Positions 1 to 64,000 of a DNA stretch of 64,000 nucleotides are shown in pieces. The stretch lies in NCBI GenBank assembly GCA_947467605.1, contig CANIII010000013.1, forward strand, positions 52,502-116,501, in the 5' to 3' direction. Source of the stretch: Acidobacteriota bacterium (lineage in GTDB: Bacteria; Acidobacteriota; Vicinamibacteria; Vicinamibacterales; SCN-69-37). Within the stretch, counting starts at the first letter, position 1; every line of letters starts with the position of its first letter. The notes below the pieces were generated by a model that saw nothing but the letters and a program-made list of their open reading frames with translations, was not told the DNA's origin and did not search any database. The position numbers and the translations under genes were made by a program.

Positions 1-457
1 ACCCCAGCCGGTGCACGGTCTCGCGCAGCGCATCCACCGAGCTCACGCCGGCGAACGGCGTCACCGCGAGACCGGCGCCGGCGAGTGTCTCTTTCTGGGT
101 CAGCTTGTCCTGCATCAATCGGAGGGTGGGTGTTGACGGCCAGACCGCGACGCCCTGGGCTTCGATGGCGGCCAGCGCGTCGACGCTCACGAACTCATTC
201 TCGATCGTGACCACATCGACGCCCTGGGCAAACCGCGTCAACACGGCGGCATCGTTCCAGTCGCCGATCATCGTGTCGCCCGCCGCATGGGAGGCCGGGC
301 TGAAGGCGTAGCGTTCCAGCACGACGACATCGCAACCGAGTCGTCGCGCGGCAGCGGCCGTCATGCTGGCCAATTGTCCGCCGCCGACGATGCCGAGCCG
401 GCGGTGTCCGCCGTGTCCTGGAGATGAAAGGATGTCGCTATCGAATGCTTCGTGCAT
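1..457 (-). CDS. purK: N5-carboxyaminoimidazole ribonucleotide synthase, 5' part (runs off left edge)
   Basis: ATP-grasp enzyme of purine synthesis that carboxylates AIR with bicarbonate and ATP. The first 152 codons are present; the rest lies left of the window. The PurK nucleotide-fold start LGIVGGGQLASM sits at about residues 21-32, followed by the family blocks GDWNDAAVL, DVVTIENEFV and, about residue 125, LMQDKLTQKETL, where the ATP-grasp region begins. The chosen ATG gives a 20-residue leader (starting MHEAFDSDIL) that most PurK proteins lack, so the true start may be internal, but no better start with a ribosome site is visible. No purE partner is seen next to it: the flanking sequence on the 5' side is a broken gene, then a DUF885 hydrolase. 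Identification is firm from the motifs. Confidence 0.9.
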   Translation of the reverse strand, partial: MHEAFDSDILSSPGHGGHRRLGIVGGGQLASMTAAAARRLGCDVVVLERYAFSPASHAAGDTMIGDWNDAAVLTRFAQGVDVVTIENEFVSVDALAAIEAQGVAVWPSTPTLRLMQDKLTQKETLAGAGLAVTPFAGVSSVDALRETVHRLG

Positions 458-515
458 CACGCGGGCTCCGAAACTATTGTGACGCCTCCACGCAACTCGA
501 CGTCCCGGGCGAGCA

Positions 516-754
516 CTACCAGTGCGCGCCAGTAGCGAGACCCGCGGCGAGCGCGAGTAGCTGCGCTTCGATAATGTTCAGGCCGGCATCGTTCGGCGGT
601 CGATTGGTCTGGATCTGGTACTCGCCGCTGTTGGCGACGAGCGGCGTGTCCCAGGCCATGACGCGGGTGAGATGTCACTCGCGGCCCTCGGCGTCTAGGA
701 GGGGACGATCACGGCGAGCAGGATCGTTGCCAGCGTAGATGCGCGCAACGTCAT
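516..754 (-). pseudogene. Broken small exported-protein gene
   Basis: On the minus strand an ATG overlaps the stop of the DUF885 gene (TGATG) and opens a signal-peptide-like run, MTLRASTLATILLAVIVPS, that hits a TAG at 695-697. About 35 bases on, a coding-looking stretch in another frame (from ATG 659 to stop 516) reads MAWDTPLVANSGEY, then QIQTNRPPNDAGLNIIEAQ, and ends AAGLATGAHW. A TGA falls just before it, in the context GRE-stop-HLTRVMAWD. The two parts look like one translationally coupled secreted protein broken by a stop and a frame change. I do not recognise the family. It could also be two unrelated chance ORFs, so confidence is low. Confidence 0.35.
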
Positions 755-2583
755 CACTTCTCCTCAAACTCGGAAAGCCGGATTGTGTGCTGCTCGCCCG
801 ACAGCAGGCAGGTGAAGTGCTGCTCGAACATCGCGAGCGGCATCTCGCCGGCATCGAGCAGGTAGTCGTGAAACTTCTTGATATCGAATTTGGTGCCCTG
901 CGCTTTCATCACGCGCGCGCGGGCATCCTTGATCGCCAGGGCGCCGAGCTTGTAGGCCAGCGCCTGGCCTGGCATATCGACGGCGTAGCGCAGCGTCTCC
1001 GTGTCGATCTGCGTGTCACCTTCAAACGTGTTGTCTTTCATGAACTGCATCGCCTTCTCGCGCGACCAGCCCAACGCATTCATGCCGGTGTCGACGACGA
1101 GCCGCTGCGAGGTGAAGAGGTCCATGCCGAGTCGGCCAGCCTTGCTCCACACGTCAGGATACGCGCCCATTTCCCATGCGAGATCCGACGAGTACTCGCC
1201 CCAGCCTTCGGTGTACGCGGTGTACATCGGCCCGCAGTCGCCACAGCCGGACGAGGGGCCGCCGGTCGACGCGGCGCGCACACGCGGCGGATTCTCGCGC
1301 AGCCGGTTGAGCTGGTAGTGATGGCCCGGCAGCAGTTCGTGAAACACGATCGCCGTCACCATCGTGATCGAGCGCGTCTCTGGATTGAGTCCGTTGTAGT
1401 TGTAGTAGCCCGACGCGCCCGGGGCCTCCGGCATGTTGTAGATGCCGTACGTCATCGACGGCTCGAGCTCTGGGGCCAGACGGCGCACGCCATACGGCGC
1501 CTTCGGCATCATCGAGAAGTACTGCGACATCTTCGGTTCGATGAGACGGATCGCGGCCATCATCTTGTCGCCGATTTCCTGCGATGTCGTCGGGTAGAAC
1601 CGCTTGTCGGTGCGCAGATACTGTTTGAACTCCGCCATCGTGCCCTTGAAGCCGGCCTCGACACGCAGTTTCTCGAGCTCACCGTTGATGCGCGCGACTT
1701 CTGCAAGACCGCGATCGTGAATCTGCTGCGGCGTCAGCGTCAGTCCCGTGTGCTGATGGATCAAGTACGTGTAGTACGCCGGTCCGTGTGGGTATTGCGA
1801 GAGGCCCACGCTCTTCACCGCGTGCGTGCGATACGGGCCGTCAAGGTACGCGGCCAGCGCGTCGATCGCCGGATTCACCGTCTTCGCAATGGCGTCATTC
1901 ACCCGCTGGGTGAAGGCGCCCTGTTCCGCGGCGGGCAGCGCGGCCAATCGCGCGGGCGCCACCGACAGGCCGCTCTTCGGCGGTGCCACCGAGAGTGATC
2001 GCACGAACGGAATCACCAGCCGGAGCTCCTCTGTGGGCAGCGCGACGCCGTGCGCGACCTGTTGCGCGAGCCGCGCTTCGTACGCCTTCATTGTGGCCGG
2101 GAGGGCGTTCAGCGCCTTGATGTACGCGTCGCGATTGGCGGGCGTCTTCAGCGGCGCTGCTGCGAACGGCGCCGTCAGCGTGCGCAGGCCCGACGAATAC
2201 GGCGTGATCACGCTCGTCAGCCAGAAGAAGTCGGCGGTGTTTTCAGCGTCGAGGCGCGCCTGTGCCTCCGCGATGCCGTAGAACACCCACTGTTCGTGCG
2301 TCAGGTCGGCGGTCTTGATGGTCCGCAGCTTCGCCAACGCCGCCGCGGCTTGATCGGCCAATGCCTTGGCCTGCTCGGGTGAGCCGGACGGTCCGCGGTC
2401 GAACGCGATGCCGCCAACTGCGGCCGGCCGCGGGCTCATGATCGCGGCCCGGTCAATCGTGTACCTCGCCGTCAGCGCCGAGAGCTTGTCGCCTTCGCTC
2501 TGCGGGGCCGCCTCGGTGAACCCCAAACCGGTCATCAGGGCCGAGAGCGCCAATGTACTGAATGAGACAGTTCGGAGGGTCAT
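754..2583 (-). CDS. DUF885 family secreted metallohydrolase
   Basis: A 609-residue protein with an N-terminal Sec signal (hydrophobic LALSALMTGLGFTEA) and the features of the DUF885 family, a large group of uncharacterised zinc-peptidase-like proteins, many of them exported. The putative metal site is FHELLPGHHYQ at about residue 410, a variant of the HExxH layout with a second His pair, followed by YTEGWGEYSSDL about 50 residues on, which carries the downstream glutamates conserved in the family. A MPEAPGASGYYNYN block just before the motif is also typical. The length is normal for the family. It probably acts in the periplasm on peptides; the substrate is not known. Its stop overlaps the ATG of the broken gene downstream. 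Confidence 0.85.
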   Translation of the reverse strand: MTLRTVSFSTLALSALMTGLGFTEAAPQSEGDKLSALTARYTIDRAAIMSPRPAAVGGIAFDRGPSGSPEQAKALADQAAAALAKLRTIKTADLTHEQWVFYGIAEAQARLDAENTADFFWLTSVITPYSSGLRTLTAPFAAAPLKTPANRDAYIKALNALPATMKAYEARLAQQVAHGVALPTEELRLVIPFVRSLSVAPPKSGLSVAPARLAALPAAEQGAFTQRVNDAIAKTVNPAIDALAAYLDGPYRTHAVKSVGLSQYPHGPAYYTYLIHQHTGLTLTPQQIHDRGLAEVARINGELEKLRVEAGFKGTMAEFKQYLRTDKRFYPTTSQEIGDKMMAAIRLIEPKMSQYFSMMPKAPYGVRRLAPELEPSMTYGIYNMPEAPGASGYYNYNGLNPETRSITMVTAIVFHELLPGHHYQLNRLRENPPRVRAASTGGPSSGCGDCGPMYTAYTEGWGEYSSDLAWEMGAYPDVWSKAGRLGMDLFTSQRLVVDTGMNALGWSREKAMQFMKDNTFEGDTQIDTETLRYAVDMPGQALAYKLGALAIKDARARVMKAQGTKFDIKKFHDYLLDAGEMPLAMFEQHFTCLLSGEQHTIRLSEFEEK

Positions 2584-2830
2584 GCGCGGATGATAGTCAA
2601 TCGGTCGTCGCGAGGGAACAGGCTGGCACGGCGTTTGCTCTTAGGACGGTAGAGACCGTCGATGTCGGCTCAGCCTGCGGAATTGACCGCAGTGGCGCGG
2701 GAATCTCCCCCAAGCGACCGCCCAGGCACAGCCGTCCGCAACGCCCTCGACATCGTCGGCCTCTCTTTATTGGTGTGGGGCTACTATGGGCCCGGGCAAT
2801 TCTCATTTTGTAGGCGTTGGAGGGTTCGTG

Positions 2831-3175
2831 ATGAAACGTTTCTCTGCGGTAGTGGCGTTGGTGATGTTTGCGGGTGTCGGGGTGTTTGCTCAGGGCAAGG
2901 TCGACGAAGGCAAGGCGGCCTACGCGTTGCACAAGTGCAGCACCTGTCATGCGATTGGTGGCGCTGGCGGCAAGCTGGCATCGTCGCTTGATGGTGTGGG
3001 CACGAAGCTGAAGGTGGCCGACATCAAGAAGTGGCTCGAAGATCCGGCGGCGATGGAAGCCAAGCTCGACAAGAAGCCGAAGATGGCGATGTCGGCGGCG
3101 GCGTCGTTCAAGACCAAGAAGATCACGCCGGCGGAAATTGACGCGATGACGGCGTATCTGGCGACACTCAAGTAG
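2831..3175 (+). CDS. Monoheme class I cytochrome c
   Basis: A 114-residue exported cytochrome. It starts at the ATG after GGAGGG (2819-2824 region), giving the signal peptide MKRFSAVVALVMFAGVGVFA. A longer reading from 2786 is possible but would put 15 unlikely residues before the signal. One heme site, CSTCH, lies at about residues 37-41, and a KPKMAMS segment at about residue 80 offers the axial Met. The C-terminal helix (TPAEIDAMTAYLATL) is typical of small soluble electron carriers. It lies 120 bp upstream of the decaheme cytochrome in the same direction, so it is a plausible periplasmic partner feeding or draining that conduit. Confidence 0.88.
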   Translation: MKRFSAVVALVMFAGVGVFAQGKVDEGKAAYALHKCSTCHAIGGAGGKLASSLDGVGTKLKVADIKKWLEDPAAMEAKLDKKPKMAMSAAASFKTKKITPAEIDAMTAYLATLK

Positions 3176-3295
3176 CGTCAGGCCTCAAAGTTTTACGAGG
3201 TGTCGGGTGCAGCGATGCGCTCCGACACCTTTTCTTTTTGGATCCTCCTCACTTGTGGCACACCGATTGCTCTACTAACGCGTAGGAGAATCATC

Positions 3296-4294
3296 GTGCG
3301 ACACCTCAGAAAGCTTCGAACGGCTCCAACTCTTTGGCTGATAGGGCTTTGCGCGCTGTGGCTCACGGTTGTTGTGCGCGCCGGCGTGGTCCAGCCGAGT
3401 GGGAAAAAAGCCGCAATGGCTGCGGAATACCAGCAGGCCGCGGCCCCGGTCAAGCCGGCTGCGACGGCGGCGCCAGCCTCGAACGCGACTCTGGTCGGTG
3501 ACGACACCTGTAGCACGTGTCACTCGAAGCAGGCGGACGGCTACGCGAAGACGCCGCATCACATGAAGAGCGACACGCGCACGCCCGCTGGCAAGCAGGG
3601 GTGCGAGACCTGTCACGGCGCGGGCAGCGCGCACGCGGCCGATCCTGAAAAGCAGCACCTGAAGAAGTTTTCGACGATGTCGTCCGACGATGTGAACGCG
3701 ACGTGCGCGACGTGCCATAACAAGGGCGAGCATGTCCTCTGGCAGGGCAGCACGCACGAGTCACGCGGCGTCTCCTGCATCAGCTGCCACAGCGTGCACG
3801 CGCCGGAGTCCGACAAAGGTCAACTGAAGAAGAAGACCCAGATCGAGACGTGCGCCGTCTGCCATCGCGACAAGGCCTCGAAGCTCGATCGCTCGGGCCA
3901 CATGCCGGTGCGCGAAGGCAAGATGCAGTGCTCGTCGTGCCACAACACGCACGGCAGCACGGGGCAGAAGATGCTGCGCGTCGGCGATTCAGTCGCCGAG
4001 CTGTGCACCTCCTGCCACGCGGATAAGCGCGGGCCGTTCCTCTGGGAACATGCGCCATCACGCGAAGGGTGCGTTACCTGTCACGACGCGCACGGTTCGT
4101 CGAATGACCGCATGCTCGTCGCCAAGCAGCCGTTCCTCTGTCAGCGCTGCCATGCGCCGTCGGGTCATCCCGGCAGCGTGTATGACGGCACACAGATCGC
4201 CACCAGCGTTCGCATCTTTGCCAGGGGTTGCGTGCAGTGCCACGCCGCGATCCATGGATCCAATCACCCCGCTGGCAACCGATTCCTGCGGTAG
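3296..4294 (+). CDS. Decaheme c-type cytochrome, MtrA/DmsE family
   Basis: A 332-residue protein with exactly ten CxxCH heme sites: CSTCH, CETCH, CATCH, CISCH, CAVCH, CSSCH, CTSCH, CVTCH, CQRCH and CVQCH. It is about the size of MtrA, DmsE and PioA-core proteins. The GTG at 3296 is chosen because AGGAG lies 9 bases upstream and it gives a short signal/anchor (TLWLIGLCALWLTVVVRAG). In known systems (Shewanella MtrA, Rhodopseudomonas PioA) such a cytochrome sits inside an outer-membrane barrel and moves electrons across the membrane. The next gene, 13 bases on, is that barrel. No outer-surface MtrC/OmcA-type multiheme protein is in the window. Family call is secure; the direction of electron flow is not known. 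Confidence 0.92.
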   Translation: MRHLRKLRTAPTLWLIGLCALWLTVVVRAGVVQPSGKKAAMAAEYQQAAAPVKPAATAAPASNATLVGDDTCSTCHSKQADGYAKTPHHMKSDTRTPAGKQGCETCHGAGSAHAADPEKQHLKKFSTMSSDDVNATCATCHNKGEHVLWQGSTHESRGVSCISCHSVHAPESDKGQLKKKTQIETCAVCHRDKASKLDRSGHMPVREGKMQCSSCHNTHGSTGQKMLRVGDSVAELCTSCHADKRGPFLWEHAPSREGCVTCHDAHGSSNDRMLVAKQPFLCQRCHAPSGHPGSVYDGTQIATSVRIFARGCVQCHAAIHGSNHPAGNRFLR

Positions 4295-4307
4295 AGGGAG
4301 GCCTATC

Positions 4308-6464
4308 ATGCGCATCTTCAAGAGCATTTCGATTCTCGCGTTGGCGCTGGCCCCGGCGGCCGCCTACGCCCAAAGCACTGACACGCCCGCGATCTATCGC
4401 GGCTATCTCGACTTCGGCGCACGCGCGACGACGTCGACCGGCGAGCCGGCGCGGTACGAGCGGTTCCGCGATCTGACGGACGGGCTGTTTGCCGAGACGT
4501 TCCGCCTGGACGCCGAGAAGAATGGCTGGCTGATCAAGCTCGGCGCGGATCACGTGCTCGCGAGCGATCAGAAGTACACGGCGAGTTTTGTGAAGTCGGG
4601 CACGTTCAAGGCCAACGCGTCATGGGATCAGATTCCGTTTCTGATGATCCGCACCGCGCAGACCCCCTACCTGCAGCCGACACCCGGCGTCTTCATTCTG
4701 GACGACAACCTGCAGAAGTCATGGATTGCGTTGTCGACGACGGCACCGACCGGCGGGTTTGCGCCGCGGTACGCGTCGTTTCTGACGACGGTGAACAACT
4801 CGCCGAAGTTTGAGCTGTCACAGAAGCGCCACACGGCTGGTGGCGGCGTTGAGTACCTGCTGAGCGAGAACGCCACGTTCAAGATCAACGCCAAGCACGC
4901 GACGCGTGACGGTTCGATGCCGTACGGCGCGTATCTCGGGACGGAGATCGAGTTGGCGCAGCCGATCAGCCAGTCGATCTCTGATCTGGACGCCTCTGTG
5001 GAGGCGACGCACGGCATCGCGCTCTTCCGCGTGGGCTACACGGGCAGTTGGTTCACGAACAACGCGGATCCGACGATTTTCGACAATCCCACATCACTCA
5101 CCGACATTGCGACGGCGTCGAGTCGCGGCCGTCTGCCGCGATTGGCGCAGAACAGCACGAAGCTCGGCGTCAACGGGATGGTGTCGCTCAAGCTCGCGCA
5201 CAAGTCTCGTCTGACGGCCTACGCCACGATGTCGACGTTGAAGGACGGCGGGGAAGCGATCATTCCGTTCACGATCAACAGCGCGGCGACCAGCGTGCCG
5301 CTCTTCCGCGACACCTTGCAGGGCAAGGTGCAGACCACGGCTGCGAACATCACGTTCTCGTCGCGTCCGACCAAGACGTTCAACTTCGTGGCGCGGTATC
5401 GCTACTTCAACTACGACAACCAGACGCCGGGGTGGACGAACACGGCCCATGTGCGGTACGACAACAGCTTCCAGTCGCTGGCCACGGCACCGATCTCGTC
5501 GGAGGTCTACAGCATGAAGCGCAACAACCTCGACGCCGATCTCTACGTGACGCCGATGGGACGCGCGACGTTCAGCGTCGGCGCTTCACGCAACACCGAG
5601 TCGCGCAACGACCGCATCTATACGGGCAGCACGGAAAACGTGGCGCGCGTGAAGGTGGACGTCATTGGCCAGAGCTTCCTCACCATGCGCAGCGTGTATG
5701 AGTACTCGCAGCGGCGTGGCGAGGGATTTGATCAGACCGTGCTGACCGGCGCCGCCGAGCAGCCGCTGATGCGGCACTTTGACATCGCCGACCGCAATCG
5801 CAGCCGAGTGTCCCTTGTGGCCTCGCTGATGGCCAATGCGAATTTGGGCCTCAACCTCTCGACGGCCGCCGGCAAGGACGACTACCTGAATACGACGATC
5901 GGCCTGCGCGACAACAACCACCGCGTCTACAGCGCGGGCATCACCGGCACACCGACCGAGCAGCTGGCCTTGGGGATTTCGTACTCGTACGAAGATTACA
6001 AGAGCACGCAGATGAACAACACCGCGTCGGTCACGGCCACGACCGACCAGTCGAAGTACTTCTCGACCGCCGGCGACGACAAGGTGCACTCGGTGATCGC
6101 GACGGCCGATGTGACCAGCATTGCCGACAAAGTCGATGTGCACTTCGCGTACGACTTCAATCGCACTCGCGCGACCTACGTGTATGGCACGGGCGACCCC
6201 GTGGCCTCGACCCTGGCCGTGCCGGTGCAGTTGCCGACGATCAAGAGCGATCTGACACGCGGGAGCGTCGACGCGATCTATCACGCGACGAAACGGGTGT
6301 CGCTGGGGCTCACGTATTGGTACGACAAGTACGGCGTGACCGACTACACGCTTGACTCGCAGGCGCAGGATGCGCGCGTGCCCGGCAACTACATGTTGCT
6401 CGGCTATGCGTTTGAGCCCTACACGGCGCAGACGCTGTGGGGCCGCGTGATGCTGCGCTGGTAA
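4308..6464 (+). CDS. MtrB/PioB family outer-membrane beta-barrel protein
   Basis: A 718-residue exported protein. It starts at the ATG after GAGGGAGG and has a clear signal peptide (MRIFKSISILALALAPAAAYAQ). The body is a series of alternating amphipathic strands rich in Tyr, Thr and Asn with no long hydrophobic segments, and it ends in an aromatic-terminated strand (TLWGRVMLRW), the usual signature for outer-membrane insertion. Length and its place directly behind a decaheme MtrA-like gene match MtrB/PioB/DmsF barrels, which sheath the cytochrome. A CxxC near the N-terminus, present in Shewanella MtrB, is not seen here, as in several Pio-like members. The gene is followed by two perfect hairpins. 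Confidence 0.85.
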   Translation: MRIFKSISILALALAPAAAYAQSTDTPAIYRGYLDFGARATTSTGEPARYERFRDLTDGLFAETFRLDAEKNGWLIKLGADHVLASDQKYTASFVKSGTFKANASWDQIPFLMIRTAQTPYLQPTPGVFILDDNLQKSWIALSTTAPTGGFAPRYASFLTTVNNSPKFELSQKRHTAGGGVEYLLSENATFKINAKHATRDGSMPYGAYLGTEIELAQPISQSISDLDASVEATHGIALFRVGYTGSWFTNNADPTIFDNPTSLTDIATASSRGRLPRLAQNSTKLGVNGMVSLKLAHKSRLTAYATMSTLKDGGEAIIPFTINSAATSVPLFRDTLQGKVQTTAANITFSSRPTKTFNFVARYRYFNYDNQTPGWTNTAHVRYDNSFQSLATAPISSEVYSMKRNNLDADLYVTPMGRATFSVGASRNTESRNDRIYTGSTENVARVKVDVIGQSFLTMRSVYEYSQRRGEGFDQTVLTGAAEQPLMRHFDIADRNRSRVSLVASLMANANLGLNLSTAAGKDDYLNTTIGLRDNNHRVYSAGITGTPTEQLALGISYSYEDYKSTQMNNTASVTATTDQSKYFSTAGDDKVHSVIATADVTSIADKVDVHFAYDFNRTRATYVYGTGDPVASTLAVPVQLPTIKSDLTRGSVDAIYHATKRVSLGLTYWYDKYGVTDYTLDSQAQDARVPGNYMLLGYAFEPYTAQTLWGRVMLRW

Positions 6465-6478
6465 GACCGGAACAGGGA

Positions 6479-6532
6479 CGCACGGTGCTGCTGCACCGTG
6501 CGTAAATGGCCGCGGAGCTCCGGCTCCGCGGC
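6479..6532. terminator. Two back-to-back perfect hairpins between convergent genes
   Basis: Two perfect 10-bp stems with 4-base loops: CGCACGGTGC (6479-6488) with its complement at 6493-6502, and GCCGCGGAGC (6509-6518) with its complement at 6523-6532. They lie between the porin stop and the glgB stop; the second stem reaches the first base of the glgB stop. There is no strong U-tract, so they may work as a bidirectional, Rho-assisted terminator or 3'-end protector. The second has the same layout (10-bp arms, tiny loop) as the REP palindromes elsewhere in this window. Confidence 0.6.
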
Positions 6533-8430
6533 TATTTGTCTGTACGCTTCAGAAAAATGGCACCGAGCGGCGGGAGTGACAGCGACAGCGAGTGATCGCG
6601 GCCGTGCGCCGGGATCGCGTCGGTGTGGAGCCCGCCCTGATTGCCGACGTTGCTGCCGCCATAGGCCGTCGCGTCGCTGTTCAGCAGCTCCTGGTAGTAG
6701 CCCGCCTCCGGCACGCCGATGCGATACCCCTCGCGGACGATCGGCGTCCAGTTCACGACAGCAATGACGGAGTCCTCGGGATCGGTCGCGCGACGGATCA
6801 GCGAGACGACGCTGGCATCGCTGTCGTTGCAGTCGATCCATTCGAACCCCGGTGCCGTAAAGTCCACCTGATGGAGTGCGGCCTCGCGCTGATAGAGGTG
6901 GTTGAGGTCGGTCACAAACTTCAGGATCTCTGAGTGGTAACCGCCGTCGAGCAGGTGCCAGTCGAGCGAGCGCTCGTGCGTCCATTCGCGCCACTGTCCG
7001 AACTCGCAGCCCATGAACATGAGCTTCTTGCCGGGATGCGCATACATGAACGCGTACAGCGCGCGCAGGTTCGCCGCCTTCTGCCACGCATCGCCCGCCA
7101 TCTTCGTGAGCATCGAGCCCTTGCCGTGCACGACTTCGTCGTGCGAGAACGGCAGGATGAAGTTCTCGTTGAACGCGTAGAGCATCGAGAACGTCAGGTG
7201 GCGATGCTCCCAGCGCCGGTAGATCGGGTCCTTGCCGGCGTAGGTGAGGATGTCGTGCATCCAGCCCATGTTCCACTTGAACGTGAAGCCCAAGCCGCCA
7301 ATCCACGTCGGCCCGCTCACCGCCGGAAACGCCGTCGACTCTTCAGCGATCATCACCGTGCCCGGCTGTTCGTCGTGCGTCGCGGCATTCAGCTCGCGCA
7401 GAAAATCAATGGCCTCGAGATTCTCGCGACCGCCGTGGCGATTGGGCACCCACTCGCCCTCTTTGCGCGAGTAGTCGAGATAGAGCATTGACGCCACCGC
7501 ATCCACGCGCAGGCCGTCGATGTGAAACGACTCGAGCCAGAAGAGCGCGTTCGTGATGAGGAAGTTCCGGACCTCGTGCCGCCCGTAGTTGAAGATCAGC
7601 GTGCCCCAGTCCTGATGCTCGCCCTGCCGCGGATCTTCGTGTTCGAACAGCGCCGTGCCATCGAAACGGCGCAGCCCCTGCGCGTCTTTCGGGAAGTGCC
7701 CTGGCACCCAGTCGAGAATCACGCCGATGCCGGCGCGATGACACTCGTCAACCAGATACCGAAAGTCGTCGGGCGAACCCAGGCGACTGATCGTCGCGAA
7801 GTAGCCCGTCACTTGATATCCCCACGACGGCTCGTAGGGATGCTCCATGACCGGCAGAAATTCAATGTGCGTGAAGCCGCGCTCGACGACGTACGGGATC
7901 AGGTCGCGCGCCAGTTCACGCCAATCCAGTGCGCGATGGCCATCGTCGGGCGCGCGGCGCCAGGAACTCGGGTGCACCTCGTAGATCGCCATTGGCTGAT
8001 CGAGGCGTGTGCCGCCCTCGCGTCGCGCCGTCATCCACGCATCGTCGCGCCATGTGTAGGTGTTGAGCGTTGAGGTCAGCGATGCGTCGTGCGGCGGCAC
8101 CTCGCACTGGAGGCCGAAGGGATCAGCTTTCAGGAAGAACGGGCCGCCGCCGTGCGGCTGGATCTCGAACTTGTAGGCTTCACCCGCGGTCAGATGTGGA
8201 ATGAACCGTTCCCAGATGCCGCTCGATCCCACTGCGGACATCGGATGTTCACGTCCATCCCACTGGTTGAACTGGCCGACGACTGAGACGCGCGCGGCAC
8301 CGGGTGCCCAGACGGCGAAGTGATAGCCGGCGATGCCGTCGTGTTCAATGGCGCGCGCACCGAGCTTTTCCCACGCCCGTCGCCAATGGCCCTCGTTCCA
8401 GAGGTGGCAGTCGGTATCAGTGAGAAACAT
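6532..8430 (-). CDS. glgB: 1,4-alpha-glucan branching enzyme
   Basis: A GH13 enzyme that forms alpha-1,6 branches in glycogen. The 632 residues include the N-terminal CBM48-type beta-sandwich (about 30-120: [18 protein letters not shown], then [11 protein letters not shown]) and a catalytic barrel with all four conserved regions: [10 protein letters not shown] (region I), [14 protein letters not shown] (nucleophile Asp), [10 protein letters not shown] (acid/base Glu) and [14 protein letters not shown] (transition-state Asp). The length matches the short GlgB type without the second N-terminal module. No other glycogen genes are adjacent. It overlaps nothing but lies only 6 bp from the HxlR gene upstream on the same strand, so the two may share a transcript. 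Confidence 0.96.
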
Positions 8431-8436
8431 GGTCGT

Positions 8437-8841
8437 TCAGGTGCGTGCGCGGAGGTGGCGGGCGGGGCGTGTCGCGCGCGCCTGGCGCACGGGCCGCGGC
8501 TGTCGGACGCGCCGCGCGCCCAGAGCGACGTGATCCGCATCGATCCAGCGCTCGGCCCAGTGGCCGATCGCCTCGAGCGATTTCTGCAGTTCTTTGCCTT
8601 TTTGTGTGAGCTCGTATTCGACGCGAATCGGCGGATCGGGCAGCACGTGACGCGAAATGATGCCTTCCGATTCGAGCACCCGCAGCCGCTCCGAGAGCAT
8701 GCGATCGCTGATTTCGGGAATCGCGTCGCGCAGTTCCGCGAAGCGGGCCCGGCCGCCCATCAGCAGGCGGACCAAGGCGCCCGTCCAGCGTCCGCCGATC
8801 AATTCGATCGCCTTGTGAAAGCGGGGACAGAGGCCACTCAT
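8437..8841 (-). CDS. HxlR-type transcriptional regulator
   Basis: A 134-residue winged-helix regulator. The family start is clear: a Cys at residue 5 (SGLCPRF), then IELIGGRWTGALVRLL, FAELRDAIPEISDRMLSERL (recognition-helix region) and the wing GIISRHVLPDPPIRVEYELT. The last 30 residues are Arg-rich and not part of the domain. HxlR proteins usually sense oxidants or electrophiles, often through that N-terminal Cys, and repress a divergent gene. Here the divergent gene is yceI, and an inverted repeat overlaps its promoter, so this protein probably controls yceI and itself. Confidence 0.9.
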   Translation of the reverse strand: MSGLCPRFHKAIELIGGRWTGALVRLLMGGRARFAELRDAIPEISDRMLSERLRVLESEGIISRHVLPDPPIRVEYELTQKGKELQKSLEAIGHWAERWIDADHVALGARRVRQPRPVRQARATRPARHLRART

Positions 8842-8869
8842 GAGCTCCAGTGTAACAAACCTGGACGGC

Positions 8870-8916
8870 TTGACAGAAGTTACTTACTTATATATAGTCA
8901 CATCAGTAAAGTAACT
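8870..8916 (+). promoter_or_regulatory. Sigma-70-type promoter with overlapping inverted-repeat operator for yceI
   Basis: TTGACA (8870-8875), a 17-bp spacer, then TATAGT (8893-8898) forms a near-consensus promoter reading toward yceI. An inverted repeat covers it: AGTTACTTACTT (8878-8889) and AGTAAAGTAACT (8905-8916), complementary apart from one shifted base. The left arm lies between -35 and -10, the right arm around the start point, the usual place for a repressor. This AT-rich patch stands out from the GC-rich surroundings. The obvious binder is the divergent HxlR protein; that link is inferred. Confidence 0.75.
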
Positions 8917-8966
8917 CGATTCTGTTTTGCTAGTCCACGCCGCTACCCCCAAAGGAGACCGTAGTC

Positions 8967-9515
8967 ATGAGCACCGCCGCCGTTCCCACCCTCACCACCT
9001 GGACCATCGACCCGACCCACACCGAAGCCGGCTTCGCCGTGAAGCACCTGATGATCTCGACCGTCCGCGGTCGCTTCGGCGACGTGCAGGGGCAGATCTC
9101 GTTCGACCCGACCGACCTGAGCAGTGGTTCGGCCGATGTCACGATCAACGCCACCAGCATCGACACGCGCGAAGCCCAGCGCGATGCGCACCTGCGCAGC
9201 GCCGACTTCTTCGATGTGGAGCAGTTCCCTGTCCTGACCTTCAAGAGCCGTAGTGTCCAGTCCCTCAAGGACGACAGCTTCAAGCTGGTCGGCGATCTGA
9301 CCATCAAGAACGTCTCCCGTGAAGTGGTTCTCGACGTCGAAAATCACGGCCTCCAGAAGGACCCGTGGGGTGGCGAGCGCGCCGGTTTCACGGCCCGCAC
9401 CACGATCAACCGCAAGGACTTCGGTTTGGGCTGGAACGCCGTGCTCGAGGCCGGTGGTGTGGTGGTCGGTGAGGACGTGAAGATCACGCTCGACCTGGAA
9501 CTCATTAAGAAGTAA
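8967..9515 (+). CDS. yceI: YceI family protein
   Basis: A 182-residue lipocalin-like protein of the YceI family, which binds polyisoprenoid or amide lipids in the cases studied. Family blocks are complete: TWTIDPTHTEAGFAVKHLM near the start, RGRFGDVQGQISFD, the REAQRDAHLRSADFFDVE block, FPVLTFKS, and the C-terminal GFTARTTINRKDFGLGWN. There is no signal peptide, so this is probably a cytoplasmic member, unlike E. coli YceI. A good ribosome site (AAAGGAG) lies 9 bases before the ATG. It is driven by the promoter at 8870-8898 and probably repressed by the divergent HxlR regulator. Confidence 0.93.
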   Translation: MSTAAVPTLTTWTIDPTHTEAGFAVKHLMISTVRGRFGDVQGQISFDPTDLSSGSADVTINATSIDTREAQRDAHLRSADFFDVEQFPVLTFKSRSVQSLKDDSFKLVGDLTIKNVSREVVLDVENHGLQKDPWGGERAGFTARTTINRKDFGLGWNAVLEAGGVVVGEDVKITLDLELIKK

Positions 9516-9590
9516 GCGCCCCTGGGTGGCCCGAGGGGTCACCTGAAATGGACAACGCAGGGTGGCAGCGCATTTGCTAAATTGGCTGCC

Positions 9591-10028
9591 ATGCCTGCGT
9601 GCACTGTTCGTTCTCTCTCGACGTCCGTCCTTTTGGCCGCCCTGGTCGTCACAATGGGCTGTGGCAGCACCGCGACAACCCCCACGACGCCTGAGCCTGC
9701 TTCCGTGACTCAGGTCTTCAACGGCTCGATCGGTCTCAACGGTTCCGCGTTCTACTCATTCACCACGACCCAGCAGGGAACGATTTCGTTCCAGCTGACC
9801 AAAGTGCAGCGCGCCGGCGTCGACGTGGCCGACACGCTGACGATCGGTCTCGGTGGTCCTCGCGGCACCGACTGCAGTTCCTCATCAGCGGTGGCCGCAG
9901 GTGCCAGCGATGCCACATTGCTGGCGGCCTCACAGGCCCCGGGCGTCTACTGCGTGCGCGTGTGGGACGCGGGCATTTTGACCGCCCCCGTCACGTTCTC
10001 GGTTAACATCAAGCGACCAATTCAATGA
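9591..10028 (+). CDS. Small lipoprotein, PPC-like fold (copy 1 of 3)
   Basis: A 145-residue protein with an N-terminal signal ending in VTMGCGS, a probable lipobox, then a Thr/Pro-rich linker. The domain (about residues 40-145) has the outline of a bacterial pre-peptidase C-terminal (PPC) beta-sandwich: an FNGSIGLNGSAFYSFTTT start, an alternating strand core and a PGVYCVRVWD end. A Cys pair (TDCSSS and YCVRVWD) may form a disulfide. The next two genes are clear paralogs joined by ATGA overlaps, so the three are made together. No enzymatic motif is visible; a role as envelope or adhesion lipoprotein is a guess. Confidence 0.7.
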   Translation: MPACTVRSLSTSVLLAALVVTMGCGSTATTPTTPEPASVTQVFNGSIGLNGSAFYSFTTTQQGTISFQLTKVQRAGVDVADTLTIGLGGPRGTDCSSSSAVAAGASDATLLAASQAPGVYCVRVWDAGILTAPVTFSVNIKRPIQ

Positions 10029-10453
10029 GACGTCTGACGGTACTAGGACTGATCCTTTCTGCGTGTTCGGCTGCCGGATGCCTCGGTAGTGGAACGACCA
10101 CCCCAGTCGATTACACGATCGTCTCGCCCGTGACTGAGATCTTTCAGGGCACGCTCGACGCCAAGGGCGCGCCGTTCTACTCATTCATCACGGGCAATCC
10201 GGATCCGGTTCGCGTCACGCTCGCGAGCCTGACCAACGCGACGACCGGCGCGGCTGTCTCGACCAACGTCACGCTGGGATTTGGCGTGCCGGACGGCACC
10301 ACGTGCAAGACGACCTTTTCAGTGACGACGACCGGGGCACTGGCTTCGCAGTACTTTCAAGTGGCGACGCCCGGTACCTACTGCGTGATCGTGGCCGATC
10401 CGGGCACCGTCACCACATCGCTCGCCTTCGCGGTCAGGATCATCCACTCATGA
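10025..10453 (+). CDS. Small lipoprotein, PPC-like fold (copy 2 of 3)
   Basis: A 142-residue paralog of the gene before it. It begins at an ATGA overlap and has a good lipoprotein signal (LILSACSAAGCLGSG). The same landmarks follow: VTEIFQGTLDAKGAPFYSFI, a strand-rich core, two Cys (TTCKTTF and YCVIVADPG) and the closing strand FAVRI. Against copy 1 the order of blocks is the same but identity is low, so the duplication is old. Translation is probably coupled to its neighbours. Confidence 0.7.
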   Translation: MRRLTVLGLILSACSAAGCLGSGTTTPVDYTIVSPVTEIFQGTLDAKGAPFYSFITGNPDPVRVTLASLTNATTGAAVSTNVTLGFGVPDGTTCKTTFSVTTTGALASQYFQVATPGTYCVIVADPGTVTTSLAFAVRIIHS

Positions 10454-10887
10454 TCACCATGCATCGCGCGCGCCTCCTGCTGCTGGTCTGTGCGCTGACG
10501 CCGTTCGCGGCTGGCTGCGACAACGGACCGCTCGCCTCCACCACGGCCACCACCACGACCACGACGACGACGTCGCCGGTGACTGAGCTCTTCTCAAGCC
10601 AGCTTGCTGTGGGCGGCTATGCGTTTCGTTCGATCACCGCGGCGAAAGCCGGCACGATCTCGGTGACGCTGACGAGCGCGGGTACATCCTCAACACTCAA
10701 GATGGGGCTCGGTCTGGGCATTCCGGATTCGACGGGCACGACGTGCCTGTTCACGCGCTCCACGGAGACCGCGGCCGGCGGCCAGTTGTCTGCCACTGCT
10801 GATCCGGGCAACTACTGCTTGCGCGTGTGGGACCTCGGCACGTTGACGACGACGACGCCGTTCACGGTCACGATCGTTCGGCCTTAA
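10450..10887 (+). CDS. Small lipoprotein, PPC-like fold (copy 3 of 3)
   Basis: A 145-residue third paralog, again started at an ATGA overlap; an ATG nine bases on is an alternative. The signal peptide ends in PFAAGCDNG, a lipobox, and is followed by an almost pure Thr tract before the domain. The landmarks are VTELFSSQLAVGGYAFRSI, TGTTCLFTRS, DPGNYCLRVWDLG and a closing TPFTVTIVRP. The matched Cys pair and the G-Y/N-Y-C-x-R/I-V end motif are shared by all three copies. Function unknown. Confidence 0.7.
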   Translation: MITMHRARLLLLVCALTPFAAGCDNGPLASTTATTTTTTTTSPVTELFSSQLAVGGYAFRSITAAKAGTISVTLTSAGTSSTLKMGLGLGIPDSTGTTCLFTRSTETAAGGQLSATADPGNYCLRVWDLGTLTTTTPFTVTIVRP

Positions 10888-10923
10888 GATCAAAACGATC
10901 AACATGGGGGGCCATGGGGCTCC

Positions 10924-11559
10924 ATGGGGAAATTGATCGAAGGGCAAAAACAATCCAAGCGGGCGCGTCACGCTACTGAACGCCGTTCCCTTGACGTGAA
11001 CTGGCACGTGTGGCTGTTCGTCGCATTGGCCGCGCCGGTCATCGCCGGCGCACGGCTGCTTCGCAGCGAACGTTCCGCAGCGACCGGGCGCTTGGTGTTT
11101 GTACCGGTAGGCTCGCCGACGATGAAGGATCGCGTACGCATGGCCGCCGCAGAGGTGTGGGAGCGGACGCTCGTGGCGCCACTGCGTGTGGGCACGGGCT
11201 GGTGCGGCGACGCTCTGGCGCTGTCGTGGCCGATGGCCGACCCGGCGCGGCTGGGCGAGATTCAGCAGTATCTGCGCGAAGTCAGTCGCGAAGCGGACGG
11301 CGCGGCCGCAGTGGTGCGCGCGTTGCCGAAGGCGTCACCGTCGAAGATCCCGACACTCGCGGCCGGTGTGCATGCGACATTGGAGCGGCTGCTGGCGATT
11401 GGCGAATCCGAACGCGCCGCGCATGCGATCGTGACGCACCTGCGTCATGAGATCGATTCGACCGCCGCCGCCGACTTGCCGGGCATGGCTCGCGCGCAAG
11501 CGGTGGCGTATGGCGCCGCGGCCGTGCGCGCGCGGTTGCTGGCTGACGCTATTTCTTGA
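10924..11559 (+). CDS. Hypothetical membrane-anchored protein
   Basis: A 211-residue protein of unknown family. The first 30 residues are basic (GKLIEGQKQSKRARHATERR), then one membrane segment (HVWLFVALAAPVIAGARLL) at about 28-46, and an Ala-rich, mostly helical remainder with no recognised motif. The layout is that of an inside-out single-pass anchor with a helical extracytoplasmic domain. Its last 11 bases overlap the end of the convergent tetraheme cytochrome gene. The steady third-position GC of the reading suggests it is real. Confidence 0.6.
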   Translation: MGKLIEGQKQSKRARHATERRSLDVNWHVWLFVALAAPVIAGARLLRSERSAATGRLVFVPVGSPTMKDRVRMAAAEVWERTLVAPLRVGTGWCGDALALSWPMADPARLGEIQQYLREVSREADGAAAVVRALPKASPSKIPTLAAGVHATLERLLAIGESERAAHAIVTHLRHEIDSTAAADLPGMARAQAVAYGAAAVRARLLADAIS

Positions 11560-12034
11560 TCGTGTGAACGAGGCCTTTCATCGCATCGTAGAAGAACGGC
11601 TTGTAGTGCGGGCTGGCCTCGCTGTGGCACCTGGCGCACACGTCACCATCGGGCGTCTTCACGATCGCGCCTTTCACGATGGACTTGGCCTTGGCCTGAT
11701 CCACATGCGTCGCGCCCGCGCCGTGACAGGACTCACACTGCACACCGGGGAAGCGCGGCTTGGCGCCGTCCGCTTTGATCATGTCGGGCGAGCCGGTGAC
11801 GTGGCAGCGAATGCACTTGTCGCCCTCGCGCTCTGCCGCTTGCAGTTTGCCAAGCGCCTTCTGATGTTTGGTCGAGTTCCACGCGTCGTAGTGCGAGCCG
11901 TGGCAGCTCTTGCACGCGTCGGCACCGACGTAGCCGTCGGATGGCGGTGACGACTGCGCTGCGCGCATGGGTGTCAGCGTGAACGCGAGCAGCGCGAGTG
12001 CAGAACCGAGAATGGCGAGGGACTTCCGGTACAT
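11549..12034 (-). CDS. Tetraheme cytochrome c (c554-like domain)
   Basis: A 161-residue exported cytochrome. It starts at the ATG after GGAAGGAG, with signal MYRKSLAILGSALALLAFT. Four heme sites are visible: CKSCH, CIRCH, CESCH and CARCH, spaced unevenly with extra His residues (WNSTKHQKAL, GAGATHVDQA) that could be distal ligands. The GYVGADACKSCHGSHYDAW start and KCIRCHVTGSP block are typical of the cytochrome c554/NrfB-like multiheme group. It may be a periplasmic electron shuttle; the decaheme/porin pair lies about 5 kb away but not in the same operon. Confidence 0.88.
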   Translation of the reverse strand: MYRKSLAILGSALALLAFTLTPMRAAQSSPPSDGYVGADACKSCHGSHYDAWNSTKHQKALGKLQAAEREGDKCIRCHVTGSPDMIKADGAKPRFPGVQCESCHGAGATHVDQAKAKSIVKGAIVKTPDGDVCARCHSEASPHYKPFFYDAMKGLVHTIKK

Positions 12035-12106
12035 GGTGTGACTCCTTCCGTCCGCACCTCCATTGTCCCTCCAGGGCGTTCTAAAATGTTGCCGGGTATC
12101 CGGCAA

Positions 12107-12406
12107 CTACGACGTCTTCTCGAGCCCCACGTAGAGAGGACCGGCGCCGATCAGTGCGACAAGCGCGAAGCTCCACCGGCCCGGCAGGTTGACGACCGAG
12201 AACGACGCGTCTTCGCCTTCCTTCAACTCAAACGTCATCGTTTTCCACACGAGTGTGTTGTACGCCTTGATGGTGTGATGGCCGGGCGCGATGTCTTTGG
12301 TCGCCGACTGACCGAACATCAACGTGGCGAAGGGTGCGCCGTCGATGGAGACGATGATCTGGCGGTGCTGAACGTCCTTGTCTGATGTGCGGGTGACGGT
12401 AACCAC
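12107..12406 (-). CDS. Small PEGA-like membrane protein
   Basis: A 99-residue protein read from a GTG, with no in-frame ATG nearby. It has a short beta-rich part (IIVSIDGAPFATLMFGQS, then TKDIAPGHHTIKAY) resembling a PEGA surface repeat, where a prosthetic-group-like loop precedes G-x-H-x-I-x-A/V, and a C-terminal hydrophobic segment (WSFALVALIGAGPLYVGL). It is divergent from the NRPS gene, only 24 bp apart, so the two could share a control region. The function is unknown. The minus-strand reading continues far upstream opposite the NRPS; that extension is not used. Confidence 0.5.
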   Translation of the reverse strand: MVTVTRTSDKDVQHRQIIVSIDGAPFATLMFGQSATKDIAPGHHTIKAYNTLVWKTMTFELKEGEDASFSVVNLPGRWSFALVALIGAGPLYVGLEKTS

Positions 12407-12430
12407 AACACCACTATCATACGTGCGAGC

Positions 12431-15400
12431 GTGAACGACCTCCTGCACGGCTTTTTCACCCGCGTGGCCGAACAGTGGCCTGATCACATCGCGATCGATG
12501 TGCCGCCGTCGGCATCCGTGAATCGCGATCGCCGCGTGCTGTCGTATGGCGCGCTGGACCACTGGTCGAATGCCGTCGCACTGAGCCTCTCGTCTCGAGT
12601 GGATCGCGAATGTGTCGTGGCGATCCTGCTCCCGCGCAGCGTCGAGGTGTTCGCCGCGCAACTCGGCGTGCTCAAGGCCGGCGCGGCCTACACGTGCATC
12701 GACCCGTCGTTCCCTGACGAACGTGCGCGGTGGATGCTCGAAGACGCGGGTGCCGTGGCGCTCATCACGGATGAGGACGGCATCGCGCGCGCGCGTCGCG
12801 CCGGCTGGCGAGTGCCAACGCTCGACATCGTGACGGTCGTTGCGACCGCTCGCGCGGCTGCGCCGCCACGACCCGCGTGGCTGACGCCGTCGAGCCTCGC
12901 GTATCTGATCTACACCTCTGGGACCACGGGCCAGCCCAAGGGCGTGGCCGTGGAGCACCGCAGCATCGCGAATCTGGTCGCGGCCGACATCGACGAGTTC
13001 CAGCTGACGGCAGCGGATCGCGTGGGACAGAGTTCATCGACGTCGTACGACTCGTCGATCGAAGAAGCGTGGCTGGCACTGGCCGTCGGCGCCACCGTCG
13101 TGGTGATCGACGACGAAGCGGCGCGCATGGGACCGGATGTGGTGCCGTTTCTGCGCGACGAGCGCGTCACCGTGTTCTGTCCACCGCCGACGTTGCTGCG
13201 ATCCACGGGTTGCACGGATCCCAGTCGGGAGTTGCCCGATCTGAAGCTGCTGTACGTCGGCGGCGAAGCGCTGACGCGTGACGTCGCTGATCTGTGGGCG
13301 CCGGGCCGACGGCTGTCGAATGGCTATGGGCCGACAGAGTGCGCGGTCACCGCAATACGCGGTGACGTGCACACCGGTGAGTCGGTGTCGATCGGCCGGC
13401 CGGTGCCGAACGTGGTGGCTGTCATTCTGGACGAGGAGCTTGCGGAAGTCGCCGAGGGCGAACGCGGTGAGCTGTGCCTCGGCGGCGTTGGCCTCGCGCG
13501 GGGATATTGGCGAAGACCTGAGCTGACGGCTGAGCGCTTCATCACGCATCCGCAATGGGGTCGGCTCTATCGCACTGGTGACCTCGCACATCGCGAATCC
13601 GACGGCCGGCTGTTCTGCCATGGCCGCATCGATTCGCAGGTGAAGATCCGCGGCTACCGCATCGAGCTCGACGAGATCGATGTGCAGTTGCAATCGTGCG
13701 TCGGCGTGCGCGCAGCCGCGTCTGCCGTGCAGACGGTCGGCACACAGACGATGTTGGTAGCGTTTGTGGTGCCAACCGACCCGGCGACGCCACCGGCGAG
13801 CGAAGACCTGCGGACCGCGCTCGCCGCCGTGCTGCCGTCCTACATGGTGCCTGTGCGGATCGGCGTGCTCGATCGGTTGCCACGCTCGGTCGGCGGGAAG
13901 CTCAATCGTGCGGCACTGCCGCTGCTCGCGCTCACGTCAGTCACCGCGAGCGATGCACCGCATGTGCCACCGGCGACCGAGACGGAACGCGCCATTGCGT
14001 CGGCCATGCAGCAGGTGCTCGGTCGCGACATCTCGATCGATCGCGATTTCTTTATGGACCTCGGCGGCGATTCGCTCACGGCCGCCATGCTCGTCACGCG
14101 TCTTCGCGAAGATCCGGCCACCGCATGGATTGCCGTGCGCGACATCTACGACGCGCGAACCGTCGCAGCTCTGGCCACGCGCGCACCCGCACCCGCTCGG
14201 GATCGAGACCCCGTGCGGCTGGCCGCCGCATCGTCCGAGAGCCCGCGACGATCGATCGGCACGACGATCGTGCAGACGCTCTGGCTGATGGCCAGTCACC
14301 TCATCGCCTCCGCGGCCACCTATCTGCTGGCATTCGCCCTCCTGCCGTGGCTCACGCGCACGCTGGGGCTGACCCGCGCGCTGCTGTTGTTGCCGGTACT
14401 CGCTGTTGCGAGTGTCATCGCCTACGCGCCACTCGCCGTGCTGCTCGCGGTGATCGTCAAGCGCGCGTGCATCGGGCGCTATCACGCCATGACCGCACCG
14501 GTGTGGAGCAGTTTCTATGTACGGCATTGGATCGTGCTCGCGGCCACACGGCTGATCCCGTGGCGCATGCTCCAGGGCACGGTGTTTCAGTCTGTGGCGC
14601 TTCGCGCCCTCGGCGCGAACATCGGCCGCCGCGTCCACATCCATCGCGGAGTCGACCTCACGCATGGGGGCTGGGATTTGCTCACGATCGGTGACGATGT
14701 CTCAATCGGTCAGGATGCTGTGATTGGCGTCGTCGAACTCGACGATGGCATGGTCGTCGTTGGGCCGGTGACGATTGGGGCGGGCGCGCGACTCGACGTG
14801 CGCGCCGGCGTGGCCGGGCACACGACGATCGGGCCGGATGCGCATCTCAGTGCGCTGTCGTCGTTGCCGACCGGTGGGCACATTCCCGGCGGCACGCGCT
14901 GGGACGGCGTGCCCGCGCGATCAGCCGGGCCGAGCGCCATGCCCCCGACGGTCGACCACTCGCGCGACCTCTCACCGGTGGCCCATGGCCTGGTCACCAT
15001 CGCGGGTGAAAGCGTTGTGTCGCTGTGCAAGTGGTTGCCGATCGCACTCCTCGGCATCGTGACGAGTCGTGTCTACGGGATCGAGTCGGACCACGTGTGG
15101 CTGTGGATGGAGGCGCCCCTCACGTCCTGGACGCCGATCGTGCTCGGGCTGTCGCTCCTCGTGCTGTCCGTGCCGCTCACGCTCGCACTCGACGTGGCCG
15201 TGATGCGCGCGCTTGGTCGCGTCACACCGGGCGTGCTGAGCGTGTGGAGCGCCGCCTACGTTCGCGTGTGGCTCAAGACGGGCCTGGTGGCCTCCGCAGG
15301 AAACTGGCTGAGCGGCACGCTCTTCTGGCCGATGTGGCTGCGCGCGGCCGGCATGACGATCGGCGCGCGTTGCGAAGTCAGTACGATCACCGATGTTATT

Positions 15401-16375
15401 CCGGAGCTCATCACGTTCGGGCCCGATGTATTTCTGGCCGACGGCATCTATCTCGGCGGTCCGGCGATCCAGCGCGGCGCGGTGACGCTCGCCGCCACTC
15501 GACTGGGGGCGCGCACCTTCCTCGGTAATCACGTCGTCATCCCCGCCGGCCAGCAGTTGCCTGACGACATCCTGCTCGGTGTCTCCACAGTGGCTGACGA
15601 TCGCGTCATCCGCGAGGGCACGTCATGGTTCGGTCATCCGCCATTCGAGCTGCCGCGCCGGGAGATCGTTGACGTCGATCGGGCACTGACCCACGACCCG
15701 TCCTTGGCTCGCTACTGGAATCGCGTGTTCTGGGAAGCGCTCCGCATCACGCTGCCTGTGCCGCCCGCGATGGTGCTCATTGCCTGGTTCCGTCTGATCT
15801 CTGCTGCAGACAACTTCAGGTCTCTGGCCATGATGGTTGCCGTCGTCGTTCCACTCACGACGTTGGCGGCGCTCCTCGCCCTCTGCGGACTGGTGCTGGC
15901 GATGAAGTGGTTGCTGCTGGGCCGCGTGCGCCCGGGGCAACATGCGCTGTGGTCGTGTTGGTGCAGCCGGTGGGACTTTCTCTATGTCGCGTGGAATCTC
16001 TACGCCAGCCCGGCCCTCGCATCACTTGAGGGCACGCTGTGGTTGCCGTGGTATCTGCGCGCGATGGGCATGACGATTGGCCGCGGCGTCGTGCTCGGTC
16101 CCGGATTCGCGCAGGTGGTCGATCCTGACATGATCACAATCGACGACGGCGCCACCGTGCATGCCATGTTTCAGGCGCACACCTTCGAAGATCGTGTGCT
16201 GAAGATTGATCACGTGCGCATTCGCCGGCATGCCACGCTCGCCAACGGCACGGTCGTGCTCTATGGCGCTGACATCGGCGAGGGCACGCATGTGGCCCCA
16301 CACAGTGTGGTGATGAAACACGAGCACCTGCTCGAGGGCCGACACTACGAGGGCGCGCCGACTCGTCAGGCCTGA
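12431..16375 (+). CDS. Pls/PosA-type single-module non-ribosomal peptide synthetase with membrane C-terminal triplication
   Basis: A 1314-residue GTG-started synthetase. Residues about 15-500 are an adenylation domain with A3 (YLIYTSGTTGQPKG), A5 (NGYGPTECAVTA), A7 (YRTGDLAH), A8 (KIRGYRIELDEID) and A10 (GGKLNRAALP). A carrier domain follows (FFMDLGGDSLTAAML, Ser at the phosphopantetheine site). The last 730 or so residues hold three related units, each of two hydrophobic segments, a WxR-type amphipathic helix and a left-handed beta-helix patch: LRALGANIGRRVHIH, LRAAGMTIGARCEVS and LRAMGMTIGRGVVLG. There is no condensation or thioesterase domain. This is the layout of epsilon-poly-lysine synthetase. 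By hand alignment to GrsA the specificity residues read D-S-E-C-Y-G-G-V-T, with Glu at 239 as in Lys/Orn-type domains. The product is not proven. Confidence 0.9.
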   Translation: MNDLLHGFFTRVAEQWPDHIAIDVPPSASVNRDRRVLSYGALDHWSNAVALSLSSRVDRECVVAILLPRSVEVFAAQLGVLKAGAAYTCIDPSFPDERARWMLEDAGAVALITDEDGIARARRAGWRVPTLDIVTVVATARAAAPPRPAWLTPSSLAYLIYTSGTTGQPKGVAVEHRSIANLVAADIDEFQLTAADRVGQSSSTSYDSSIEEAWLALAVGATVVVIDDEAARMGPDVVPFLRDERVTVFCPPPTLLRSTGCTDPSRELPDLKLLYVGGEALTRDVADLWAPGRRLSNGYGPTECAVTAIRGDVHTGESVSIGRPVPNVVAVILDEELAEVAEGERGELCLGGVGLARGYWRRPELTAERFITHPQWGRLYRTGDLAHRESDGRLFCHGRIDSQVKIRGYRIELDEIDVQLQSCVGVRAAASAVQTVGTQTMLVAFVVPTDPATPPASEDLRTALAAVLPSYMVPVRIGVLDRLPRSVGGKLNRAALPLLALTSVTASDAPHVPPATETERAIASAMQQVLGRDISIDRDFFMDLGGDSLTAAMLVTRLREDPATAWIAVRDIYDARTVAALATRAPAPARDRDPVRLAAASSESPRRSIGTTIVQTLWLMASHLIASAATYLLAFALLPWLTRTLGLTRALLLLPVLAVASVIAYAPLAVLLAVIVKRACIGRYHAMTAPVWSSFYVRHWIVLAATRLIPWRMLQGTVFQSVALRALGANIGRRVHIHRGVDLTHGGWDLLTIGDDVSIGQDAVIGVVELDDGMVVVGPVTIGAGARLDVRAGVAGHTTIGPDAHLSALSSLPTGGHIPGGTRWDGVPARSAGPSAMPPTVDHSRDLSPVAHGLVTIAGESVVSLCKWLPIALLGIVTSRVYGIESDHVWLWMEAPLTSWTPIVLGLSLLVLSVPLTLALDVAVMRALGRVTPGVLSVWSAAYVRVWLKTGLVASAGNWLSGTLFWPMWLRAAGMTIGARCEVSTITDVIPELITFGPDVFLADGIYLGGPAIQRGAVTLAATRLGARTFLGNHVVIPAGQQLPDDILLGVSTVADDRVIREGTSWFGHPPFELPRREIVDVDRALTHDPSLARYWNRVFWEALRITLPVPPAMVLIAWFRLISAADNFRSLAMMVAVVVPLTTLAALLALCGLVLAMKWLLLGRVRPGQHALWSCWCSRWDFLYVAWNLYASPALASLEGTLWLPWYLRAMGMTIGRGVVLGPGFAQVVDPDMITIDDGATVHAMFQAHTFEDRVLKIDHVRIRRHATLANGTVVLYGADIGEGTHVAPHSVVMKHEHLLEGRHYEGAPTRQA

Positions 16376-16385
16376 CGCGCGATTG

Positions 16386-18107
16386 CTAGACCAACTGCGC
16401 GCGTTCGCGACCTCTGACGGAGTTCAGGAGCCAGATCGCCGTGCTGTGCTTCAGTTCCTCGATCGTGATGACACGTTCGCGAACGGCGCCTGACGCCAGC
16501 GCCTCGGCGCGCGCGGTCCCGGCCAGCAAGCCGCAGCCCACTGGCGGCGTCCACAAGCCATCTCTGAACTCGACGATGACATTGCTGATGCAACTTTCAG
16601 TGACTTCGCCCCGCTCATTCCACAGCAGCACATCGTCGGCATCCGGCGACGCGCGTCGCGCAGCGTCGTAGACGGCGCGGTGCGTGGTTTTGTGAAAGAG
16701 AAAGATGTCGTTCGAGTCGACCGGCGAAGCGGCGAGCGTCAGTCGCACGGGAGAGGACCGGGCCACAAGCGGTGCAGACTCGCAGCGGGGCCGGCCGTCG
16801 CGGCTGACGATGAGGCGCACGATCCGGCCTGCGCTATTGAAGTGTGCGGCCGTGCTCAGCAGAGTCTGACGCACGAGGGCTGCGTCGAACGGAATCCCGA
16901 AGTAGTCGGCTGACGCCGTCATACGCTCGAGATGCGCGTCTGCGTCGATGATGACGCCCGATGTGCAGCGCATGGTCTCCAGCAATGCGAAGTCCGGGCG
17001 TCGTTCCGTGAGGATGCGCGCTTTGGTCAGGCACTCGGCATATTCGTTCTGGGCATCCGATTCCCACGTGATGCCACCGCCCACGCCGTACTCGGCCCCA
17101 CCGGTCGCCCGATCGATGACGACAGTGCGAATCGCCACGTTGAATTGCGCGCGTCGATGGGGCGCCATGAAGCCAATGGCACCGGTGTAGAGCCCGCGTG
17201 GTGTGGTTTCGAGCGCCGCGATGATCGCCGTCGTGCGCGCTTTCGGCGCACCGGTGATTGACGCGCAGGGAAAGAGCGCCGCCACGATGTCAGCGACGCT
17301 CGCGTCGGTCTGCCCCGTCACGGTCGATGTCATCTGCCACACGGTCGGATAGCGCTCAATCTGAAAGAGGTCTGACGCGACAACGGAGCCGACATCGGCA
17401 ATGCGGCCGATGTCATTGCGGATCATGTCGACAATCATCACGTTCTCGGCGCGGTTCTTCTCGGACGTGCGCAGCCACTGCGCCTGTGACGCATCTTCTT
17501 CGGGGAATCGTCCGCGTGGGGCCGTGCCCTTCATCGGGCGGCTGGTCACTGTGCGGCCTTCGAGTGAGAAGAAGAGCTCGGGCGACGCGGAGCACACGAC
17601 CGCATCGTCAGTCTCGATGAACGCGGGGTAGGCCGGTTGCTGAGCATTGATGAGCGATCTGAACACGTCCCATGGATCTGCGGTGATTCGACTCTGCAGC
17701 GGGAAGGTGTAGTTCACCTGGTAGGTGTCGCCATCCCGGATGTGGGATCTGATCGAGGCGATTCGATCGTCGTAGTCGGCACGACGCACCGCCGGAGCCC
17801 ACTCCGGTGTGGCCGGCGGCATCGCGATCGCGGGCGCTGGCATGACCGCCGGTTCGCGAAAGATACCGAACCACACCAGCGGCAATGACCCACCGCGCGT
17901 GGCCACGAGCGCCGAGTCAAACGCCGGAGCGGCCTCATAGCTGATGAAGCCGGCCGCCCAGCGACCCTCGCCATTGACCCGCGCCTCGATTGCGCGAAGC
18001 GCGGGCACGACGTCATCGATCTCACGTGCGATCACGACGTCCACCGGTTCGGTGAACTGCAGCCAGCGATCATGTCGGTGATCGCGCAGGAGGATCGGAC
18101 GACGCAT
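16386..18107 (-). CDS. pabB: Aminodeoxychorismate synthase component I fused to 4-amino-4-deoxychorismate lyase
   Basis: A 573-residue fusion for p-aminobenzoate (folate) synthesis. The N-terminal part (about 1-375) is PabB: RDGDTYQVNYTFPLQSR, the PMKGTAPRGRF block, EKNRAENVMIVDMIRNDIGR, the CASITGAPKARTTAII block and the closing GVGGGITWESD. The remainder is a class IV PLP aminotransferase-like lyase (PabC): LLETMRCTSGVIIDADAHLE near its start and FHKTTHRAVYD, whose Lys is the PLP-binding residue, then NERGEVTESCISNVIVE and PPVGCGLLAGTAR. Such PabB-PabC fusions are common outside the enterics. The glutaminase partner (PabA) is not in the window. The gene ends 11 bp from the NRPS stop and is convergent with it. 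Confidence 0.93.
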   Translation of the reverse strand: MRRPILLRDHRHDRWLQFTEPVDVVIAREIDDVVPALRAIEARVNGEGRWAAGFISYEAAPAFDSALVATRGGSLPLVWFGIFREPAVMPAPAIAMPPATPEWAPAVRRADYDDRIASIRSHIRDGDTYQVNYTFPLQSRITADPWDVFRSLINAQQPAYPAFIETDDAVVCSASPELFFSLEGRTVTSRPMKGTAPRGRFPEEDASQAQWLRTSEKNRAENVMIVDMIRNDIGRIADVGSVVASDLFQIERYPTVWQMTSTVTGQTDASVADIVAALFPCASITGAPKARTTAIIAALETTPRGLYTGAIGFMAPHRRAQFNVAIRTVVIDRATGGAEYGVGGGITWESDAQNEYAECLTKARILTERRPDFALLETMRCTSGVIIDADAHLERMTASADYFGIPFDAALVRQTLLSTAAHFNSAGRIVRLIVSRDGRPRCESAPLVARSSPVRLTLAASPVDSNDIFLFHKTTHRAVYDAARRASPDADDVLLWNERGEVTESCISNVIVEFRDGLWTPPVGCGLLAGTARAEALASGAVRERVITIEELKHSTAIWLLNSVRGRERAQLV

Positions 18108-18166
18108 GGGGAGTGACTATTGTCCGCTGATCGGCCTGTGGATCGACGACGTACAATCACCGGGTC

Positions 18167-18403
18167 ATGGAAGCGGAATTCGAAGCGAGCCCTCTGGCCG
18201 CGCGTCGGACGGCCGACGAGCAGGCGCGTGATCGTGATCTGGGCTTTGGCTCGGTCGTGGGCCGCGAGAGCCGCCAGCGACTGTTGAATCCCGACGGATC
18301 GTTCAACGTCGAGCGCTCCGGCCTCGGCATCCTCGAGAGCATCGCGCCGTATCAGCAGTTGCTCACCATGTCGTGGACGCAGTTCCTGGGCGCGGTGGGG
18401 CTG
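18167..18403 (+). pseudogene. Inward-rectifier K+ channel (bacterial Kir), N-terminal fragment
   Basis: The first about 79 codons encode the cytoplasmic start of a bacterial Kir channel: RLLNPDGSFNVERSGLG and APYQQLLTMSWTQFLGAVGL match the slide-helix region before the first membrane helix. Real homology stops at about 18403. The frame then runs 27 more bases through reverse-strand peptidase sequence to a TAG at 18428-18430. The whole pore, selectivity filter and C-terminal domain (over 200 residues) are gone. The joined sequence is the 3' side of an M1 peptidase gene that is itself cut at the same point. This is a remnant, produced either by a deletion or by an assembly join. Confidence 0.75.
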
Positions 18404-20010
18404 GAGAGCATCAGCGGCGTCTTTGAGTAGGTCTGGTAGCTGTAGCCGGTGCCGGCGTCGTTGGCGATCCACATCATCGGCGCTTCGGTTTCAGTGCCGC
18501 TCATGCTGCCGTAGCTCTGGCCGTTGCCGTTGAGGTTCGGTGGCACGCCGCGGGAGTCGGCGCCCGACAGGATGTTCATGTACTGATTGAATCCCTCGTC
18601 CATCCAGCCGTACCAGGTCTCGTTGTTGCCGACCATCATCGGCCACCACTGGTGACCGGTCTCGTGATCAGCCGCGCCCTGGTTGGAGTTGATCACCATC
18701 GGATATTCCATGCCTGCGCTCGGACCGTCCTGCAACGTGAAGACGGGGAAGGGATACGGCGCCCACAGCTTGGAGTAGAACTCGAGCGCGTGACGCGCGA
18801 TCTGGCCGGCGTTGGCGAACTGCGCCGCGCGTTCCGGCTGGTAGACCATGTGCACCGGGATCGCCGTCTTGCCGGGGATCGTGGCGCGCGTGGCCGTCCA
18901 GATGAAATTCTTGGCCGCCGCCCACGCGAAGTCGTTCACGTTATCCGCGACGCGGCGCCACACGAGGCGATTGCCTTCCGCGCTTGGCGTGCCGGGCAAC
19001 GTTGACACGCCCGCACCCACTTCGTCTGGTCCAACGATCGTGGTGATGGCGTCAGACTCGAGCACGTGCGACAGCCGCTCGCGCGCTTTCGGAGTCAGCA
19101 CATCCTGTGGATTCTGCAGTACGCCGGTGCCGCTCACGATCCAGCCCGCCGGCGCGTCGACCGACACATCGAAACGTCCGAAGTTGTTGTAGAACTCCGA
19201 CGGTCCCATGTAGGTCGTCGTGTCCCAGCCGCGCAGGTCGTCGTACTTCGCGATGCGCGGATACCACTGCGTGGGCTGGAAGAGTGTGTCGTCAAAGCGC
19301 TGCGTCATGCGATGACCGCGACCGTTCGGGCCGCCCGGCAGCTTCGTGTGCCACGTCACTTCAATCTTTGCGACGGCCTTGGAGGGAATCGGCTTCGACA
19401 GTGTGAGGCGCGCGACGGTCTGATCGAGACCCGTGGCCATCGTCTTCGCTGGTGCCGCCGGCGCCGCGCCGGCACCACCGCGTCCGCCACCGCCACCTGC
19501 GCCGCGTCCACCGCCCGCCGGTGCCGCTTTCAAATCAACCTCAACACCGTCGATCGCAATGCGGGTCACGACCATGCCGTCGGTCGGTTCGGCGGGCATC
19601 GATGCCGGATGGTGCGGCGCGTTGACCCGAAAGATGTTGTGGTCCAGCCGCATCACGATCTCGCGCATGTCCGTCGGGCTGTTATTGGCGAGCGCGATCG
19701 TCTCGGTGCCCCAGAGCGTTTGTGTCTCAGGCGTGAGCTTCACGTTGATCGTGTAGTCGGCCTTCGTCTGCCAGTAGTTCGGTCCGGGCTTTCCCGTGAA
19801 GTCGCGCGTGCCGCCGGCCATCGCGCGTTTGATCTGATTGGTCAGTGGCACATCACGCCGAATGCCGCGTGGTGGCAACACCCGCGACGCCATCGCTGAG
19901 GCCGGTGCGGGCGAGGCTGGGGCCTGGGTCATGACATCAATAGATTGAACGGCAAGAAAGCTGACCAGGCCGAGGGCACAGGCGGAACGAAGGGACAGCA
20001 GCGGTTTCAT
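18401..20010 (-). pseudogene. M1 family metallopeptidase, C-terminally truncated
   Basis: A secreted aminopeptidase-like protein. It starts at the ATG with a signal peptide (KPLLSLRSACALGLVSFLAV) rather than at an upstream ATG 11 codons earlier. It has the M1 N-terminal beta domain (GTETIALANNSPTDMREI), a Gly/Ala-rich insert at about 150-175, and the catalytic zinc site HETGHQWWPMMVGNNE with Glu 19 residues on in WMDEGFNQY, the classical HExxH-18-E spacing. Homology ends at SYQTYSKTPLMLS (about 18404). The next 16 codons to the stop at 18352 are the reverse of Kir sequence. The usual C-terminal helical region is missing, so a full product is not expected even though the active site is intact. 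Confidence 0.8.
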
Positions 20011-20074
20011 AGGCGACTCCAGCGCAAAGTATACGGCTTTCAAGATTCGCCACTGCCTGTCGATTAGTGTGTCG

Positions 20075-20395
20075 ATGAACCGACGCTACCAGCGCGCTAC
20101 TTTGCGCACAGAGATCTGGATCGGGCAGGACGGGATCTTTACCCGCACGCCCGATTTCCTACGCGATCTCAGTGAGACGGGCGCGTTTATCCAGACGCAA
20201 CAGCGGTTCACCAAGGGCACGATCCTGTCCCTGCGCTTCCAGTTGCCGTTCTCCGCACATCTGATTTCAGCGACGGTCATCGTTCGCCATCGCCGCGAGA
20301 CCTCCGGCGTCGGCGTGCAGTTTCTCGATCTCGCGCCGGAGCATGCCGAAGAGCTGCGTGGCTTCGTCGGTGAGCAGGTGGCGCGCGTCGCGTGA
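20075..20395 (+). CDS. PilZ domain protein
   Basis: A 106-residue single-domain protein. The PilZ fold that binds cyclic di-GMP is recognised by the starting Arg-rich segment (MNRRYQRATLRTEIWI), the DLSETGAFIQT motif (the D/NxSxxG element) and the later ATVIVRHRRETSGVGVQFLDL. The RxxxR element is met only loosely by RRYQR. The ATG is used; a GTG two codons upstream is possible. It is divergent from the truncated peptidase. The partner it regulates is not evident from neighbours. Confidence 0.85.
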   Translation: MNRRYQRATLRTEIWIGQDGIFTRTPDFLRDLSETGAFIQTQQRFTKGTILSLRFQLPFSAHLISATVIVRHRRETSGVGVQFLDLAPEHAEELRGFVGEQVARVA

Positions 20396-20407
20396 CGCGT
20401 CACCTCG

Positions 20408-20941
20408 TTATTTTTTCACCGACGACATCGTCCAGGTGCGGTCGAGCGTCTCGGTGGGGTTCGTGCAATCAATCCGCTCGGTCATCGTCATGGCCATCGT
20501 CACGGCGGTGCTGGTGACGGTGCCCTTGTAGATGCCGTCCCCTTGTGTTCGCGTGCACCCTGTTTGTGCATTGACCAGCGTCGTGAGTTTTGCGCTGATG
20601 ACGCCAGCCGTCGTCAGCGTGCCGCTGTCGACCGTTCCCGAATAGATGCATGACGGGTGATTGCCCGTCACCGCAAACGTTCCTGAAAACGTGCCGTCGG
20701 TTTGTTTGGTGACCGACATGGTCTGGTTGCACGTGATGGACGAACTGGTTGTGCGATTGGACGTCGCCGCGACCGACTGTGTGCCGCTCCAGTCGCCCAC
20801 AAGATTCTGAAAGGCGGACGTCGTGGTCGGTGTCGTGGGCGATGTTGGGGTCGCCGCGCTCGAGCTGCTACCGCATCCGAGCGACGCGAACGACACCGCA
20901 ATGCCGATGACACTCGTGATGATCTGTGCGCGCCGTGTCAT
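20408..20941 (-). CDS. Hypothetical lipoprotein
   Basis: A 177-residue exported lipoprotein: signal with lipobox SFASLGCGSSS, then a Ser/Thr/Pro linker, then a beta-rich domain (about 50-175) with four Cys residues (SITCNQT, HPSCIY, TGCTRTQ and IDCTNP) that may form two disulfides. NLVGDWSGTQSV at its start resembles lipocalin-like or avidin-like extracytoplasmic barrels. It begins at an ATGA overlap with the delta-60 repeat gene upstream and is therefore made with it. Family not recognised. Confidence 0.65.
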   Translation of the reverse strand: MTRRAQIITSVIGIAVSFASLGCGSSSSAATPTSPTTPTTTSAFQNLVGDWSGTQSVAATSNRTTSSSITCNQTMSVTKQTDGTFSGTFAVTGNHPSCIYSGTVDSGTLTTAGVISAKLTTLVNAQTGCTRTQGDGIYKGTVTSTAVTMAMTMTERIDCTNPTETLDRTWTMSSVKK

Positions 20942-22401
20942 CGCTTGTGCTCCGTGGTGGATCCGTCGAACACGTTGAACAGATCGAGCAATTCGAGCAG
21001 GCCCCCGAGCGGCTTGGCCCGTCGCTCGGCGCCGCCGCTGTCATTGGCCAGCCGCACGACCGCGAGTGAGAACACGCTGGTCGACGACCGACTGTATCCG
21101 GCCGCAACGATTTTGCCGTCCGGTTGGAGTGCGAGTGATTTGATCTGATCGTTGACGCCGAGGCCGAACGCGAACGAGGTCGTACCGGAGGTGCCGAAGG
21201 TCGTATCGAGCGCCCCGGTGGTGCCGTAGCGAGCCAGCGCAAACTTGCCGTTCGCGTATCCACCGAGGATCAGTTTGCCGTCGGGCTGCAGCACGATGGC
21301 CGACGCCTCGCCACCGCCGGTGAACGGGGTGATGACCACGCCGTCGCCGTCAAAACTGGTGTCGAGCTGGCCGGCCGTGGTGAAGCGCGCCGCGATGAAA
21401 TCACCGATGCCGACACGCACCCGACCGCCGGCGATCACCGTCTTGCCGTCGCTTTGCAGGACCATATGGTGACAAAAGTTCGCGAACGCGTCGGTCCCGA
21501 CTTGCACCACCGTCGAGCCGCCGGTCCCGAAGGTCGTGTCGGCTACGCCGTTTGCCGTGAAGCGGGCCACAAAGCAGGCTGACGCCGGACTCTTCGTTGT
21601 GTTCTCGAGATAGCCACCCACGGTCAGTCGGCCCTCTGCGTCCACGACCACGGTGTGTCCGTTGGTCGAATCGCCGTACGACACTTGCACCAGTCCGGCC
21701 GTGCCAAATGTGGTATCGAGCGAGCCATTCACATTGAGGCGCGCCATCGCGAGCTTGGCTGATGTCACGCCGCCGTACGAATCGCCAATCACGACCAGCT
21801 TGCCGTCCAATTGCTCAATCACCTCGTGCATATGGCTGGGCCGGCCGAAGTCGACGCTGACCTTGCCTCCGCTGCCGAACGAGGTGTCGAGCGAACCATT
21901 CGAGAGAAAGCGCATCAGACCGTGCTGCGCATACGTGCCGGCGTTTCCTTCGCCGCCCATCACGATTCGGCCGTCGGCCAGCGCCAGAACAGACTTGGCG
22001 TCTTCGTTCTTGCCGCTGCTGAAGCTGAAGACTTCCGGGCTTCGATCGAGCGCACCCGCTGCGGTCAGTTTGAGGAGCGCAAAGTCATCGTCCGCGCCGT
22101 TGAAGTGCTTGCCGGCCACGATGATGCGGCCGTCAACTGCCACGGCCACCGCCGGACCGAACATCGACTCGCCAGACAGCGTCGACAGGTACTTTCCGCT
22201 CGTACCAAAAGTGGTGTCGAGATCACCTGAAACGGCGAGGGGGCCGGCCCGTGGGGCCACGCGCGCGTCCGTGCCGTCGATGGCGTTGGCCCGCCACGGG
22301 AGAGCCGGACTTTGCCCTGGGCCGACCGTTTGCGCCCGCACGATGGCCGACAACACGTTGATCGCGAGGAACACGAGGACGACGTTTCGCTTCATTGGCA
22401 T
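20938..22401 (-). CDS. Secreted delta-60 repeat protein
   Basis: A 487-residue protein with signal MPMKRNVVLVFLAINVLSAIVRAQ and about seven tandem delta-60 repeats, each with the signature L-D-T-T/S-F-G-x-x-G (GDLDTTFGTSGKY, GSLDTSFGSGGKV, GSLDTTFGTAGLV, GVADTTFGTGGST, GQLDTSFDGDGVV, GALDTTFGTSGTT) and a QPDGKL/I-V/I-x-G-G/A turn. Such arrays are thought to form beta-propellers in surface or secreted proteins of Bacteria. The ATG chosen leaves the signal at the very N-terminus. The downstream lipoprotein overlaps by 4 bases. No catalytic motif is present. Confidence 0.88.
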   Translation of the reverse strand: MPMKRNVVLVFLAINVLSAIVRAQTVGPGQSPALPWRANAIDGTDARVAPRAGPLAVSGDLDTTFGTSGKYLSTLSGESMFGPAVAVAVDGRIIVAGKHFNGADDDFALLKLTAAGALDRSPEVFSFSSGKNEDAKSVLALADGRIVMGGEGNAGTYAQHGLMRFLSNGSLDTSFGSGGKVSVDFGRPSHMHEVIEQLDGKLVVIGDSYGGVTSAKLAMARLNVNGSLDTTFGTAGLVQVSYGDSTNGHTVVVDAEGRLTVGGYLENTTKSPASACFVARFTANGVADTTFGTGGSTVVQVGTDAFANFCHHMVLQSDGKTVIAGGRVRVGIGDFIAARFTTAGQLDTSFDGDGVVITPFTGGGEASAIVLQPDGKLILGGYANGKFALARYGTTGALDTTFGTSGTTSFAFGLGVNDQIKSLALQPDGKIVAAGYSRSSTSVFSLAVVRLANDSGGAERRAKPLGGLLELLDLFNVFDGSTTEHKR

Positions 22402-22475
22402 GTTTGACCGGTCTGGAGCCGTATTTGTATCACGGCACATGGTCCGGTACGGCACTTTCGGCTACGCTAGCGCCC

Positions 22476-23927
22476 GTGCGACCACACGAACATACGCGCT
22501 TTCGCAATGTGATCACTGCATCGGCCGTCGGCACGATGATCGAGTGGTACGACTTCTACATCTTCGGCAGCCTGGCGACGATCATCGCGCCGCTGTTCTA
22601 TCCCAAAGGCAACGACACGCTGGCGTTGATGGCGTATCTGTCGACATTTGCCGTCGGCTTTGTCGTACGCCCGTTCGGCGCGCTCGTGTTCGGGCGCATC
22701 GGTGACCTGGTCGGTCGCAAATATGCCTTCCTCGTCACACTGGTCATCATGGGCGGCGCCACCGCGGTGGTCGGCCTGCTGCCGACGTACGCGACGATCG
22801 GGTACGCGGCGCCGATTGCGTTGCTCGTGTTGCGCATCCTGCAGGGGCTGGCGCTCGGCGGTGAATACGGCGGCGCCGCGGTGTATGTCGCCGAGCACGT
22901 GCCCGACGGCAAGCGCGGCTACTACACGAGCTTCATTCAGATCACCGCCACACTCGGGCTCTTCATCTCGCTCATCGTGATTCTCGTTGTGCAGAACATG
23001 CTCGGCGCCGAGGCGTTCAAAGTCTGGGGCTGGCGCGTGCCGTTCCTGATCTCGATATTGCTCGTCGGCATCTCGCTCTACATCCGTCTGAAGATGAAAG
23101 AGTCGCCGATCTTCGAACACCTCAAAGCCACAGGGATGACGTCCACCAAGCCGCTCACGGAAGCCTTCACAGAGTGGGGCAATCTGCGGCGCGTGCTGAT
23201 CTCGCTCTTCGGCGCAACAGCAGGACAGGGCGTGATCTGGTACACCGGGCAGTTCTATGCGCTGTTCTATCTGCAGACCATTCTCAAAGTGAACCCCACG
23301 TCGGCGAGCTACATCGTGGCCGCCGCGCTGCTGCTCGGGATGCCGCTGTTTGTCGTGATGGGCGCGCTCTCGGATCGCATCGGTCGCAAGCGATTGATGA
23401 TGGCCGGCTGCCTGCTGGCTGCGCTCTCGTACATCCCGATCTATCAGGCGATGCAGCGCGCGGCGGGTTCTGGCGTCGTCACGGTGCTCTCACAGAAAAA
23501 CGCGGTCACGGGCGCGATCAGCCTGATTCCGCAAGCGATGGTCAATGGCCAACTCACGCCAGCGCCAGAAGTGCTGACCTACACGAGCCTCGGCGCCCTC
23601 GCCGCGTCGCCGACGGCATGGCAACTCGTGGGCCTCATCTTCATTCAGGTCGTGTTTGTGACGATGGTCTATGGGCCCATCGCGGCGTATCTGGTGGAAG
23701 CGTTTCCTGCAAAGATTCGCTACACCGCGTTGTCGCTGCCGTACCACATCGGCAACGGTGTGTTCGGCGGCCTGCTGCCACTGATCGGTCTCAGCGTCAT
23801 CGCCCGCACCGGCAACATCTACGCGGGCCTCTACTATCCGATCATCGTGGCATCGATCACGTTCGTGATCGGCTCACTGCTGCTCGTGGAAACGCATCAG
23901 CACAAGATCTGGGATGAGGCGGATTGA
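22476..23927 (+). CDS. MFS transporter, metabolite:H+ symporter type
   Basis: A 483-residue, 12-helix permease of the ShiA/ProP/KgtP-like branch. The signature loop 2-3 GRIGDLVGRKYAF and its half-repeat GALSDRIGRKRLMM are present, as are SAVGTMIEWYDFYIFG in helix 1 and LRILQGLALGGEYGGAAVYVAEH in helices 4-5, which are diagnostic of this branch. The GTG start at 22476 puts the N-terminus where the family begins; an earlier ATG would overlap the divergent gene. Substrates of relatives include shikimate, proline/betaine and dicarboxylates; the substrate here cannot be told. An inverted-repeat element starts immediately after the stop. Confidence 0.9.
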   Translation: MRPHEHTRFRNVITASAVGTMIEWYDFYIFGSLATIIAPLFYPKGNDTLALMAYLSTFAVGFVVRPFGALVFGRIGDLVGRKYAFLVTLVIMGGATAVVGLLPTYATIGYAAPIALLVLRILQGLALGGEYGGAAVYVAEHVPDGKRGYYTSFIQITATLGLFISLIVILVVQNMLGAEAFKVWGWRVPFLISILLVGISLYIRLKMKESPIFEHLKATGMTSTKPLTEAFTEWGNLRRVLISLFGATAGQGVIWYTGQFYALFYLQTILKVNPTSASYIVAAALLLGMPLFVVMGALSDRIGRKRLMMAGCLLAALSYIPIYQAMQRAAGSGVVTVLSQKNAVTGAISLIPQAMVNGQLTPAPEVLTYTSLGALAASPTAWQLVGLIFIQVVFVTMVYGPIAAYLVEAFPAKIRYTALSLPYHIGNGVFGGLLPLIGLSVIARTGNIYAGLYYPIIVASITFVIGSLLLVETHQHKIWDEAD

Positions 23928-24634
23928 CGGGTGAGCGGGTAAGCGGGTGAGCGGGTATAGCGGGTGCTCAGGTGCGCGGGTGCGACGGGTGCTCGGGTGC
24001 TCGGGTGCGGTGCGGGTGCGACGGGTGCTCGGGTGCGGTGCGGGGTGGCAGAAAGTGCGACCCTTTCCCTTAACAAGATTGGCAGAAACTGCGTACTTGG
24101 CAGCCTGTCTCTTCGACGACGACTTGGCAGAGAACCTGCAGTGTCAGCACGCGATGGCCGTCCTCGAAGAGCTCATTGTTTGGCAGTTGGCGGATGAGTT
24201 GCGCACGGAAGTGCTGCGGCTCACCGAGCTACCGACCGCTCGGAAGGACTTTCGGTTTCGGGACCAGATCAGAAACGCAGCGAGTTCGGTGCCGGCGAAT
24301 ATCGCGGAAGGATACGGCCGACAGCGTCACGCAGAATTCGCTCGATTCCTGGATTTCGCCACAGGGAGTCTTCGCGAAACGGAAAACTGGCTCCGAGACG
24401 GTGTCCGCCGCAGGATCTGGACCGACGACGACATCTCTGCCGCGCGCCGCCTATGCAAACGCCTCACCCCCGCACTCAACAACCTGCGCAGGTTACCTGC
24501 GATCAACTCAAACCCCAAAGTAGCACCGCACCTGTCGCACCTGTCGCACCGGCGCACCCGCGCACCTGAGCACCTGAGCACCTGAGCACCCGCTCTACCC
24601 GCTTACCTGCGTACCCGCTTACCCGCTTACCCGT
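23928..24634 (+). mobile_element. IVS-like inverted-repeat element carrying a four-helix-bundle gene
   Basis: A roughly 700-bp element placed between the MFS stop and the lactate permease stop. The left arm (23928-24048) is built of short G-rich units such as GGGTGAGC, GGGTAAGC, GGTGCTC and GGTGCGAC. The right arm (24522-24634) is the same sequence inverted: CACCTGTCGCAC, GAGCACC, CTACCCGCTTACC, and so on. A transcript would fold into a long imperfect stem with the gene in the loop. Between arm and gene are four spaced TGGCAG boxes (about 24046, 24081, 24099 and 24125). This is how intervening sequences of some 23S rRNA genes are arranged, but here the site is intergenic. A gene-less relative lies at 26485-26624. 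Confidence 0.6.
24154..24585 (+). CDS. Four helix bundle protein (23S rRNA intervening-sequence family)
   Basis: A 143-residue protein of the family found in 23S rRNA intervening sequences and related to the Avd accessory proteins of diversity-generating retroelements. Diagnostic blocks are ELIVWQLADELRTEVLRLT, the highly conserved FRDQIRNAASSVPANIAEG, and FARFLDFATGSLRETENWL. The ATG at MAVLEELIVW is chosen because helix 1 starts there; the long upstream extension is repeat-derived. The last 16 or so residues (RTRAPEHLST at the end) are encoded by the right inverted-repeat arm, showing that gene and repeat travel as one unit. The cellular role of stand-alone members is unknown. No reverse transcriptase or variable repeat is nearby. 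Confidence 0.88.
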   Translation: MAVLEELIVWQLADELRTEVLRLTELPTARKDFRFRDQIRNAASSVPANIAEGYGRQRHAEFARFLDFATGSLRETENWLRDGVRRRIWTDDDISAARRLCKRLTPALNNLRRLPAINSNPKVAPHLSHLSHRRTRAPEHLST

Positions 24635-24640
24635 CCCTGT

Positions 24641-26461
24641 CTATAGTTTTGGCACCATCCACGGAAACACATACGCTTGCAGCATCGCCAGAATCCCCAT
24701 CAGCGTCGTCAGCACGAGGCTGTGCACGACGACGCGGCGGAGGATTTCGCCTTCGCGGCCGACGGCGCCGACACCAGCGGCACCGACGGACAGATTTTGC
24801 GGGCTGATCATCTTGCCCATCACGCCGGCCGAGCTGTTGGTCGCGCCCATCAGGATAGGATTCAGTCCCGCCACGTTCGCGGTCGTCGCCTGCAGTGGCC
24901 CGAACAATGTGTTGGACGACGTGTCGCTGCCGGTGAGGAAGACGCCGATCATGCCGAGCCATGCGGAGAAGAACGGGAACCACCAGCCGGTGCGCGCCAG
25001 AGCGAGCGCCATCGAAGATGTCATGCCCGAGTAATTCATGACCGTGGCGATCGACAGAATGAATGCGATCGTGAGAATGGGTAGTCGCAGTTGGCGATAT
25101 GTTGCCTTCGCAGTGCGGCCGAGCGCTGCGGGCTTCACACCGCAGAGCAACATTGGGACAAAGGCGAGTAGCGCCGAGAGAAACACGAGCGTGCCGGCGG
25201 CGGCGAGAAAGTCGAGGCGGAACGTCAGCGCATACGGGCTCGACTTGGCGACGACGGGTGTTTCGCGTTGCACGATCGGTGCGTTCTTGCCGTCTTCAAC
25301 GCGATACGCGCCGGGCCAGCTGAATTCCCACACGGGGAAGCGGAAACCCTGCGGCGCGACGGATGCCGCTGTGCCGATCCATGGGTCGGGGCAGAGTTTG
25401 TTGCCGCCCTGACCGCAACGGAGCAGAGCCGTGACATTCGCGGGTGGCGGCACCTTGGACATGCCGGCAAAGTTGCCCGACTGGCCGATGAGGACGGTGA
25501 TGACGAGGATGCCGTAGGTGGCGTAGGCGCGGATCACACGCGATGGCGGATCGATCGTCGCGGCTGCGGCTGTTGATGATGTCGGTGAGGCGGTCGGTTC
25601 GCCGGTGTATTCCGTGGCGGGCTTCCAGACGCGCAGCAACAGCGCGACGGATGCGAGCGAGAACATCGCCGCGAGCGTGTCGGTGAGTTCGGGTCCGACG
25701 TAGTTCGAGATCGCGAACTGGCCGATCGCGAATGTGAGACCGGCCGTCAGTACGGCGGGCCACACTTCCACCATGCGGCGCCAGCCGGCGTAGAGCGTGA
25801 CGAGATACGCGGGAATCATCAACGAGAAGATGGGCAACTGGCGACCGACCATCGCCGAGAGCGCCCTCGTCGTCGTTTGCGCGTCGCTACCGAGCATCGG
25901 CGCGAGTAGACCGCCGAGCGTCGTCACGGGGATGCCGAGCGAGCCGAAGGCGACCGGTGCGGTGTTGGCGATCAGCGCGAGCACGGCGGCCGTAATCGGC
26001 TCGAAGCCGAGGCCGGCGAGCATCGCGGCGGTGATCGCGACGGGTGCGCCAAAGCCGGCGATGCCTTCGATCAGCGCACCGAAGCAGAACGCGACGAGCA
26101 GCACCTGGATGCGGCGATCGCCCGTCAGTCGCGCGAGCGCGCGACGGATCACATCGAAGTCGCCGCTTTCCACCGACAGGTTGTAGAAGAACACGGCGCT
26201 GACCACGATCCAGCTGATGGGCCAGAGACCGTAGGCCATGCCGTGCGTGGCCGCGGCGACGGTGAGCCCGAGCGGCATGCCCCAGACGAGCCACGCGAGC
26301 GTGAATGCCGCGCTGGCACCAGCGATGGCCGCCTTCCATGGCGCGACCCGCATCACAGCCAGCATGACGGCCAGCAGAATCGGCGGCAGCGACGCGACGA
26401 GCGCCGAGAGGAGCACGCTGCCAGCGACGGGATCATAAGTCTGGTGAAAGAGATCAGTCAC
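24641..26461 (-). CDS. lctP: L-lactate permease family transporter
   Basis: A 606-residue polytopic membrane protein of the LctP/LldP family (lactate/glycolate:H+ symport). Conserved segments include the N-terminal FHQTYDPVAGSVLLSALVAS, GALIEGIAGFGAPVAIT, PVAFGSLGIPVTTLGG, and near the end FLTGSDTSSNTLFGPLQ with ATNSSAGVMGKMISPQN. At least twelve hydrophobic stretches are visible. The length is a little over that of E. coli LldP (about 550) because of an extracytoplasmic loop around residues 330-400 with two Cys. No lactate dehydrogenase gene is next to it. It is framed by inverted-repeat elements on both sides. Confidence 0.94.
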   Translation of the reverse strand: MTDLFHQTYDPVAGSVLLSALVASLPPILLAVMLAVMRVAPWKAAIAGASAAFTLAWLVWGMPLGLTVAAATHGMAYGLWPISWIVVSAVFFYNLSVESGDFDVIRRALARLTGDRRIQVLLVAFCFGALIEGIAGFGAPVAITAAMLAGLGFEPITAAVLALIANTAPVAFGSLGIPVTTLGGLLAPMLGSDAQTTTRALSAMVGRQLPIFSLMIPAYLVTLYAGWRRMVEVWPAVLTAGLTFAIGQFAISNYVGPELTDTLAAMFSLASVALLLRVWKPATEYTGEPTASPTSSTAAAATIDPPSRVIRAYATYGILVITVLIGQSGNFAGMSKVPPPANVTALLRCGQGGNKLCPDPWIGTAASVAPQGFRFPVWEFSWPGAYRVEDGKNAPIVQRETPVVAKSSPYALTFRLDFLAAAGTLVFLSALLAFVPMLLCGVKPAALGRTAKATYRQLRLPILTIAFILSIATVMNYSGMTSSMALALARTGWWFPFFSAWLGMIGVFLTGSDTSSNTLFGPLQATTANVAGLNPILMGATNSSAGVMGKMISPQNLSVGAAGVGAVGREGEILRRVVVHSLVLTTLMGILAMLQAYVFPWMVPKL

Positions 26462-26484
26462 GGCGGCATTGTAAGGGGAAGAAC

Positions 26485-26624
26485 GGGTGAGCGGGTAAGC
26501 AGGTAAGCGGGTATAGCGGGTGCTCGGGTGAGCGGGTGCGACAGGTGAGCAGGTAAAGCGGGTGAGTTTGTAAAACAGGGGGACGGCCGGGATCTTCGTT
26601 CACCCGCTTACCCGCTTACCTGTC
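26485..26624. repeat. Gene-less relative of the IVS-like inverted-repeat element
   Basis: The same unit vocabulary as the 23.9-24.6 kb element (GGGTGAGC, GGGTAAGC, GGGTATAGCGGG, GGTGCTC, GGTGCGACAGGTG) forms a left arm at 26485-26565. A shorter right arm, CACCCGCTTACCCGCTTACC with TGTC after it, occupies 26601-26624. The last 24 bases of the left arm (26540-26563) pair with the right arm across a 37-base loop. No reading frame is inside. It sits between the starts of the divergent lctP and M24 peptidase genes, so it must be part of their leader or promoter region. Confidence 0.6.
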
Positions 26625-26650
26625 TTGGTTTCGGTTTAGAGTTTGGTCTC

Positions 26651-28057
26651 ATGACTCTCCGAGCTTTGTTCGCCGTATTGATCGTGTTCTTGTCTGTTGG
26701 CGTGTCTGCGCAGGACCGCATCGCGACCACCGCGCTGCCTGCGGCTGAGCGGCCGTTTGGCACGCTGCGCGATCAGGCGGCGCAACAGCAGGTGTGGCTC
26801 AAGAAGCGGCTCGATACATTTCTGCCGGGCCTCATGCGTTCAGCCGGCATCGACCTTTGGGTCGTGCCCATGCGCGAGTACAACGAAGACCCGGTCTTCT
26901 CGTCCATCGTCGCCCCCGAGACGTTTGCGGCGCGTCGGCGCACGATCTATGTCTTTTTCGACAAGTGCGCAGCGACCAGGGCGCCGGTGAATGCGAGCTG
27001 CATCGAACGGATCGCACTCGGCGGCACGTCGCAGGGCGGCGTGTTCGAGACCCGGTCGTCCACGCGACCGGTCGCGGCGCCCGTGGGGGGACGTCAGGCT
27101 GAGCTGTGGGGCGACGAGCAGTGGCAGTTGCTCAAGGCGGCGATCGAGGATCGCAAGCCGAGCGTCATCGGCATCGATCGATCAAAGACATTTGCCTTCA
27201 CCGATGGTCTGTCGAGCGGGGAACTGCAGGGCATGAGCGAAGCGCTCGGTGCGACGTGGACGACGAAGTTCAAAGATGCCGAGAGCCTGCCTCTCGGACT
27301 GATCGCGTCGCGCCTGCCAGAGGAAGACGCGTTCTTCAACACGATGACCGCGCTCGTCTGGCAAATGACACAGACGATGTTCTCCGAGAAGGTGATCGTG
27401 ACGGGGCAGACGCGCACGAGCGACCTCGTGTGGTGGTGGCGACAGCGCGTGAATGATCAGGGCCTCGGCACGTGGTTTCAGCCCAGCATCGAAGTGCAGC
27501 GGCAGGGCGTGGCTGAGCCGGGTGACGATCCGGTGATCATGCCAGGTGACGTGTTGCATTGCGACGTCGGCATCACCGTCGCGCGACTCAACACCGACAC
27601 GCAGCACATGGCGTATGTGCTCAAACCCGGCGAGACCGACGCGCCTGCGGGGCTGAAGACCGCGCTCGCCAACAGCAACGCGATGCAGGACATCGCGATG
27701 GAGGAGATCAAGCCAGGGCGCACCGGCAACGAAATCCTCAAGGCCGTGCTTGATCGCATGAAGGCCAAGGGCATCAACGGCACGATGTACTCGCACCCCA
27801 TCGGCGTGAACGGCCATGGCGCCGGTCCACTGATCGGCCTGTGGGATCTGCAAGGCGGCGTCCCCGGGCGCGGCGACGCAAAGGTGCTTCCGTCGATGTG
27901 GTTTTCAATTGAATTGCAGGCGACGACGCCCGTGCCCGAGTGGGGCGGTCAGCCGGTGCGCATGGCGCAGGAAGAAGACATGATCGTCGGCGCCGACGGC
28001 AACACGCGCTGGGCCCTGAAGCGTCAGGACAAATTGTTTCTCGTCCGGGCGCGTTAG
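26651..28057 (+). CDS. Secreted M24 family metallopeptidase (Xaa-Pro aminopeptidase-like)
   Basis: A 468-residue protein with signal peptide (TLRALFAVLIVFLSVGVSAQ). An N-terminal creatinase-like domain (about 50-260) is followed by a pita-bread catalytic domain. The five expected metal ligands can be placed: Asp in HCDVG, Asp in NTDTQH, His in YSHPIGVNGHG, Glu in WFSIELQA and Glu in MAQEEDMIVG. The fold is that of aminopeptidase P, removing an N-terminal residue before proline, though several secreted relatives are untested. It starts 27 bp after the gene-less inverted repeat and is followed by a three-hairpin REP cluster. Confidence 0.88.
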   Translation: MTLRALFAVLIVFLSVGVSAQDRIATTALPAAERPFGTLRDQAAQQQVWLKKRLDTFLPGLMRSAGIDLWVVPMREYNEDPVFSSIVAPETFAARRRTIYVFFDKCAATRAPVNASCIERIALGGTSQGGVFETRSSTRPVAAPVGGRQAELWGDEQWQLLKAAIEDRKPSVIGIDRSKTFAFTDGLSSGELQGMSEALGATWTTKFKDAESLPLGLIASRLPEEDAFFNTMTALVWQMTQTMFSEKVIVTGQTRTSDLVWWWRQRVNDQGLGTWFQPSIEVQRQGVAEPGDDPVIMPGDVLHCDVGITVARLNTDTQHMAYVLKPGETDAPAGLKTALANSNAMQDIAMEEIKPGRTGNEILKAVLDRMKAKGINGTMYSHPIGVNGHGAGPLIGLWDLQGGVPGRGDAKVLPSMWFSIELQATTPVPEWGGQPVRMAQEEDMIVGADGNTRWALKRQDKLFLVRAR

Positions 28058-28063
28058 CCGCCC

Positions 28064-28124
28064 GGCCGGACCTGAAGGTCCGGCCCTCCTTGACGGAGGG
28101 AGCCCCGGACCTTTAGGTCCGGGG
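28064..28124. repeat. REP cluster: three hairpins between convergent genes
   Basis: Three palindromes in a row: GGCCGGACCT/AGGTCCGGCC (28064-28085, 2-base loop), CCCTCC/GGAGGG (28084-28100) and CCCCGGACCT/AGGTCCGGGG (28103-28124). The first, together with the CCCTCC that follows, is a 26-base unit found again exactly at 51241-51266 and inverted at 53758-53783. The third overlaps the stop codon of the convergent DUF2236 gene. It probably serves as a two-way 3' end. Confidence 0.85.
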
Positions 28125-29849
28125 GCGTTCGTCGGCCAGCGCGGGCCGCTTGTCTGCGATCTTCGACAGCCGCTTGGTCAGCAACCACACGCCGAGCGAG
28201 AACATCGCGATGGTGACGACAAGCGCGATATTCCGTTCGCGAGACCAGTCCAGCACGAAGTACACCAGCGCGAACGACATGGCAAACCCTGCCGTGATGA
28301 TCGACAGGAGACCGGCCGCCACCGAGTCGAAGAGCTGCTGCCGCCACGCCTGTAGCGATGCCTTGTATTCCGGGGTGACGCCGCGGTCCGCCATCCACCG
28401 CGTGGCCTGTGCCGGAATGTAGAACGGCTCGCGACGGAAGGAGTCGCGCCAGCTGTCGATGAGCGTGTTGGAGGCCGTGGCCGTGATGTCCGCAACGGTC
28501 GAGCCCAGCACGGGAACGTGCCGCAGAATGTGGTCGCGCAGCCAGAAGTAGGTCTTCACGCTGCCGCGGACGAACGCATGGATCGTGCGCGGCACCAGTC
28601 GCATGGCCGCGTCGTAGTCTTTCTTGACGATCACCATCTCGGCCCACTCTGGTCCGAGCTGATCGATGATGAGTGCCGGCGGCACGATCTGGTCGAGCCC
28701 CAGTCGTGCCGGAATGTAGCTGCGGAGAAAGTCCATCTCGGCCGTGGCGAGAATCTGTCCCTGCTCCGACGAGGCGCCGTTGCGCTTCAGGATCTGTTGG
28801 TAGAGCGCCGCAGCCTCATCGAGGTTGTCGGTCATCAGGTCTTCGCGAATGCCCATCGTGTAGCCGACGACGCGCCAGAGGTGGAGGAAGGCTTCCTTGT
28901 CTCGGCGCGGTACCTTGCGGCCCCACGTTTCCATGCCCTTGGGAATCAGATAGCCGAACGTGAGCAAGACGAACGCGAGATCTTCCTGATTGATCGGCAC
29001 GCCCAGTTCGTTGACGTCCCACGCCGGGCGGCTCGCCGCATTCTCCATGAAGTTCTGGGCCGGTTCCGCGGGTGTGGGCGGTGGCGGTGGTGTCTGTTGC
29101 AGCATCAGCCGCATCGCCGCGTGGAGGAAGCGCACCTTGCGCGCGGCCATGAAGCCGCCGCCCCAGATGTAGCGCGTGGTCCCACTCTTCGCGGCGATGA
29201 AGTCGCGCCGCACGGCCGCTGTGTCGAGCGCGGTGGCGGGCTCGCCGGCGCCACGACGCAGACCGCCAAAGTGCGGTGCCCAGCGTCCGCCTGGATCGTG
29301 ACGCTCGAGGACTTCGGCCAACACCTGGTCCTGATGGACGTGATTGTCGTACGTGATGGAAATGCCGCCGGCCTTCATGACGTCTTCGAGCATCAAACCG
29401 GTTTCGAAGATGCGCTGAAAGATATAGGCCTGCTCTGCGAGCTTCTCCGTGCGGTAGAGCGCCGGCACGCCCTTCTTCATCAGATAACACGCGGGCAAAC
29501 TTGATGCGTAGAGCACCGCGATGGCGAGGATCGAGTCCACTTCCCAGATCGCACTGGCACGCGCGAGCTTGGCTTCATCGACCCAGTCGGGCGCAACGAC
29601 CGGCTCGAAGAAGCGGCCGGCCTGGCCGGACTCATCGAACTCCTTGCGCAGCAGCGAGCCGCTGATCAGACCGAGCTCCGGATTGCCCACCAGAATCGTG
29701 GCGAGGTCGAGCAGGTGGTTGTAGCTGCGGCGCGTGAGACCGGCATCACGACCGGTCGGGCTCAGAATCTCCGCGATGATCCGATCCGCGTCCGGGTCAC
29801 CTTGCCGTCGGGCCTCTTGCAGCATCTGATCGGTCCAGCGCGAGCTCAT
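28113..29849 (-). CDS. DUF2236 / MpaB-like oxygenase family membrane protein
   Basis: A 578-residue protein. The middle (about 200-390) is the DUF2236 domain shared by the latex-clearing protein Lcp and the mycophenolate oxygenase MpaB: YIWGGGFMAARKVRFLHAAM (the R-x-x-HAAxR-type heme-pocket motif), GVPINQEDLAFVLLTFGYL, KGMETWGRKVPRRDKEAFLH and WRVVGYTMGIREDLMTDN. Two C-terminal membrane segments (IITAGFAMSFALVYFVLDW and ALVVTIAMFSLGVWLLT) are present. Lcp uses a b-type heme to cleave polyisoprene; for this distant, larger, membrane-bound form the substrate is unknown. Its start overlaps the end of the reductase remnant upstream by 4 bases, so they were probably one operon. Confidence 0.8.
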   Translation of the reverse strand: MSSRWTDQMLQEARRQGDPDADRIIAEILSPTGRDAGLTRRSYNHLLDLATILVGNPELGLISGSLLRKEFDESGQAGRFFEPVVAPDWVDEAKLARASAIWEVDSILAIAVLYASSLPACYLMKKGVPALYRTEKLAEQAYIFQRIFETGLMLEDVMKAGGISITYDNHVHQDQVLAEVLERHDPGGRWAPHFGGLRRGAGEPATALDTAAVRRDFIAAKSGTTRYIWGGGFMAARKVRFLHAAMRLMLQQTPPPPPTPAEPAQNFMENAASRPAWDVNELGVPINQEDLAFVLLTFGYLIPKGMETWGRKVPRRDKEAFLHLWRVVGYTMGIREDLMTDNLDEAAALYQQILKRNGASSEQGQILATAEMDFLRSYIPARLGLDQIVPPALIIDQLGPEWAEMVIVKKDYDAAMRLVPRTIHAFVRGSVKTYFWLRDHILRHVPVLGSTVADITATASNTLIDSWRDSFRREPFYIPAQATRWMADRGVTPEYKASLQAWRQQLFDSVAAGLLSIITAGFAMSFALVYFVLDWSRERNIALVVTIAMFSLGVWLLTKRLSKIADKRPALADERPRT

Positions 29850-30421
29850 AGGTGCGCCATTCTACTGCCACCCCGTATGAGATGGCGGTACGGCATCTCC
29901 CCGAAGAATGCCGCATGCACTCGTCGTCGGAGAAATGGCACGGCGGTCAGGAGGTGCGCAGCGACGTTCTTCCCGGTTGAGGTCATGAGTGCCTGACGCA
30001 TCGCCAGCGCCTGACGCAGCTCAGGCCGCAGCGTCGCATCGTGTGCGGCCTGCCACGCACGCGCGCCGTCCTGGCGGTTCGAGGCACCGTGGATCGCCTG
30101 GGCCACCAGGCGGCCACTGAGCAGCGCATTGCCGATGCCGTCACCCGTGAGCGGATCGGCGAGATTTGCCGCATCGCCGATACGGAGCACGCCGTTCGTG
30201 GCCACATCATTTCGCCACAGCCCAAGGCCCACATGACAGCCCACCGGCTTCGTCACTGTGGCGCCTGAGCGCCAACGCTGTAGCACGCTGTTGGTTGAGA
30301 TGAATCGCTCGTAGAAGTCCGCGACGCTGTGTCCACTGACGCTGTCGGCTTTCCAGAGCCCGACACCGAGGTTGATGCGGACCTGATCCTTCTCGAGGGC
30401 GACCGGAAAGATCCAGCCGTA
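29846..30421 (-). pseudogene. Geranylgeranyl reductase-family FAD oxidoreductase, C-terminal fragment
   Basis: Only the C-terminal about 190 residues of an FAD-dependent isoprenoid reductase remain, from YGWIFPVALEKDQVRINLGVG through LRIGDAANLADPLTGDGIGN, the second FAD-contacting motif (GDAA-x(5)-P-x-x-G-x-G-I). The Rossmann GxGxxG start and the first half of the protein are missing. Homology ends at 30421. The minus-strand reading stays open further upstream, but there it is simply the reverse of a TPR gene. The stop overlaps the DUF2236 start (ATGA). With no promoter or start of its own this is a broken gene or an assembly artefact. Confidence 0.8.
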
Positions 30422-31172
30422 CCTGCAGGGCGACACGACACTCGCCATCGAGTGTTCTGATGACGCGGTGGCGCTGGCGGCGCACCTGAAGCATCCGTTC
30501 AGCCAGGCGTACGCCCTCGGGTGTGCGGCGTGGCTCAACTCGTATCGGCGTGAGCCCGCAGCCATGAGCGCGCGCGCAAAAGAAACGATGGGGTTGTCGC
30601 AGGCGCAGGCGCTGGGCTGGTGGCTTTTGTGGGGCATGATCTTCGACGGTCGCGGCATGGCCGACGCCGGCGATCCCGCTGCGGGCATTGCCCAGATGGA
30701 GAGCGCGCTCGGCATGTACCGCGGCGTGGGCTCCGGCATGGTCGTGCCGTACTTCCTCACGCAATTGGCGGGGGCGCACACGATGAACGGCGACTTCGAT
30801 CGCGCGATCGAGCGCCTCGACGATGCGCGTGGGTTGGTGGCACAGGGCGGCGAAGCCATTGCCGCAGCCGAGATCGACCGGCTTGATGCCGAGATGCGCC
30901 TGCAACGCGCCGAACTCGGTGGCGTACCCCTCGGCGGCAGTGATCTGGGCGCCGTGGAGCTGTTGCTGCATCGTGCGATCGCGACATCACAACAGCAGGG
31001 CGCGCGCCTCTTCGAACTCCGCGCTGCCACAAGTCTGGCGAAGTTGTTGAAGTCTCAGGGAAAGACCGGCGCTGCGACCGCCATGCTCGAAGCGGCCATC
31101 AACGGCATCCCTGACCAGATGCCGACGCGCGACCTCGACGCGGCACGGCAAGCGCTGCTCACCGTGATCTAG
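30422..31172 (+). pseudogene. Adenylate-cyclase-type TPR protein, C-terminal fragment
   Basis: The reading begins at the junction (about 30422) with TPR-like sequence: LQGDTTLAIECSDDAVALA, HPFSQAYALGCAAWLNSYRR, and later FLTQLAGAHTMNGDFDRAIE and LFELRAATSLAKLLKSQGK. These are the C-terminal helical repeats that follow a class III cyclase plus AAA ATPase in a common family of large regulators (usual length about 1000). Both of those parts are absent. A GTG at 30468 could start a 234-residue product, but it has no ribosome site and lies inside a repeat helix. The stop shares the palindrome CTAG with the stop of the convergent kinase gene. Confidence 0.78.
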
Positions 31173-33466
31173 TTGGTGACGCGCGTGACGGCCGCGAGGC
31201 GTCGGGCTGCCGAGCGGCGTGCGACGAGCGCCGGGTAGCGGGGGTCCTGACGCAGTCGCGCCCAGACGGGGCGCACGTCGAGCCAGATCACTTCCACCGC
31301 ACGCACGTCGATGGCGCGTTCGATGTCGGCGACCGCCGCGTCCATGTCGCCGAGGCCCGTGTGTACCATCGCGGTGAGAGCCGGTGACACATAGCGCGTG
31401 CCGCGCGTGATTTCGAGACCCGCGAGCAGTGACTCAGCCCGCGTGCGATCCCCGTCCAGTGCCAGAGCAGTGGCCAGGGCGGCGAGCACTTCCGGGCTCT
31501 GGCCCATGCCGTCAGCTGCCGCTTCGAGCGAACGAATCGCATCTTTGGGGCGTCCCGCCGCCATCAGTGGTGGCCCGAGGAAGTAGCGCGCAGCGCTGAA
31601 CGAGGGATCGAGCTTCAACGCGCGCTCGAGCTCGGCAATCGCGCCCGTCGCGTCGCCCGCCAGATACGACACGAGGCCGCTGCTCACAATGATCGACGGC
31701 GACAATGGGTCGAGTTCGCGTGCGCGAGCCAGCGCCGCTTTGGCTTCGGTGAAGCGGCCGAGGGGTGCCAGCAGATTGGTCGCATACCACTGCTGCGATG
31801 TGGCATCGGATGGTGACGTGGCGATCACTTCGCGGAAGTCGCGTTCGGCGCCTTCCCAGTCCCAATCGTGAATCGAGCGGATGCAGGCGCGGGCCGAGAG
31901 CGCGGCCGTGGCGTTGCGATCAATTTGCAGCGCGCGATCCACGGCGGTCCGCGCCGCCGCGATCACATCGATCGGCGCGCGCAGGCCATAGAGCGCCTGC
32001 GTGACGTACGACAGCCCCATCGCTCCCCACGCGGGCGCAAAGGCCGGATCCATGGCCGTGGCGGTTGTCAGGTGGGTGAGCGCGGTCTCAAGGTCCTGCG
32101 GCGTGCGTTTGTTCCAGTGGTGAACGCCCATCAGGTAGCGCTCGTACGCCTCGAAGTTCGTCGCCGGCGCGTGCGTGGTGCCCGCCAGCCGCACGCGCAG
32201 GACGCCGGCAATCGCGCCGGCGATATCGTCTTCGAGCGCGAACACGTCCTCAACTTCACGGTCGTAGCGCTCCGACCACACTTGAAAACCGTCGGCGACG
32301 TTAATTAGCTGCGCCGTCAGGCGCAGTCGTTTGCCCGCGCGGCGCAGCGTGCCGTCGATGACCGAGCTCACGTTGAGCGTGGTTCCGATCGTGCGGATGT
32401 CGACGGTGCGTTCACGAAAGAGGAATGACGATCCGCGCGCGGTGACGCGCACGCCGCCGATCCGGCCCAGTGTGTGAATCAGTTCATCGCAAATGCCGTC
32501 CGCCAAACACACATCGTCAGCCGAGCCGCCGGTGGTTTGAAAGGGCAGGACCGCGATCGTGAAGCCGTCGGGTGGCGCGGGCGGCGGGGCCACCAGCGTC
32601 ACGGCGTTCGGCGCCGCGGTGGCGCCGGTGAGCGCGTCGATGAATGCAACGGTGGTGGCAAAACGATCCGCGGGCGATTTGGCGAGCGCCTTTTCGATGG
32701 CGCGTGCCAGTGCCTCGGGCACGTCCGCACGCACCTTGCGGATGGATGGCACGGGCTCGGACGTGTGCTGTCGCAGGAGGGCGTGCGCGGAGTCTCCGTT
32801 GAACGGGGGCTCGCCCGCCAGCATCTCGTAGAGCACGCAGCCGAGCGCGTAGATGTCGGCACGGCCGTCAATGTTCGGATCGCCGAAGGCCTGCTCGGGT
32901 GCCATGTACTGGGGGGTGCCGATAATTACGCCCGACGTGGTCAGTGCGGCCATGCCGACGGATGTCTCTGCCTGGGCGTCGAGTTCGCGCGTGGCCGTGC
33001 GCGCCACGCCGAAGTCTGCGACAAGGGCGATGCCGTCGGACAGGAGGATGTTCGCCGGCTTCACGTCGCGATGGACGAGTCCGTGTTGATGCGCGTGTCC
33101 CAGGGCGCTCGCAATGCCGCGCGCGAGTCGGAGTGATTCGTCGATCGTCAGTCGTCGCTCGGCCTGCAGGCGCGCGCGGAGCGACGGCCCGTCGATGTGT
33201 GGCATCACGAAGAAGAGCTGGCCGTCCGACGAACCCGAGTCATAGAGCGGCAGGATGTGCGGGTGGCTCAACCGCGCGATGGTTTCGATCTCGCGCAGGA
33301 ATCGGTCGTGGCCGATTGCGGCCGCCGTGTCCGGCTTCATGACCTTGATCGCGACGAGGCGTCCGTGCCGCGGGTCTTCCGCAAGATACACGGTGGCCAT
33401 GCCGCCCTGACCGAGCGTGCCAACGACGGGGTAGGGCCCGATCTTCATGCCGGGCACGAATGTCAT
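31169..33466 (-). CDS. Serine/threonine protein kinase with FlgO-like and TPR regions
   Basis: A 765-residue Hanks-type kinase. The kinase domain (about 10-270) has the G-loop GTLGQGGMATVYLAED, VAIKVMK (VAIK lysine), HQHGLVHRDVKPANIL (catalytic Asp), VADFGVART (DFG) and GTPQYMAPEQ. Next comes a FlgO/CadC-associated domain (about 305-420: FTIAVLPFQTTGG, LADGICDELIHTLGRIGGV, GFQVWSERYDREVEDVF), then TPR repeats to the end. No membrane helix is apparent, unlike PknB. This kinase/TolB-like/TPR layout is very common in acidobacteria; targets are unknown. It is divergent from the MFS gene at 33603. Confidence 0.93.
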   Translation of the reverse strand: MTFVPGMKIGPYPVVGTLGQGGMATVYLAEDPRHGRLVAIKVMKPDTAAAIGHDRFLREIETIARLSHPHILPLYDSGSSDGQLFFVMPHIDGPSLRARLQAERRLTIDESLRLARGIASALGHAHQHGLVHRDVKPANILLSDGIALVADFGVARTATRELDAQAETSVGMAALTTSGVIIGTPQYMAPEQAFGDPNIDGRADIYALGCVLYEMLAGEPPFNGDSAHALLRQHTSEPVPSIRKVRADVPEALARAIEKALAKSPADRFATTVAFIDALTGATAAPNAVTLVAPPPAPPDGFTIAVLPFQTTGGSADDVCLADGICDELIHTLGRIGGVRVTARGSSFLFRERTVDIRTIGTTLNVSSVIDGTLRRAGKRLRLTAQLINVADGFQVWSERYDREVEDVFALEDDIAGAIAGVLRVRLAGTTHAPATNFEAYERYLMGVHHWNKRTPQDLETALTHLTTATAMDPAFAPAWGAMGLSYVTQALYGLRAPIDVIAAARTAVDRALQIDRNATAALSARACIRSIHDWDWEGAERDFREVIATSPSDATSQQWYATNLLAPLGRFTEAKAALARARELDPLSPSIIVSSGLVSYLAGDATGAIAELERALKLDPSFSAARYFLGPPLMAAGRPKDAIRSLEAAADGMGQSPEVLAALATALALDGDRTRAESLLAGLEITRGTRYVSPALTAMVHTGLGDMDAAVADIERAIDVRAVEVIWLDVRPVWARLRQDPRYPALVARRSAARRLAAVTRVTN

Positions 33467-33602
33467 GCAGCCGAGCTTTCTGGGGGGGCCGCCAAGAGAT
33501 CACAGTCTCGCACGGACAAAAGTCTACACGCAGGCAAAACTCACGGTATCCTCACGCGTTCGATCGGCCGGTGCGATCAGATACGGCTTGAGGATAACAT
33601 CG

Positions 33603-34913
33603 ATGACATCGAAAGCCGCTGCCGCACCACACCCCTACGACGTACCGAAGGTCATTTGGTCCTGGGCCATGTTCGACTGGGCCAACTCCGCCTTTACGAC
33701 CCTCGTCATCACGTTCATCTATTCCTTCTATTTCACCAAGGCGATGGCGCCCGATGAAAACACGGGTACCACCTGGTGGACGTACGCCGTATCCACGAGC
33801 GCGGTGCTGACGGCGCTGCTGTCGCCGATCTGCGGCGCGGCGGCCGACCGCGGCGGTGCCCGCAAGCGATTCCTGATGATCGCGTCGATCATCAGCGGCC
33901 TGGCCACTGCCGCACTGGCGTTTGTGCCGCCCGGCATGGCGCATGGCCCCCTCCTCGCGCTCATCCTGTTTGTGCTGGCCGACATGTCGTTCGAGATTGG
34001 CGCGGTCTTCTATAACGCATTTCTCACATCGATCGCGTCCCCCGAGCGGATCGGCCGCGTCTCCGGTTACGGCTGGGGGCTTGGCTACGTGGGTGGTATG
34101 GCGTGCATGATCGTGGCCCTGGTCGGCTTCGTGCAGCCGGACGTGCCGTGGTTTGGCATGACCAAAGAACTCGGCTGGAACATCCGCGCCACCAATCTGC
34201 TCGTTGCCGGCTGGTTCCTGGTGTTCGCGCTGCCGCTCTTTCTGTTCGTGCCCGAGACCAAGCTCACCCCGGCGAAGATCAGTGTCAAAGAAACGTTTCA
34301 GGAGTTGATGCAGACGGTCCGCGATCTGCGGAAGTACCGCGAGATCGTCAAGTTCCTGCTCGCGCGCGTGGTCTTCAATGACGGTCTCGTGACGATTTTC
34401 GCTTTCGGCGGGATCTATGCAGGCGGGACGTTCGGCATGGAACTGAGCGACGTCATCGTGTTTGGCATCGTGCTGAACGTGGCGTCAGGCATCGGCGCAT
34501 TTGCTTTCGGTTTTCTTGACGACAAGATTGGCGGCAAGAAGACCATCATGGTCACGATCGTCGCGCTCTTCATCACCACGGCGATTGCGGTGTGGGCGCC
34601 GACGCGCTTCTGGTTCTGGGTGGCCGGCATCCTGCTGGGCATCTTCTGCGGTCCCAATCAATCAGCATCGCGCTCACTGATGGGCCGCTTTGTGCCCGAC
34701 AAGCATCAGTCAGAGTTCTTCGGGTTCTTCGCGTTCTCCGGCAAAGCCACGGCGTTCATGGGGCCGTTTCTGCTGGGGCAGGTCGTCCGAGTCTTTCACT
34801 CGCAGCGCGCGGGCATTGCCAGCATTCTGTTGTTCTTCGTCGTCGGTGGCCTCCTGCTGATGCTCGTAGACGAGAAGAAGGGCGTGGCGGCCGCCCAGGC
34901 GGCCAATCACTAA
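33603..34913 (+). CDS. UMF1-type MFS transporter (Atg22-like)
   Basis: A 436-residue permease of the UMF1 family, whose eukaryotic relative Atg22 exports amino acids from the vacuole. Family marks are VIWSWAMFDWANSAFTTLV in helix 1, LLSPICGAAADRGGARKRFL in the first loop, and YNAFLTSIASPERIGRVSG followed by GWGLGYVGGMACM in the middle. About 11-12 hydrophobic segments. The ATG at 33603 starts the conserved part; the frame remains open upstream into the kinase leader. The stop overlaps that of the convergent kynA by 4 bases. A substrate such as amino acids is only inferred from the family. Confidence 0.88.
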   Translation: MTSKAAAAPHPYDVPKVIWSWAMFDWANSAFTTLVITFIYSFYFTKAMAPDENTGTTWWTYAVSTSAVLTALLSPICGAAADRGGARKRFLMIASIISGLATAALAFVPPGMAHGPLLALILFVLADMSFEIGAVFYNAFLTSIASPERIGRVSGYGWGLGYVGGMACMIVALVGFVQPDVPWFGMTKELGWNIRATNLLVAGWFLVFALPLFLFVPETKLTPAKISVKETFQELMQTVRDLRKYREIVKFLLARVVFNDGLVTIFAFGGIYAGGTFGMELSDVIVFGIVLNVASGIGAFAFGFLDDKIGGKKTIMVTIVALFITTAIAVWAPTRFWFWVAGILLGIFCGPNQSASRSLMGRFVPDKHQSEFFGFFAFSGKATAFMGPFLLGQVVRVFHSQRAGIASILLFFVVGGLLLMLVDEKKGVAAAQAANH

Positions 34914-35692
34914 AGCTGACTGCGAATCGCCCAGAGGTCAGGGAACAGCGGCTGAAACAGCGTGCTGCGCAGATACTCGGCACCGGCCGATCCGCCGGTG
35001 CCGGTCTTGAAGCCAATCGTGCGCTCGACCATCTTCACGTGCCGGTAGCGCCATTCCTGAATGCCTTCGTCAAGATCCACAAGGATCTCGCAGAGCGACC
35101 GCAGGTCACCTCGTGTGCGATACAGATTGAGCAACAGATCCTGCATGGCCGGATCCGCGGCGACCGGCTGGATCAGGTCGCGGTTCATCACCGACGCCGG
35201 CACATCGAGGCCGCGCGCGCGGAGATGGTGGGCAAACGCGTCCCACAACGTCGGTGCCCGGTAGCGCGCATCAAGCATCGCCCGTTCCGGTGAGCCGTCG
35301 GCGTGCATCGCGATGAAGCGCTCGCTCTTCTTGCCGAGCGCAAACTCCAGCGCGCGAAACTGCCAGCTCTGAAACCCACTGGAGTTCTCGAGAAACTTTC
35401 GGAAGCTCAGAAACTGCACCGGTGTCATCGTCTCCAGCACATCAATCTGCGCGACCATCGTCTTGAGAATCGTGCGCATGCGACGCAGTGTCGCTGCCGC
35501 GCCGGACTCATGGCCGCCTATGAGCTGTGCGTGTGCCTGATCGGCTTCGTGCAGCTGTTGCTTGAACCACAGCTCATAGACCTGATGAATGACGATGAAG
35601 AGCATCTCGTCGTGCTCTGGCCCTTCAGAGACGGGTGTCTGCAGCGTCAGGAGTTCGTGAATGCGGAGATAACTGCCGTAGGTCAGCGCCAC
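34910..35692 (-). CDS. kynA: Tryptophan 2,3-dioxygenase
   Basis: A 260-residue heme enzyme that opens the indole ring of tryptophan to N-formylkynurenine, the first step of the kynurenine pathway. Blocks are complete: LTYGSYLRIHELLTLQ, HDEMLFIVIHQVYELWFKQ (with the catalytic His region), FLSFRKFLENSSGFQSWQFR, and near the C-terminus EGIQEWRYRHVKMVERTIG, with the proximal heme His in RYRHVKMV, then KTGTGGSAGAEYLRSTL. Normal length. It overlaps the BNR gene upstream by 10 bases. The nadA-nadC pair lies 4 kb away; kynurenine can be another route to quinolinate, but the other kyn genes are not here. Confidence 0.96.
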   Translation of the reverse strand: MALTYGSYLRIHELLTLQTPVSEGPEHDEMLFIVIHQVYELWFKQQLHEADQAHAQLIGGHESGAAATLRRMRTILKTMVAQIDVLETMTPVQFLSFRKFLENSSGFQSWQFRALEFALGKKSERFIAMHADGSPERAMLDARYRAPTLWDAFAHHLRARGLDVPASVMNRDLIQPVAADPAMQDLLLNLYRTRGDLRSLCEILVDLDEGIQEWRYRHVKMVERTIGFKTGTGGSAGAEYLRSTLFQPLFPDLWAIRSQL

Positions 35693-38367
35693 GGATCCGC
35701 TTCGATCTTGATCTCGCCTTTGAGCACATTGGTGACGCCGGGGATCGTGATCGTGACGACGTAGGTGCCGGGTGCGACGAGGGGACCAGCGGCACCGCCA
35801 CCGCGACCACCGCCGGCGCCACCGCCACGACCGGCTGCGCCCGTGCGCCCTGCCGCGTCAGCCGCAGGCGCTGGAGGATTGCTGCGCATGTCCCATGCCG
35901 CGCGGTTGAGACCCTTAGCGGCCGGACCCTGCAGCGTGCGCACGGTGGTGCCGAAGCGATCGCTGATCTCGATCTGCGCATTGGCCGCGCCGTCGCGTAC
36001 CCAGTAGTTGATACCGGCGTTGAAGTCAGGATTCGGCGCGAAGAAGGTGCCCGTGCCGAACCACGCCTGCGGCGAGTTGGTGATCATCTGCCTCGCCGGC
36101 GCGAGCGGCATCAACGCCGCTGGCTGTAGCTGCACCTGCGCCGTCAGCGCTTCGAGTGGACCCATGTCGTCGAGGATCCAGATGCCGCGCCCATGGGTCC
36201 CGAGCACCAGCGCGTTGTCACGTGGGTGAATGACCAGATCGTCGACCGAAACGGTCGGGAGATTCGACACGAGCGACAGCGGGAACCACGAGCTCGCGCC
36301 GTCGTTCGTAAAGAAAGCTCCCTTCTCGGTGCCCATGACGAGCACTTTCGGATTGCGCGGGTGCTCGCGCACGCGGTTGATCGAGCTGGTCGCGACATTG
36401 CCGATCGATTTCCATGTCTGGCCAAAGTCTTCCGTGACGAACAGATACGGCAGGTAGTCGTCCGTGTAGTGTCCATCGAACGTGACGTAGGCGCGGCCGG
36501 CCACATGCTGAGAGGCGAGCACCGTGCTGACGTAGGTGTTCTTCGGTACCCCGGGGAATCTGGAGGTGATGTTGGTCCACGTCTTACCGCCATCGCGCGT
36601 GACCTGCACGGTGCCATCCTGCGCCCCGGCGTAGAGGACGCGCGCATCGAGCGGCGACTCGCTGATTGACGTCAGCGAGGCAAACGGCGATGCGCCGTCA
36701 TTGCGCGACAGGGCATCGGCCGGTGGGTTCTCCGTGCCGGCGGGATGATCCACGCCGCCCGTGAGATCGCCGCTGATCGCCGTCCACGTTTTGCCCTGGT
36801 CGGTCGATCGGAACACCATCTGCGCGCCCATGTAGAGCGTCTTCGGATCCGCGCTCGATGGCACGATCGGCGTGTCCCAGTTCCACCGTAGCGCCTGCCC
36901 GGCCGCACCCGTTGGCCGCACGGACGTGCGCTCCATCGTCTGTAGATTGACGCGCGAGGCTGCACCGTTCTGCGATTCGGCATACGCAAAGTTGTTGTCG
37001 GACGGATCGAACTTCACATAGAACCCGTCGCCGCCGCCGATGTTCCAGGCGTCGCGCGCGGCAATGCCGTTGCGGTCACGCACGGCGCTCGGCACGCACC
37101 ACTCGCCGTTGTCCTGCAGACCGCCGCAGACGGTGAACGGCGTCTTCATGTCGACGTCGATTTCGTAGAACTGCCCGATCGGCATGTTCATGCGGAAATC
37201 CCACGTGATCCCGCGATCCCACGAGATCGACACGCCGCCATCGCCGCCGATGATCAGGTGATTCGTGTTGTCAGGGTCGATCCAGAGCGCATGGTCTTCG
37301 CCGTGCACACCGCTGACGCCGGTATCAACAAAGGTCTTGGCGCTGTCATTGGAGACAAAGAAGCCGCGGTTGGAGCCGAGCATGTAGACACGATTGCGAT
37401 CCTTAGGATCAACGCGGACCTGACTGTAGTAACTCGGACGCGGGCTCTGCTTCGACACGGCCTCCCACGTTTCGCCGGCGTCGAGGCTGCGAAACACGCC
37501 GCCGTCCTTGGCCTCGACGGTCGCGAAGATCACCTTGGGATCAGCCGCGTAGATGTCGAGGCCGATGCGGCCGAGATCGCCGGCCGGCAAACCCTTGGTC
37601 ACTTTCTTCCACGTCGCGCCCGCATCGACTGTCTTGTAGATGCCGCTGCCGGGCCCGCCGCCGTTGAAGCCCCATGACGAACGCTCGCGCTGATACATCG
37701 CGGCAAAGAGCACCTTGGGGTTCTTCGGATCGATCACGATGTCGGTCGCGCCGGTCTTGTCATCCACAAACAGCGATTTCTTCCAGGTCGCGCCGCCGTC
37801 GGTCGTCTTGAAGACGCCGCGCTCGGCGTTCTTGCCCCAGAGGTGTCCAAGCGCCGCCACATACACGACATTGGCGTTGAGCGGGTCGATGACGATGCGA
37901 CCGATGTGTTTGGTGTCTGTGAGGCCCATCGACGACCACGTCGCGCCGGCGTCGGTGGATTTGTAGACGCCGTCGCCCCACGATGAACTCTGACGACCGT
38001 TCGCTTCACCCGTGCCGACCCACACGGTGGTCTGGCTCGATGGCGCGACGGTGATGTCGCCGATCGACTGCATCGCGAAGACGCTGTCGAAGATCGGCGT
38101 CCAGGACGTTCCGGCGTTTGTGCTCTTGAACACGCCGCCGCTGGCGGTCGCCACGTAGATCGCGTCCGGTTGCCCCGGCACGCGCGCGACCGCGAAGTCG
38201 TCGATCCGGCCGCTGGTATTGACCGGGCCGATGCTCCGCCACTTCAGACTCTTGAACGGCGAGGCGGATGTCGTCGTGTTTTGCTGCGCCGATCCCTTTG
38301 ACGTCAGTGAGATCAACGCAATCGCGACGGACGCGAGAATGACGCTAGAGCGGGTAGATACGCGCAT
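35683..38367 (-). CDS. Secreted VPS10/BNR-repeat protein (sortilin-like glycosyl-hydrolase-type propeller)
   Basis: An 894-residue exported protein. It starts at the ATG after GGAGG (signal RVSTRSSVILASVAIALISL). Residues about 30-750 are tandem BNR/Asp-box repeats (S-x-D-x-G-x-T-W): KSTNAGTSWTPIF, KSTDAGATWSSMG, KTTDGGATWKKSL, RSLDAGETWEAVS, RSTDQGKTWTAIS and VTRDGGKTWTNIT. These form one or two large beta-propellers, as in sortilin and some xyloglucanases. The tail (about 750-890) has an Ala/Gly-rich low-complexity stretch and a beta-sandwich end. Such proteins are strongly expanded in acidobacteria and of unknown function. No glycosidase residues are recognised. Confidence 0.85.
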   Translation of the reverse strand: MRVSTRSSVILASVAIALISLTSKGSAQQNTTTSASPFKSLKWRSIGPVNTSGRIDDFAVARVPGQPDAIYVATASGGVFKSTNAGTSWTPIFDSVFAMQSIGDITVAPSSQTTVWVGTGEANGRQSSSWGDGVYKSTDAGATWSSMGLTDTKHIGRIVIDPLNANVVYVAALGHLWGKNAERGVFKTTDGGATWKKSLFVDDKTGATDIVIDPKNPKVLFAAMYQRERSSWGFNGGGPGSGIYKTVDAGATWKKVTKGLPAGDLGRIGLDIYAADPKVIFATVEAKDGGVFRSLDAGETWEAVSKQSPRPSYYSQVRVDPKDRNRVYMLGSNRGFFVSNDSAKTFVDTGVSGVHGEDHALWIDPDNTNHLIIGGDGGVSISWDRGITWDFRMNMPIGQFYEIDVDMKTPFTVCGGLQDNGEWCVPSAVRDRNGIAARDAWNIGGGDGFYVKFDPSDNNFAYAESQNGAASRVNLQTMERTSVRPTGAAGQALRWNWDTPIVPSSADPKTLYMGAQMVFRSTDQGKTWTAISGDLTGGVDHPAGTENPPADALSRNDGASPFASLTSISESPLDARVLYAGAQDGTVQVTRDGGKTWTNITSRFPGVPKNTYVSTVLASQHVAGRAYVTFDGHYTDDYLPYLFVTEDFGQTWKSIGNVATSSINRVREHPRNPKVLVMGTEKGAFFTNDGASSWFPLSLVSNLPTVSVDDLVIHPRDNALVLGTHGRGIWILDDMGPLEALTAQVQLQPAALMPLAPARQMITNSPQAWFGTGTFFAPNPDFNAGINYWVRDGAANAQIEISDRFGTTVRTLQGPAAKGLNRAAWDMRSNPPAPAADAAGRTGAAGRGGGAGGGRGGGAAGPLVAPGTYVVTITIPGVTNVLKGEIKIEADPWR

Positions 38368-38438
38368 AAGAAAGCCTCCGGGCTGTGGACCGAGAGGAGT
38401 ATACGCCGCAGACGGCGATTCGACGCTGGTTGAAAGTC

Positions 38439-38455
38439 CATGAAAACTGTTCATG
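38439..38455. promoter_or_regulatory. CATGAA-N5-TTCATG inverted repeat upstream of the AAA ATPase gene
   Basis: A perfect 6-bp inverted repeat (CATGAA 38439-38444, TTCATG 38450-38455), followed by another TTTCATG half-site at about 38467. This AT-rich stretch lies 32 bp before the GTG of the ATPase gene, between it and the divergent BNR gene. The position suits an operator; the regulator is unknown. Confidence 0.4.
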
Positions 38456-38486
38456 TCGTAATCAAATTTCATGGTATGGTCGTCTC

Positions 38487-39647
38487 GTGCATGGCCGGGC
38501 CGGTGATCTGGACGACATCCGTCGACGCCTGCGGCGGCAGCCCGTCGTCGGCCTGCTGGGGCCCCGTCAGGTGGGCAAGACCACGGTGGCCCGCGAACTG
38601 GCCGATCGCGCTGGGAGCCCGGTGTCGTTCTTCGACCTGGAATCGCCGGCCGACCTGCACCGTTTGGACGATGCGGCGACGGCGCTGTCGCCGCTGCGAG
38701 GCCTCGTGGTCATCGACGAGATTCAGCGCCGGCCCGAGCTGTTCCCCCTGCTCCGCGTCCTGGCCGATCGACCACGGCGGCCCGCCACATTCCTCGTGCT
38801 CGGCAGCGCATCGCCACATCTGCTGAAGCAGAGTTCCGAGAGCCTCGCTGGCCGCATCAGCTACGTGGAACTCGACGGATTCGGTCTTGGCGACGTCGGC
38901 ATCAATCACTGGCGGAAGCTGTGGCTCCGTGGCGGTTTTCCGCGCAGCTATCTGGCTCGCAGCGAGGCGGAGAGCGTCGGCTGGCGTGCGGACCTGCGGC
39001 GCACGTACGTCGATCAGGACCTGCCGGCCCTCGGCCCCGGGTTTTCGGCGCGGACCGTCGAACGCATGTGGGAAATGCTGGTGCACTATCACGGCCAGAC
39101 ATGGAACGCGTCTGAACTCGCCCGGGCGTTTGGCATCTCCCACACGACCGGCCGCCGGTATCTCGACCTGCTCGTTGACACATTCATGATCCGGCTGCTG
39201 CCGCCATGGAGCGAGAACGTCGGCAAGCGCATCGTCAAGGCGCCGAAGCTCTATTTCCGCGATACCGGGTTGCTCCACTTGATGCTCGGTGTTCGAACGG
39301 TCGACGACTTGTCGCATCACGTGAAAGTCGGTGCCTCATTTGAGGGCTTCGCACTATCGGCCGTGGCGCGGCAGTTGGGCGCCGATCGGCGCGAGTGCTT
39401 CTTCTGGGCGACGCACCAAGGGGCGGAGCTCGACTTGCTGGTCGTACGTGGATCGCGGCGACTGGGGTTCGAGTTCAAGCACACCGTCGCGCCCGCCGTC
39501 ACTAAATCGATGCGCATTGCGCTCGCCGATCTGGGCCTCGAGCGGCTCGACGTGATCCACACGGGGAAGGAGACCTACCCGCTTGGAGACAAGATCCGGG
39601 CGGTCGCCTTCGATCGACTGCATGAGGACATTCATCGACTGCGTTGA
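38487..39647 (+). CDS. AAA ATPase with DUF4143 C-terminal domain
   Basis: A 386-residue protein. Walker A GLLGPRQVGKTTVARELA lies at about 19-36, Walker B in LRGLVVIDEIQRRPELF, and sensor-type Ser in LVLGSASPHLL. The DUF4143 part (about 190-350) includes DQDLPALGPGFS, a winged-helix-like ELARAFGISHTTGRRYLDLL, APKLYFRDTGLLHLMLG and the nuclease-like ending QGAELDLLVVRGSRRLGFEFKH, where the E-x-D..E-x-K pattern resembles a PD-(D/E)xK core. The GTG at 38487 is preferred because homology starts right after it. Widespread, often transferred, and of unclear role. It is a lone gene between BNR and nadA. Confidence 0.88.
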   Translation: MHGRAGDLDDIRRRLRRQPVVGLLGPRQVGKTTVARELADRAGSPVSFFDLESPADLHRLDDAATALSPLRGLVVIDEIQRRPELFPLLRVLADRPRRPATFLVLGSASPHLLKQSSESLAGRISYVELDGFGLGDVGINHWRKLWLRGGFPRSYLARSEAESVGWRADLRRTYVDQDLPALGPGFSARTVERMWEMLVHYHGQTWNASELARAFGISHTTGRRYLDLLVDTFMIRLLPPWSENVGKRIVKAPKLYFRDTGLLHLMLGVRTVDDLSHHVKVGASFEGFALSAVARQLGADRRECFFWATHQGAELDLLVVRGSRRLGFEFKHTVAPAVTKSMRIALADLGLERLDVIHTGKETYPLGDKIRAVAFDRLHEDIHRLR

Positions 39648-39713
39648 CCGGAGCACGCAGCGCGGATCCTGGCACGCGGTTGCGGCATTCGGGTAAACAG
39701 AGAATCATTGGGG

Positions 39714-40682
39714 ATGGCAATTGTCTCCAGGATCCGTGCGTTGGCGCGCGAGCGCCGTGCGGTCATCCTCGCTCACAACTACCAGCGTCCCGAAATACAG
39801 GACATCGCCGATGTGGTCGGCGACTCGCTCGCGCTCAGCCGCGAAGCCGCGCGCACCGATGCCGACACGATTGTGTTGTGCGGCGTCCACTTCATGGCGG
39901 AGACCGCGGCGATCCTCTCGCCGACCAAGACCGTGTTGCTGCCGGAAGCCGCGGCCGGTTGCTCGCTCGCCGACACGATCACTGCGGAGGATGTGCGCCG
40001 ATGGAAGCGCGAGTATCCCGGCGCCGTCGTCGTCGCGTACGTGAACACGTCCGCAGAAGTGAAGGCCGAGAGCGACTACTGCTGTACGTCCGGCAACGCG
40101 GTCGATGTCGTCAACGCCATCGCGTCCGATCAGGAGATTCTGTTCCTGCCGGACTTCTTTCTCGGCGCGCACGTGCGTCGCGTGACGGGTCGTTCCAACA
40201 TTCGGGTGTGGATGGGCGAGTGCCACGTGCACGCCGGCATCACGCCGCAGTCGCTCGCCGCGCAACGCGCAGCCAACCCTGGTGCCGAGCTCCTGATTCA
40301 TCCCGAATGCGGCTGCGCGACGAGCGTCGTTGAAGCGATGTCTGCCGGCGACGTGTCGTCGGATCATGCGCACATCCTATCGACGGAAGGGATGATTCGC
40401 CGGCCGTCTGCCTCACCGGCCGACTCGTTCATCGTCGCCACCGAGACGGGCATCCTGCACCGGTTGCGACTCATTCATCCGTCAAGGACGTTCATCCCCG
40501 CCAGCGAGCAGGCGGAGTGTCGCTACATGAAACTCACGACGCTCGAGTCGCTCGAGCGTTCGCTCGAGACGATGACGCATCGCATCGTTGTGCCCGAGGC
40601 CATCGCGAATCGAGCGCGCCTGGCGATTGAGCGAATGGTGTCGATTGGGTCGCCTGTGCTCGAGCCGACCGGCGTGCGATGA
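39714..40682 (+). CDS. nadA: Quinolinate synthase A
   Basis: A 322-residue 4Fe-4S enzyme that condenses iminoaspartate with dihydroxyacetone phosphate to quinolinate, the precursor of NAD. The start VILAHNYQRPEIQDIADVVGDSL is diagnostic. The three cluster cysteines can be placed in VLCGVHFMAET, in the middle region (YCCTSGN or GECHVHAG) and in HPECGCATSV. The ATG at 39714 is chosen; a TTG two codons earlier is possible. nadC overlaps by ATGA. nadB, the aspartate oxidase that feeds this step, is absent from the window. Confidence 0.95.
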   Translation: MAIVSRIRALARERRAVILAHNYQRPEIQDIADVVGDSLALSREAARTDADTIVLCGVHFMAETAAILSPTKTVLLPEAAAGCSLADTITAEDVRRWKREYPGAVVVAYVNTSAEVKAESDYCCTSGNAVDVVNAIASDQEILFLPDFFLGAHVRRVTGRSNIRVWMGECHVHAGITPQSLAAQRAANPGAELLIHPECGCATSVVEAMSAGDVSSDHAHILSTEGMIRRPSASPADSFIVATETGILHRLRLIHPSRTFIPASEQAECRYMKLTTLESLERSLETMTHRIVVPEAIANRARLAIERMVSIGSPVLEPTGVR

Positions 40683-41509
40683 CAAGCACGACCGAAGCGC
40701 TGGTGCGAGCCGCGCTTGAAGAAGACGCAGCCTTTCACGACATCACGACGATGGCGACGGTGCCGGCGGCGTTGCAGGCACGCGCCACACTCCGCGCACG
40801 GCACGCCGGGGTAGTCGCGGGCGTCGACTGCGTGCGCGCGACCTTTCAGTTGCTCGATCCCGCCTGCGTCGTCGAGGTTGTGGCGCCCGATGGCACCGTA
40901 GTCGTCGCCGGTGGGATGGTCGCTGTCGTGTCAGGCCCCGCGCGTGCGGTGCTCTCTGGCGAACGGACAGCGCTCAATTTCATTCAACGGCTCTCGGGGA
41001 TTGCGACGATGACGTCGCGCTTTGTTGAAGCGGTGCGCGGCACGCGCGCGCGCATTCTGGACACGCGCAAGACGACGCCCGGCTGGCGCGCGATTGAGAA
41101 GGCGGCGGTGCGGGCCGGCGGCGGCACCAATCACCGCATGGATCTGGCGTCGGCGGTGTTGATCAAAGACAACCATCTGCGAGCCGTCGGCGGCGACGTC
41201 GCGCGAGCGGTGGCATTGGTCCGCGCGGCGCTGCCACTGGGCGCAGAGATCGAAGTCGAAGCCGACGACATTGAACAGGTGAAGGCGGCGCTAGCCGCCG
41301 GCGCCGAGCGCATCCTCCTCGACAACATGTCACTCGACACCATGCGCGCGTGCGTCGCGCTTACCGCCGGTCGCGCCCGCCTCGAAGCCTCGGGCGGCGT
41401 GAACCTCACAACCGTTCGGGCAATCGCCGAGACCGGCGTCGACGACATCTCCGTCGGCGCACTGACGCACTCGGCGCCGGCGTTGGATCTGGGCCTCGAT
41501 TTTGACTGA
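40679..41509 (+). CDS. nadC: Nicotinate-nucleotide pyrophosphorylase (quinolinate phosphoribosyltransferase)
   Basis: A 276-residue enzyme converting quinolinate and PRPP to nicotinate mononucleotide. Conserved parts: EDAAFHDITTMATVP, ERTALNFIQRLSGIATMT, ARILDTRKTTPGWRAIEKAAV, the GGGTNHRMDLASAVLIKDNH block and the C-terminal EASGGVNLTTVRAIAETGVD with ISVGALTHSAPALDLGLD. Starts inside the nadA stop, so the two are translationally coupled. Full length. An inverted-repeat element follows the stop. Confidence 0.96.
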   Translation: MTSTTEALVRAALEEDAAFHDITTMATVPAALQARATLRARHAGVVAGVDCVRATFQLLDPACVVEVVAPDGTVVVAGGMVAVVSGPARAVLSGERTALNFIQRLSGIATMTSRFVEAVRGTRARILDTRKTTPGWRAIEKAAVRAGGGTNHRMDLASAVLIKDNHLRAVGGDVARAVALVRAALPLGAEIEVEADDIEQVKAALAAGAERILLDNMSLDTMRACVALTAGRARLEASGGVNLTTVRAIAETGVDDISVGALTHSAPALDLGLDFD

Positions 41510-41527
41510 GACACGGCCAGGGCGTAT

Positions 41528-41624
41528 TCACCGTGGAGAACGTGAAGGGCGTAAAGACACTCTTTCAAAGAGCTCGTCGAAGAACTATCTGTGCCTTGCG
41601 GCTCTTCACGTCCTTCACGGTTGA
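41528..41624. repeat. ACCGTGAAGG-type inverted-repeat element, copy A
   Basis: A 97-bp palindromic element: left arm around CACCGTGGAGAACGTGAAGG (41529-41548) and right arm GCTCTTCACGTCCTTCACGG (41601-41620) with TTGA after it. Between them is an AT-richer part with CTTTCAAAGAGC. The outline recurs at 52901-52994 with the same order of blocks. It lies between nadC and the DUF5117 protease, ending 50 bp before the protease ATG. It has no coding capacity; it may be a miniature transposable element or a structured RNA end. Confidence 0.7.
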
Positions 41625-41674
41625 TTGCCCTTGAACTTGGGCTTCGGCGTAGAATCCCCCGCAGGAGTTTCCCC

Positions 41675-44353
41675 ATGCCCAGTCGTCGTCTCGGACAACT
41701 CGTATTTGCTTTGATGGCCACGGCCATCGTCACCGTTTCACTGAGCGCAGAGCCGCCGCAGCCCGCTGATGAGCAGGGCGGGGCACAGGGGCAGGGCGGT
41801 CGCGCCGGCGGTGCTGGCGCGGGAGGCGCAACGCCGACGATCGAAGATCGGACGGCCGGCACGCGCAAGCTGGATGGCTATTTCCCGATCTATCTCGATG
41901 AGCGCGCCGGCACGCTGATGTTGGAAATTGCGCGCTTCGATACGGAGTTCCTGTTCTCGACGGGGCTCTCGGCCGGCCTCGGCTCGAATGACATCGGTCT
42001 CGACCGCGGTTCCGGCGGTGCCGGACGCGTCGTCAAGTTCCAGCGCGCGGGCCAGAAGATCTGGCTCGTGCAGCCGAATCTGTCGTTCCGATCGAGCAGC
42101 CCGAATCCGCTCGAGCGTAAGTCTGTCGAAGACTCATTCGCGAAGTCGATCATCTGGGGCTTTACGGTCGCCGCCGAGTCGAACGGCCGCGTGTTGATTG
42201 ACGCGACGCCGTTCTTCCTTCGCGACGTCACCGGTGCCGCGGGTTCGCTCAATCCCGGTCCATACAATCTCGACCTCGGCCGCAGCGCCTTCTATCTGCC
42301 GAACACGCGAAACTTTCCGCAGAACACGGAAGTTGACATGACGCTGACATTCGCGCGCGGTGCAGCGGCCGGCGGTCGTGGCGGTGGCGGCGCGGGTCCT
42401 TCGCAGGGTCCGCAGGGAGTCGGTGCCGGCGAGGGCTTTGCCGGCGGCCGCGGCGGCGGTCTGACGGCCGGCACGGTCGCGAGCGTCACGCCATCGGCCG
42501 ATTCGGTGACGCTGCGCGAGCACGCGTCGTTCGTGCAGCTGCCCGACAATAACTACCAGCCGCGCGTTGATGATCCGCGCGCCGGCTACGGCGGCCTCCA
42601 GTTCATGGACTACAGCACGCCGATCGGCGACCAGATGACCTTCCGCTATCTCCGTCGTCATCGCCTCCAGAAGAAAGATCCGAATGCGGCGATGAGCGAT
42701 CCGATCAAGCCGATTCAGTACTACGTCGATTCCGGTGCGCCTGAAGACGTGCGACAGGCGTTGCTGGAGGGCGCGCGCTGGTGGGATCAGGCGTTTCAGG
42801 CGGCCGGCTTCACGAATGCGTTCAAGGTTGATGTGTTGCCGGACGGCGCCGACCCGATGGACATCCGCTACAACATGATCAACTGGGTGCACCGGTCCAC
42901 ACGCGGCTGGAGCACGGGCGGTTCGGTGTCGGATCCGCGCACGGGCGAGATCATCAAGGCCACGGTGACGCTCGGCTCACTGCGCGATCGCCAAGACTAC
43001 ATGATCTTTGAAGGTTTACTCTCGCCCTACAAGACCGGCACAGAGAAGCCCGACATCCTGTATCAAACGGCGCTGAAGCGTATTCGCCAGCTGTCTGCGC
43101 ATGAAGTTGGCCACACGCTCGGCCTTGGCCACAACTACTACGACAGCACCAAGGGATGGATCTCGGTGATGGACTATCCGCATCCGCTCGAGGAATTGAA
43201 GGCGGACGGCACCATTGATATTTCCAACGCGTATCAGGCGCGCATCGGCGATTGGGACAAGGTCGCGATCAACTTCGGTTATCGCGAGTTCGCGAAGGGC
43301 GCAAACGACACCGCGCCCTTGACCAAGATTCTCGACGATGCCTGGACGCTGGATCTGCGGTATTTCACGAACCAGGACACCGACATCCATCCGCGCGTGG
43401 ACCAGTGGTCGAACGGCCTCAATCAGTCGGATGAACTCACGCGGCTCATGAAGATCCGCCGGTCGGCGCTCGATCGGATGGGGGAGAACACGATCCGCCT
43501 CGGTGCGCCGATGGCGACGATCGAAGAGCCGCTCGTGCCGATCTGGATGTATCACCGCTACGCCGTCGAGGGTGCGGCGTCGGCGATCGCCGGCCAGGAC
43601 TTCGTCTACGCGATGCGCGGTGACGATCGCGTGCCGACCAAGTGGGAAACGGCCATCAATCAGCGCAAGGCGATCGTGTCGCTGAGCAGCACGCTCAATC
43701 CGTCCGAGCTCGTCGTGCCGAGAAAGATCCTGAACATGATTCCGCCGAGGCCGCCGGGCTTCGGTGCACACCGCGAGATGTTCCCGCGCACGACCGGCGA
43801 AGCATTCGATCCGGTTGTGCCCGGCATGATCGCCGCTGATGTCACGATCGGTTTCATCCTGCAGTTGGATCGCTCGGCGCGCATGGTCTCGCAGCATGCG
43901 GTGGATCCGACGCTGCCCGGTCTCGAAGAAGTGATCGACGCGTTGACCAAGGCGGTATTTGACGTGCCGACGGCTAATGCGTACGAAGCGGCGGTGCAGC
44001 GCGCCGAACAGCGCGTGCTGGTCAGCCGCGTGCAGTGGCTCGCGCAGGGATCGCCCAACTACGACGTTCGCGCGATCGCGTCACAACGGTTGAGCCGAAT
44101 CGCCACACGGCTGCGCACGTCGCCGGGCGTGAACGAGATGGAGCAGGGCCACCGCACGCTACTGGCGGCAGACATCAAGCGATTCCTCGAGCGTGGCTAC
44201 GAAGCGGCGATGCTGCCGGCGATGGCCGCGGCGCCCGCGCCGCCCGGCGCTCCGATCGGCGACTTCGGCCAGGACTGGCTGGGCTCACCGCGCTGCGTCT
44301 GGGACGACAACGCGCCGTGGCTGTGGGTGTACTACAGGGGCGAAGGGCAGTGA
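41675..44353 (+). CDS. Secreted zinc-dependent metalloprotease, DUF5117/DUF4953 family
   Basis: An 892-residue exported protein started after GCAGGAG. Signal region [20 protein letters not shown] is followed by a Gly-rich, low-complexity linker. The N-terminal DUF5117 part has [19 protein letters not shown] and [16 protein letters not shown]. The metzincin-like zinc site [12 protein letters not shown] (HExxHxxGxxH), at about residue 475, sits in the DUF4953 part, with a Met-turn-like SVMDYPHP shortly after. A second Gly-rich insert lies at about 225-270. Typical size for the family. Probably a periplasmic or secreted protease of unknown target. Confidence 0.9.
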
Positions 44354-44364
44354 TTGTCTTGGCG

Positions 44365-44426
44365 GACGTAGGCGGCGGGCTTTAGCCCGCCGCACAACCG
44401 ACGGGCTGAAGCCCGTCGGCTACGTC
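44365..44426. repeat. Compound REP: outer palindrome enclosing two hairpins
   Basis: Outer arms GACGTAG (44365-44371) and CTACGTC (44420-44426) enclose two perfect 10-bp hairpins: GCGGCGGGCT/AGCCCGCCGC (44372-44393) and CCGACGGGCT/AGCCCGTCGG (44398-44419), each with a 2-base loop. It lies between the convergent protease and zinc-ribbon genes. The layout (10-bp arms, GA or TT loop) matches the GGCCGGACCT REPs, though the sequence differs. Confidence 0.8.
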
Positions 44427-44447
44427 TGTCAGAACGCATCTCGCTCC

Positions 44448-45560
44448 TCACTGATTCAGCGCAAGAATCGTCAGAACCACCACGATGATCCCGAGCACCA
44501 GGAACGCAATCTTCCAGAAGCTCTTCGGATAATTGCCGGCGATTTCGCCGGTGTAGCCGTTGGCGATCACGTTGAAGGTCTTCGCGCCGTACGTGTAGGT
44601 GAGCAGCCAGATCGGCAGCAGCGTGTGCTTGAACGTCTGGTTCGAGTACTCCGGCTTGATCACGAGATTGCGATACGTGTCGCCCGGGATCTCTCGAGCA
44701 CACAGGCTCTCGAGCTCGTCGTGCATCTGCCCAAGTGATGCCGTGGCGGCCTCTTCAAGATTGATCTGGTAGCGCTCGACCACGAAGCCCGACAGGAATG
44801 CGGTGTCGTACGGCACGACCTCCTGTGTCGGAAAGGGCTCGACCTGTCGGAGCAGCGCGAGGTCCACGCCCTTGGTCGCCGGCACCGGCTCATCATCAAA
44901 AAAATGATCGATCGCGCCTTCCGCGTATTCCCAGCGCGTGTGTTGTACCTGTCGCGTTTGTTCGCGGCCCTGGCCGTCGCGATAGCTTTCGGTCGTGTAG
45001 TAGTAGTGACCCGCTTCGGCCTGCCAATCGCAGTGCACCTGCGCGTCGAACGTCCAGTACGGCACGTAGAGGCCGTGCAGTTGATCGACGAGTGATTTGT
45101 TCTTGAACGCGTTCGGCGCGAACCAGCGACCGGCATACCAGCGCTTCATTTGGTCGCGCACATCGTTTTGCGAGAGCTTGAAGGGCAACAGGCTCTGCGG
45201 CCGGATCGGCGATTGCAGTTCGGTGTAGTCGACGAGCGCGGGTGAGCCGCAGAACTCGCAGTTCTTGCCGACCTTCGCCGGATCGAAGACCATCACGGCC
45301 TTGCAGCTCTGGCACTGCACGCTGTGGCGTGTCGTGTCCCAGCCGCGCTGTTCCGCCGGCAGGTCGCGCAACATCGCCACGAGGTCGAGTTCGGCGACCG
45401 CGCCGCCGGCCTTGTACTGTTCGTACGGTGATTCGGCGCCGCAGAACGGACAGACCAGTAGCTGCTTCGACGGATTCCACTCCGCCTGCGCACCGCAGGC
45501 GGGGCAGGCGTGCTTCTCCTTGGCCGCGATCTGCGGCGGCGCGTTGTCGGGCGTGGTCAC
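44448..45560 (-). CDS. Zinc-ribbon membrane protein, YdjG-like
   Basis: A 370-residue protein with two or three zinc ribbons at the N-terminus: HACPACGAQAEW with LLVCPFCGAES, and VQCQSCKAVMVFD with NCEFCGSPALV. A long globular part follows (DQLHGLYVPYWTFDAQVHCDW and HTRWEYAEGAIDHFFDD), then one C-terminal membrane helix (KIAFLVLGIIVVVLTILAL). It overlaps the SPFH gene upstream by ATGA. In Bacillus a similar zinc-ribbon protein (YdjG) works with an SPFH protein (YdjI) next to PspA in membrane-stress response. By analogy this pair may form a membrane-attached complex; no pspA gene is in the window. Confidence 0.75.
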   Translation of the reverse strand: MTTPDNAPPQIAAKEKHACPACGAQAEWNPSKQLLVCPFCGAESPYEQYKAGGAVAELDLVAMLRDLPAEQRGWDTTRHSVQCQSCKAVMVFDPAKVGKNCEFCGSPALVDYTELQSPIRPQSLLPFKLSQNDVRDQMKRWYAGRWFAPNAFKNKSLVDQLHGLYVPYWTFDAQVHCDWQAEAGHYYYTTESYRDGQGREQTRQVQHTRWEYAEGAIDHFFDDEPVPATKGVDLALLRQVEPFPTQEVVPYDTAFLSGFVVERYQINLEEAATASLGQMHDELESLCAREIPGDTYRNLVIKPEYSNQTFKHTLLPIWLLTYTYGAKTFNVIANGYTGEIAGNYPKSFWKIAFLVLGIIVVVLTILALNQ

Positions 45561-46624
45561 TGCGCGATGTACGCGTCGAATGCGGCGCGTGTGATCCGGT
45601 AGCTGCTGCCGATCTTCTTCGCCTTCAACTCACCAGCTTCGATGATCGCCATGACGTCGCTCTCGGGAACACCGAGTGACTTCGCCACATCAGCCGGCGT
45701 CAGCATGTCGACCGTGGGCGCAGCCGCGGGCGCGGTGCCGCCGACGACCGGCGGTGCGGAGGGCGCGTTGGGATTCATCAGGCCCTCCTTCATCATCTGC
45801 TGCGCCATGCCGAAACCAACGGCGAGCTCTGCCGCCGTACCGCCCGCGCCGCCGTTGCCCGAGCCCATGCCCTGCGCCATCTGGAATTTCACGTAGTCGT
45901 TCAGGTTGCCGACCGCCGCCATGCTCGACCGCTTGTCGATCGCCGCTTCGACCTCCGGCGGTACCGACACGTTCTCGATGATGAAGCTGCCGATCTCCAG
46001 ACCATACTTTGCGCTGACCACCGGGTTGATGATCGGCAGCAGCGCGTCACCGAGTTCCGAGTAGCGCATCGCGACGTCGAGCACCGGGATCTTCGCGGAG
46101 GCGAGCGCTTCACTGAACACGCTGACCATGCGCGAGCGCATCGCGTCGGCAAACTCGTCGAGCCGGAAGTGCTGGTCGGAGCCGGCCACTTCCTTGATGA
46201 AGAGCGGCGGGTTGGTGATCTTGAAATCAAACGTGCCGAAGGCGCGCACGCGGACGATGCCGAAGTCGTTGTCGCGCATCATCACAGGGTTGGCCGTGCC
46301 CCACTTGTTGCCGGTGAAGAGGCGCGTGGTGACGTAGAAGACGTCGGCCTTGAACGGGGAGTCGAAGCCGTACTTCCACGACTTGATCTTTGTCAGGATC
46401 GGAATGTTGTCGGTCGTGAGTGTGTGTTTGCCGGGCGTGAAGCAGTCGCCGAACTGGCCGAGGTACATGAACTGCGCAACCTGCGATTCACGCACGATCA
46501 GCTGGGCGCCGTTCTTGATGGCCTTGTCCTGATCAGGAAACCGGTATGACAACGTGTCGCGCGAGTCATCGGTCCATTCGATGACGTCAATAAACTCGCC
46601 CTTGATGAAGTCCATCAAACCCAT
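45557..46624 (-). CDS. SPFH-domain protein (YdjI-like) with C-terminal excisionase-type HTH
   Basis: A 355-residue protein. Residues about 1-250 match the YdjI/virion-core-like SPFH group: GEFIDVIEWTDDSRDTLSYR, the FGDCFTPGKHTLTTDNIPIL block, VMMRDNDFGIVRVRAFGTFD and KYGLEIGSFIIENVSVPPEV. A Gly/Ala/Pro-rich linker with hydrophobic patches (about 255-305) joins it to a 50-residue MerR/excisionase-like helix-turn-helix: LTPADVAKSLGVPESDVMAI, IEAGELKAKKIGSSYRITR. No signal or membrane helix. Known YdjI proteins end before such a domain; here the HTH could bind a protein or peptide rather than DNA. Co-translated with the zinc-ribbon gene. Confidence 0.8.
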   Translation of the reverse strand: MGLMDFIKGEFIDVIEWTDDSRDTLSYRFPDQDKAIKNGAQLIVRESQVAQFMYLGQFGDCFTPGKHTLTTDNIPILTKIKSWKYGFDSPFKADVFYVTTRLFTGNKWGTANPVMMRDNDFGIVRVRAFGTFDFKITNPPLFIKEVAGSDQHFRLDEFADAMRSRMVSVFSEALASAKIPVLDVAMRYSELGDALLPIINPVVSAKYGLEIGSFIIENVSVPPEVEAAIDKRSSMAAVGNLNDYVKFQMAQGMGSGNGGAGGTAAELAVGFGMAQQMMKEGLMNPNAPSAPPVVGGTAPAAAPTVDMLTPADVAKSLGVPESDVMAIIEAGELKAKKIGSSYRITRAAFDAYIAQ

Positions 46625-46755
46625 GGTGTCGATACCCTCGCGAAGATCACGTCCGGCCCCCGTGGCCTGACACCAACAGATTACGAGAGCAGGACCGCGA
46701 TGTTCGTGAAAAATCGGCAGATGGCGTATCCGGATCGGCAGACTAACATGAGGGC

Positions 46756-48993
46756 ATGCGGCAGCTGATTCTGACGGCGGCGCTCTTCGCGGCGATCAGC
46801 GGAGCCGTGCTCGGCGGTCAGCGGGGCATCGGTGCGGGACCGGGGCGCGCAGCTGGAAGTGACCCGGCCGCGCTGGCGCGCGCGCTCGCCGACGCGGATT
46901 GGCGCGGGGCCGTGGCGCAGGCCGCCGACCTGCGGTGGTTCTGCGTCTACCTCGCGAACGGCGAACGGGAAGTGCGGCACGGCGCCGATCATGCGGAAGT
47001 GCGCGCCATGAACCTCATCAATCAGGTGTTTGCCAATTCCGTGACGCCCGAGCAGCGTCGATTTGCGATTCTGAGCATGGCGCGCATCGGCAGCAACATG
47101 ACGGACGTGGCCGGCAGATTCCCCAAGCTGATGCTCGAGAACACCGACCCGATCGTGCGTCTGACAGCGGCCGACGCGATCGGCCTGTCCTTCGACGACC
47201 TGCCCCGCGATCCGATCTACGGCGTGTCGGTGATGCCGCCGTGGATTCCAGAAGCCTGGGCGGAGCAGGCGCGCTACATGCTCGAGATGCGGCTGCGCGT
47301 TGAACCGAATTCCGCGGCCGCCGCCGCGATGCTGCGTTCGATGGCGCGGTTGCCGATGGACCCCGCCCGCGCGGCGGCCGTGGAGACGACACTCGCGATG
47401 AACCTGACCGGCCGGGCGATGCGTGTGGCCGGCGCGGTGGCGGGCCTCGAGATCCTTGCGCGCCGCGCGCCGAAGCGGCCGTTCTCGCACGAGACCGTGC
47501 GACAACTGCAACGACTGGCCGAAGGGGACCTGCTGACGCTGACGCTCGAAGGCGGCGGCCTCGACGTCATCGAGATGCTGGCCTCGATGCGGCGCACGGC
47601 ATTGCTCGCATTGCACGAGGCGAACAACGACAGCGCAGCGACGCTGATGACAGCGCTCAGTGACGCCGACTGGCAGGTGCGGCGTCTGGCGGCGACCTAC
47701 CTGCCTGCGCGCGATGACGAATCGGCTTCGCGGCTCGAACACGCGCTCGAAGACGACGTCTTTCAGGTGCGCGCGGCTGCGCTCACCTCGCTGGTGCCAC
47801 GTATGCGCGTGACGTTGTCGTGCGGGCGGCTGATGAGCGCGCTCGATGACCCGAGCCCCGCCGTGGCGATGACGGCCATCGACGTCGCGCCGGCGAACTG
47901 CTCTGAGCACGAAGCACTCCTGATGTGGCTGCGCCAGCGCGCGACCGCGCTCGGTGGCGCGGTCTCGTCGTGGCATGTGCCGGCGCATGCGCTCATGGCG
48001 CTTGTGCGATTCAAAGACCCGACCGCCGCGGCGATCAACGGCGGCTACGCCGCGACCCACTCGGCGTGGGAGGTGCGCCAGATCGCCGCGTCCATCGCCG
48101 GAACCTTGCAGGACGAAGCGACGGCGGCGCTGCTCGCCGACGATCGGCAACCGAACGTACGCGCGGCCGCGCTCAAGGCGCTGACCGTCATCGACAGTGC
48201 GCGGCGGACGACGTTTGCGATCAACGAGCTCACGCGCGGTGCCACGTCAAATGGCCCCGCACTGCTCGCCGCCGCAGCTGCGTTGCCCGACACCATGCCC
48301 ATCGAAGATGCGCGCCGGGCACTCGAACGTGCACTCAACACGGCGTCGCAAAACGCACCCGGCTCCCGCGACGTTCGGCTCGGCCTGATCGCCGGGCTGC
48401 AACGATTCTCGCTCGGTGACTCGCGCCAGCTCCGCGATCTGCTCACTGATCGGGATCCGCGCGTCGCCGACGCCGCGGCCAGCGTGCTTTCGTCGTACTC
48501 GCGACTGCCCGTGCGCGCGCAGCCACGAGTGCGTGCGCCGACAGCGTTCTCCGTTGCGACCTCCACGCTCCAGCGATTTGCCACACTCGAGCTGTCAGAC
48601 GGTGGCGTCATCAAGATTGAGCTGTTGGTGGACGACGCGCCACTGACGGCGATGGCCTGGTTCGGGCGATGGAGCCAGCCATCCCATGAGGGGTTCATCG
48701 AGGTGTCGCCGGGGGTCGGCGTTCGAAGCGGCGGCGTGTATGACAACGTGATCGACGGCTCGACCTCGTGGCTTCGCGACGAACTCGGTACGACGCGGCA
48801 CACTCGTGGCGCGGTGGCGATGATGAACAACGGCCACGACCTTGGCAACGGTCAGATCTTCATCGATCTCATCGATCGTCCTGATCTCGATCATGGCTAC
48901 ACCGTCTTCGCGCGGATTGTGAGCGGCCTCGACGTCGCCGACAGGATCCTGCCCGGAGTCGAGATCCGTCGCGTGACCTTCTCCACGCGCTGA
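46756..48993 (+). CDS. Secreted HEAT-repeat protein fused to a cyclophilin-like peptidyl-prolyl isomerase domain
   Basis: A 745-residue protein with a signal peptide (RQLILTAALFAAISGAVLGG). Residues about 80-590 are HEAT/PBS-lyase-like repeats (SDADWQVRRLAATYLPARD, EDDVFQVRAAALTSL, AHALMALVRFKDPTAAAI, DDRQPNVRAAALKALTVI). The last about 150 residues are cyclophilin-like: ATLELSDGGVIKIELLVDDAP, the TRGAVAMMNNGHDLGNGQIFIDL block (in place of the classical FQ/GMAN-type core), and GYTVFARIVSGLDVADRI. Several catalytic residues of model cyclophilins (Arg-Phe-Gln patch) are not evident, so binding rather than isomerisation is possible. Divergent from the SPFH pair. Confidence 0.85.
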   Translation: MRQLILTAALFAAISGAVLGGQRGIGAGPGRAAGSDPAALARALADADWRGAVAQAADLRWFCVYLANGEREVRHGADHAEVRAMNLINQVFANSVTPEQRRFAILSMARIGSNMTDVAGRFPKLMLENTDPIVRLTAADAIGLSFDDLPRDPIYGVSVMPPWIPEAWAEQARYMLEMRLRVEPNSAAAAAMLRSMARLPMDPARAAAVETTLAMNLTGRAMRVAGAVAGLEILARRAPKRPFSHETVRQLQRLAEGDLLTLTLEGGGLDVIEMLASMRRTALLALHEANNDSAATLMTALSDADWQVRRLAATYLPARDDESASRLEHALEDDVFQVRAAALTSLVPRMRVTLSCGRLMSALDDPSPAVAMTAIDVAPANCSEHEALLMWLRQRATALGGAVSSWHVPAHALMALVRFKDPTAAAINGGYAATHSAWEVRQIAASIAGTLQDEATAALLADDRQPNVRAAALKALTVIDSARRTTFAINELTRGATSNGPALLAAAAALPDTMPIEDARRALERALNTASQNAPGSRDVRLGLIAGLQRFSLGDSRQLRDLLTDRDPRVADAAASVLSSYSRLPVRAQPRVRAPTAFSVATSTLQRFATLELSDGGVIKIELLVDDAPLTAMAWFGRWSQPSHEGFIEVSPGVGVRSGGVYDNVIDGSTSWLRDELGTTRHTRGAVAMMNNGHDLGNGQIFIDLIDRPDLDHGYTVFARIVSGLDVADRILPGVEIRRVTFSTR

Positions 48994-49027
48994 GGGCCGC
49001 CGAACCCGAGAGAGTAAGATCGAACGG

Positions 49028-49546
49028 ATGAAGATCCCGAAAGCGCTGCTCGCGTTCGTTGTCGCCGGCGGGCTTCAGGTGGCCTGCGGCCATCCTGCGC
49101 CACCACCTCCACCGGCTCCGACCGTGCCGCCCGTCGTCGCTGAGCCCGCGCGTCCTGCGACCGACCGGCGTGACCTGCAACTCGACGAGCGCGCCGGCGG
49201 CCACACGTTGAGCCGGCATGTCGGTCGCACGGACGCGCAGTTGAAGCAACGGCTGCGCGACGAGCCCGGGATCAGCGCGGCCTCGACGTACACCGATCGC
49301 GAGACTGCCGAGCGTGTGGTCGCGGCGGCGTTGACGCGCCAGCGCGCGAAGGTCGCGAAGTGGGAAGACCGCTCAGGCTCCCGGCCCAACCTCACACTCA
49401 ATATTCACGATGACGGCGAGGCTATCGGCCGAAGCATTGCGCGGCGTGGTCGCGGCGCTGAACCCTGCCACGACGCCACGGTGGTGCTGCGCTGGAAGGG
49501 CAACACCTTCTATGTACTGACGAGCTATCCGGAGACACGACGATGA
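49028..49546 (+). CDS. Lipoprotein-like toxin with bacterial RNase A-type (CdiA-CT) domain
   Basis: A 172-residue protein with an exported start (PKALLAFVVAGGLQVACGH, Cys in a poor lipobox with Gln at -3) and a Pro-rich linker (PPPPPAPTVPP). The remaining about 120 residues match the RNase A-like toxin domain known from the C-termini of CdiA and other polymorphic toxins: DLQLDERAGGHTLSRHVGRT, LRDEPGISAASTYTDRETAE, and the end FYVLTSYPE. The GGHTL His and the TxY near the end correspond, as far as I recall, to active-site residues of the characterised CdiA member. The next gene, overlapping by 4 bases, is a CdiI-type immunity protein. Unlike classic cases there is no large delivery protein; the toxin is its own small exported gene. 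Confidence 0.8.
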   Translation: MKIPKALLAFVVAGGLQVACGHPAPPPPPAPTVPPVVAEPARPATDRRDLQLDERAGGHTLSRHVGRTDAQLKQRLRDEPGISAASTYTDRETAERVVAAALTRQRAKVAKWEDRSGSRPNLTLNIHDDGEAIGRSIARRGRGAEPCHDATVVLRWKGNTFYVLTSYPETRR

Positions 49547-49956
49547 AGAAGACGCGCGCAAAGAAGCCAGCCAAGAAAGTTACGAAGACCAAGACGGTGA
49601 CGAAGGCGAAGAAGGTGGCGCCCAAGGCACCGAATGCACCCAAGAGCGCGGCCCTGGTGGCCCCTGTGCGCCGGAGCGACTACCCGGCGCTGTGCGATTT
49701 TCTTGACGGCTACCTGCATCAGGACTTCGTGGTGGAGCACCGTACGGTCGCCGGGGCCGGCGCGGCATTCCTGCGAGATGCCAACGCCGCTGAGCGCAAA
49801 GATCTCGTGCGGGAACTTCGCGCCTTCATGACCGCAACGGCCGGCTTGCCGATCGGACGCGTCGGCGATTTGGTCACGCATGAACTCGGTGGCTCTTGGC
49901 TGCCCGCGTCGCGTGAAGAGCTTGATGCCCTGCTCTCGGTGTTCACCGCGAAATAA
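49543..49956 (+). CDS. Contact-dependent inhibition immunity protein, CdiI family, with basic N-terminal tail
   Basis: A 137-residue protein. Residues about 45-137 match the CdiI family that pairs with RNase A-like toxins: DYPALCDFLDGYLHQDFVVE, AAFLRDANAAERKDLVREL, and the end VTHELGGSWLPASREELDAL. The first 40 residues are unlike any immunity protein: a Lys/Ala/Pro-rich run (KKTRAKKPAKKVTKTKTV) resembling histone H1 tails, perhaps for nucleic-acid binding or from read-through of simple sequence. Begins at ATGA with the toxin and its stop TAA overlaps the rsmE ATG, so all three are coupled. Confidence 0.82.
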   Translation: MKKTRAKKPAKKVTKTKTVTKAKKVAPKAPNAPKSAALVAPVRRSDYPALCDFLDGYLHQDFVVEHRTVAGAGAAFLRDANAAERKDLVRELRAFMTATAGLPIGRVGDLVTHELGGSWLPASREELDALLSVFTAK

Positions 49957-50696
49957 TGAACCTGCTGCTGCTCGATCCGTCGGAGGTGGCGACGGATGGC
50001 TCGGTGTCATTGACGCAGGCGCACGCTGAGCACGTGCGCAAGGTGTTGAAACTTGGCACCGGCCAGACCGTTCGTGTCGGGATGGTCGACGGCGCGATGG
50101 GCGTCGGCACCATCACGACAATTGCGGATCGTCACGTCGAGTTGGCGTGCGCCTTCGACCCCGCACCACCAGCGCGTCCTCGCGTCGACCTGCTGCTCGC
50201 GTTGCCCCGGCCGAAGGTTATGCGCCGACTCTGGGCGCCGCTCGCCACGCTCGGTGTGGGTCAGGTAATCCTTACTAACGCCGAGAAGGTCGAGCGCGAT
50301 TACTTCGACAGTCATGTGCTGCAGCCAGAGGGCTATCGACCGCTGTTGATCGAAGGGCTGCAGCAGGCGCGCGACACGCACATGCCCATCGTGTCGATTC
50401 ACAAGCGCTTCAAGGTGCTGGTGGAAGACCACCTCGATGCCCTGTGCCCGTCGGTTCGACGGTTGGTCGCCCATCCCGGCAGCGACACGCGTGTCGCGAC
50501 GGCACTCGCGGACGTCACCCCGAGTGATCGCGTCCTCCTCGCGACCGGTCCTGAAGGCGGATGGAACGACTTCGAACTCAGCCTGCTCGAGACGCACGGC
50601 TTCGCGCGCGTCGGCATCGGCCCTCGAATTCTGACGACCACGACCGCGTGTGTGGCGCTGCTCACGCTTGTGCACGAGGCCCTGCGCCGGGGGTAA
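49956..50696 (+). CDS. rsmE: 16S rRNA (uracil-1498-N3)-methyltransferase
   Basis: A 246-residue SPOUT methyltransferase acting on the small-subunit rRNA. N-terminal PUA-like part: LTQAHAEHVRKVLKLGTGQ. SPOUT knot: LLLALPRPKVMRRLWAPLA, ILTNAEKVERDYFDS, and the SAM-binding knot VLLATGPEGGWNDFELSLL with GFARVGIGPRILTTTTACVA. Full length. It lies directly behind the immunity gene (TAATG overlap), an odd place for a housekeeping gene and possibly the result of the toxin pair inserting ahead of it. Confidence 0.94.
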   Translation: MNLLLLDPSEVATDGSVSLTQAHAEHVRKVLKLGTGQTVRVGMVDGAMGVGTITTIADRHVELACAFDPAPPARPRVDLLLALPRPKVMRRLWAPLATLGVGQVILTNAEKVERDYFDSHVLQPEGYRPLLIEGLQQARDTHMPIVSIHKRFKVLVEDHLDALCPSVRRLVAHPGSDTRVATALADVTPSDRVLLATGPEGGWNDFELSLLETHGFARVGIGPRILTTTTACVALLTLVHEALRRG

Positions 50697-50708
50697 GATC
50701 GCCCCATC

Positions 50709-52895
50709 ATGAAGAAGTTCGCCCTCGCTCTTGCCGTGACCATCGCGTTCCTCGTGCCGCAGACCGTCAAGACACAGGAAGCCAGCCGGTGGGAGGAGCG
50801 CGCCAGGAACGTCACCATCACGCGCGACGACTGGGGCATCGCCCACATTCATGGCAAGACGGATGCCGATGCCGTGTTCGGCATGATCTACGCGCAAGCC
50901 GAAGACGACTTCAATCGCGTCGAGACCAACTTCATCAACTCGCAGGGGCGCCTGGCTGAGGCGGAAGGGGAGTCGGCGATCTGGCGCGACCTCCGCATGA
51001 AGCTCTTCATCGATCCCGTCGTGATGAAGAAGCAATACGCGGCCAGCCCGGCGTTTCTGAAGGTGCTGATGGACGCGTGGGCCGACGGTCTCAACTTCTA
51101 TCTGGCGAAGCATCCGCAGGTGAAGCCGCGTGTGATTGCCAAGTTTGAACCGTGGATGGCGCTGACGTTCAGCGAAGGCAGCATCGGCGGCGACATCGAG
51201 AAGGTCGCGCTCGGTCCGCTGCAGCAGTTCTACGGTGATCGGCCGGACCTGAAGGTCCGGCCCTCCATCACGCCTGACGCGTACGAACTCCTCGACACCG
51301 AGCCGCGCGGCTCGAACGGCATGGCCATCGCGCCGTCCAACACGACCGGCAAGCACGCGTTGCTGCTGATCAATCCGCACACGTCGTTCTTCTTCCGTTC
51401 GGAACTGCAGATGACGAGCGACGAGGGGCTGAACGCGTACGGCGCATCGACGTGGGGACAGTTCTTCCTCTACCAGGGATTCAACGAACGGATCGGCTGG
51501 ATGCACACGACCAGTGCCGTCGACGACTGGGATGAATTTCTCGAGACGGTCGTGAAGAAGGGCGCCGGCTATGTCTATAAGCATGGCGCGCAGGAACTGC
51601 CGGTGACTGAAGAGAAGATCGACGTGCCCTACAAGACGTCGAGCGGCATGGCCAAGAAGACGTTCACGATCTATCGCACGTCGCACGGCCCGGTGGTGCG
51701 TTCACAGGGCGACAAGTGGATCACGATCGCCATCATGCAGGAGCCGCTGAAGGCGCTCACGCAGTCGTACACGCGCACGAAGGCGCGCAACTACGACGAG
51801 TTCAAGAAAGTAATGGACCTGCACAGCAACTCGTCAAACAACACGATCTACGCGGATGCCGACGGCACGATCGCGTACTTCCACAGCAATTTCATCCCGC
51901 GCCGCGATCCGAAGTTCGACTGGACCAAGCCGGTTGACGGTAGCGATCCGGCAACAGACTGGAAGGGGCTGCTGGGCGTCGAAGAGTCGCCGAACCTCAA
52001 GAATCCGGCGAGCGGCTGGATCTATAACAGCAACGACTGGCCGTGGGCCGCTGCGGGGTCGAGCAGCCGCAAGCAGGCTGACTTTCCGGTGTATGTCGAC
52101 AGCGGCATCGAATCGGCGCGCGGTCGCCATGCGGTGCGCGTGTTGCAGTCGAAGAAGGACTTCACGATCGACGGCTTGATCGGCGCGGCATACGACAGCT
52201 ATCTGCCGTGGTTCGAGAAGCCGATCCCCGCGTTGATCAAGGCCTGGGACGCAGCGCCGGCGAGTGATCCGTTGAAGGCGAAGCTGAAGGATCAGGTCGC
52301 GCTCTTGCGCGCGTGGGACATGCGTTGGGGTGTCACGTCCGTGCCGACGTCACTCGCGGTGTATTTCGGTGACGAGGTGCAGCGCGGCATTGCGGGTGCC
52401 GCACGGGCAGCGAACCTGTCGGGTGAGGAGTACATCGGCTCAAAGATTCCCGCGGCCCAGCTGCTCAAGGCGCTCGCCGCCGCGTCAGACAAACTCACCG
52501 CCGACTTCGGCAAGTGGAACACGCCGTGGGGTGACATCAATCGCTTCCAGCGCATCACCGACGACATCGTGCATCCGTTCACGGATGCTGGCCCGAGCAT
52601 TCCCGTCGGCTTCACGTCTGCGACCTGGGGCTCGCTCGCCTCATTCGGTGCGCGCAGCTACAACGGCTCAAAGAAGATCTACGGCACCAGCGGCAACAGC
52701 TTCGTCGCCGTCGTCGAATTCGGTCCCACCGTCCGCGCGAAGGCCGTCAGCGCCGGCGGCGAGAACGGTGACCCGACATCAAAACACTTCAACGACCAGG
52801 CCCAGCGCTACAGCACCGGCAGCCTCCGCGACGTCTACTTCTACCCGGCAGACCTCAAGGCCCACACCGAGCGGACGTACCAGCCCGGGAAGTAA
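50709..52895 (+). CDS. Penicillin-acylase-family (S45) N-terminal-nucleophile hydrolase
   Basis: A 728-residue exported hydrolase (signal KKFALALAVTIAFLVPQTVK). The alpha part carries VTITRDDWGIAHIHGKTDAD and FGMIYAQAEDDFNRVE. Autocleavage should occur before Ser in EPRGSNGMAIAPSNT (about residue 200), making that Ser the nucleophile. The beta part has LLINPHTSFFF, YGASTWGQFFLYQGFNERIG, and the late SATWGSLASFGARSYN. Relatives cleave acyl-homoserine lactones, beta-lactam side chains or other amides; the substrate is unknown. A REP palindrome is embedded in frame (RPDLKVRPS) about 16 residues before the nucleophile, probably in the spacer peptide that is removed. Confidence 0.9.
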   Translation: MKKFALALAVTIAFLVPQTVKTQEASRWEERARNVTITRDDWGIAHIHGKTDADAVFGMIYAQAEDDFNRVETNFINSQGRLAEAEGESAIWRDLRMKLFIDPVVMKKQYAASPAFLKVLMDAWADGLNFYLAKHPQVKPRVIAKFEPWMALTFSEGSIGGDIEKVALGPLQQFYGDRPDLKVRPSITPDAYELLDTEPRGSNGMAIAPSNTTGKHALLLINPHTSFFFRSELQMTSDEGLNAYGASTWGQFFLYQGFNERIGWMHTTSAVDDWDEFLETVVKKGAGYVYKHGAQELPVTEEKIDVPYKTSSGMAKKTFTIYRTSHGPVVRSQGDKWITIAIMQEPLKALTQSYTRTKARNYDEFKKVMDLHSNSSNNTIYADADGTIAYFHSNFIPRRDPKFDWTKPVDGSDPATDWKGLLGVEESPNLKNPASGWIYNSNDWPWAAAGSSSRKQADFPVYVDSGIESARGRHAVRVLQSKKDFTIDGLIGAAYDSYLPWFEKPIPALIKAWDAAPASDPLKAKLKDQVALLRAWDMRWGVTSVPTSLAVYFGDEVQRGIAGAARAANLSGEEYIGSKIPAAQLLKALAAASDKLTADFGKWNTPWGDINRFQRITDDIVHPFTDAGPSIPVGFTSATWGSLASFGARSYNGSKKIYGTSGNSFVAVVEFGPTVRAKAVSAGGENGDPTSKHFNDQAQRYSTGSLRDVYFYPADLKAHTERTYQPGK
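51241..51266. repeat. REP palindrome inside the acylase coding region
   Basis: GGCCGGACCT (51241-51250), loop GA, AGGTCCGGCC (51253-51262), then CCCT: the 26-base unit is identical to the intergenic copy at 28064-28089. Here it is read in frame as R-P-D-L-K-V-R-P-S within the penicillin-acylase-family gene, without breaking it. Confidence 0.88.
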
Positions 52896-52900
52896 GACAG

Positions 52901-52994
52901 GTAACCGTGAAGGTCGTAAAGAACGTAAAGACAGATTTTCAAAAGGCTCTTTGAAAGCTTGTCTTCACGTCCTCCTACGTCCTTCACGGTGAAT
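52901..52994. repeat. ACCGTGAAGG-type inverted-repeat element, copy B
   Basis: A 94-bp relative of the element at 41528-41624. The left arm runs GTAACCGTGAAGGTCGTAAA, GAACGTAAAGACA; the right arm runs GTCTTCACGTCC, TACGTCCTTCACGGTGAAT. The middle holds TTTTCAAAAGGCTCTTTGAA. It fills the gap between the convergent acylase and esterase genes. Confidence 0.72.
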
Positions 52995-53005
52995 GGTCTT
53001 GATTT

Positions 53006-53746
53006 CTAGCTCGCCGCCCAGGTCAGCGCTTCTCTCGCGACGTCGGGCGTGATTTCATGCACGCCGTTGAATTCCGTGTAGGTCACGTCGAAGTTCTGTC
53101 GCTTGAGTGCCGGAACGATCACGCGGCTGCAGCGGTCGATGGGCAGGATCGGATCTCTGGTGCCATGTGAGATAAAGATCCGGGCTTTGCCGTGCATTTC
53201 GCCGCCGACGATGAATCCGGGTGAGAAGGCGACGATCTTGTTGAAATAGTCTCCATTGATGAGGCCGAGCGACAGCGCGTAGCTTGCGCCATCGGAGAAG
53301 CCGCCAAGAATGATCTTCCGCGGATTCACGTTGACGACGTCGAACGTCTTCGTGAGCGCGCGGTTGATGAATTCCACGTCGACGCCAATCTCGCCGCGAA
53401 TGCCGTCCCAGGTGCCGCCCCGCGACGTCGGTGACAGCACCGCGAGCCCGGCGTCGTCGCAATAACTGCTGATGCGGCCGAGCATGTTGGCGCCGCTGCC
53501 GCCGGCACCATGGAGCAGCACCAGCAACGGCAGTGGCCCGTCGGGCGCATTCTTCGGCACGCGCAAGATCGCGTCGCGGCTGTCCAGCCCGAGTCGATCC
53601 TCGCCCTTGGCCGTCGTTCGACTGACCTTGTGCTTCGCCGTGATGCGATCGCTGATCACCGGCGCAGCCCCGGTCCCCGCGCACGCGCCACTGAAGAGGG
53701 CCGCCACCGTGCCTCCAGCGAAGGCGGAAAACTGGCGCCGCGTCAT
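53006..53746 (-). CDS. Exported alpha/beta-hydrolase (phospholipase/carboxylesterase type)
   Basis: A 246-residue esterase. It starts at the ATG that gives a twin-arginine-like signal (TRRQFSAFAGGTVAALFSG) with Cys after SGA, so it may be a Tat lipoprotein. The catalytic triad can be placed: oxyanion region LLVLLHGAGGSGANML, nucleophile elbow LGGFSDGASYAL, Asp in SHGTRDPILP and His near the end in FNGVHEITPD. Size and order resemble carboxylesterases and PHB-depolymerase-like enzymes. There is no good ribosome site upstream; a longer start 13 codons earlier would be encoded by REP sequence and is not used. Confidence 0.87.
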   Translation of the reverse strand: MTRRQFSAFAGGTVAALFSGACAGTGAAPVISDRITAKHKVSRTTAKGEDRLGLDSRDAILRVPKNAPDGPLPLLVLLHGAGGSGANMLGRISSYCDDAGLAVLSPTSRGGTWDGIRGEIGVDVEFINRALTKTFDVVNVNPRKIILGGFSDGASYALSLGLINGDYFNKIVAFSPGFIVGGEMHGKARIFISHGTRDPILPIDRCSRVIVPALKRQNFDVTYTEFNGVHEITPDVAREALTWAAS

Positions 53747-53757
53747 CGGAGAAGGAT

Positions 53758-53807
53758 GGAGGGCCGGACCTTCAGGTCCGGCCACACCCCGGGCCTGAGG
53801 CCCGGGG
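53758..53807. repeat. REP pair upstream of the esterase gene
   Basis: GGCCGGACCT/AGGTCCGGCC with loop TC (53762-53783), preceded by GGAG so that 53758-53783 is the exact inverse of the 28064 and 51241 units, then CCCCGGGCC/GGCCCGGGG with a 3-base loop (53787-53807). It lies just 5' of the esterase start, so unlike the others it is in a leader rather than a 3' end. Confidence 0.85.
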
Positions 53808-53840
53808 CGCCATGTGATGTGCGCGGCACCTGAAGGCGCC

Positions 53841-54170
53841 TCACGCCAGCTCTCCGTTGTGCGACGCCATCTGCCGCTCGACCATCGCCTTGTATTCTCC
53901 GCCAGCCCGCATCAAGTCATCATGCGTGCCACGCTCGACAATCCGACCGTCGTCCATCAGCAGAATCATGTCGGCGCGGCGGATCGTGGACAAGCGGTGC
54001 GCAATCACGAACGTTGTGCGGCCCGCGAGCAGCGAGGCCATCGAGGCCTGAATCAGTTGTTCGCTCTCGGTGTCGAGATTGCTCGTTGCTTCATCGAGAA
54101 TCAGGATCTGTGGCCGCGCCAGCACCGCGCGTGCAATCGCAAGCCGCTGCTGTTGGCCGCCCTTGCGCAC
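53841..54170 (-). pseudogene. ABC transporter ATPase, C-terminal fragment
   Basis: About 108 codons from the end of an exporter-type ABC protein remain. The reading begins at [17 protein letters not shown] (the end of the LSGGQ signature, whose first two residues are replaced) and goes on through [13 protein letters not shown] (Walker B), [18 protein letters not shown] (switch His) and [11 protein letters not shown]. The Walker A, Q-loop and membrane domain (some 480 residues) are missing. At about 54166-54170 the sequence changes abruptly to the leader of the divergent ROK kinase. No start codon or ribosome site is left. Confidence 0.85.
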
Positions 54171-54200
54171 GGCAGCATTTTAATGCGGTATCTTCACTTC

Positions 54201-55238
54201 GTGAGCGCAAACGACAACATCTACATCGGGACCGACGGCGGTGCGACGACGACGAAGATCGGCGGGGTCCGGTCCGATGGCTCCACGGTTTCGACCGTGC
54301 TGCTCCAGCGTGCGACGGGCGCGGAGCGCGGTCCGCTTGCCGTGATGCAGGGCTGGGCAGACGCTGTCGGCGAGTTTCTCGCGGCCCACGATCTCGGGTG
54401 GGATCAGGTGAAGGGTGTCGGTGCCGCCATGCCTGGACCGCAGCGGCGGTACGGCGTGCTCGAGCGCGGCCCGAATCTGCCCGACAGCTTCGCCGGATTC
54501 GATCTGCTCAGCGCGTATGGTGAAGCGCTTGCGGCCCGCGCCGGCCGGCCCGTGCCGCTCGTCGTCGGCAACGATGGCAACATGGGCGGCGTGGCCGAAG
54601 CGCTGCGCGTGCGGGGCAGTGGATCGGGCACCGTGCTGATGCTCGCGCCAGGATCAGGGCTGGGGTGCGCATACATCGATCGCAGCGGATTGCCGCTCGA
54701 CGGCGACACGCTGGCGGGCATGGAAGCCGCGCACATGCCGGCGCCGCTGCACCTGCTCGACGTGAAGCCCCACCCGTGCGGCTGCGGCCGCACGTGGGGA
54801 TGCTTCGAGGTCTACACCTCGCTCTCGGGACTGCCGTATTTGCTCGAAGAGCGCATCGGTCGCTATCCCGATCACGAACTGGCGCGATCGACGAAGTCGT
54901 CAAAGGAGAAGGCGCTCGCGCTGCGGGGCCTGGCGCAGACGGGCGACCCGCTCGCGCTGGAACTGTTCGATCTGCAGGCGCGCGCGATGGGCCTGCACGT
55001 CGCCAACCTCGCAATGGCGCTCGACCCGCAGTTCGTGGTGATTGGCGGCGGTCTCATGGATCCCGAGGCGACGACCTTGGCGTTTCGCGACCGCTACCTG
55101 TGCATTCTGTGGCAGAGCGCGGAGCCGTATCTCTGGCCCGCACAGCGGGAACGCATGCGCGTCGTGCCCGCGGCGCTCGGCGATCTGTCACAGGCGATCG
55201 GCGCGGCGCTCGTGGCGCTCCATCAAGATCGCCACTGA
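54201..55238 (+). CDS. ROK-family sugar kinase (glucokinase-like)
   Basis: A 345-residue protein: phosphate-1 motif YIGTDGGATTTKIGGV, PLVVGNDGNMGGVAEAL with the catalytic Asp in GNDGN, GTVLMLAPGSGLGCAYI (phosphate 2), and the ROK zinc region HPCGCGRTWGCFEVY with closely spaced Cys. The GTG at 54201 puts the kinase motif at the usual distance from the N-terminus; an ATG at 54183 would add six residues. It probably phosphorylates glucose or a related hexose. It is divergent from the ABC remnant and convergent with phosphofructokinase, 18 bp apart. Confidence 0.86.
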   Translation: MSANDNIYIGTDGGATTTKIGGVRSDGSTVSTVLLQRATGAERGPLAVMQGWADAVGEFLAAHDLGWDQVKGVGAAMPGPQRRYGVLERGPNLPDSFAGFDLLSAYGEALAARAGRPVPLVVGNDGNMGGVAEALRVRGSGSGTVLMLAPGSGLGCAYIDRSGLPLDGDTLAGMEAAHMPAPLHLLDVKPHPCGCGRTWGCFEVYTSLSGLPYLLEERIGRYPDHELARSTKSSKEKALALRGLAQTGDPLALELFDLQARAMGLHVANLAMALDPQFVVIGGGLMDPEATTLAFRDRYLCILWQSAEPYLWPAQRERMRVVPAALGDLSQAIGAALVALHQDRH

Positions 55239-55256
55239 CTCGACGGAATCTGAGCG

Positions 55257-56648
55257 TTAGCTACCCGCTGTGACGTAGCGGATTCGCTTGTGCACGTCGG
55301 TGTTGATGGAGTGATAGGGCTGCGCCAGGTTGCCCGGGTTGAACAGGCTCTGGCGCATGTGTTCGGCGTCGTCGGTCCCGATGGCGTCGGTGAAGATGGG
55401 CATCAGGTAGTCGATGCCCAGGCGCGAGGGCTTCATCGCCACCGGGTCGTACAGGGCCGGGTGCATGGCGCGCGCGTGAATGAGTCCCCAGCGATCGCGG
55501 AACCGGTTGGCATCGTAGCCCGCCACGTGGAACCCTTGGCTGGCCTGGTACTGCAACACCGACACGGCGTTATTGCGTCCTTCCGCGAGCAGATCGACCG
55601 CCTTCGCGCCGAGGAGCGCCGCGTAGAAACGATCAAAGCGGACGGGACGGCCGCCGCGCTGCGTATGTCCGATCTTGCGCGTGAAGATCGCTTCCCGCGC
55701 CGAGCTGCCGCGGCGATAGCGGCGAAAGTACTCGTCGCCGAGCAGTTGCACCATGCGCTCTCGCAATGCGTCCGCCGCGCCCGTCAGTACGACATTTCCC
55801 GCCGGGTCGGTTGACGTCGACGCCGCGCCCAACGCCACGCCCCGCTCGTCCACGATGCCCTCACCGCAGACGATGACGACGTTCTTCTGCAGTTCGTAGA
55901 GGTGGCGCACGCGGTCCACCAGTCGCTCGATATTGAGCGGATGCTCGGGCACGAGGATGATGTCCGGCTGTCCGTAGGCCGTGCCCAAGGCGATGTAACC
56001 GGAATGACGCCCCATCACCTCGATGATGGCGATGCGCCGGTGGCTCTCGGCCGTCGTGCGGATGCGCTCGACGCCCTGCACGGTGACCAGCACGGCGGTC
56101 GCGTAGCCGGGCGTGGCGTAGTTCACGATCTGGTCGAGATCGAAGGTCACGCTCGACGCGGCGCGCGTATACAGGTAGCTGCCCGTGCGCTTGGGGTCTG
56201 GCTCGCGCACCCATTCGTCCGGCTCGCTCGGGTAGTTCAGCCCGAGGTCGTTGTCGATGGTTTTCGGTGCGAGCACGGTCGGCAGGCGCTCGGCCAGCGG
56301 CTGGAGGCCGTTCAATGTGCCGTCGCCGCCAATCGCGATCACACCCTCGATGCCCAGCGTCCGCAGGCGGTCGGCGATGAGATCGAGTTCAGGCCCGTTG
56401 TCCGCGTCAATGTAATCGCGCGACGCGCCGATGAGCGAGCCGCCCTTGGTCGGATCGAGTTCCGGAATGGCCTGGAACAGCGGATTCAGGTGCACGTGCG
56501 GCACCCGCGGGTTGAACAGGCAGTTGAAACCCTTGATCAGCCCGTACACCTCGATACGCAGTTGGTTCGCGCGCGCCACCGCACCGTGAATAGCGGCATT
56601 GAGCGCCGGTGTGTCGCCGCCAGCCGTCAGAATTCCGATGCGCTTCAT
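55257..56648 (-). CDS. pfk: 6-phosphofructokinase (long, group III-like)
   Basis: A 463-residue phosphofructokinase, started at the ATG of KRIGILTAGGDTPALNAAIHG; an upstream extension is not homologous. Motifs: GVIAIGGDGTLNG, PTVLAPKTIDNDLG (catalytic TIDND), IEVMGRHSGYIAL and VPEHPLN. The donor-site pair is informative: Gly in GGDGT, as in ATP enzymes, with Lys in PKTIDND, as in PPi enzymes. That mix is known in long ATP-dependent PFKs of trypanosomes and some bacteria, so ATP is the more likely donor, but PPi cannot be excluded. Full length for that group. It lies 97 bp from the TonB receptor stop, with a clear terminator between. Confidence 0.92.
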   Translation of the reverse strand: MKRIGILTAGGDTPALNAAIHGAVARANQLRIEVYGLIKGFNCLFNPRVPHVHLNPLFQAIPELDPTKGGSLIGASRDYIDADNGPELDLIADRLRTLGIEGVIAIGGDGTLNGLQPLAERLPTVLAPKTIDNDLGLNYPSEPDEWVREPDPKRTGSYLYTRAASSVTFDLDQIVNYATPGYATAVLVTVQGVERIRTTAESHRRIAIIEVMGRHSGYIALGTAYGQPDIILVPEHPLNIERLVDRVRHLYELQKNVVIVCGEGIVDERGVALGAASTSTDPAGNVVLTGAADALRERMVQLLGDEYFRRYRRGSSAREAIFTRKIGHTQRGGRPVRFDRFYAALLGAKAVDLLAEGRNNAVSVLQYQASQGFHVAGYDANRFRDRWGLIHARAMHPALYDPVAMKPSRLGIDYLMPIFTDAIGTDDAEHMRQSLFNPGNLAQPYHSINTDVHKRIRYVTAGS

Positions 56649-56683
56649 ACTGGGCCCATTATCGGGCACCGGCCGCTGAAAAC

Positions 56684-56714
56684 AAAAAAGGGGCAGCCCT
56701 GAAAGGACTGCCCC
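56684..56714 (-). terminator. Rho-independent terminator of the TonB-receptor gene
   Basis: Read on the minus strand: an 11-bp stem GGGGCAGTCCT/AGGGCTGCCCC with one G-U pair and a 3-base loop (56690-56714), followed directly by six T residues (56684-56689). It lies 32 bp after the receptor stop and before the pfk gene, so it should separate the two transcripts. Confidence 0.85.
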
Positions 56715-56745
56715 CCGTGTAAAGCCTGACGTTACGACCGATGCA

Positions 56746-59700
56746 TCAGAACGAGAAGCGGATCTGTGCCTGCATGCTGCGCGGCGCCTGATAGGCCGTG
56801 GCGACGCCCAAGCCGGCGTTTTTCGGCAGCGACCGCGTGACAATCAAGCCGTTCGCGTCGTACGGCAAGTTCGTCTGCGTGCCGACCGTGGGGCTGGTCA
56901 GCTGCATCGTGGTGTTGCGGTTCGTAATGATCGACTGGTTCGGTGCGTTGAACACGTCGAGTCGGAACTGCAGATTGCGCGATCCACCGAGGCGGACGTT
57001 GCGCACGAGTGAGAGGTCGAGCTGGCTCTGGAAGCAGCCGCGCAGGTAATCGGCTCCCGACTCCAGACCGTTGCTGCCGACGGCCGGACCCGAGAACGCC
57101 GCGGTGTTGAACTGCTTGTACGGATCGCTGCTGCAGCCGGATCCGGTATCGCCCGTGATGTTCACGCGCCCGGCGTAGTCGGGCGAGCCCGTGATGTTCT
57201 GGTTGCCGTTGCCGGTCGCGCCACCCTGGTAGGAGACGCCCACGGTGTAGGCCGCGCCACTCGATCCCGTCCACACGCCGGACAGCTGCCAGTCGTTGAC
57301 GATGTAGCCAATCACCTTCAAGACCGGGGCGCTCGATTTGACGTCCGGGAGATCCCACACGAAGCTGCCCTTCATGGTGTGCCGCGTCGGGATGAAGTTA
57401 CCCAGGAGCTCGTCGGCCTGCGCCTGATCGGCGCGTTCCGTGAAGCTGCCGTCGGAGTTGTGCTGAAGGCGTGCGCCCACGCTGCCCTTCTGCGCGAGGA
57501 CGATCGTGTCGTTGAACTGGAACGACACGCCGTTGCGGAACCGGCGGTTCAGCGAGAGTGACATCAGGTGCGTCGTCACCCAGCCACGCGGCTTGTTCTG
57601 CGTGATGGTGCTGTACCCGCGGTACGCGCGCATCTGGTCGGCGGCGACGGCCGCGGCGCCAGGCGTCGCGCTCGAGATCGTCGTGTCCTGGTTCGCCGTC
57701 GTATACGCGGCGCCGAAGTCCACGGCGTTGATGTTGATGGCTTCCACGAGGTTGTATCCGTGCTGTCCCGTGTAGGTCACATCCAGTACCGCCGCGAATG
57801 GCAGCACCATCTGGATGCCGCCGTTCCACTGCCACGTCGAGGGCAGCCCGCTCTCGTACTCGAAAACCGACAGCGATGGCGGCGCCTCGGTGGTCAGGCC
57901 GCTGGCCATCGACTGCAACGTCGAGTACCGGACCGTGAGGTTTTTGATCGTCGGCGGGTTCTGGATCTGCGGATAGATCGAGTTACCTGATGGACGATCG
58001 AAGAACAGCCCCGCGCCACCGCGCAGGATGAACTTCTGGTTCCCGGCCATGTCGTAGGCCATGCCGAAGCGTGGCGCCACTCTCAGCGACGGCCAGGTAT
58101 ACGTGGTGTCCGCGATCCCCTGACCGGAGAGGAAGAGACCGTTCAAGCTATTGCCGGAACCTGGAATGATCGTGCCGATCGCCAGCGCCGTGGCCGGCCC
58201 GAGCAGGGTATTGGTACGCGGATCGAGTGCCTGTCGGTTGTTGCCCGTGCACGGCGTGGCCGCGCAACCGGCGGTATACAGCACGGGAGCGGAACTCTGC
58301 GTCCACTTGTTGGGCAGGAAATTCGAGGCCTGTCCCAGACTGTCGTACTGCGGCGTCTGATGCACGAAACGCAAGCCGTAGTCGAGCGTCAGCTTGTTCG
58401 TGATCTTCCAGTTGTCCTGGATGTACGCCTCCGTGTTGGTGTAGACGTAGGCGCCCTCGACGTACTTTGACAACTGGTTGTACGAGGAGAACACGCCCAG
58501 CGCGGCGTTCGCATACCCGAAGCTCGTATCGAGCGGGTTGCTGGTGTCATTCGAGAACGTGATCGTGCCCGCCCAGCCCTGACGCTGCTGCGCCTTGTAG
58601 CTGTAGGTGTTGTAGAACCCCGACTTCAGGCTGTGCCGGCCGGTGACTTTCGTCAGGCTGATCGACACGTCCTGTGTCCGGTTGATGTTCAGGTAACCCG
58701 GGAACGGCATGTTGGGCGGCGCGTTCCCGATGCGGCTGCCCCACGCCAGATTCGGGAGCATCGAGATTCGCGTGCCGTCCCAGATGGCCGGCTTGACGCC
58801 GTTGAGCGCTTCATACGCGAAGTAGCTCGGGTCGATCACACCGGCGTTGGGGAACAGGGAGGGCAGCCCGGTGAGACCGGCGCCCGACAGGCTCGCGACG
58901 TCGTTGGTTGGAAACGCGGCCCGGCAGAACGTCGGGCCGGTGTTGGCCTGTGCCAGCGCGCACCCGGTCAGTGAGTTCTGCGAAAAACCGTAGGTGCCTT
59001 CGAGGAACGTCGTGTTGTTGATGGTGTAGTTGACCGTGGTCGAGAGCGTTCGGACGAACGGGTTGTACTGCCGTGTGTCGTTCCAGCCCGGGATCGTGCC
59101 GAGGATCGGCTCGTCCTTCTGCGACCAGCCGGAGTATCGGCCCGTCACGCGGAGTTTCTGCGTCGGCGAATAGTCGATGCGGATGGCGGGCTGGTTCGAA
59201 ATCTGTTTCTCCTCAGGCCGCGTGATCTCGTAGTTGTACTGGAGGCCGGCGCCGTTGATGTTCGGCATCGGGTACGCCTTCAGGATGTTCAAACCGAGGC
59301 CGTAGAGGCGGCTTGTTGGAATCTGACCGAGGACACCGTTCGCCTTGAAACAGGCCGTCGTGTTGGTCGCCGAGCACGTGCCGCTGATGAGCGGATCCTT
59401 GATATAGGGATACAGCGTGCCGTTGTTGTCGTACGTCTGCGAGAAATCTCCTGCGCGCTCGAGCGCCGTCGGGAACCGGAAGCGCTGCGTGTCACCGCCG
59501 CCCGTGCGCGGTGAGTACTCGTGCGCGTAGAAGAAGAACAACTTGTTGTTGCCGCCCGGCTTGCCGATCGGACCGCCGATCGAGTAGCCCAGGTCCTTCT
59601 CGTTCACCGTCGTCTTCGGGTCGCCGTTGAGGATGTTGGTCTTGCTGTTCGTGTTCCAGTCCGACTTGCGCTGGACGTCGTACAACGAGCCCTTGAATTT

Positions 59701-60432
59701 GTTGGTGCCGCTCTTGGTGATCGCCGACACCTGAATCCCGCTTGAGCGACCGTATTCGGCCTGGTAGCCGGAGACCAGCACTTTGACTTCCGCAATCGAC
59801 TCGACGTTCATCTGCAGCAGCGGCGAGTTGCTGCCCGTGTCCATCGTCGAGACGCCGTCCATCATGACGTTGTTGGTGCTGCCACCTGTGGACGCGCGGT
59901 CGCCGACGCGGCTCGGGTTGGTGGCACTGGTGACGCCAGGCGCCAGGCCGGCCAGCGAGGTGAAGCTGCGGTTCGAAATCGGCAGGTTCTCGACCGACTG
60001 TGTCGTGATGGCGAATGATCGCTCGCCGCTCTGCGACTGCACGAGCGGCGCTTCGGCCACGACGTTCACCGTATCGGTGAGGGCGCCGATTTCAATCGTA
60101 AACGAGCCGAGACCGACACGGTCTCCTGCGCTCACTTCGATGCCTTTGCGGCTGATCGTCCTGAAGCCATCGAGGGCCAGACGGATCGTGTAGGTGCCGG
60201 TCGGCACGTTGGCCAGGACGAAATCGCCCTTTGTGTTCGTCACCGCGGGCGATAACTGCGTGCCGCGGCCTTCATTGATCAAGGTGACGGTCACACCGGG
60301 CATCGTGGCGCCCTGTTGATCTTTCACTGATCCGGTCACCGTTCCAGTGACCAACTGGGCGGCGGCCGGTGCGGCCATCACGCTCCATACAAACGCCACA
60401 CACAAAATCCTGACTACTGTCCGAATGCTCAT
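56746..60432 (-). CDS. TonB-dependent receptor, Oar-like, with carboxypeptidase-regulatory N-terminus
   Basis: A 1228-residue outer-membrane protein. It starts at the ATG after GGGGGAGG with signal SIRTVVRILCVAFVWSVMAA. Residues about 28-110 are a carboxypeptidase-regulatory-like domain (GTVTGSVKDQQGATMPGVTV), followed by the plug (VQSQSGERSFAITTQSVENL, GGSTNNVMMDGVSTMDTG, VLVSGYQAEYGRSSGIQVS) and a large barrel ending in QIRFSF with terminal Phe. This is the Oar/CarboxypepD_reg receptor type greatly expanded in acidobacteria, thought to import peptides or glycans. No SusD partner is adjacent. A degenerate 39-bp tandem repeat lies 76-153 bp upstream. Confidence 0.93.
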   Translation of the reverse strand: MSIRTVVRILCVAFVWSVMAAPAAAQLVTGTVTGSVKDQQGATMPGVTVTLINEGRGTQLSPAVTNTKGDFVLANVPTGTYTIRLALDGFRTISRKGIEVSAGDRVGLGSFTIEIGALTDTVNVVAEAPLVQSQSGERSFAITTQSVENLPISNRSFTSLAGLAPGVTSATNPSRVGDRASTGGSTNNVMMDGVSTMDTGSNSPLLQMNVESIAEVKVLVSGYQAEYGRSSGIQVSAITKSGTNKFKGSLYDVQRKSDWNTNSKTNILNGDPKTTVNEKDLGYSIGGPIGKPGGNNKLFFFYAHEYSPRTGGGDTQRFRFPTALERAGDFSQTYDNNGTLYPYIKDPLISGTCSATNTTACFKANGVLGQIPTSRLYGLGLNILKAYPMPNINGAGLQYNYEITRPEEKQISNQPAIRIDYSPTQKLRVTGRYSGWSQKDEPILGTIPGWNDTRQYNPFVRTLSTTVNYTINNTTFLEGTYGFSQNSLTGCALAQANTGPTFCRAAFPTNDVASLSGAGLTGLPSLFPNAGVIDPSYFAYEALNGVKPAIWDGTRISMLPNLAWGSRIGNAPPNMPFPGYLNINRTQDVSISLTKVTGRHSLKSGFYNTYSYKAQQRQGWAGTITFSNDTSNPLDTSFGYANAALGVFSSYNQLSKYVEGAYVYTNTEAYIQDNWKITNKLTLDYGLRFVHQTPQYDSLGQASNFLPNKWTQSSAPVLYTAGCAATPCTGNNRQALDPRTNTLLGPATALAIGTIIPGSGNSLNGLFLSGQGIADTTYTWPSLRVAPRFGMAYDMAGNQKFILRGGAGLFFDRPSGNSIYPQIQNPPTIKNLTVRYSTLQSMASGLTTEAPPSLSVFEYESGLPSTWQWNGGIQMVLPFAAVLDVTYTGQHGYNLVEAININAVDFGAAYTTANQDTTISSATPGAAAVAADQMRAYRGYSTITQNKPRGWVTTHLMSLSLNRRFRNGVSFQFNDTIVLAQKGSVGARLQHNSDGSFTERADQAQADELLGNFIPTRHTMKGSFVWDLPDVKSSAPVLKVIGYIVNDWQLSGVWTGSSGAAYTVGVSYQGGATGNGNQNITGSPDYAGRVNITGDTGSGCSSDPYKQFNTAAFSGPAVGSNGLESGADYLRGCFQSQLDLSLVRNVRLGGSRNLQFRLDVFNAPNQSIITNRNTTMQLTSPTVGTQTNLPYDANGLIVTRSLPKNAGLGVATAYQAPRSMQAQIRFSF

Positions 60433-60507
60433 TAGGCCTCCCCCTTTAAAGCAATACGACACCAGACCGCCAGACCATACTCCAGAACCGCAGTCAACAC
60501 CACACTG

Positions 60508-60585
60508 GATTTATCAGGATCGTTACACGGGCTTATCAAGACGCCAGATTTATCAGAACTGTCGCCCGGATTTATGCAATCTGAT
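60508..60585. promoter_or_regulatory. Degenerate 39-bp tandem repeat upstream of the TonB-receptor gene
   Basis: Four TTTATCAG-like boxes: ATTTATCAG (60509), GCTTATCAA (60531), ATTTATCAG (60548) and ATTTATGCA (60570). The spacings are 22, 17 and 22 bp, so the whole is a 39-bp unit repeated twice. Seen from the receptor gene the boxes read CTGATAAAT, 76-153 bp before its start codon. They are good candidates for activator or repressor sites. The rest of the gap between 60433 and 60735 shows only a GC hairpin at 60688-60715 and nothing else I can support. Confidence 0.45.
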
Positions 60586-60735
60586 TGCGCAATGCTCGTC
60601 GCACTGCTGACAAATCTGGTGTCAAGCGTTGGACCACACGAGCGACGCGAAGTGTGGAGATGAGATAAGAGGTGAGGGATTCGGTCTTTGGGCCGAGGCG
60701 AAGCCGGAGGCCCAATGACCTCGCGAACCCGCTCG

Positions 60736-60769
60736 CTCCGCCAAATGAGCGAAGCGAAATTTGGCGGAG
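60736..60769. terminator. Inverted repeat overlapping the tRNA-Ser 3' end
   Basis: CTCCGCCAAAT (60736-60746) and ATTTGGCGGAG (60759-60769) pair perfectly over 11 bp with a 12-base loop. The right arm covers the CCA end and part of the acceptor strand of tRNA-Ser. A second hairpin, TTGGGCC/GGCCCAA (60688-60715), follows. Together they may end transcription of the tRNA; the copied acceptor sequence could also mark an old tRNA-targeted insertion. Confidence 0.5.
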
Positions 60770-60851
60770 AGAGAGGGATTCGAACCCTCGGTAGAGTTTC
60801 CCCTACACACGCTTTCCAAGCGTGCTCCTTCAACCACTCGGACATCTCTCC
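60762..60851 (-). tRNA. tRNA-Ser (anticodon GGA)
   Basis: A 90-nt class II tRNA on the minus strand. Acceptor GGAGAGA (60845-60851) pairs with TCTCTCC (60766-60772); discriminator G and an encoded CCA (60762-60764) follow. The anticodon arm CACGCTTGGAAAGCGTG places GGA at 60815-60817, reading UCC/UCU. The D-loop AGTGGTTGAAGG, a long variable arm (TGTAGGGGAAACTCTACC) and the T-loop GGTTCGAATCC are all as expected for serine. Confidence 0.97.
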
Positions 60852-61043
60852 GTACTTGCGAATCAACAGTTTACAGGGATCGGAGGGTGGGGGCCAGTCG
60901 GATTGTGACGCAACTGTGACGTGACGGTCCTATTTTCCGTAGCAGCGATCCAAATCAGGGCTGAGGCGCATCACGGGTTGTGTCTCCGCGACGCACTGTG
61001 ACGCAGAAGCGCCGAATGTTCGTTCGATGATACAAATACCCTC

Positions 61044-64000
61044 GTGATCGCGGCACTTTGCACCACCGCAGAGACGAAGAAGCGCGACACGGATCCCGCC
61101 AAGAAATTGACAACGCGTGTCGTTTCCGCGTCACTGGCCGACGCCTACGCCGCGGCTCGCTACGCCGTGCGACCAAGCGGCGCCGAGACCTGGCAGGCCT
61201 CGAATCCCGGCCAGGCCTTTGCCGCGCACTTCACGCCGGAACGCCTGACGCTGACGCCGACCGCGCTCGCGACGGACGCGTCGCGTTGGCAATTCGGCCT
61301 CCAGTTGGAGTCGATCGGCTACGGCGACGATCGCGTCGCGCCAACATCAGGGGTCGTCACGGCAGCACGGGATCGTGTTGAGGTCACGCACGGCGCAACT
61401 GGCCATGGCGTCGCCGTCACCGAGTGGTACGTCAATCGACAGCGCGGCCTTGAGCACGGCTTCACCCTGCCGACTCGGCCCGCAAAATTTGATGGACGCG
61501 CGCTGCGCGTGCGCCTCGCCACCGACGGCACACTGCATCCTCGCCTGTCGACTTCGCTCGATGCGATCGCCTTCACGAGCGCTGATGGACGCGCCGTGCT
61601 CAACTACGACCACCTCGTGGTCACCGACCGCGACGGCCGCACGGTCCCCAGTCACTTCGAATCCACCGACAGCCACATCGCCATCGTGGTGGACGATCGG
61701 CAGGCGGTGTATCCGCTGACGATTGATCCGACCGTCACGCAAGAGGCGTATCTGAAGTCGGCGAACGCCGGCGCGGGCGATCTGTTTGGCGCGAGCGTCG
61801 CGATCTCTGGCGATACCGCCGTGATCGGCGCGCAATCGGAAGCGAGCAGCAGCACGGGCATCAACAGCACGCCGAATGAATTGGCGGCAACCGCCGGTGC
61901 GGCGTACGTGTTTGTGCGCAGTGCGCTCGGCGCATGGACGCAACAGGCCTATCTCAAGGCATCAAACACCGGCGCGGGCGATCAGTTCGGTCTCTCCGTC
62001 TCCATCTCCGGCGACACGATCGTCGTCGGCGCCCAGTCGGAAGCCAGCAGCGCCACGGGTGTGAACGGCGTTCAGACAGACAACTCGGCGGCCGCCGCAG
62101 GCGCCGCGTATGTGTTTGTGCGCAGCGGCACGACGTGGACGCAGCAGGCGTATCTCAAGGCGTCGAACACCAGCGCCGGCGATTTGTTCGGCCGATCCGT
62201 CAGCGTCTCCGGTGACGTGATCGTCGTTGGCGCGACGGGCGAAGACGACACGTTCGCGGATTCCGGCGCGGCGTATGTCTTTGTGCGCAGCGGCACCGCG
62301 TGGTCGCAGGACGGCTATTTGAAAGCGTCGAATCTCGGCGCAGGCGACAACTTCGGATTTGCCGTCACGGCATCCGGCAACACCGTGGCGGTGGGTTCGC
62401 AGATTGAAGCGAGCAGCACGACCGGCATCAACAGCACGTCGAACGAAGCGGCGGCGAGTGCGGGCGCGGTGTACGTGTTCCGTCGCAACGACATCGGCTG
62501 GTCGCAGGAGGCCTACATCAAGGCGTCGAACACCGGCGCGGGCGATCAGTTCGGTCACGCGGTGGCGCTGTCAGGCGACACGCTCGTGGTCGGCGCCTAC
62601 ACCGAGAGCAGCAACGCGACCGGTGTGAACGGCACGCAGACGGACAACAGCGCGGCGAGCGCCGGTGCGGCGTACGTCTTCACGCGCAGCGGCGCCACGT
62701 GGACGCAGCAGGCGTATCTGAAAGCGTCGAACACGGGCGCGAACGATCAGTTCGGCGCGGCGGTCGCCATTTCCGGCGACACCGTCATCATCGGCGCGCA
62801 GCTCGAAGACAGCAGCTCAACCGGCATCAACAGCACGCCGAATGAATCGGCCGCGAGCGCCGGTGCCGCGTATCTCTTCGCGCGCAGCGGTGGCGTGTGG
62901 CGGCAGCAGGCGTACCTCAAAGCGTCGAATACCGGCGCGAGCGATCAGTTCGGTCATGCCGTCGGCGTCTCCGGCGGCAACGTCATCGTCGGCGCCTTCG
63001 GCGAAGACAGCAGCACGACCGGTGTCAACAGCACGCCCAACGAACTCGCATCGACGGCCGGCGCGGCCTACGCATTTCAGTTCGTGCCCACAGCAGTGGA
63101 TGCCGGCACGGATCAAACGTTGACGTCAACACTCATCGGCTACGTCAGCACATCGCTCACGGCGTCATACAGCGGCGTGGGTCCGACGACCACGCTGACG
63201 TGGAGCGATGGACATGGCTGGGAAGCGCCCGGCGCGACGGTGCCGGTCTCGCTCGGGCCCGGCTATTACACGTTCACGATCACCGCAGTTGACGATGTGC
63301 TGGGCACGGTGGCGTCAGACACGATGACGGTTGAGGTGCAACTGCCGTCGCTCGCCGGTCCCGTTGGTCCGATCGGTCCAGCGGGTCCGATTGGCCCCAT
63401 CGGTCCCACGGGCCCGATGGGACCGCAGGGAATTCAGGGGCCGCAGGGTGCGCAGGGGCCGCAAGGCGCTCAGGGCCTGCAAGGCGACAAGGGCGAAAAG
63501 GGCGACAAAGGTGACAAGGGTGATCCAGGCGTCAATGGCGCGACGGGCGCGCAAGGCGCGACGGGAGCGCAAGGCCCGCAAGGTTTAAAGGGCGACAAGG
63601 GTGACGTGGGCGCCACTGGTCCTGCTGGTGAAACTGGTGCGACTGGTGCAGTTGGCGCAACCGGTGCTATCGGTCCGCAGGGCGTCGCCGGTCCGCAAGG
63701 TGCAACCGGTGCGGTTGGTGCAACAGGCGCGACGGGTGCAACTGGTCCGCAGGGTGTTGCTGGTCCGCAAGGCTTGAAGGGCGACAAGGGCGACGTCGGC
63801 GCGACTGGTCCGGCTGGTGAAACTGGCGCGATTGGTGCGACGGGTGCTGTGGGCGCGACAGGTGCAACTGGTCCGCAAGGCGTTGCTGGTCCGCAAGGCT
63901 TGAAGGGCGACAAGGGCGACGTCGGCGCGACTGGTCCTGCTGGTGAAACTGGCGCGATTGGTGCGACGGGTGCTGTGGGTGCGACGGGTGCAACTGGTCC
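61044..64000 (+). CDS. Large surface protein: FG-GAP propeller plus collagen-like tail (runs off right edge)
   Basis: At least 985 codons, open at the window end. The first start is a GTG at 61044; the frame is closed upstream by a TGA at 60999. No signal peptide follows that start, which is odd for such a protein, so the true beginning may be disrupted. Residues about 50-230 are a beta-rich N-terminal domain. Seven FG-GAP/integrin-alpha-like repeats follow (61740-63090), each with AYLKASNTGAGDQFG, then IVVGA and GAAYVF. After a PKD-like linker comes a collagen-like region from 63357 with continuous Gly-X-Y (GPVGPIGPAGPIGP, later GDKGEKGDKGDKGD). Probably a cell-surface fibre or adhesin. Confidence 0.85.
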   Translation, partial: MIAALCTTAETKKRDTDPAKKLTTRVVSASLADAYAAARYAVRPSGAETWQASNPGQAFAAHFTPERLTLTPTALATDASRWQFGLQLESIGYGDDRVAPTSGVVTAARDRVEVTHGATGHGVAVTEWYVNRQRGLEHGFTLPTRPAKFDGRALRVRLATDGTLHPRLSTSLDAIAFTSADGRAVLNYDHLVVTDRDGRTVPSHFESTDSHIAIVVDDRQAVYPLTIDPTVTQEAYLKSANAGAGDLFGASVAISGDTAVIGAQSEASSSTGINSTPNELAATAGAAYVFVRSALGAWTQQAYLKASNTGAGDQFGLSVSISGDTIVVGAQSEASSATGVNGVQTDNSAAAAGAAYVFVRSGTTWTQQAYLKASNTSAGDLFGRSVSVSGDVIVVGATGEDDTFADSGAAYVFVRSGTAWSQDGYLKASNLGAGDNFGFAVTASGNTVAVGSQIEASSTTGINSTSNEAAASAGAVYVFRRNDIGWSQEAYIKASNTGAGDQFGHAVALSGDTLVVGAYTESSNATGVNGTQTDNSAASAGAAYVFTRSGATWTQQAYLKASNTGANDQFGAAVAISGDTVIIGAQLEDSSSTGINSTPNESAASAGAAYLFARSGGVWRQQAYLKASNTGASDQFGHAVGVSGGNVIVGAFGEDSSTTGVNSTPNELASTAGAAYAFQFVPTAVDAGTDQTLTSTLIGYVSTSLTASYSGVGPTTTLTWSDGHGWEAPGATVPVSLGPGYYTFTITAVDDVLGTVASDTMTVEVQLPSLAGPVGPIGPAGPIGPIGPTGPMGPQGIQGPQGAQGPQGAQGLQGDKGEKGDKGDKGDPGVNGATGAQGATGAQGPQGLKGDKGDVGATGPAGETGATGAVGATGAIGPQGVAGPQGATGAVGATGATGATGPQGVAGPQGLKGDKGDVGATGPAGETGAIGATGAVGATGATGPQGVAGPQGLKGDKGDVGATGPAGETGAIGATGAVGATGATG
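61740..63101 (+). repeat. Seven in-gene FG-GAP repeats of about 201 bp
   Basis: Repeat starts (the Gln codon of Q-x-A/G-Y-L/I-K) are at 61740, 61941, 62142, 62307, 62505, 62706 and 62904: spacings 201, 201, 165, 198, 201 and 198 bp. The third unit is 12 codons short, lacking the TGINSTPNE-type segment. Seven units match a seven-bladed propeller. High similarity between copies suggests recent expansion or homogenisation. Confidence 0.85.
63582..64000 (+). repeat. Collagen-like region with 126-bp tandem units
   Basis: The block beginning GGx-TTx-AAG-GGC (Gly-Leu-Lys-Gly-Asp-Lys-Gly-Asp) occurs at 63582, 63771 and 63897. The last two are exactly 126 bp (42 residues) apart and nearly identical; the first interval is 189 bp, 126 plus 63. 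Units are multiples of 9 bp, keeping the Gly-X-Y register. Such regions vary in length by slippage. Confidence 0.85.

What the first reader, a model, noticed from the sequence alone, without database searches (positions are those of the whole stretch)
23928..24634. IVS-like mobile unit: four-helix-bundle gene inside long inverted repeats, outside rRNA
The gene at 24154-24585 belongs to the family found in 23S rRNA intervening sequences. Here it is enclosed by inverted arms of about 110-120 bp made of short GGGTAAGC/GGTGCTC-type units, and its last codons lie in the right arm. RNA from it would be a giant stem with the gene in the loop, the same geometry as in rRNA IVSs, yet it lies between two protein genes. 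That suggests IVSs are one case of a wider RNA- or DNA-level mobile element whose mechanism is unknown.
Basis: partly seen in the sequence, partly recalled or inferred. Interest (0 to 1): 0.85.

Follow-up and report, generated by a model that had tools for sequence, protein, structure and literature searches.

The report
Likely jumping gene in repeat arms
This short stretch of bacterial DNA carries a small gene, known from inserts in ribosomal RNA genes, between two mirror-image arrays of short repeats; the same layout recurs around many relatives of the gene in other bacteria, and other copies are present or missing at the same place in related species, so it is likely a little-known kind of mobile DNA.

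Summary
In detail: an S23/IVP four-helix-bundle gene (24154-24585) sits between two long inverted arms of 8-bp units. The arms are not private to this locus: the genome has ten more palindromes of this kind without the gene, one of them holding an IS256-type insertion. Inverted short-repeat arms flank 36 of 46 testable S23 genes in the family (controls 1 of 107), 25 of 30 phylum-wide, and 39 of 77 in named genomes of many phyla (controls 8 of 122). Units differ by locus; the G-rich arm precedes the gene in 58 of 61. Two families of gene-free palindromes were abundant only in the genomes whose S23 gene has those arms. At pdhA-pdhB and dnaJ-hspR junctions of one genus the gene, as a rule with its arms, is present in some species, while others have 6-8 bp or overlapping genes. 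I read this as a small mobile element whose S23 protein probably acts on the arm hairpin, also in trans; rRNA IVSs would be one case. Not shown: movement, target duplication, protein-arm binding, an rRNA copy. 13 of 14 family genomes have no detectable reverse transcriptase.

The parts
23928..24044 (+). left arm: G-rich tandem array of 8-9 bp units (CGGGTGAG, CGGGTAAG, CGGGTATAG, CGGGTGCTC, AGGTGCG)
   Evidence: the repeat finder, TRF, unit order
24046..24153 (+). leader with short palindromic motifs TGGCAGAAAGTGC (24046-24059) and TGGCAGAAACTGC (24080-24093); a strict form of the motif is in 10 of 46 family leaders against 0.55 expected, and in 0 of 46 downstream regions
24154..24585 (+). S23/IVP four-helix-bundle gene, 143 aa; last codons run into the right arm
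   Evidence: PF05635 97 bits; TIGR02436; predicted four helices, pLDDT 88.7; nearest solved folds 2gsc, 2rld, then Avd
24527..24633 (-). right arm: inverted copy of the left arm with the units in the same order
26484..26624 (.). gene-free palindrome with the same arm units, on the other side of lctP
   Evidence: arm score 38; RNA fold z -3.8
22395..23927 (+). upstream neighbour, MFS transporter (start codon uncertain); the left arm starts directly after its stop codon
24641..26461 (-). downstream neighbour, L-lactate permease lctP, convergent

Best explanation
The unit at 23928-24633 is one copy of a widespread family of small units, each an S23/IVP four-helix-bundle gene between inverted arrays of short repeats (mostly 7-8 bp), and it likely moves as one piece, with the S23 protein probably acting on the hairpin that its own arms would form. 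Gene-free palindromes with the same units are probably its non-autonomous offspring, mobilised in trans or left by internal deletion. Shown by sequence: the architecture, its recurrence, the dispersed gene-free copies, their match (two unit families tested) to the S23 arm type of the same genome, and presence or absence of the gene with its arms at two orthologous junctions. Inferred: that insertion as a unit explains this pattern, that the S23 protein recognises the hairpin (as RNA or as single-stranded or cruciform DNA), that the route needs no reverse transcriptase, and that transcripts crossing the element would be cut or tolerated as in rRNA intervening sequences.
For: Arms around S23 genes at score >=35: family 36 of 46 usable loci and phylum 25 of 30; family controls 1 of 107, itself next to an S23 gene (Fisher 1e-24; loci include orthologues and paralogues, so are not fully independent); named genomes of many phyla 39 of 77 against 8 of 122 controls (Fisher 1e-12); 10 of 10 fetched plasmid loci above their shuffles, two of them weakly. 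Left arm G-rich in 58 of 61; best period 7 or 8 in 33 of 54 arms of 30 nt or more, and an exact multiple of 7 or 8 in 10 of the other 21. Dispersed copies: ten palindromes without the gene in the own genome, one of them with an IS in its loop. Co-occurrence: the CGGGTAAG-type pattern has 66 hits in G000, 56 in G005 and 0-2 in the other 12 genomes; GTTCATGG has 45 in G010, 44 in G013 and 0 in the other 12; G000, G005, G010 and G013 are the genomes whose S23 genes carry those arms. Presence/absence: pdhA-pdhB, 4 of 29 readable junctions hold gene and arms, five have only 6-8 bp between the genes, one keeps a 31-bp piece with repeat units; dnaJ-hspR, 8 of 30 hold the gene, five are overlapping genes with nothing between. 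One G013 palindrome keeps what looks like an S23 3' end where G010 has the whole element. Gene-free hairpins are in G010 and not in G013 at two of the three sites set side by side. The S23 fold resembles Avd of the DGR ribonucleoprotein.
Against: No movement was observed and no target-site duplication was established. 10 of 46 family loci, 5 of 30 phylum loci and 38 of 77 cross-phyla loci score below 35; of the twelve S23 copies at the two junctions four score below 35, and L321 has lost its left arm. No nuclease, transposase or RT is encoded, so the chemistry is unexplained; binding of S23 protein to the arms is untested. At some orthologous sites the unit, the orientation or the S23 gene itself differs between species, which also fits repeated arrival in a hot spot or in an existing hairpin. 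At the pdh junction unrelated inserts are as patchy as the S23 element (10 of 29). In one search the reversed control pattern, none in G000 and G005, has 19 and 20 hits in G010 and G013, so GC-rich repeats of other kinds exist there. One S23 query found no match among 50,697 phage records. Most relatives are unnamed draft assemblies.
Confidence: 0.6

Rival explanations
1. The S23 gene is the mobile part and lands in the loops of independent palindromic repeats; rRNA helix tips would be just another hairpin. The arms are then the target, not the element.
For: Gene-free palindromes outnumber gene copies. The same site can hold different units, or the gene in opposite orientation, in related species. 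Another insertion, an IS256-type transposase, sits in the loop of a sibling palindrome. At two shared sites whose flanking DNA is about 80-90% identical the S23 proteins are only 51% and 53.5% identical, while two other orthologous S23 pairs are 84.5% and 88.9%.
Against: At pdhA-pdhB and dnaJ-hspR several empty species have no palindrome, only 6-8 bp or overlapping genes, so arms and gene appear to arrive together. Gene-free palindromes of two families were abundant only where an S23 gene has the same arms. The G-rich arm precedes the gene in 58 of 61, not expected for random orientation in a palindrome.
Confidence: 0.2
2. S23 genes are resident genes around which replication slippage and quasi-palindrome correction keep growing matched short-repeat arrays; the dispersed palindromes spread by an unrelated host or transposase activity.
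For: Units differ from locus to locus, and left and right arms match within a genome while arms at an orthologous site differ. [quoted passage not shown]
Against: Presence or absence of gene and arms at orthologous junctions; control genes have almost no such arms; the five dispersed copies printed keep the order of unit variants. The own genome has five Y1 transposase matches; three of the genes carry their own, unrelated palindromes and none lies within 50 kb of an S23-type palindrome on the same contig (coordinates).
Confidence: 0.12
3. An ordinary gene that happens to lie beside unrelated simple repeats or terminators.
For: Some S23 genes show no detectable arms.
Against: Control rate 1 of 107 in the family and 8 of 122 across phyla.
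Confidence: 0.03

Closest known systems
Intervening sequences (IVS) of 23S rRNA with an S23 ORF (Coxiella; Leptospira recalled)
   Same: Same protein family; ORF within a stem formed by terminal inverted repeats; sporadic distribution; a mobile origin has been suggested (PMC4990558, start of abstract and passages).
   Different: Here the unit lies between protein genes, the arms are arrays of 8-bp units (the Coxiella stem is 28 bp), and gene-free copies are dispersed through the genome. No rRNA copy was found.
REP/REPIN palindromes with their RAYT (Y1) transposase
   Same: A gene flanked by palindromes, gene-free copies scattered through the genome, and each gene matched to its own repeat (general comparison recalled; PMC2817692 and PMC3733652 seen only in search listings).
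   Different: No Y1 domain in the S23 protein. The RAYT-like genes of this genome carry different palindromes.
Avd protein of diversity-generating retroelements
   Same: Similar fold (4dwl, 8ube: Foldseek probability 1.00, TM about 0.6-0.8, but E-values 0.2-0.5); a canonical S23 from L118 scores 38 bits against the bAvd model, cut-off 40.
   Different: No reverse transcriptase match in 13 of 14 genomes of the family; no template or variable repeat was looked for.
Heptamer arrays: GGGAATC inverted pairs of Xanthomonas and TAACTGA arrays of Beggiatoaceae/Cyanobacteria
   Same: 7-bp arrays between genes, in Xanthomonas 70 and 75 convergent pairs (PMC4692102, passages; PMC4679880, abstract and passages). 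A Rhodanobacter S23 gene has GGGATTC arms.
   Different: The terms S23, four helix and 23S rRNA do not occur in the main text of either paper; no mobile gene is proposed for them in the passages I saw.

Membership tests
rRNA intervening sequence (IVS) | lies inside a 16S or 23S rRNA gene | tested here: not met
   between MFS and lctP; the only Rfam hit at gathering score in the window is a tRNA at 60765-60851
rRNA intervening sequence (IVS) | encodes an S23/IVP protein (in the ORF-bearing forms) | tested here: met
   PF05635 97 bits
rRNA intervening sequence (IVS) | terminal complementary arms with the ORF between them | tested here: met
rRNA intervening sequence (IVS) | excised from the transcript by RNase III | not testable with these tools
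   needs RNA data
REP/RAYT system | Y1 tyrosine transposase encoded by the element | tested here: not met
   only PF05635 matches in the gene
REP/RAYT system | gene-free palindromic copies dispersed in the genome | tested here: met
   ten palindromes without the gene
MITE / non-autonomous partner of a transposon | presence/absence at orthologous sites | tested here: met
   two of three gene-free hairpins set side by side are in G010 and not in G013
MITE / non-autonomous partner of a transposon | target-site duplication | tested here: inconclusive
   overlapping empty genes (ATGA) against separate stop and start around some insertions would imply a duplication, but the ancestral state is not fixed
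MITE / non-autonomous partner of a transposon | a related autonomous copy encoding a known transposase | tested here: not met
   the gene-bearing copy encodes only S23; the IS256-type transposase in one loop has its own ends, with imperfectly matching flanks GAGCGGGT/GAGCGAGT
Diversity-generating retroelement | reverse transcriptase | tested here: not met
   no PF00078 match in 13 of 14 family genomes, including the own one; all are drafts
Diversity-generating retroelement | Avd-like four-helix-bundle accessory protein | tested here: met
   fold similarity only

The most novel reading that the evidence does not exclude
S23/IVP proteins are the trans-acting proteins of a pan-bacterial class of mobile palindromes built from short-repeat arrays, working without a recognisable transposase or reverse transcriptase; rRNA IVSs, the paired heptamer arrays of Xanthomonas and many 'simple repeats' between genes are members or their gene-free offspring.
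Probability: 0.4. Interest if true: 0.92.

Novelty: categorically new. Interest (0 to 1): 0.82.

Why it matters
PMC4990558 (passage) states that the functionality and origin of rRNA IVSs remain unclear. If S23 genes outside rRNA are a mobile class with gene-free offspring, that question becomes testable in culturable bacteria. It would also give a source for paired short-repeat arrays between bacterial genes, and point to a way of moving DNA by a small Avd-like bundle protein with no recognised catalytic domain.

Tried and rejected
MFS-lctP empty site: no MFS orthologue beside lctP in G007-G009. RAYT as mover: five Y1_Tnp matches in the genome, none within 50 kb of a palindrome on the same contig; a loose arm pattern has one match in two of the five loci; three of the genes have their own GGGAGTTA-type palindromes and two have none (the inverted-repeat scores for these loci used an arbitrary centre and are superseded). 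IS256 as mover: a nested insertion with its own ends. Retro-route with an RVT_1 enzyme: no match in 13 of 14 genomes. Phages: no match for one S23 query. Leader palindrome as universal signal: 10 of 46 in the family but 1 of 30 phylum-wide, so lineage-specific. Literature: ten counted searches of an open-licence library that lacks most subscription journals; no listed title, abstract start or passage that I opened describes S23 genes in repeat arms. Repeats named STRR and SDR in cyanobacteria are recalled, not seen.

Rows dropped: of the 51 matches, one contig-end fragment (G006:C355) was not fetched, and 4 of the 50 loci tested had short flanks. The phylum test used 30 loci, the best match of 30 of the 78 genomes with a match, and had no control set of its own. 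Of 80 named loci 3 were unusable, and the list was the best 80 of 587 in a capped scan. I fetched 10 of 45 plasmid records, chosen by eye from the listing. The two junctions were chosen because a known S23 element sat in them; 30 of 39 and 30 of 37 matching genomes were held, and one pdh locus had no readable pdhA. Gene calls for the orientation count were rough longest-ORF calls. A first control run (118 ORFs) still contained S23 genes and was replaced.

Full report
1. What is there. The gene at 24154-24585 encodes a 143-aa S23/IVP protein (PF05635 97 bits; TIGR02436). It is enclosed by arms at 23928-24044 and 24527-24633 made of 8-9-bp units. The arms are not merely built of similar units: the variants follow the same order from outside in, GTGAG/GTAAG, GTATAG (GTAGAG), GTGCTC, GTGCG. 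The arm score is 107 against a best of 36 in 60 shuffles, and the RNA fold has z = -12.1. The left arm begins directly after the MFS stop codon.

2. The arms are a dispersed family. The arm pattern has 66 hits in the 3.66-Mb genome, and its reversed control none. Read out, they are nine palindromes with loops of 22-135 bp, one palindrome whose loop holds an IS256-type (Transposase_mut) insertion, four lone or degenerate arms, and the S23 copy. The five gene-free copies whose units I printed keep the unit order. One gene-free copy is in the window at 26484-26624. The genome's second S23 gene (C1:8455) has different arms with GGAAGTG-like units.

3. The architecture belongs to S23 genes in general. 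In the family, 11 of 14 genomes have S23 genes, 51 matches. Of 50 loci tested 46 had usable flanks, and 36 have inverted arms at score >=35; 1 of 107 control ORFs from 20 of the same regions does, and it lies next to an S23 gene. These loci include orthologues and paralogues and are not fully independent. Phylum-wide, 78 of 149 genomes have the gene; 25 of 30 loci tested have arms (no separate control). In named genomes of many phyla (Bacteroidota, Clostridia, Proteobacteria, Planctomycetes, Chloroflexota and others) 39 of 77 reach 35 and 50 exceed their shuffles by more than 5, against 8 of 122 controls at 35. All 10 fetched plasmid loci exceed their shuffles, L263 and L266 only weakly. Units differ from locus to locus. 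The best period is 7 in 22 and 8 in 11 of 54 arms of 30 nt or more, and an exact multiple of 7 or 8 in 10 of the other 21; the left arm is G-rich in 58 of 61. The upstream neighbour is co-directional in 113 of 149 and the downstream one in 88 of 147 (rough gene calls; p = 2e-10 and 0.02). Misses: 10 of 46, 5 of 30 and 38 of 77 fall below 35.

4. Gene-free palindromes track the S23 arm type. The CGGGTAAG pattern is abundant in G000 (66) and G005 (56), with 0-2 hits in the other 12 family genomes. The reversed control pattern has none in G000 and G005, but 19 and 20 hits in G010 and G013, so other GC-rich repeats exist there. GTTCATGG is abundant in G010 (45) and G013 (44), with none in the other 12 and no control hits. 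G000, G005, G010 and G013 are the genomes whose S23 genes carry these arms. Only two unit families were tested this way, and the paired genomes share a genus, so shared descent also contributes.

5. Presence and absence at orthologous sites. Between G010 and G013 (flanks about 80-88% identical DNA), one site holds an S23 element in G010 and, in G013, a palindrome with the same units whose loop keeps about 30 bp resembling the S23 3' end: an apparent internal deletion. Of three gene-free hairpins of G010 set side by side with G013, two are absent there and the third is unclear. At one site G013 has an S23 gene with GGTCC-type units (arm score only 29 against 28 in shuffles) and G010 a gene-free palindrome with a GTGCTGA-like unit. 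At another site both have S23 genes with different units and opposite orientation, proteins 53.5% identical. G007 and G008 share a site (flanks 87-90%) but their S23 proteins there are 51% identical, although two other orthologous pairs are 84.5% and 88.9%. So sites are re-used or the content turns over.

6. Two operon junctions in one genus. pdhA-pdhB: 41 genomes searched, 39 matched, 30 loci held, 29 readable. Four have S23 with arms (two with AGTGGTC-type units, scores 53 and 45; two with GTGAGC-type units, scores 33 and 26, each above its shuffles), five have only 6-8 bp, nine others have gaps of 16-139 bp, one keeps 31 bp with repeat units, and ten have other inserts. On the pdhB tree, mostly weakly supported (4 of 26 inner branches starred), carriers are scattered; one S23 carrier is sister to a 7-bp empty site (95/78) and another to a genome with an unrelated insert (100/99). 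dnaJ-hspR: 37 of 41 matched, 30 held and readable; 8 have S23, 5 are overlapping genes, 17 have gaps of 5-169 bp, one of them a gene-free palindrome. Six of the 8 reach arm score 35; L308 scores 27 and L321 has lost its left arm. Where the empty state is an ATGA overlap, an insertion keeping both stop and start would need a small duplication; that is suggestive only, because the ancestral state is not fixed.

7. How it most likely works. The unit behaves like a mobile element made of arms plus S23 gene, with gene-free offspring. No nuclease, transposase or RT is encoded. The own genome's Y1 transposases have their own palindromes (three) or none (two), and 13 of 14 family genomes, all drafts, have no PF00078 match. 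The S23 model (pLDDT 88.7) matches 2gsc and 2rld and, with weak E-values but probability 1.00, Avd of the DGR ribonucleoprotein. I infer that the S23 assembly binds the hairpin of its arms, as RNA or as exposed DNA, and lets host replication or repair do the joining. None of this binding or joining is shown.

8. Compared with the known. By geometry and protein it works like an rRNA IVS, but it is not one: it lies outside rRNA. The Coxiella paper (PMC4990558, passages) gives the IVS origin as unclear and lists transposition and a mobile element as hypotheses. Papers on heptamer arrays (PMC4692102, passages; PMC4679880, abstract and passages) describe such arrays, in Xanthomonas as 70 and 75 convergent pairs, without the term S23. 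In ten library searches (listed under Tried and rejected) I saw no description of S23 genes in repeat arms; that library lacks most subscription journals.

9. Verdict. The layout and its recurrence are shown; mobility of the unit is the best reading (0.6); the role of the S23 protein and the inclusion of rRNA IVSs are inference. I rate it categorically new because the tested defining features of IVSs (place in rRNA), RAYT systems (Y1 enzyme) and DGRs (RT) are not met, while the unit still looks mobile.

Noticed in passing
L149, L151, L152 (own genome; Y1 matches at C1:96523, C4:153806, C9:66560): RAYT-like Y1 transposase genes, each with near-identical GGGAGTTA...TAACTCCC palindromes just up- and downstream, apparently a separate REP system in the same genome.
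   Followed up: partly
L033:1984-3340 (G000:C24): IS256-type transposase inserted in the loop of a sibling palindrome, flanked by GAGCGGGT/GAGCGAGT.
   Followed up: partly
L272, L274, L277, L279, L280, L283, L284, L291, L292, L293: The pdhA-pdhB junction of this genus also receives other inserts of about 400-630 bp; some start with reading frames that look by eye like small toxin-antitoxin or DUF genes.
   Followed up: no
window 62412-64000: Long tandem repeats of 9-198 bp whose units suggest a collagen-like glycine-rich protein, reaching the window end.
   Followed up: no
L261, L262, L263 (plasmids): S23 genes inside functional gene clusters: between nrdB and nrdA in antisense (Nostoc edaphicum), cas6 and cas4 (Anabaena sp. 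90), cas10/cmr2 and cmr3 (Picosynechococcus).
   Followed up: partly
L102:8959-9706 and L106:9141-9706: The same intergenic site holds S23 genes with different units and opposite orientation in two related species; L065 (the G010 copy) is one of three exceptions to the G-rich left arm and the plainly C-rich one, as an inversion between the arms would give.
   Followed up: partly
L099:13551-14097: A GTTCATGG palindrome in G010 with a loop of roughly 450-500 bp that is not S23 and looks by eye like a transposase remnant; G013 keeps only one arm at this site.
   Followed up: no
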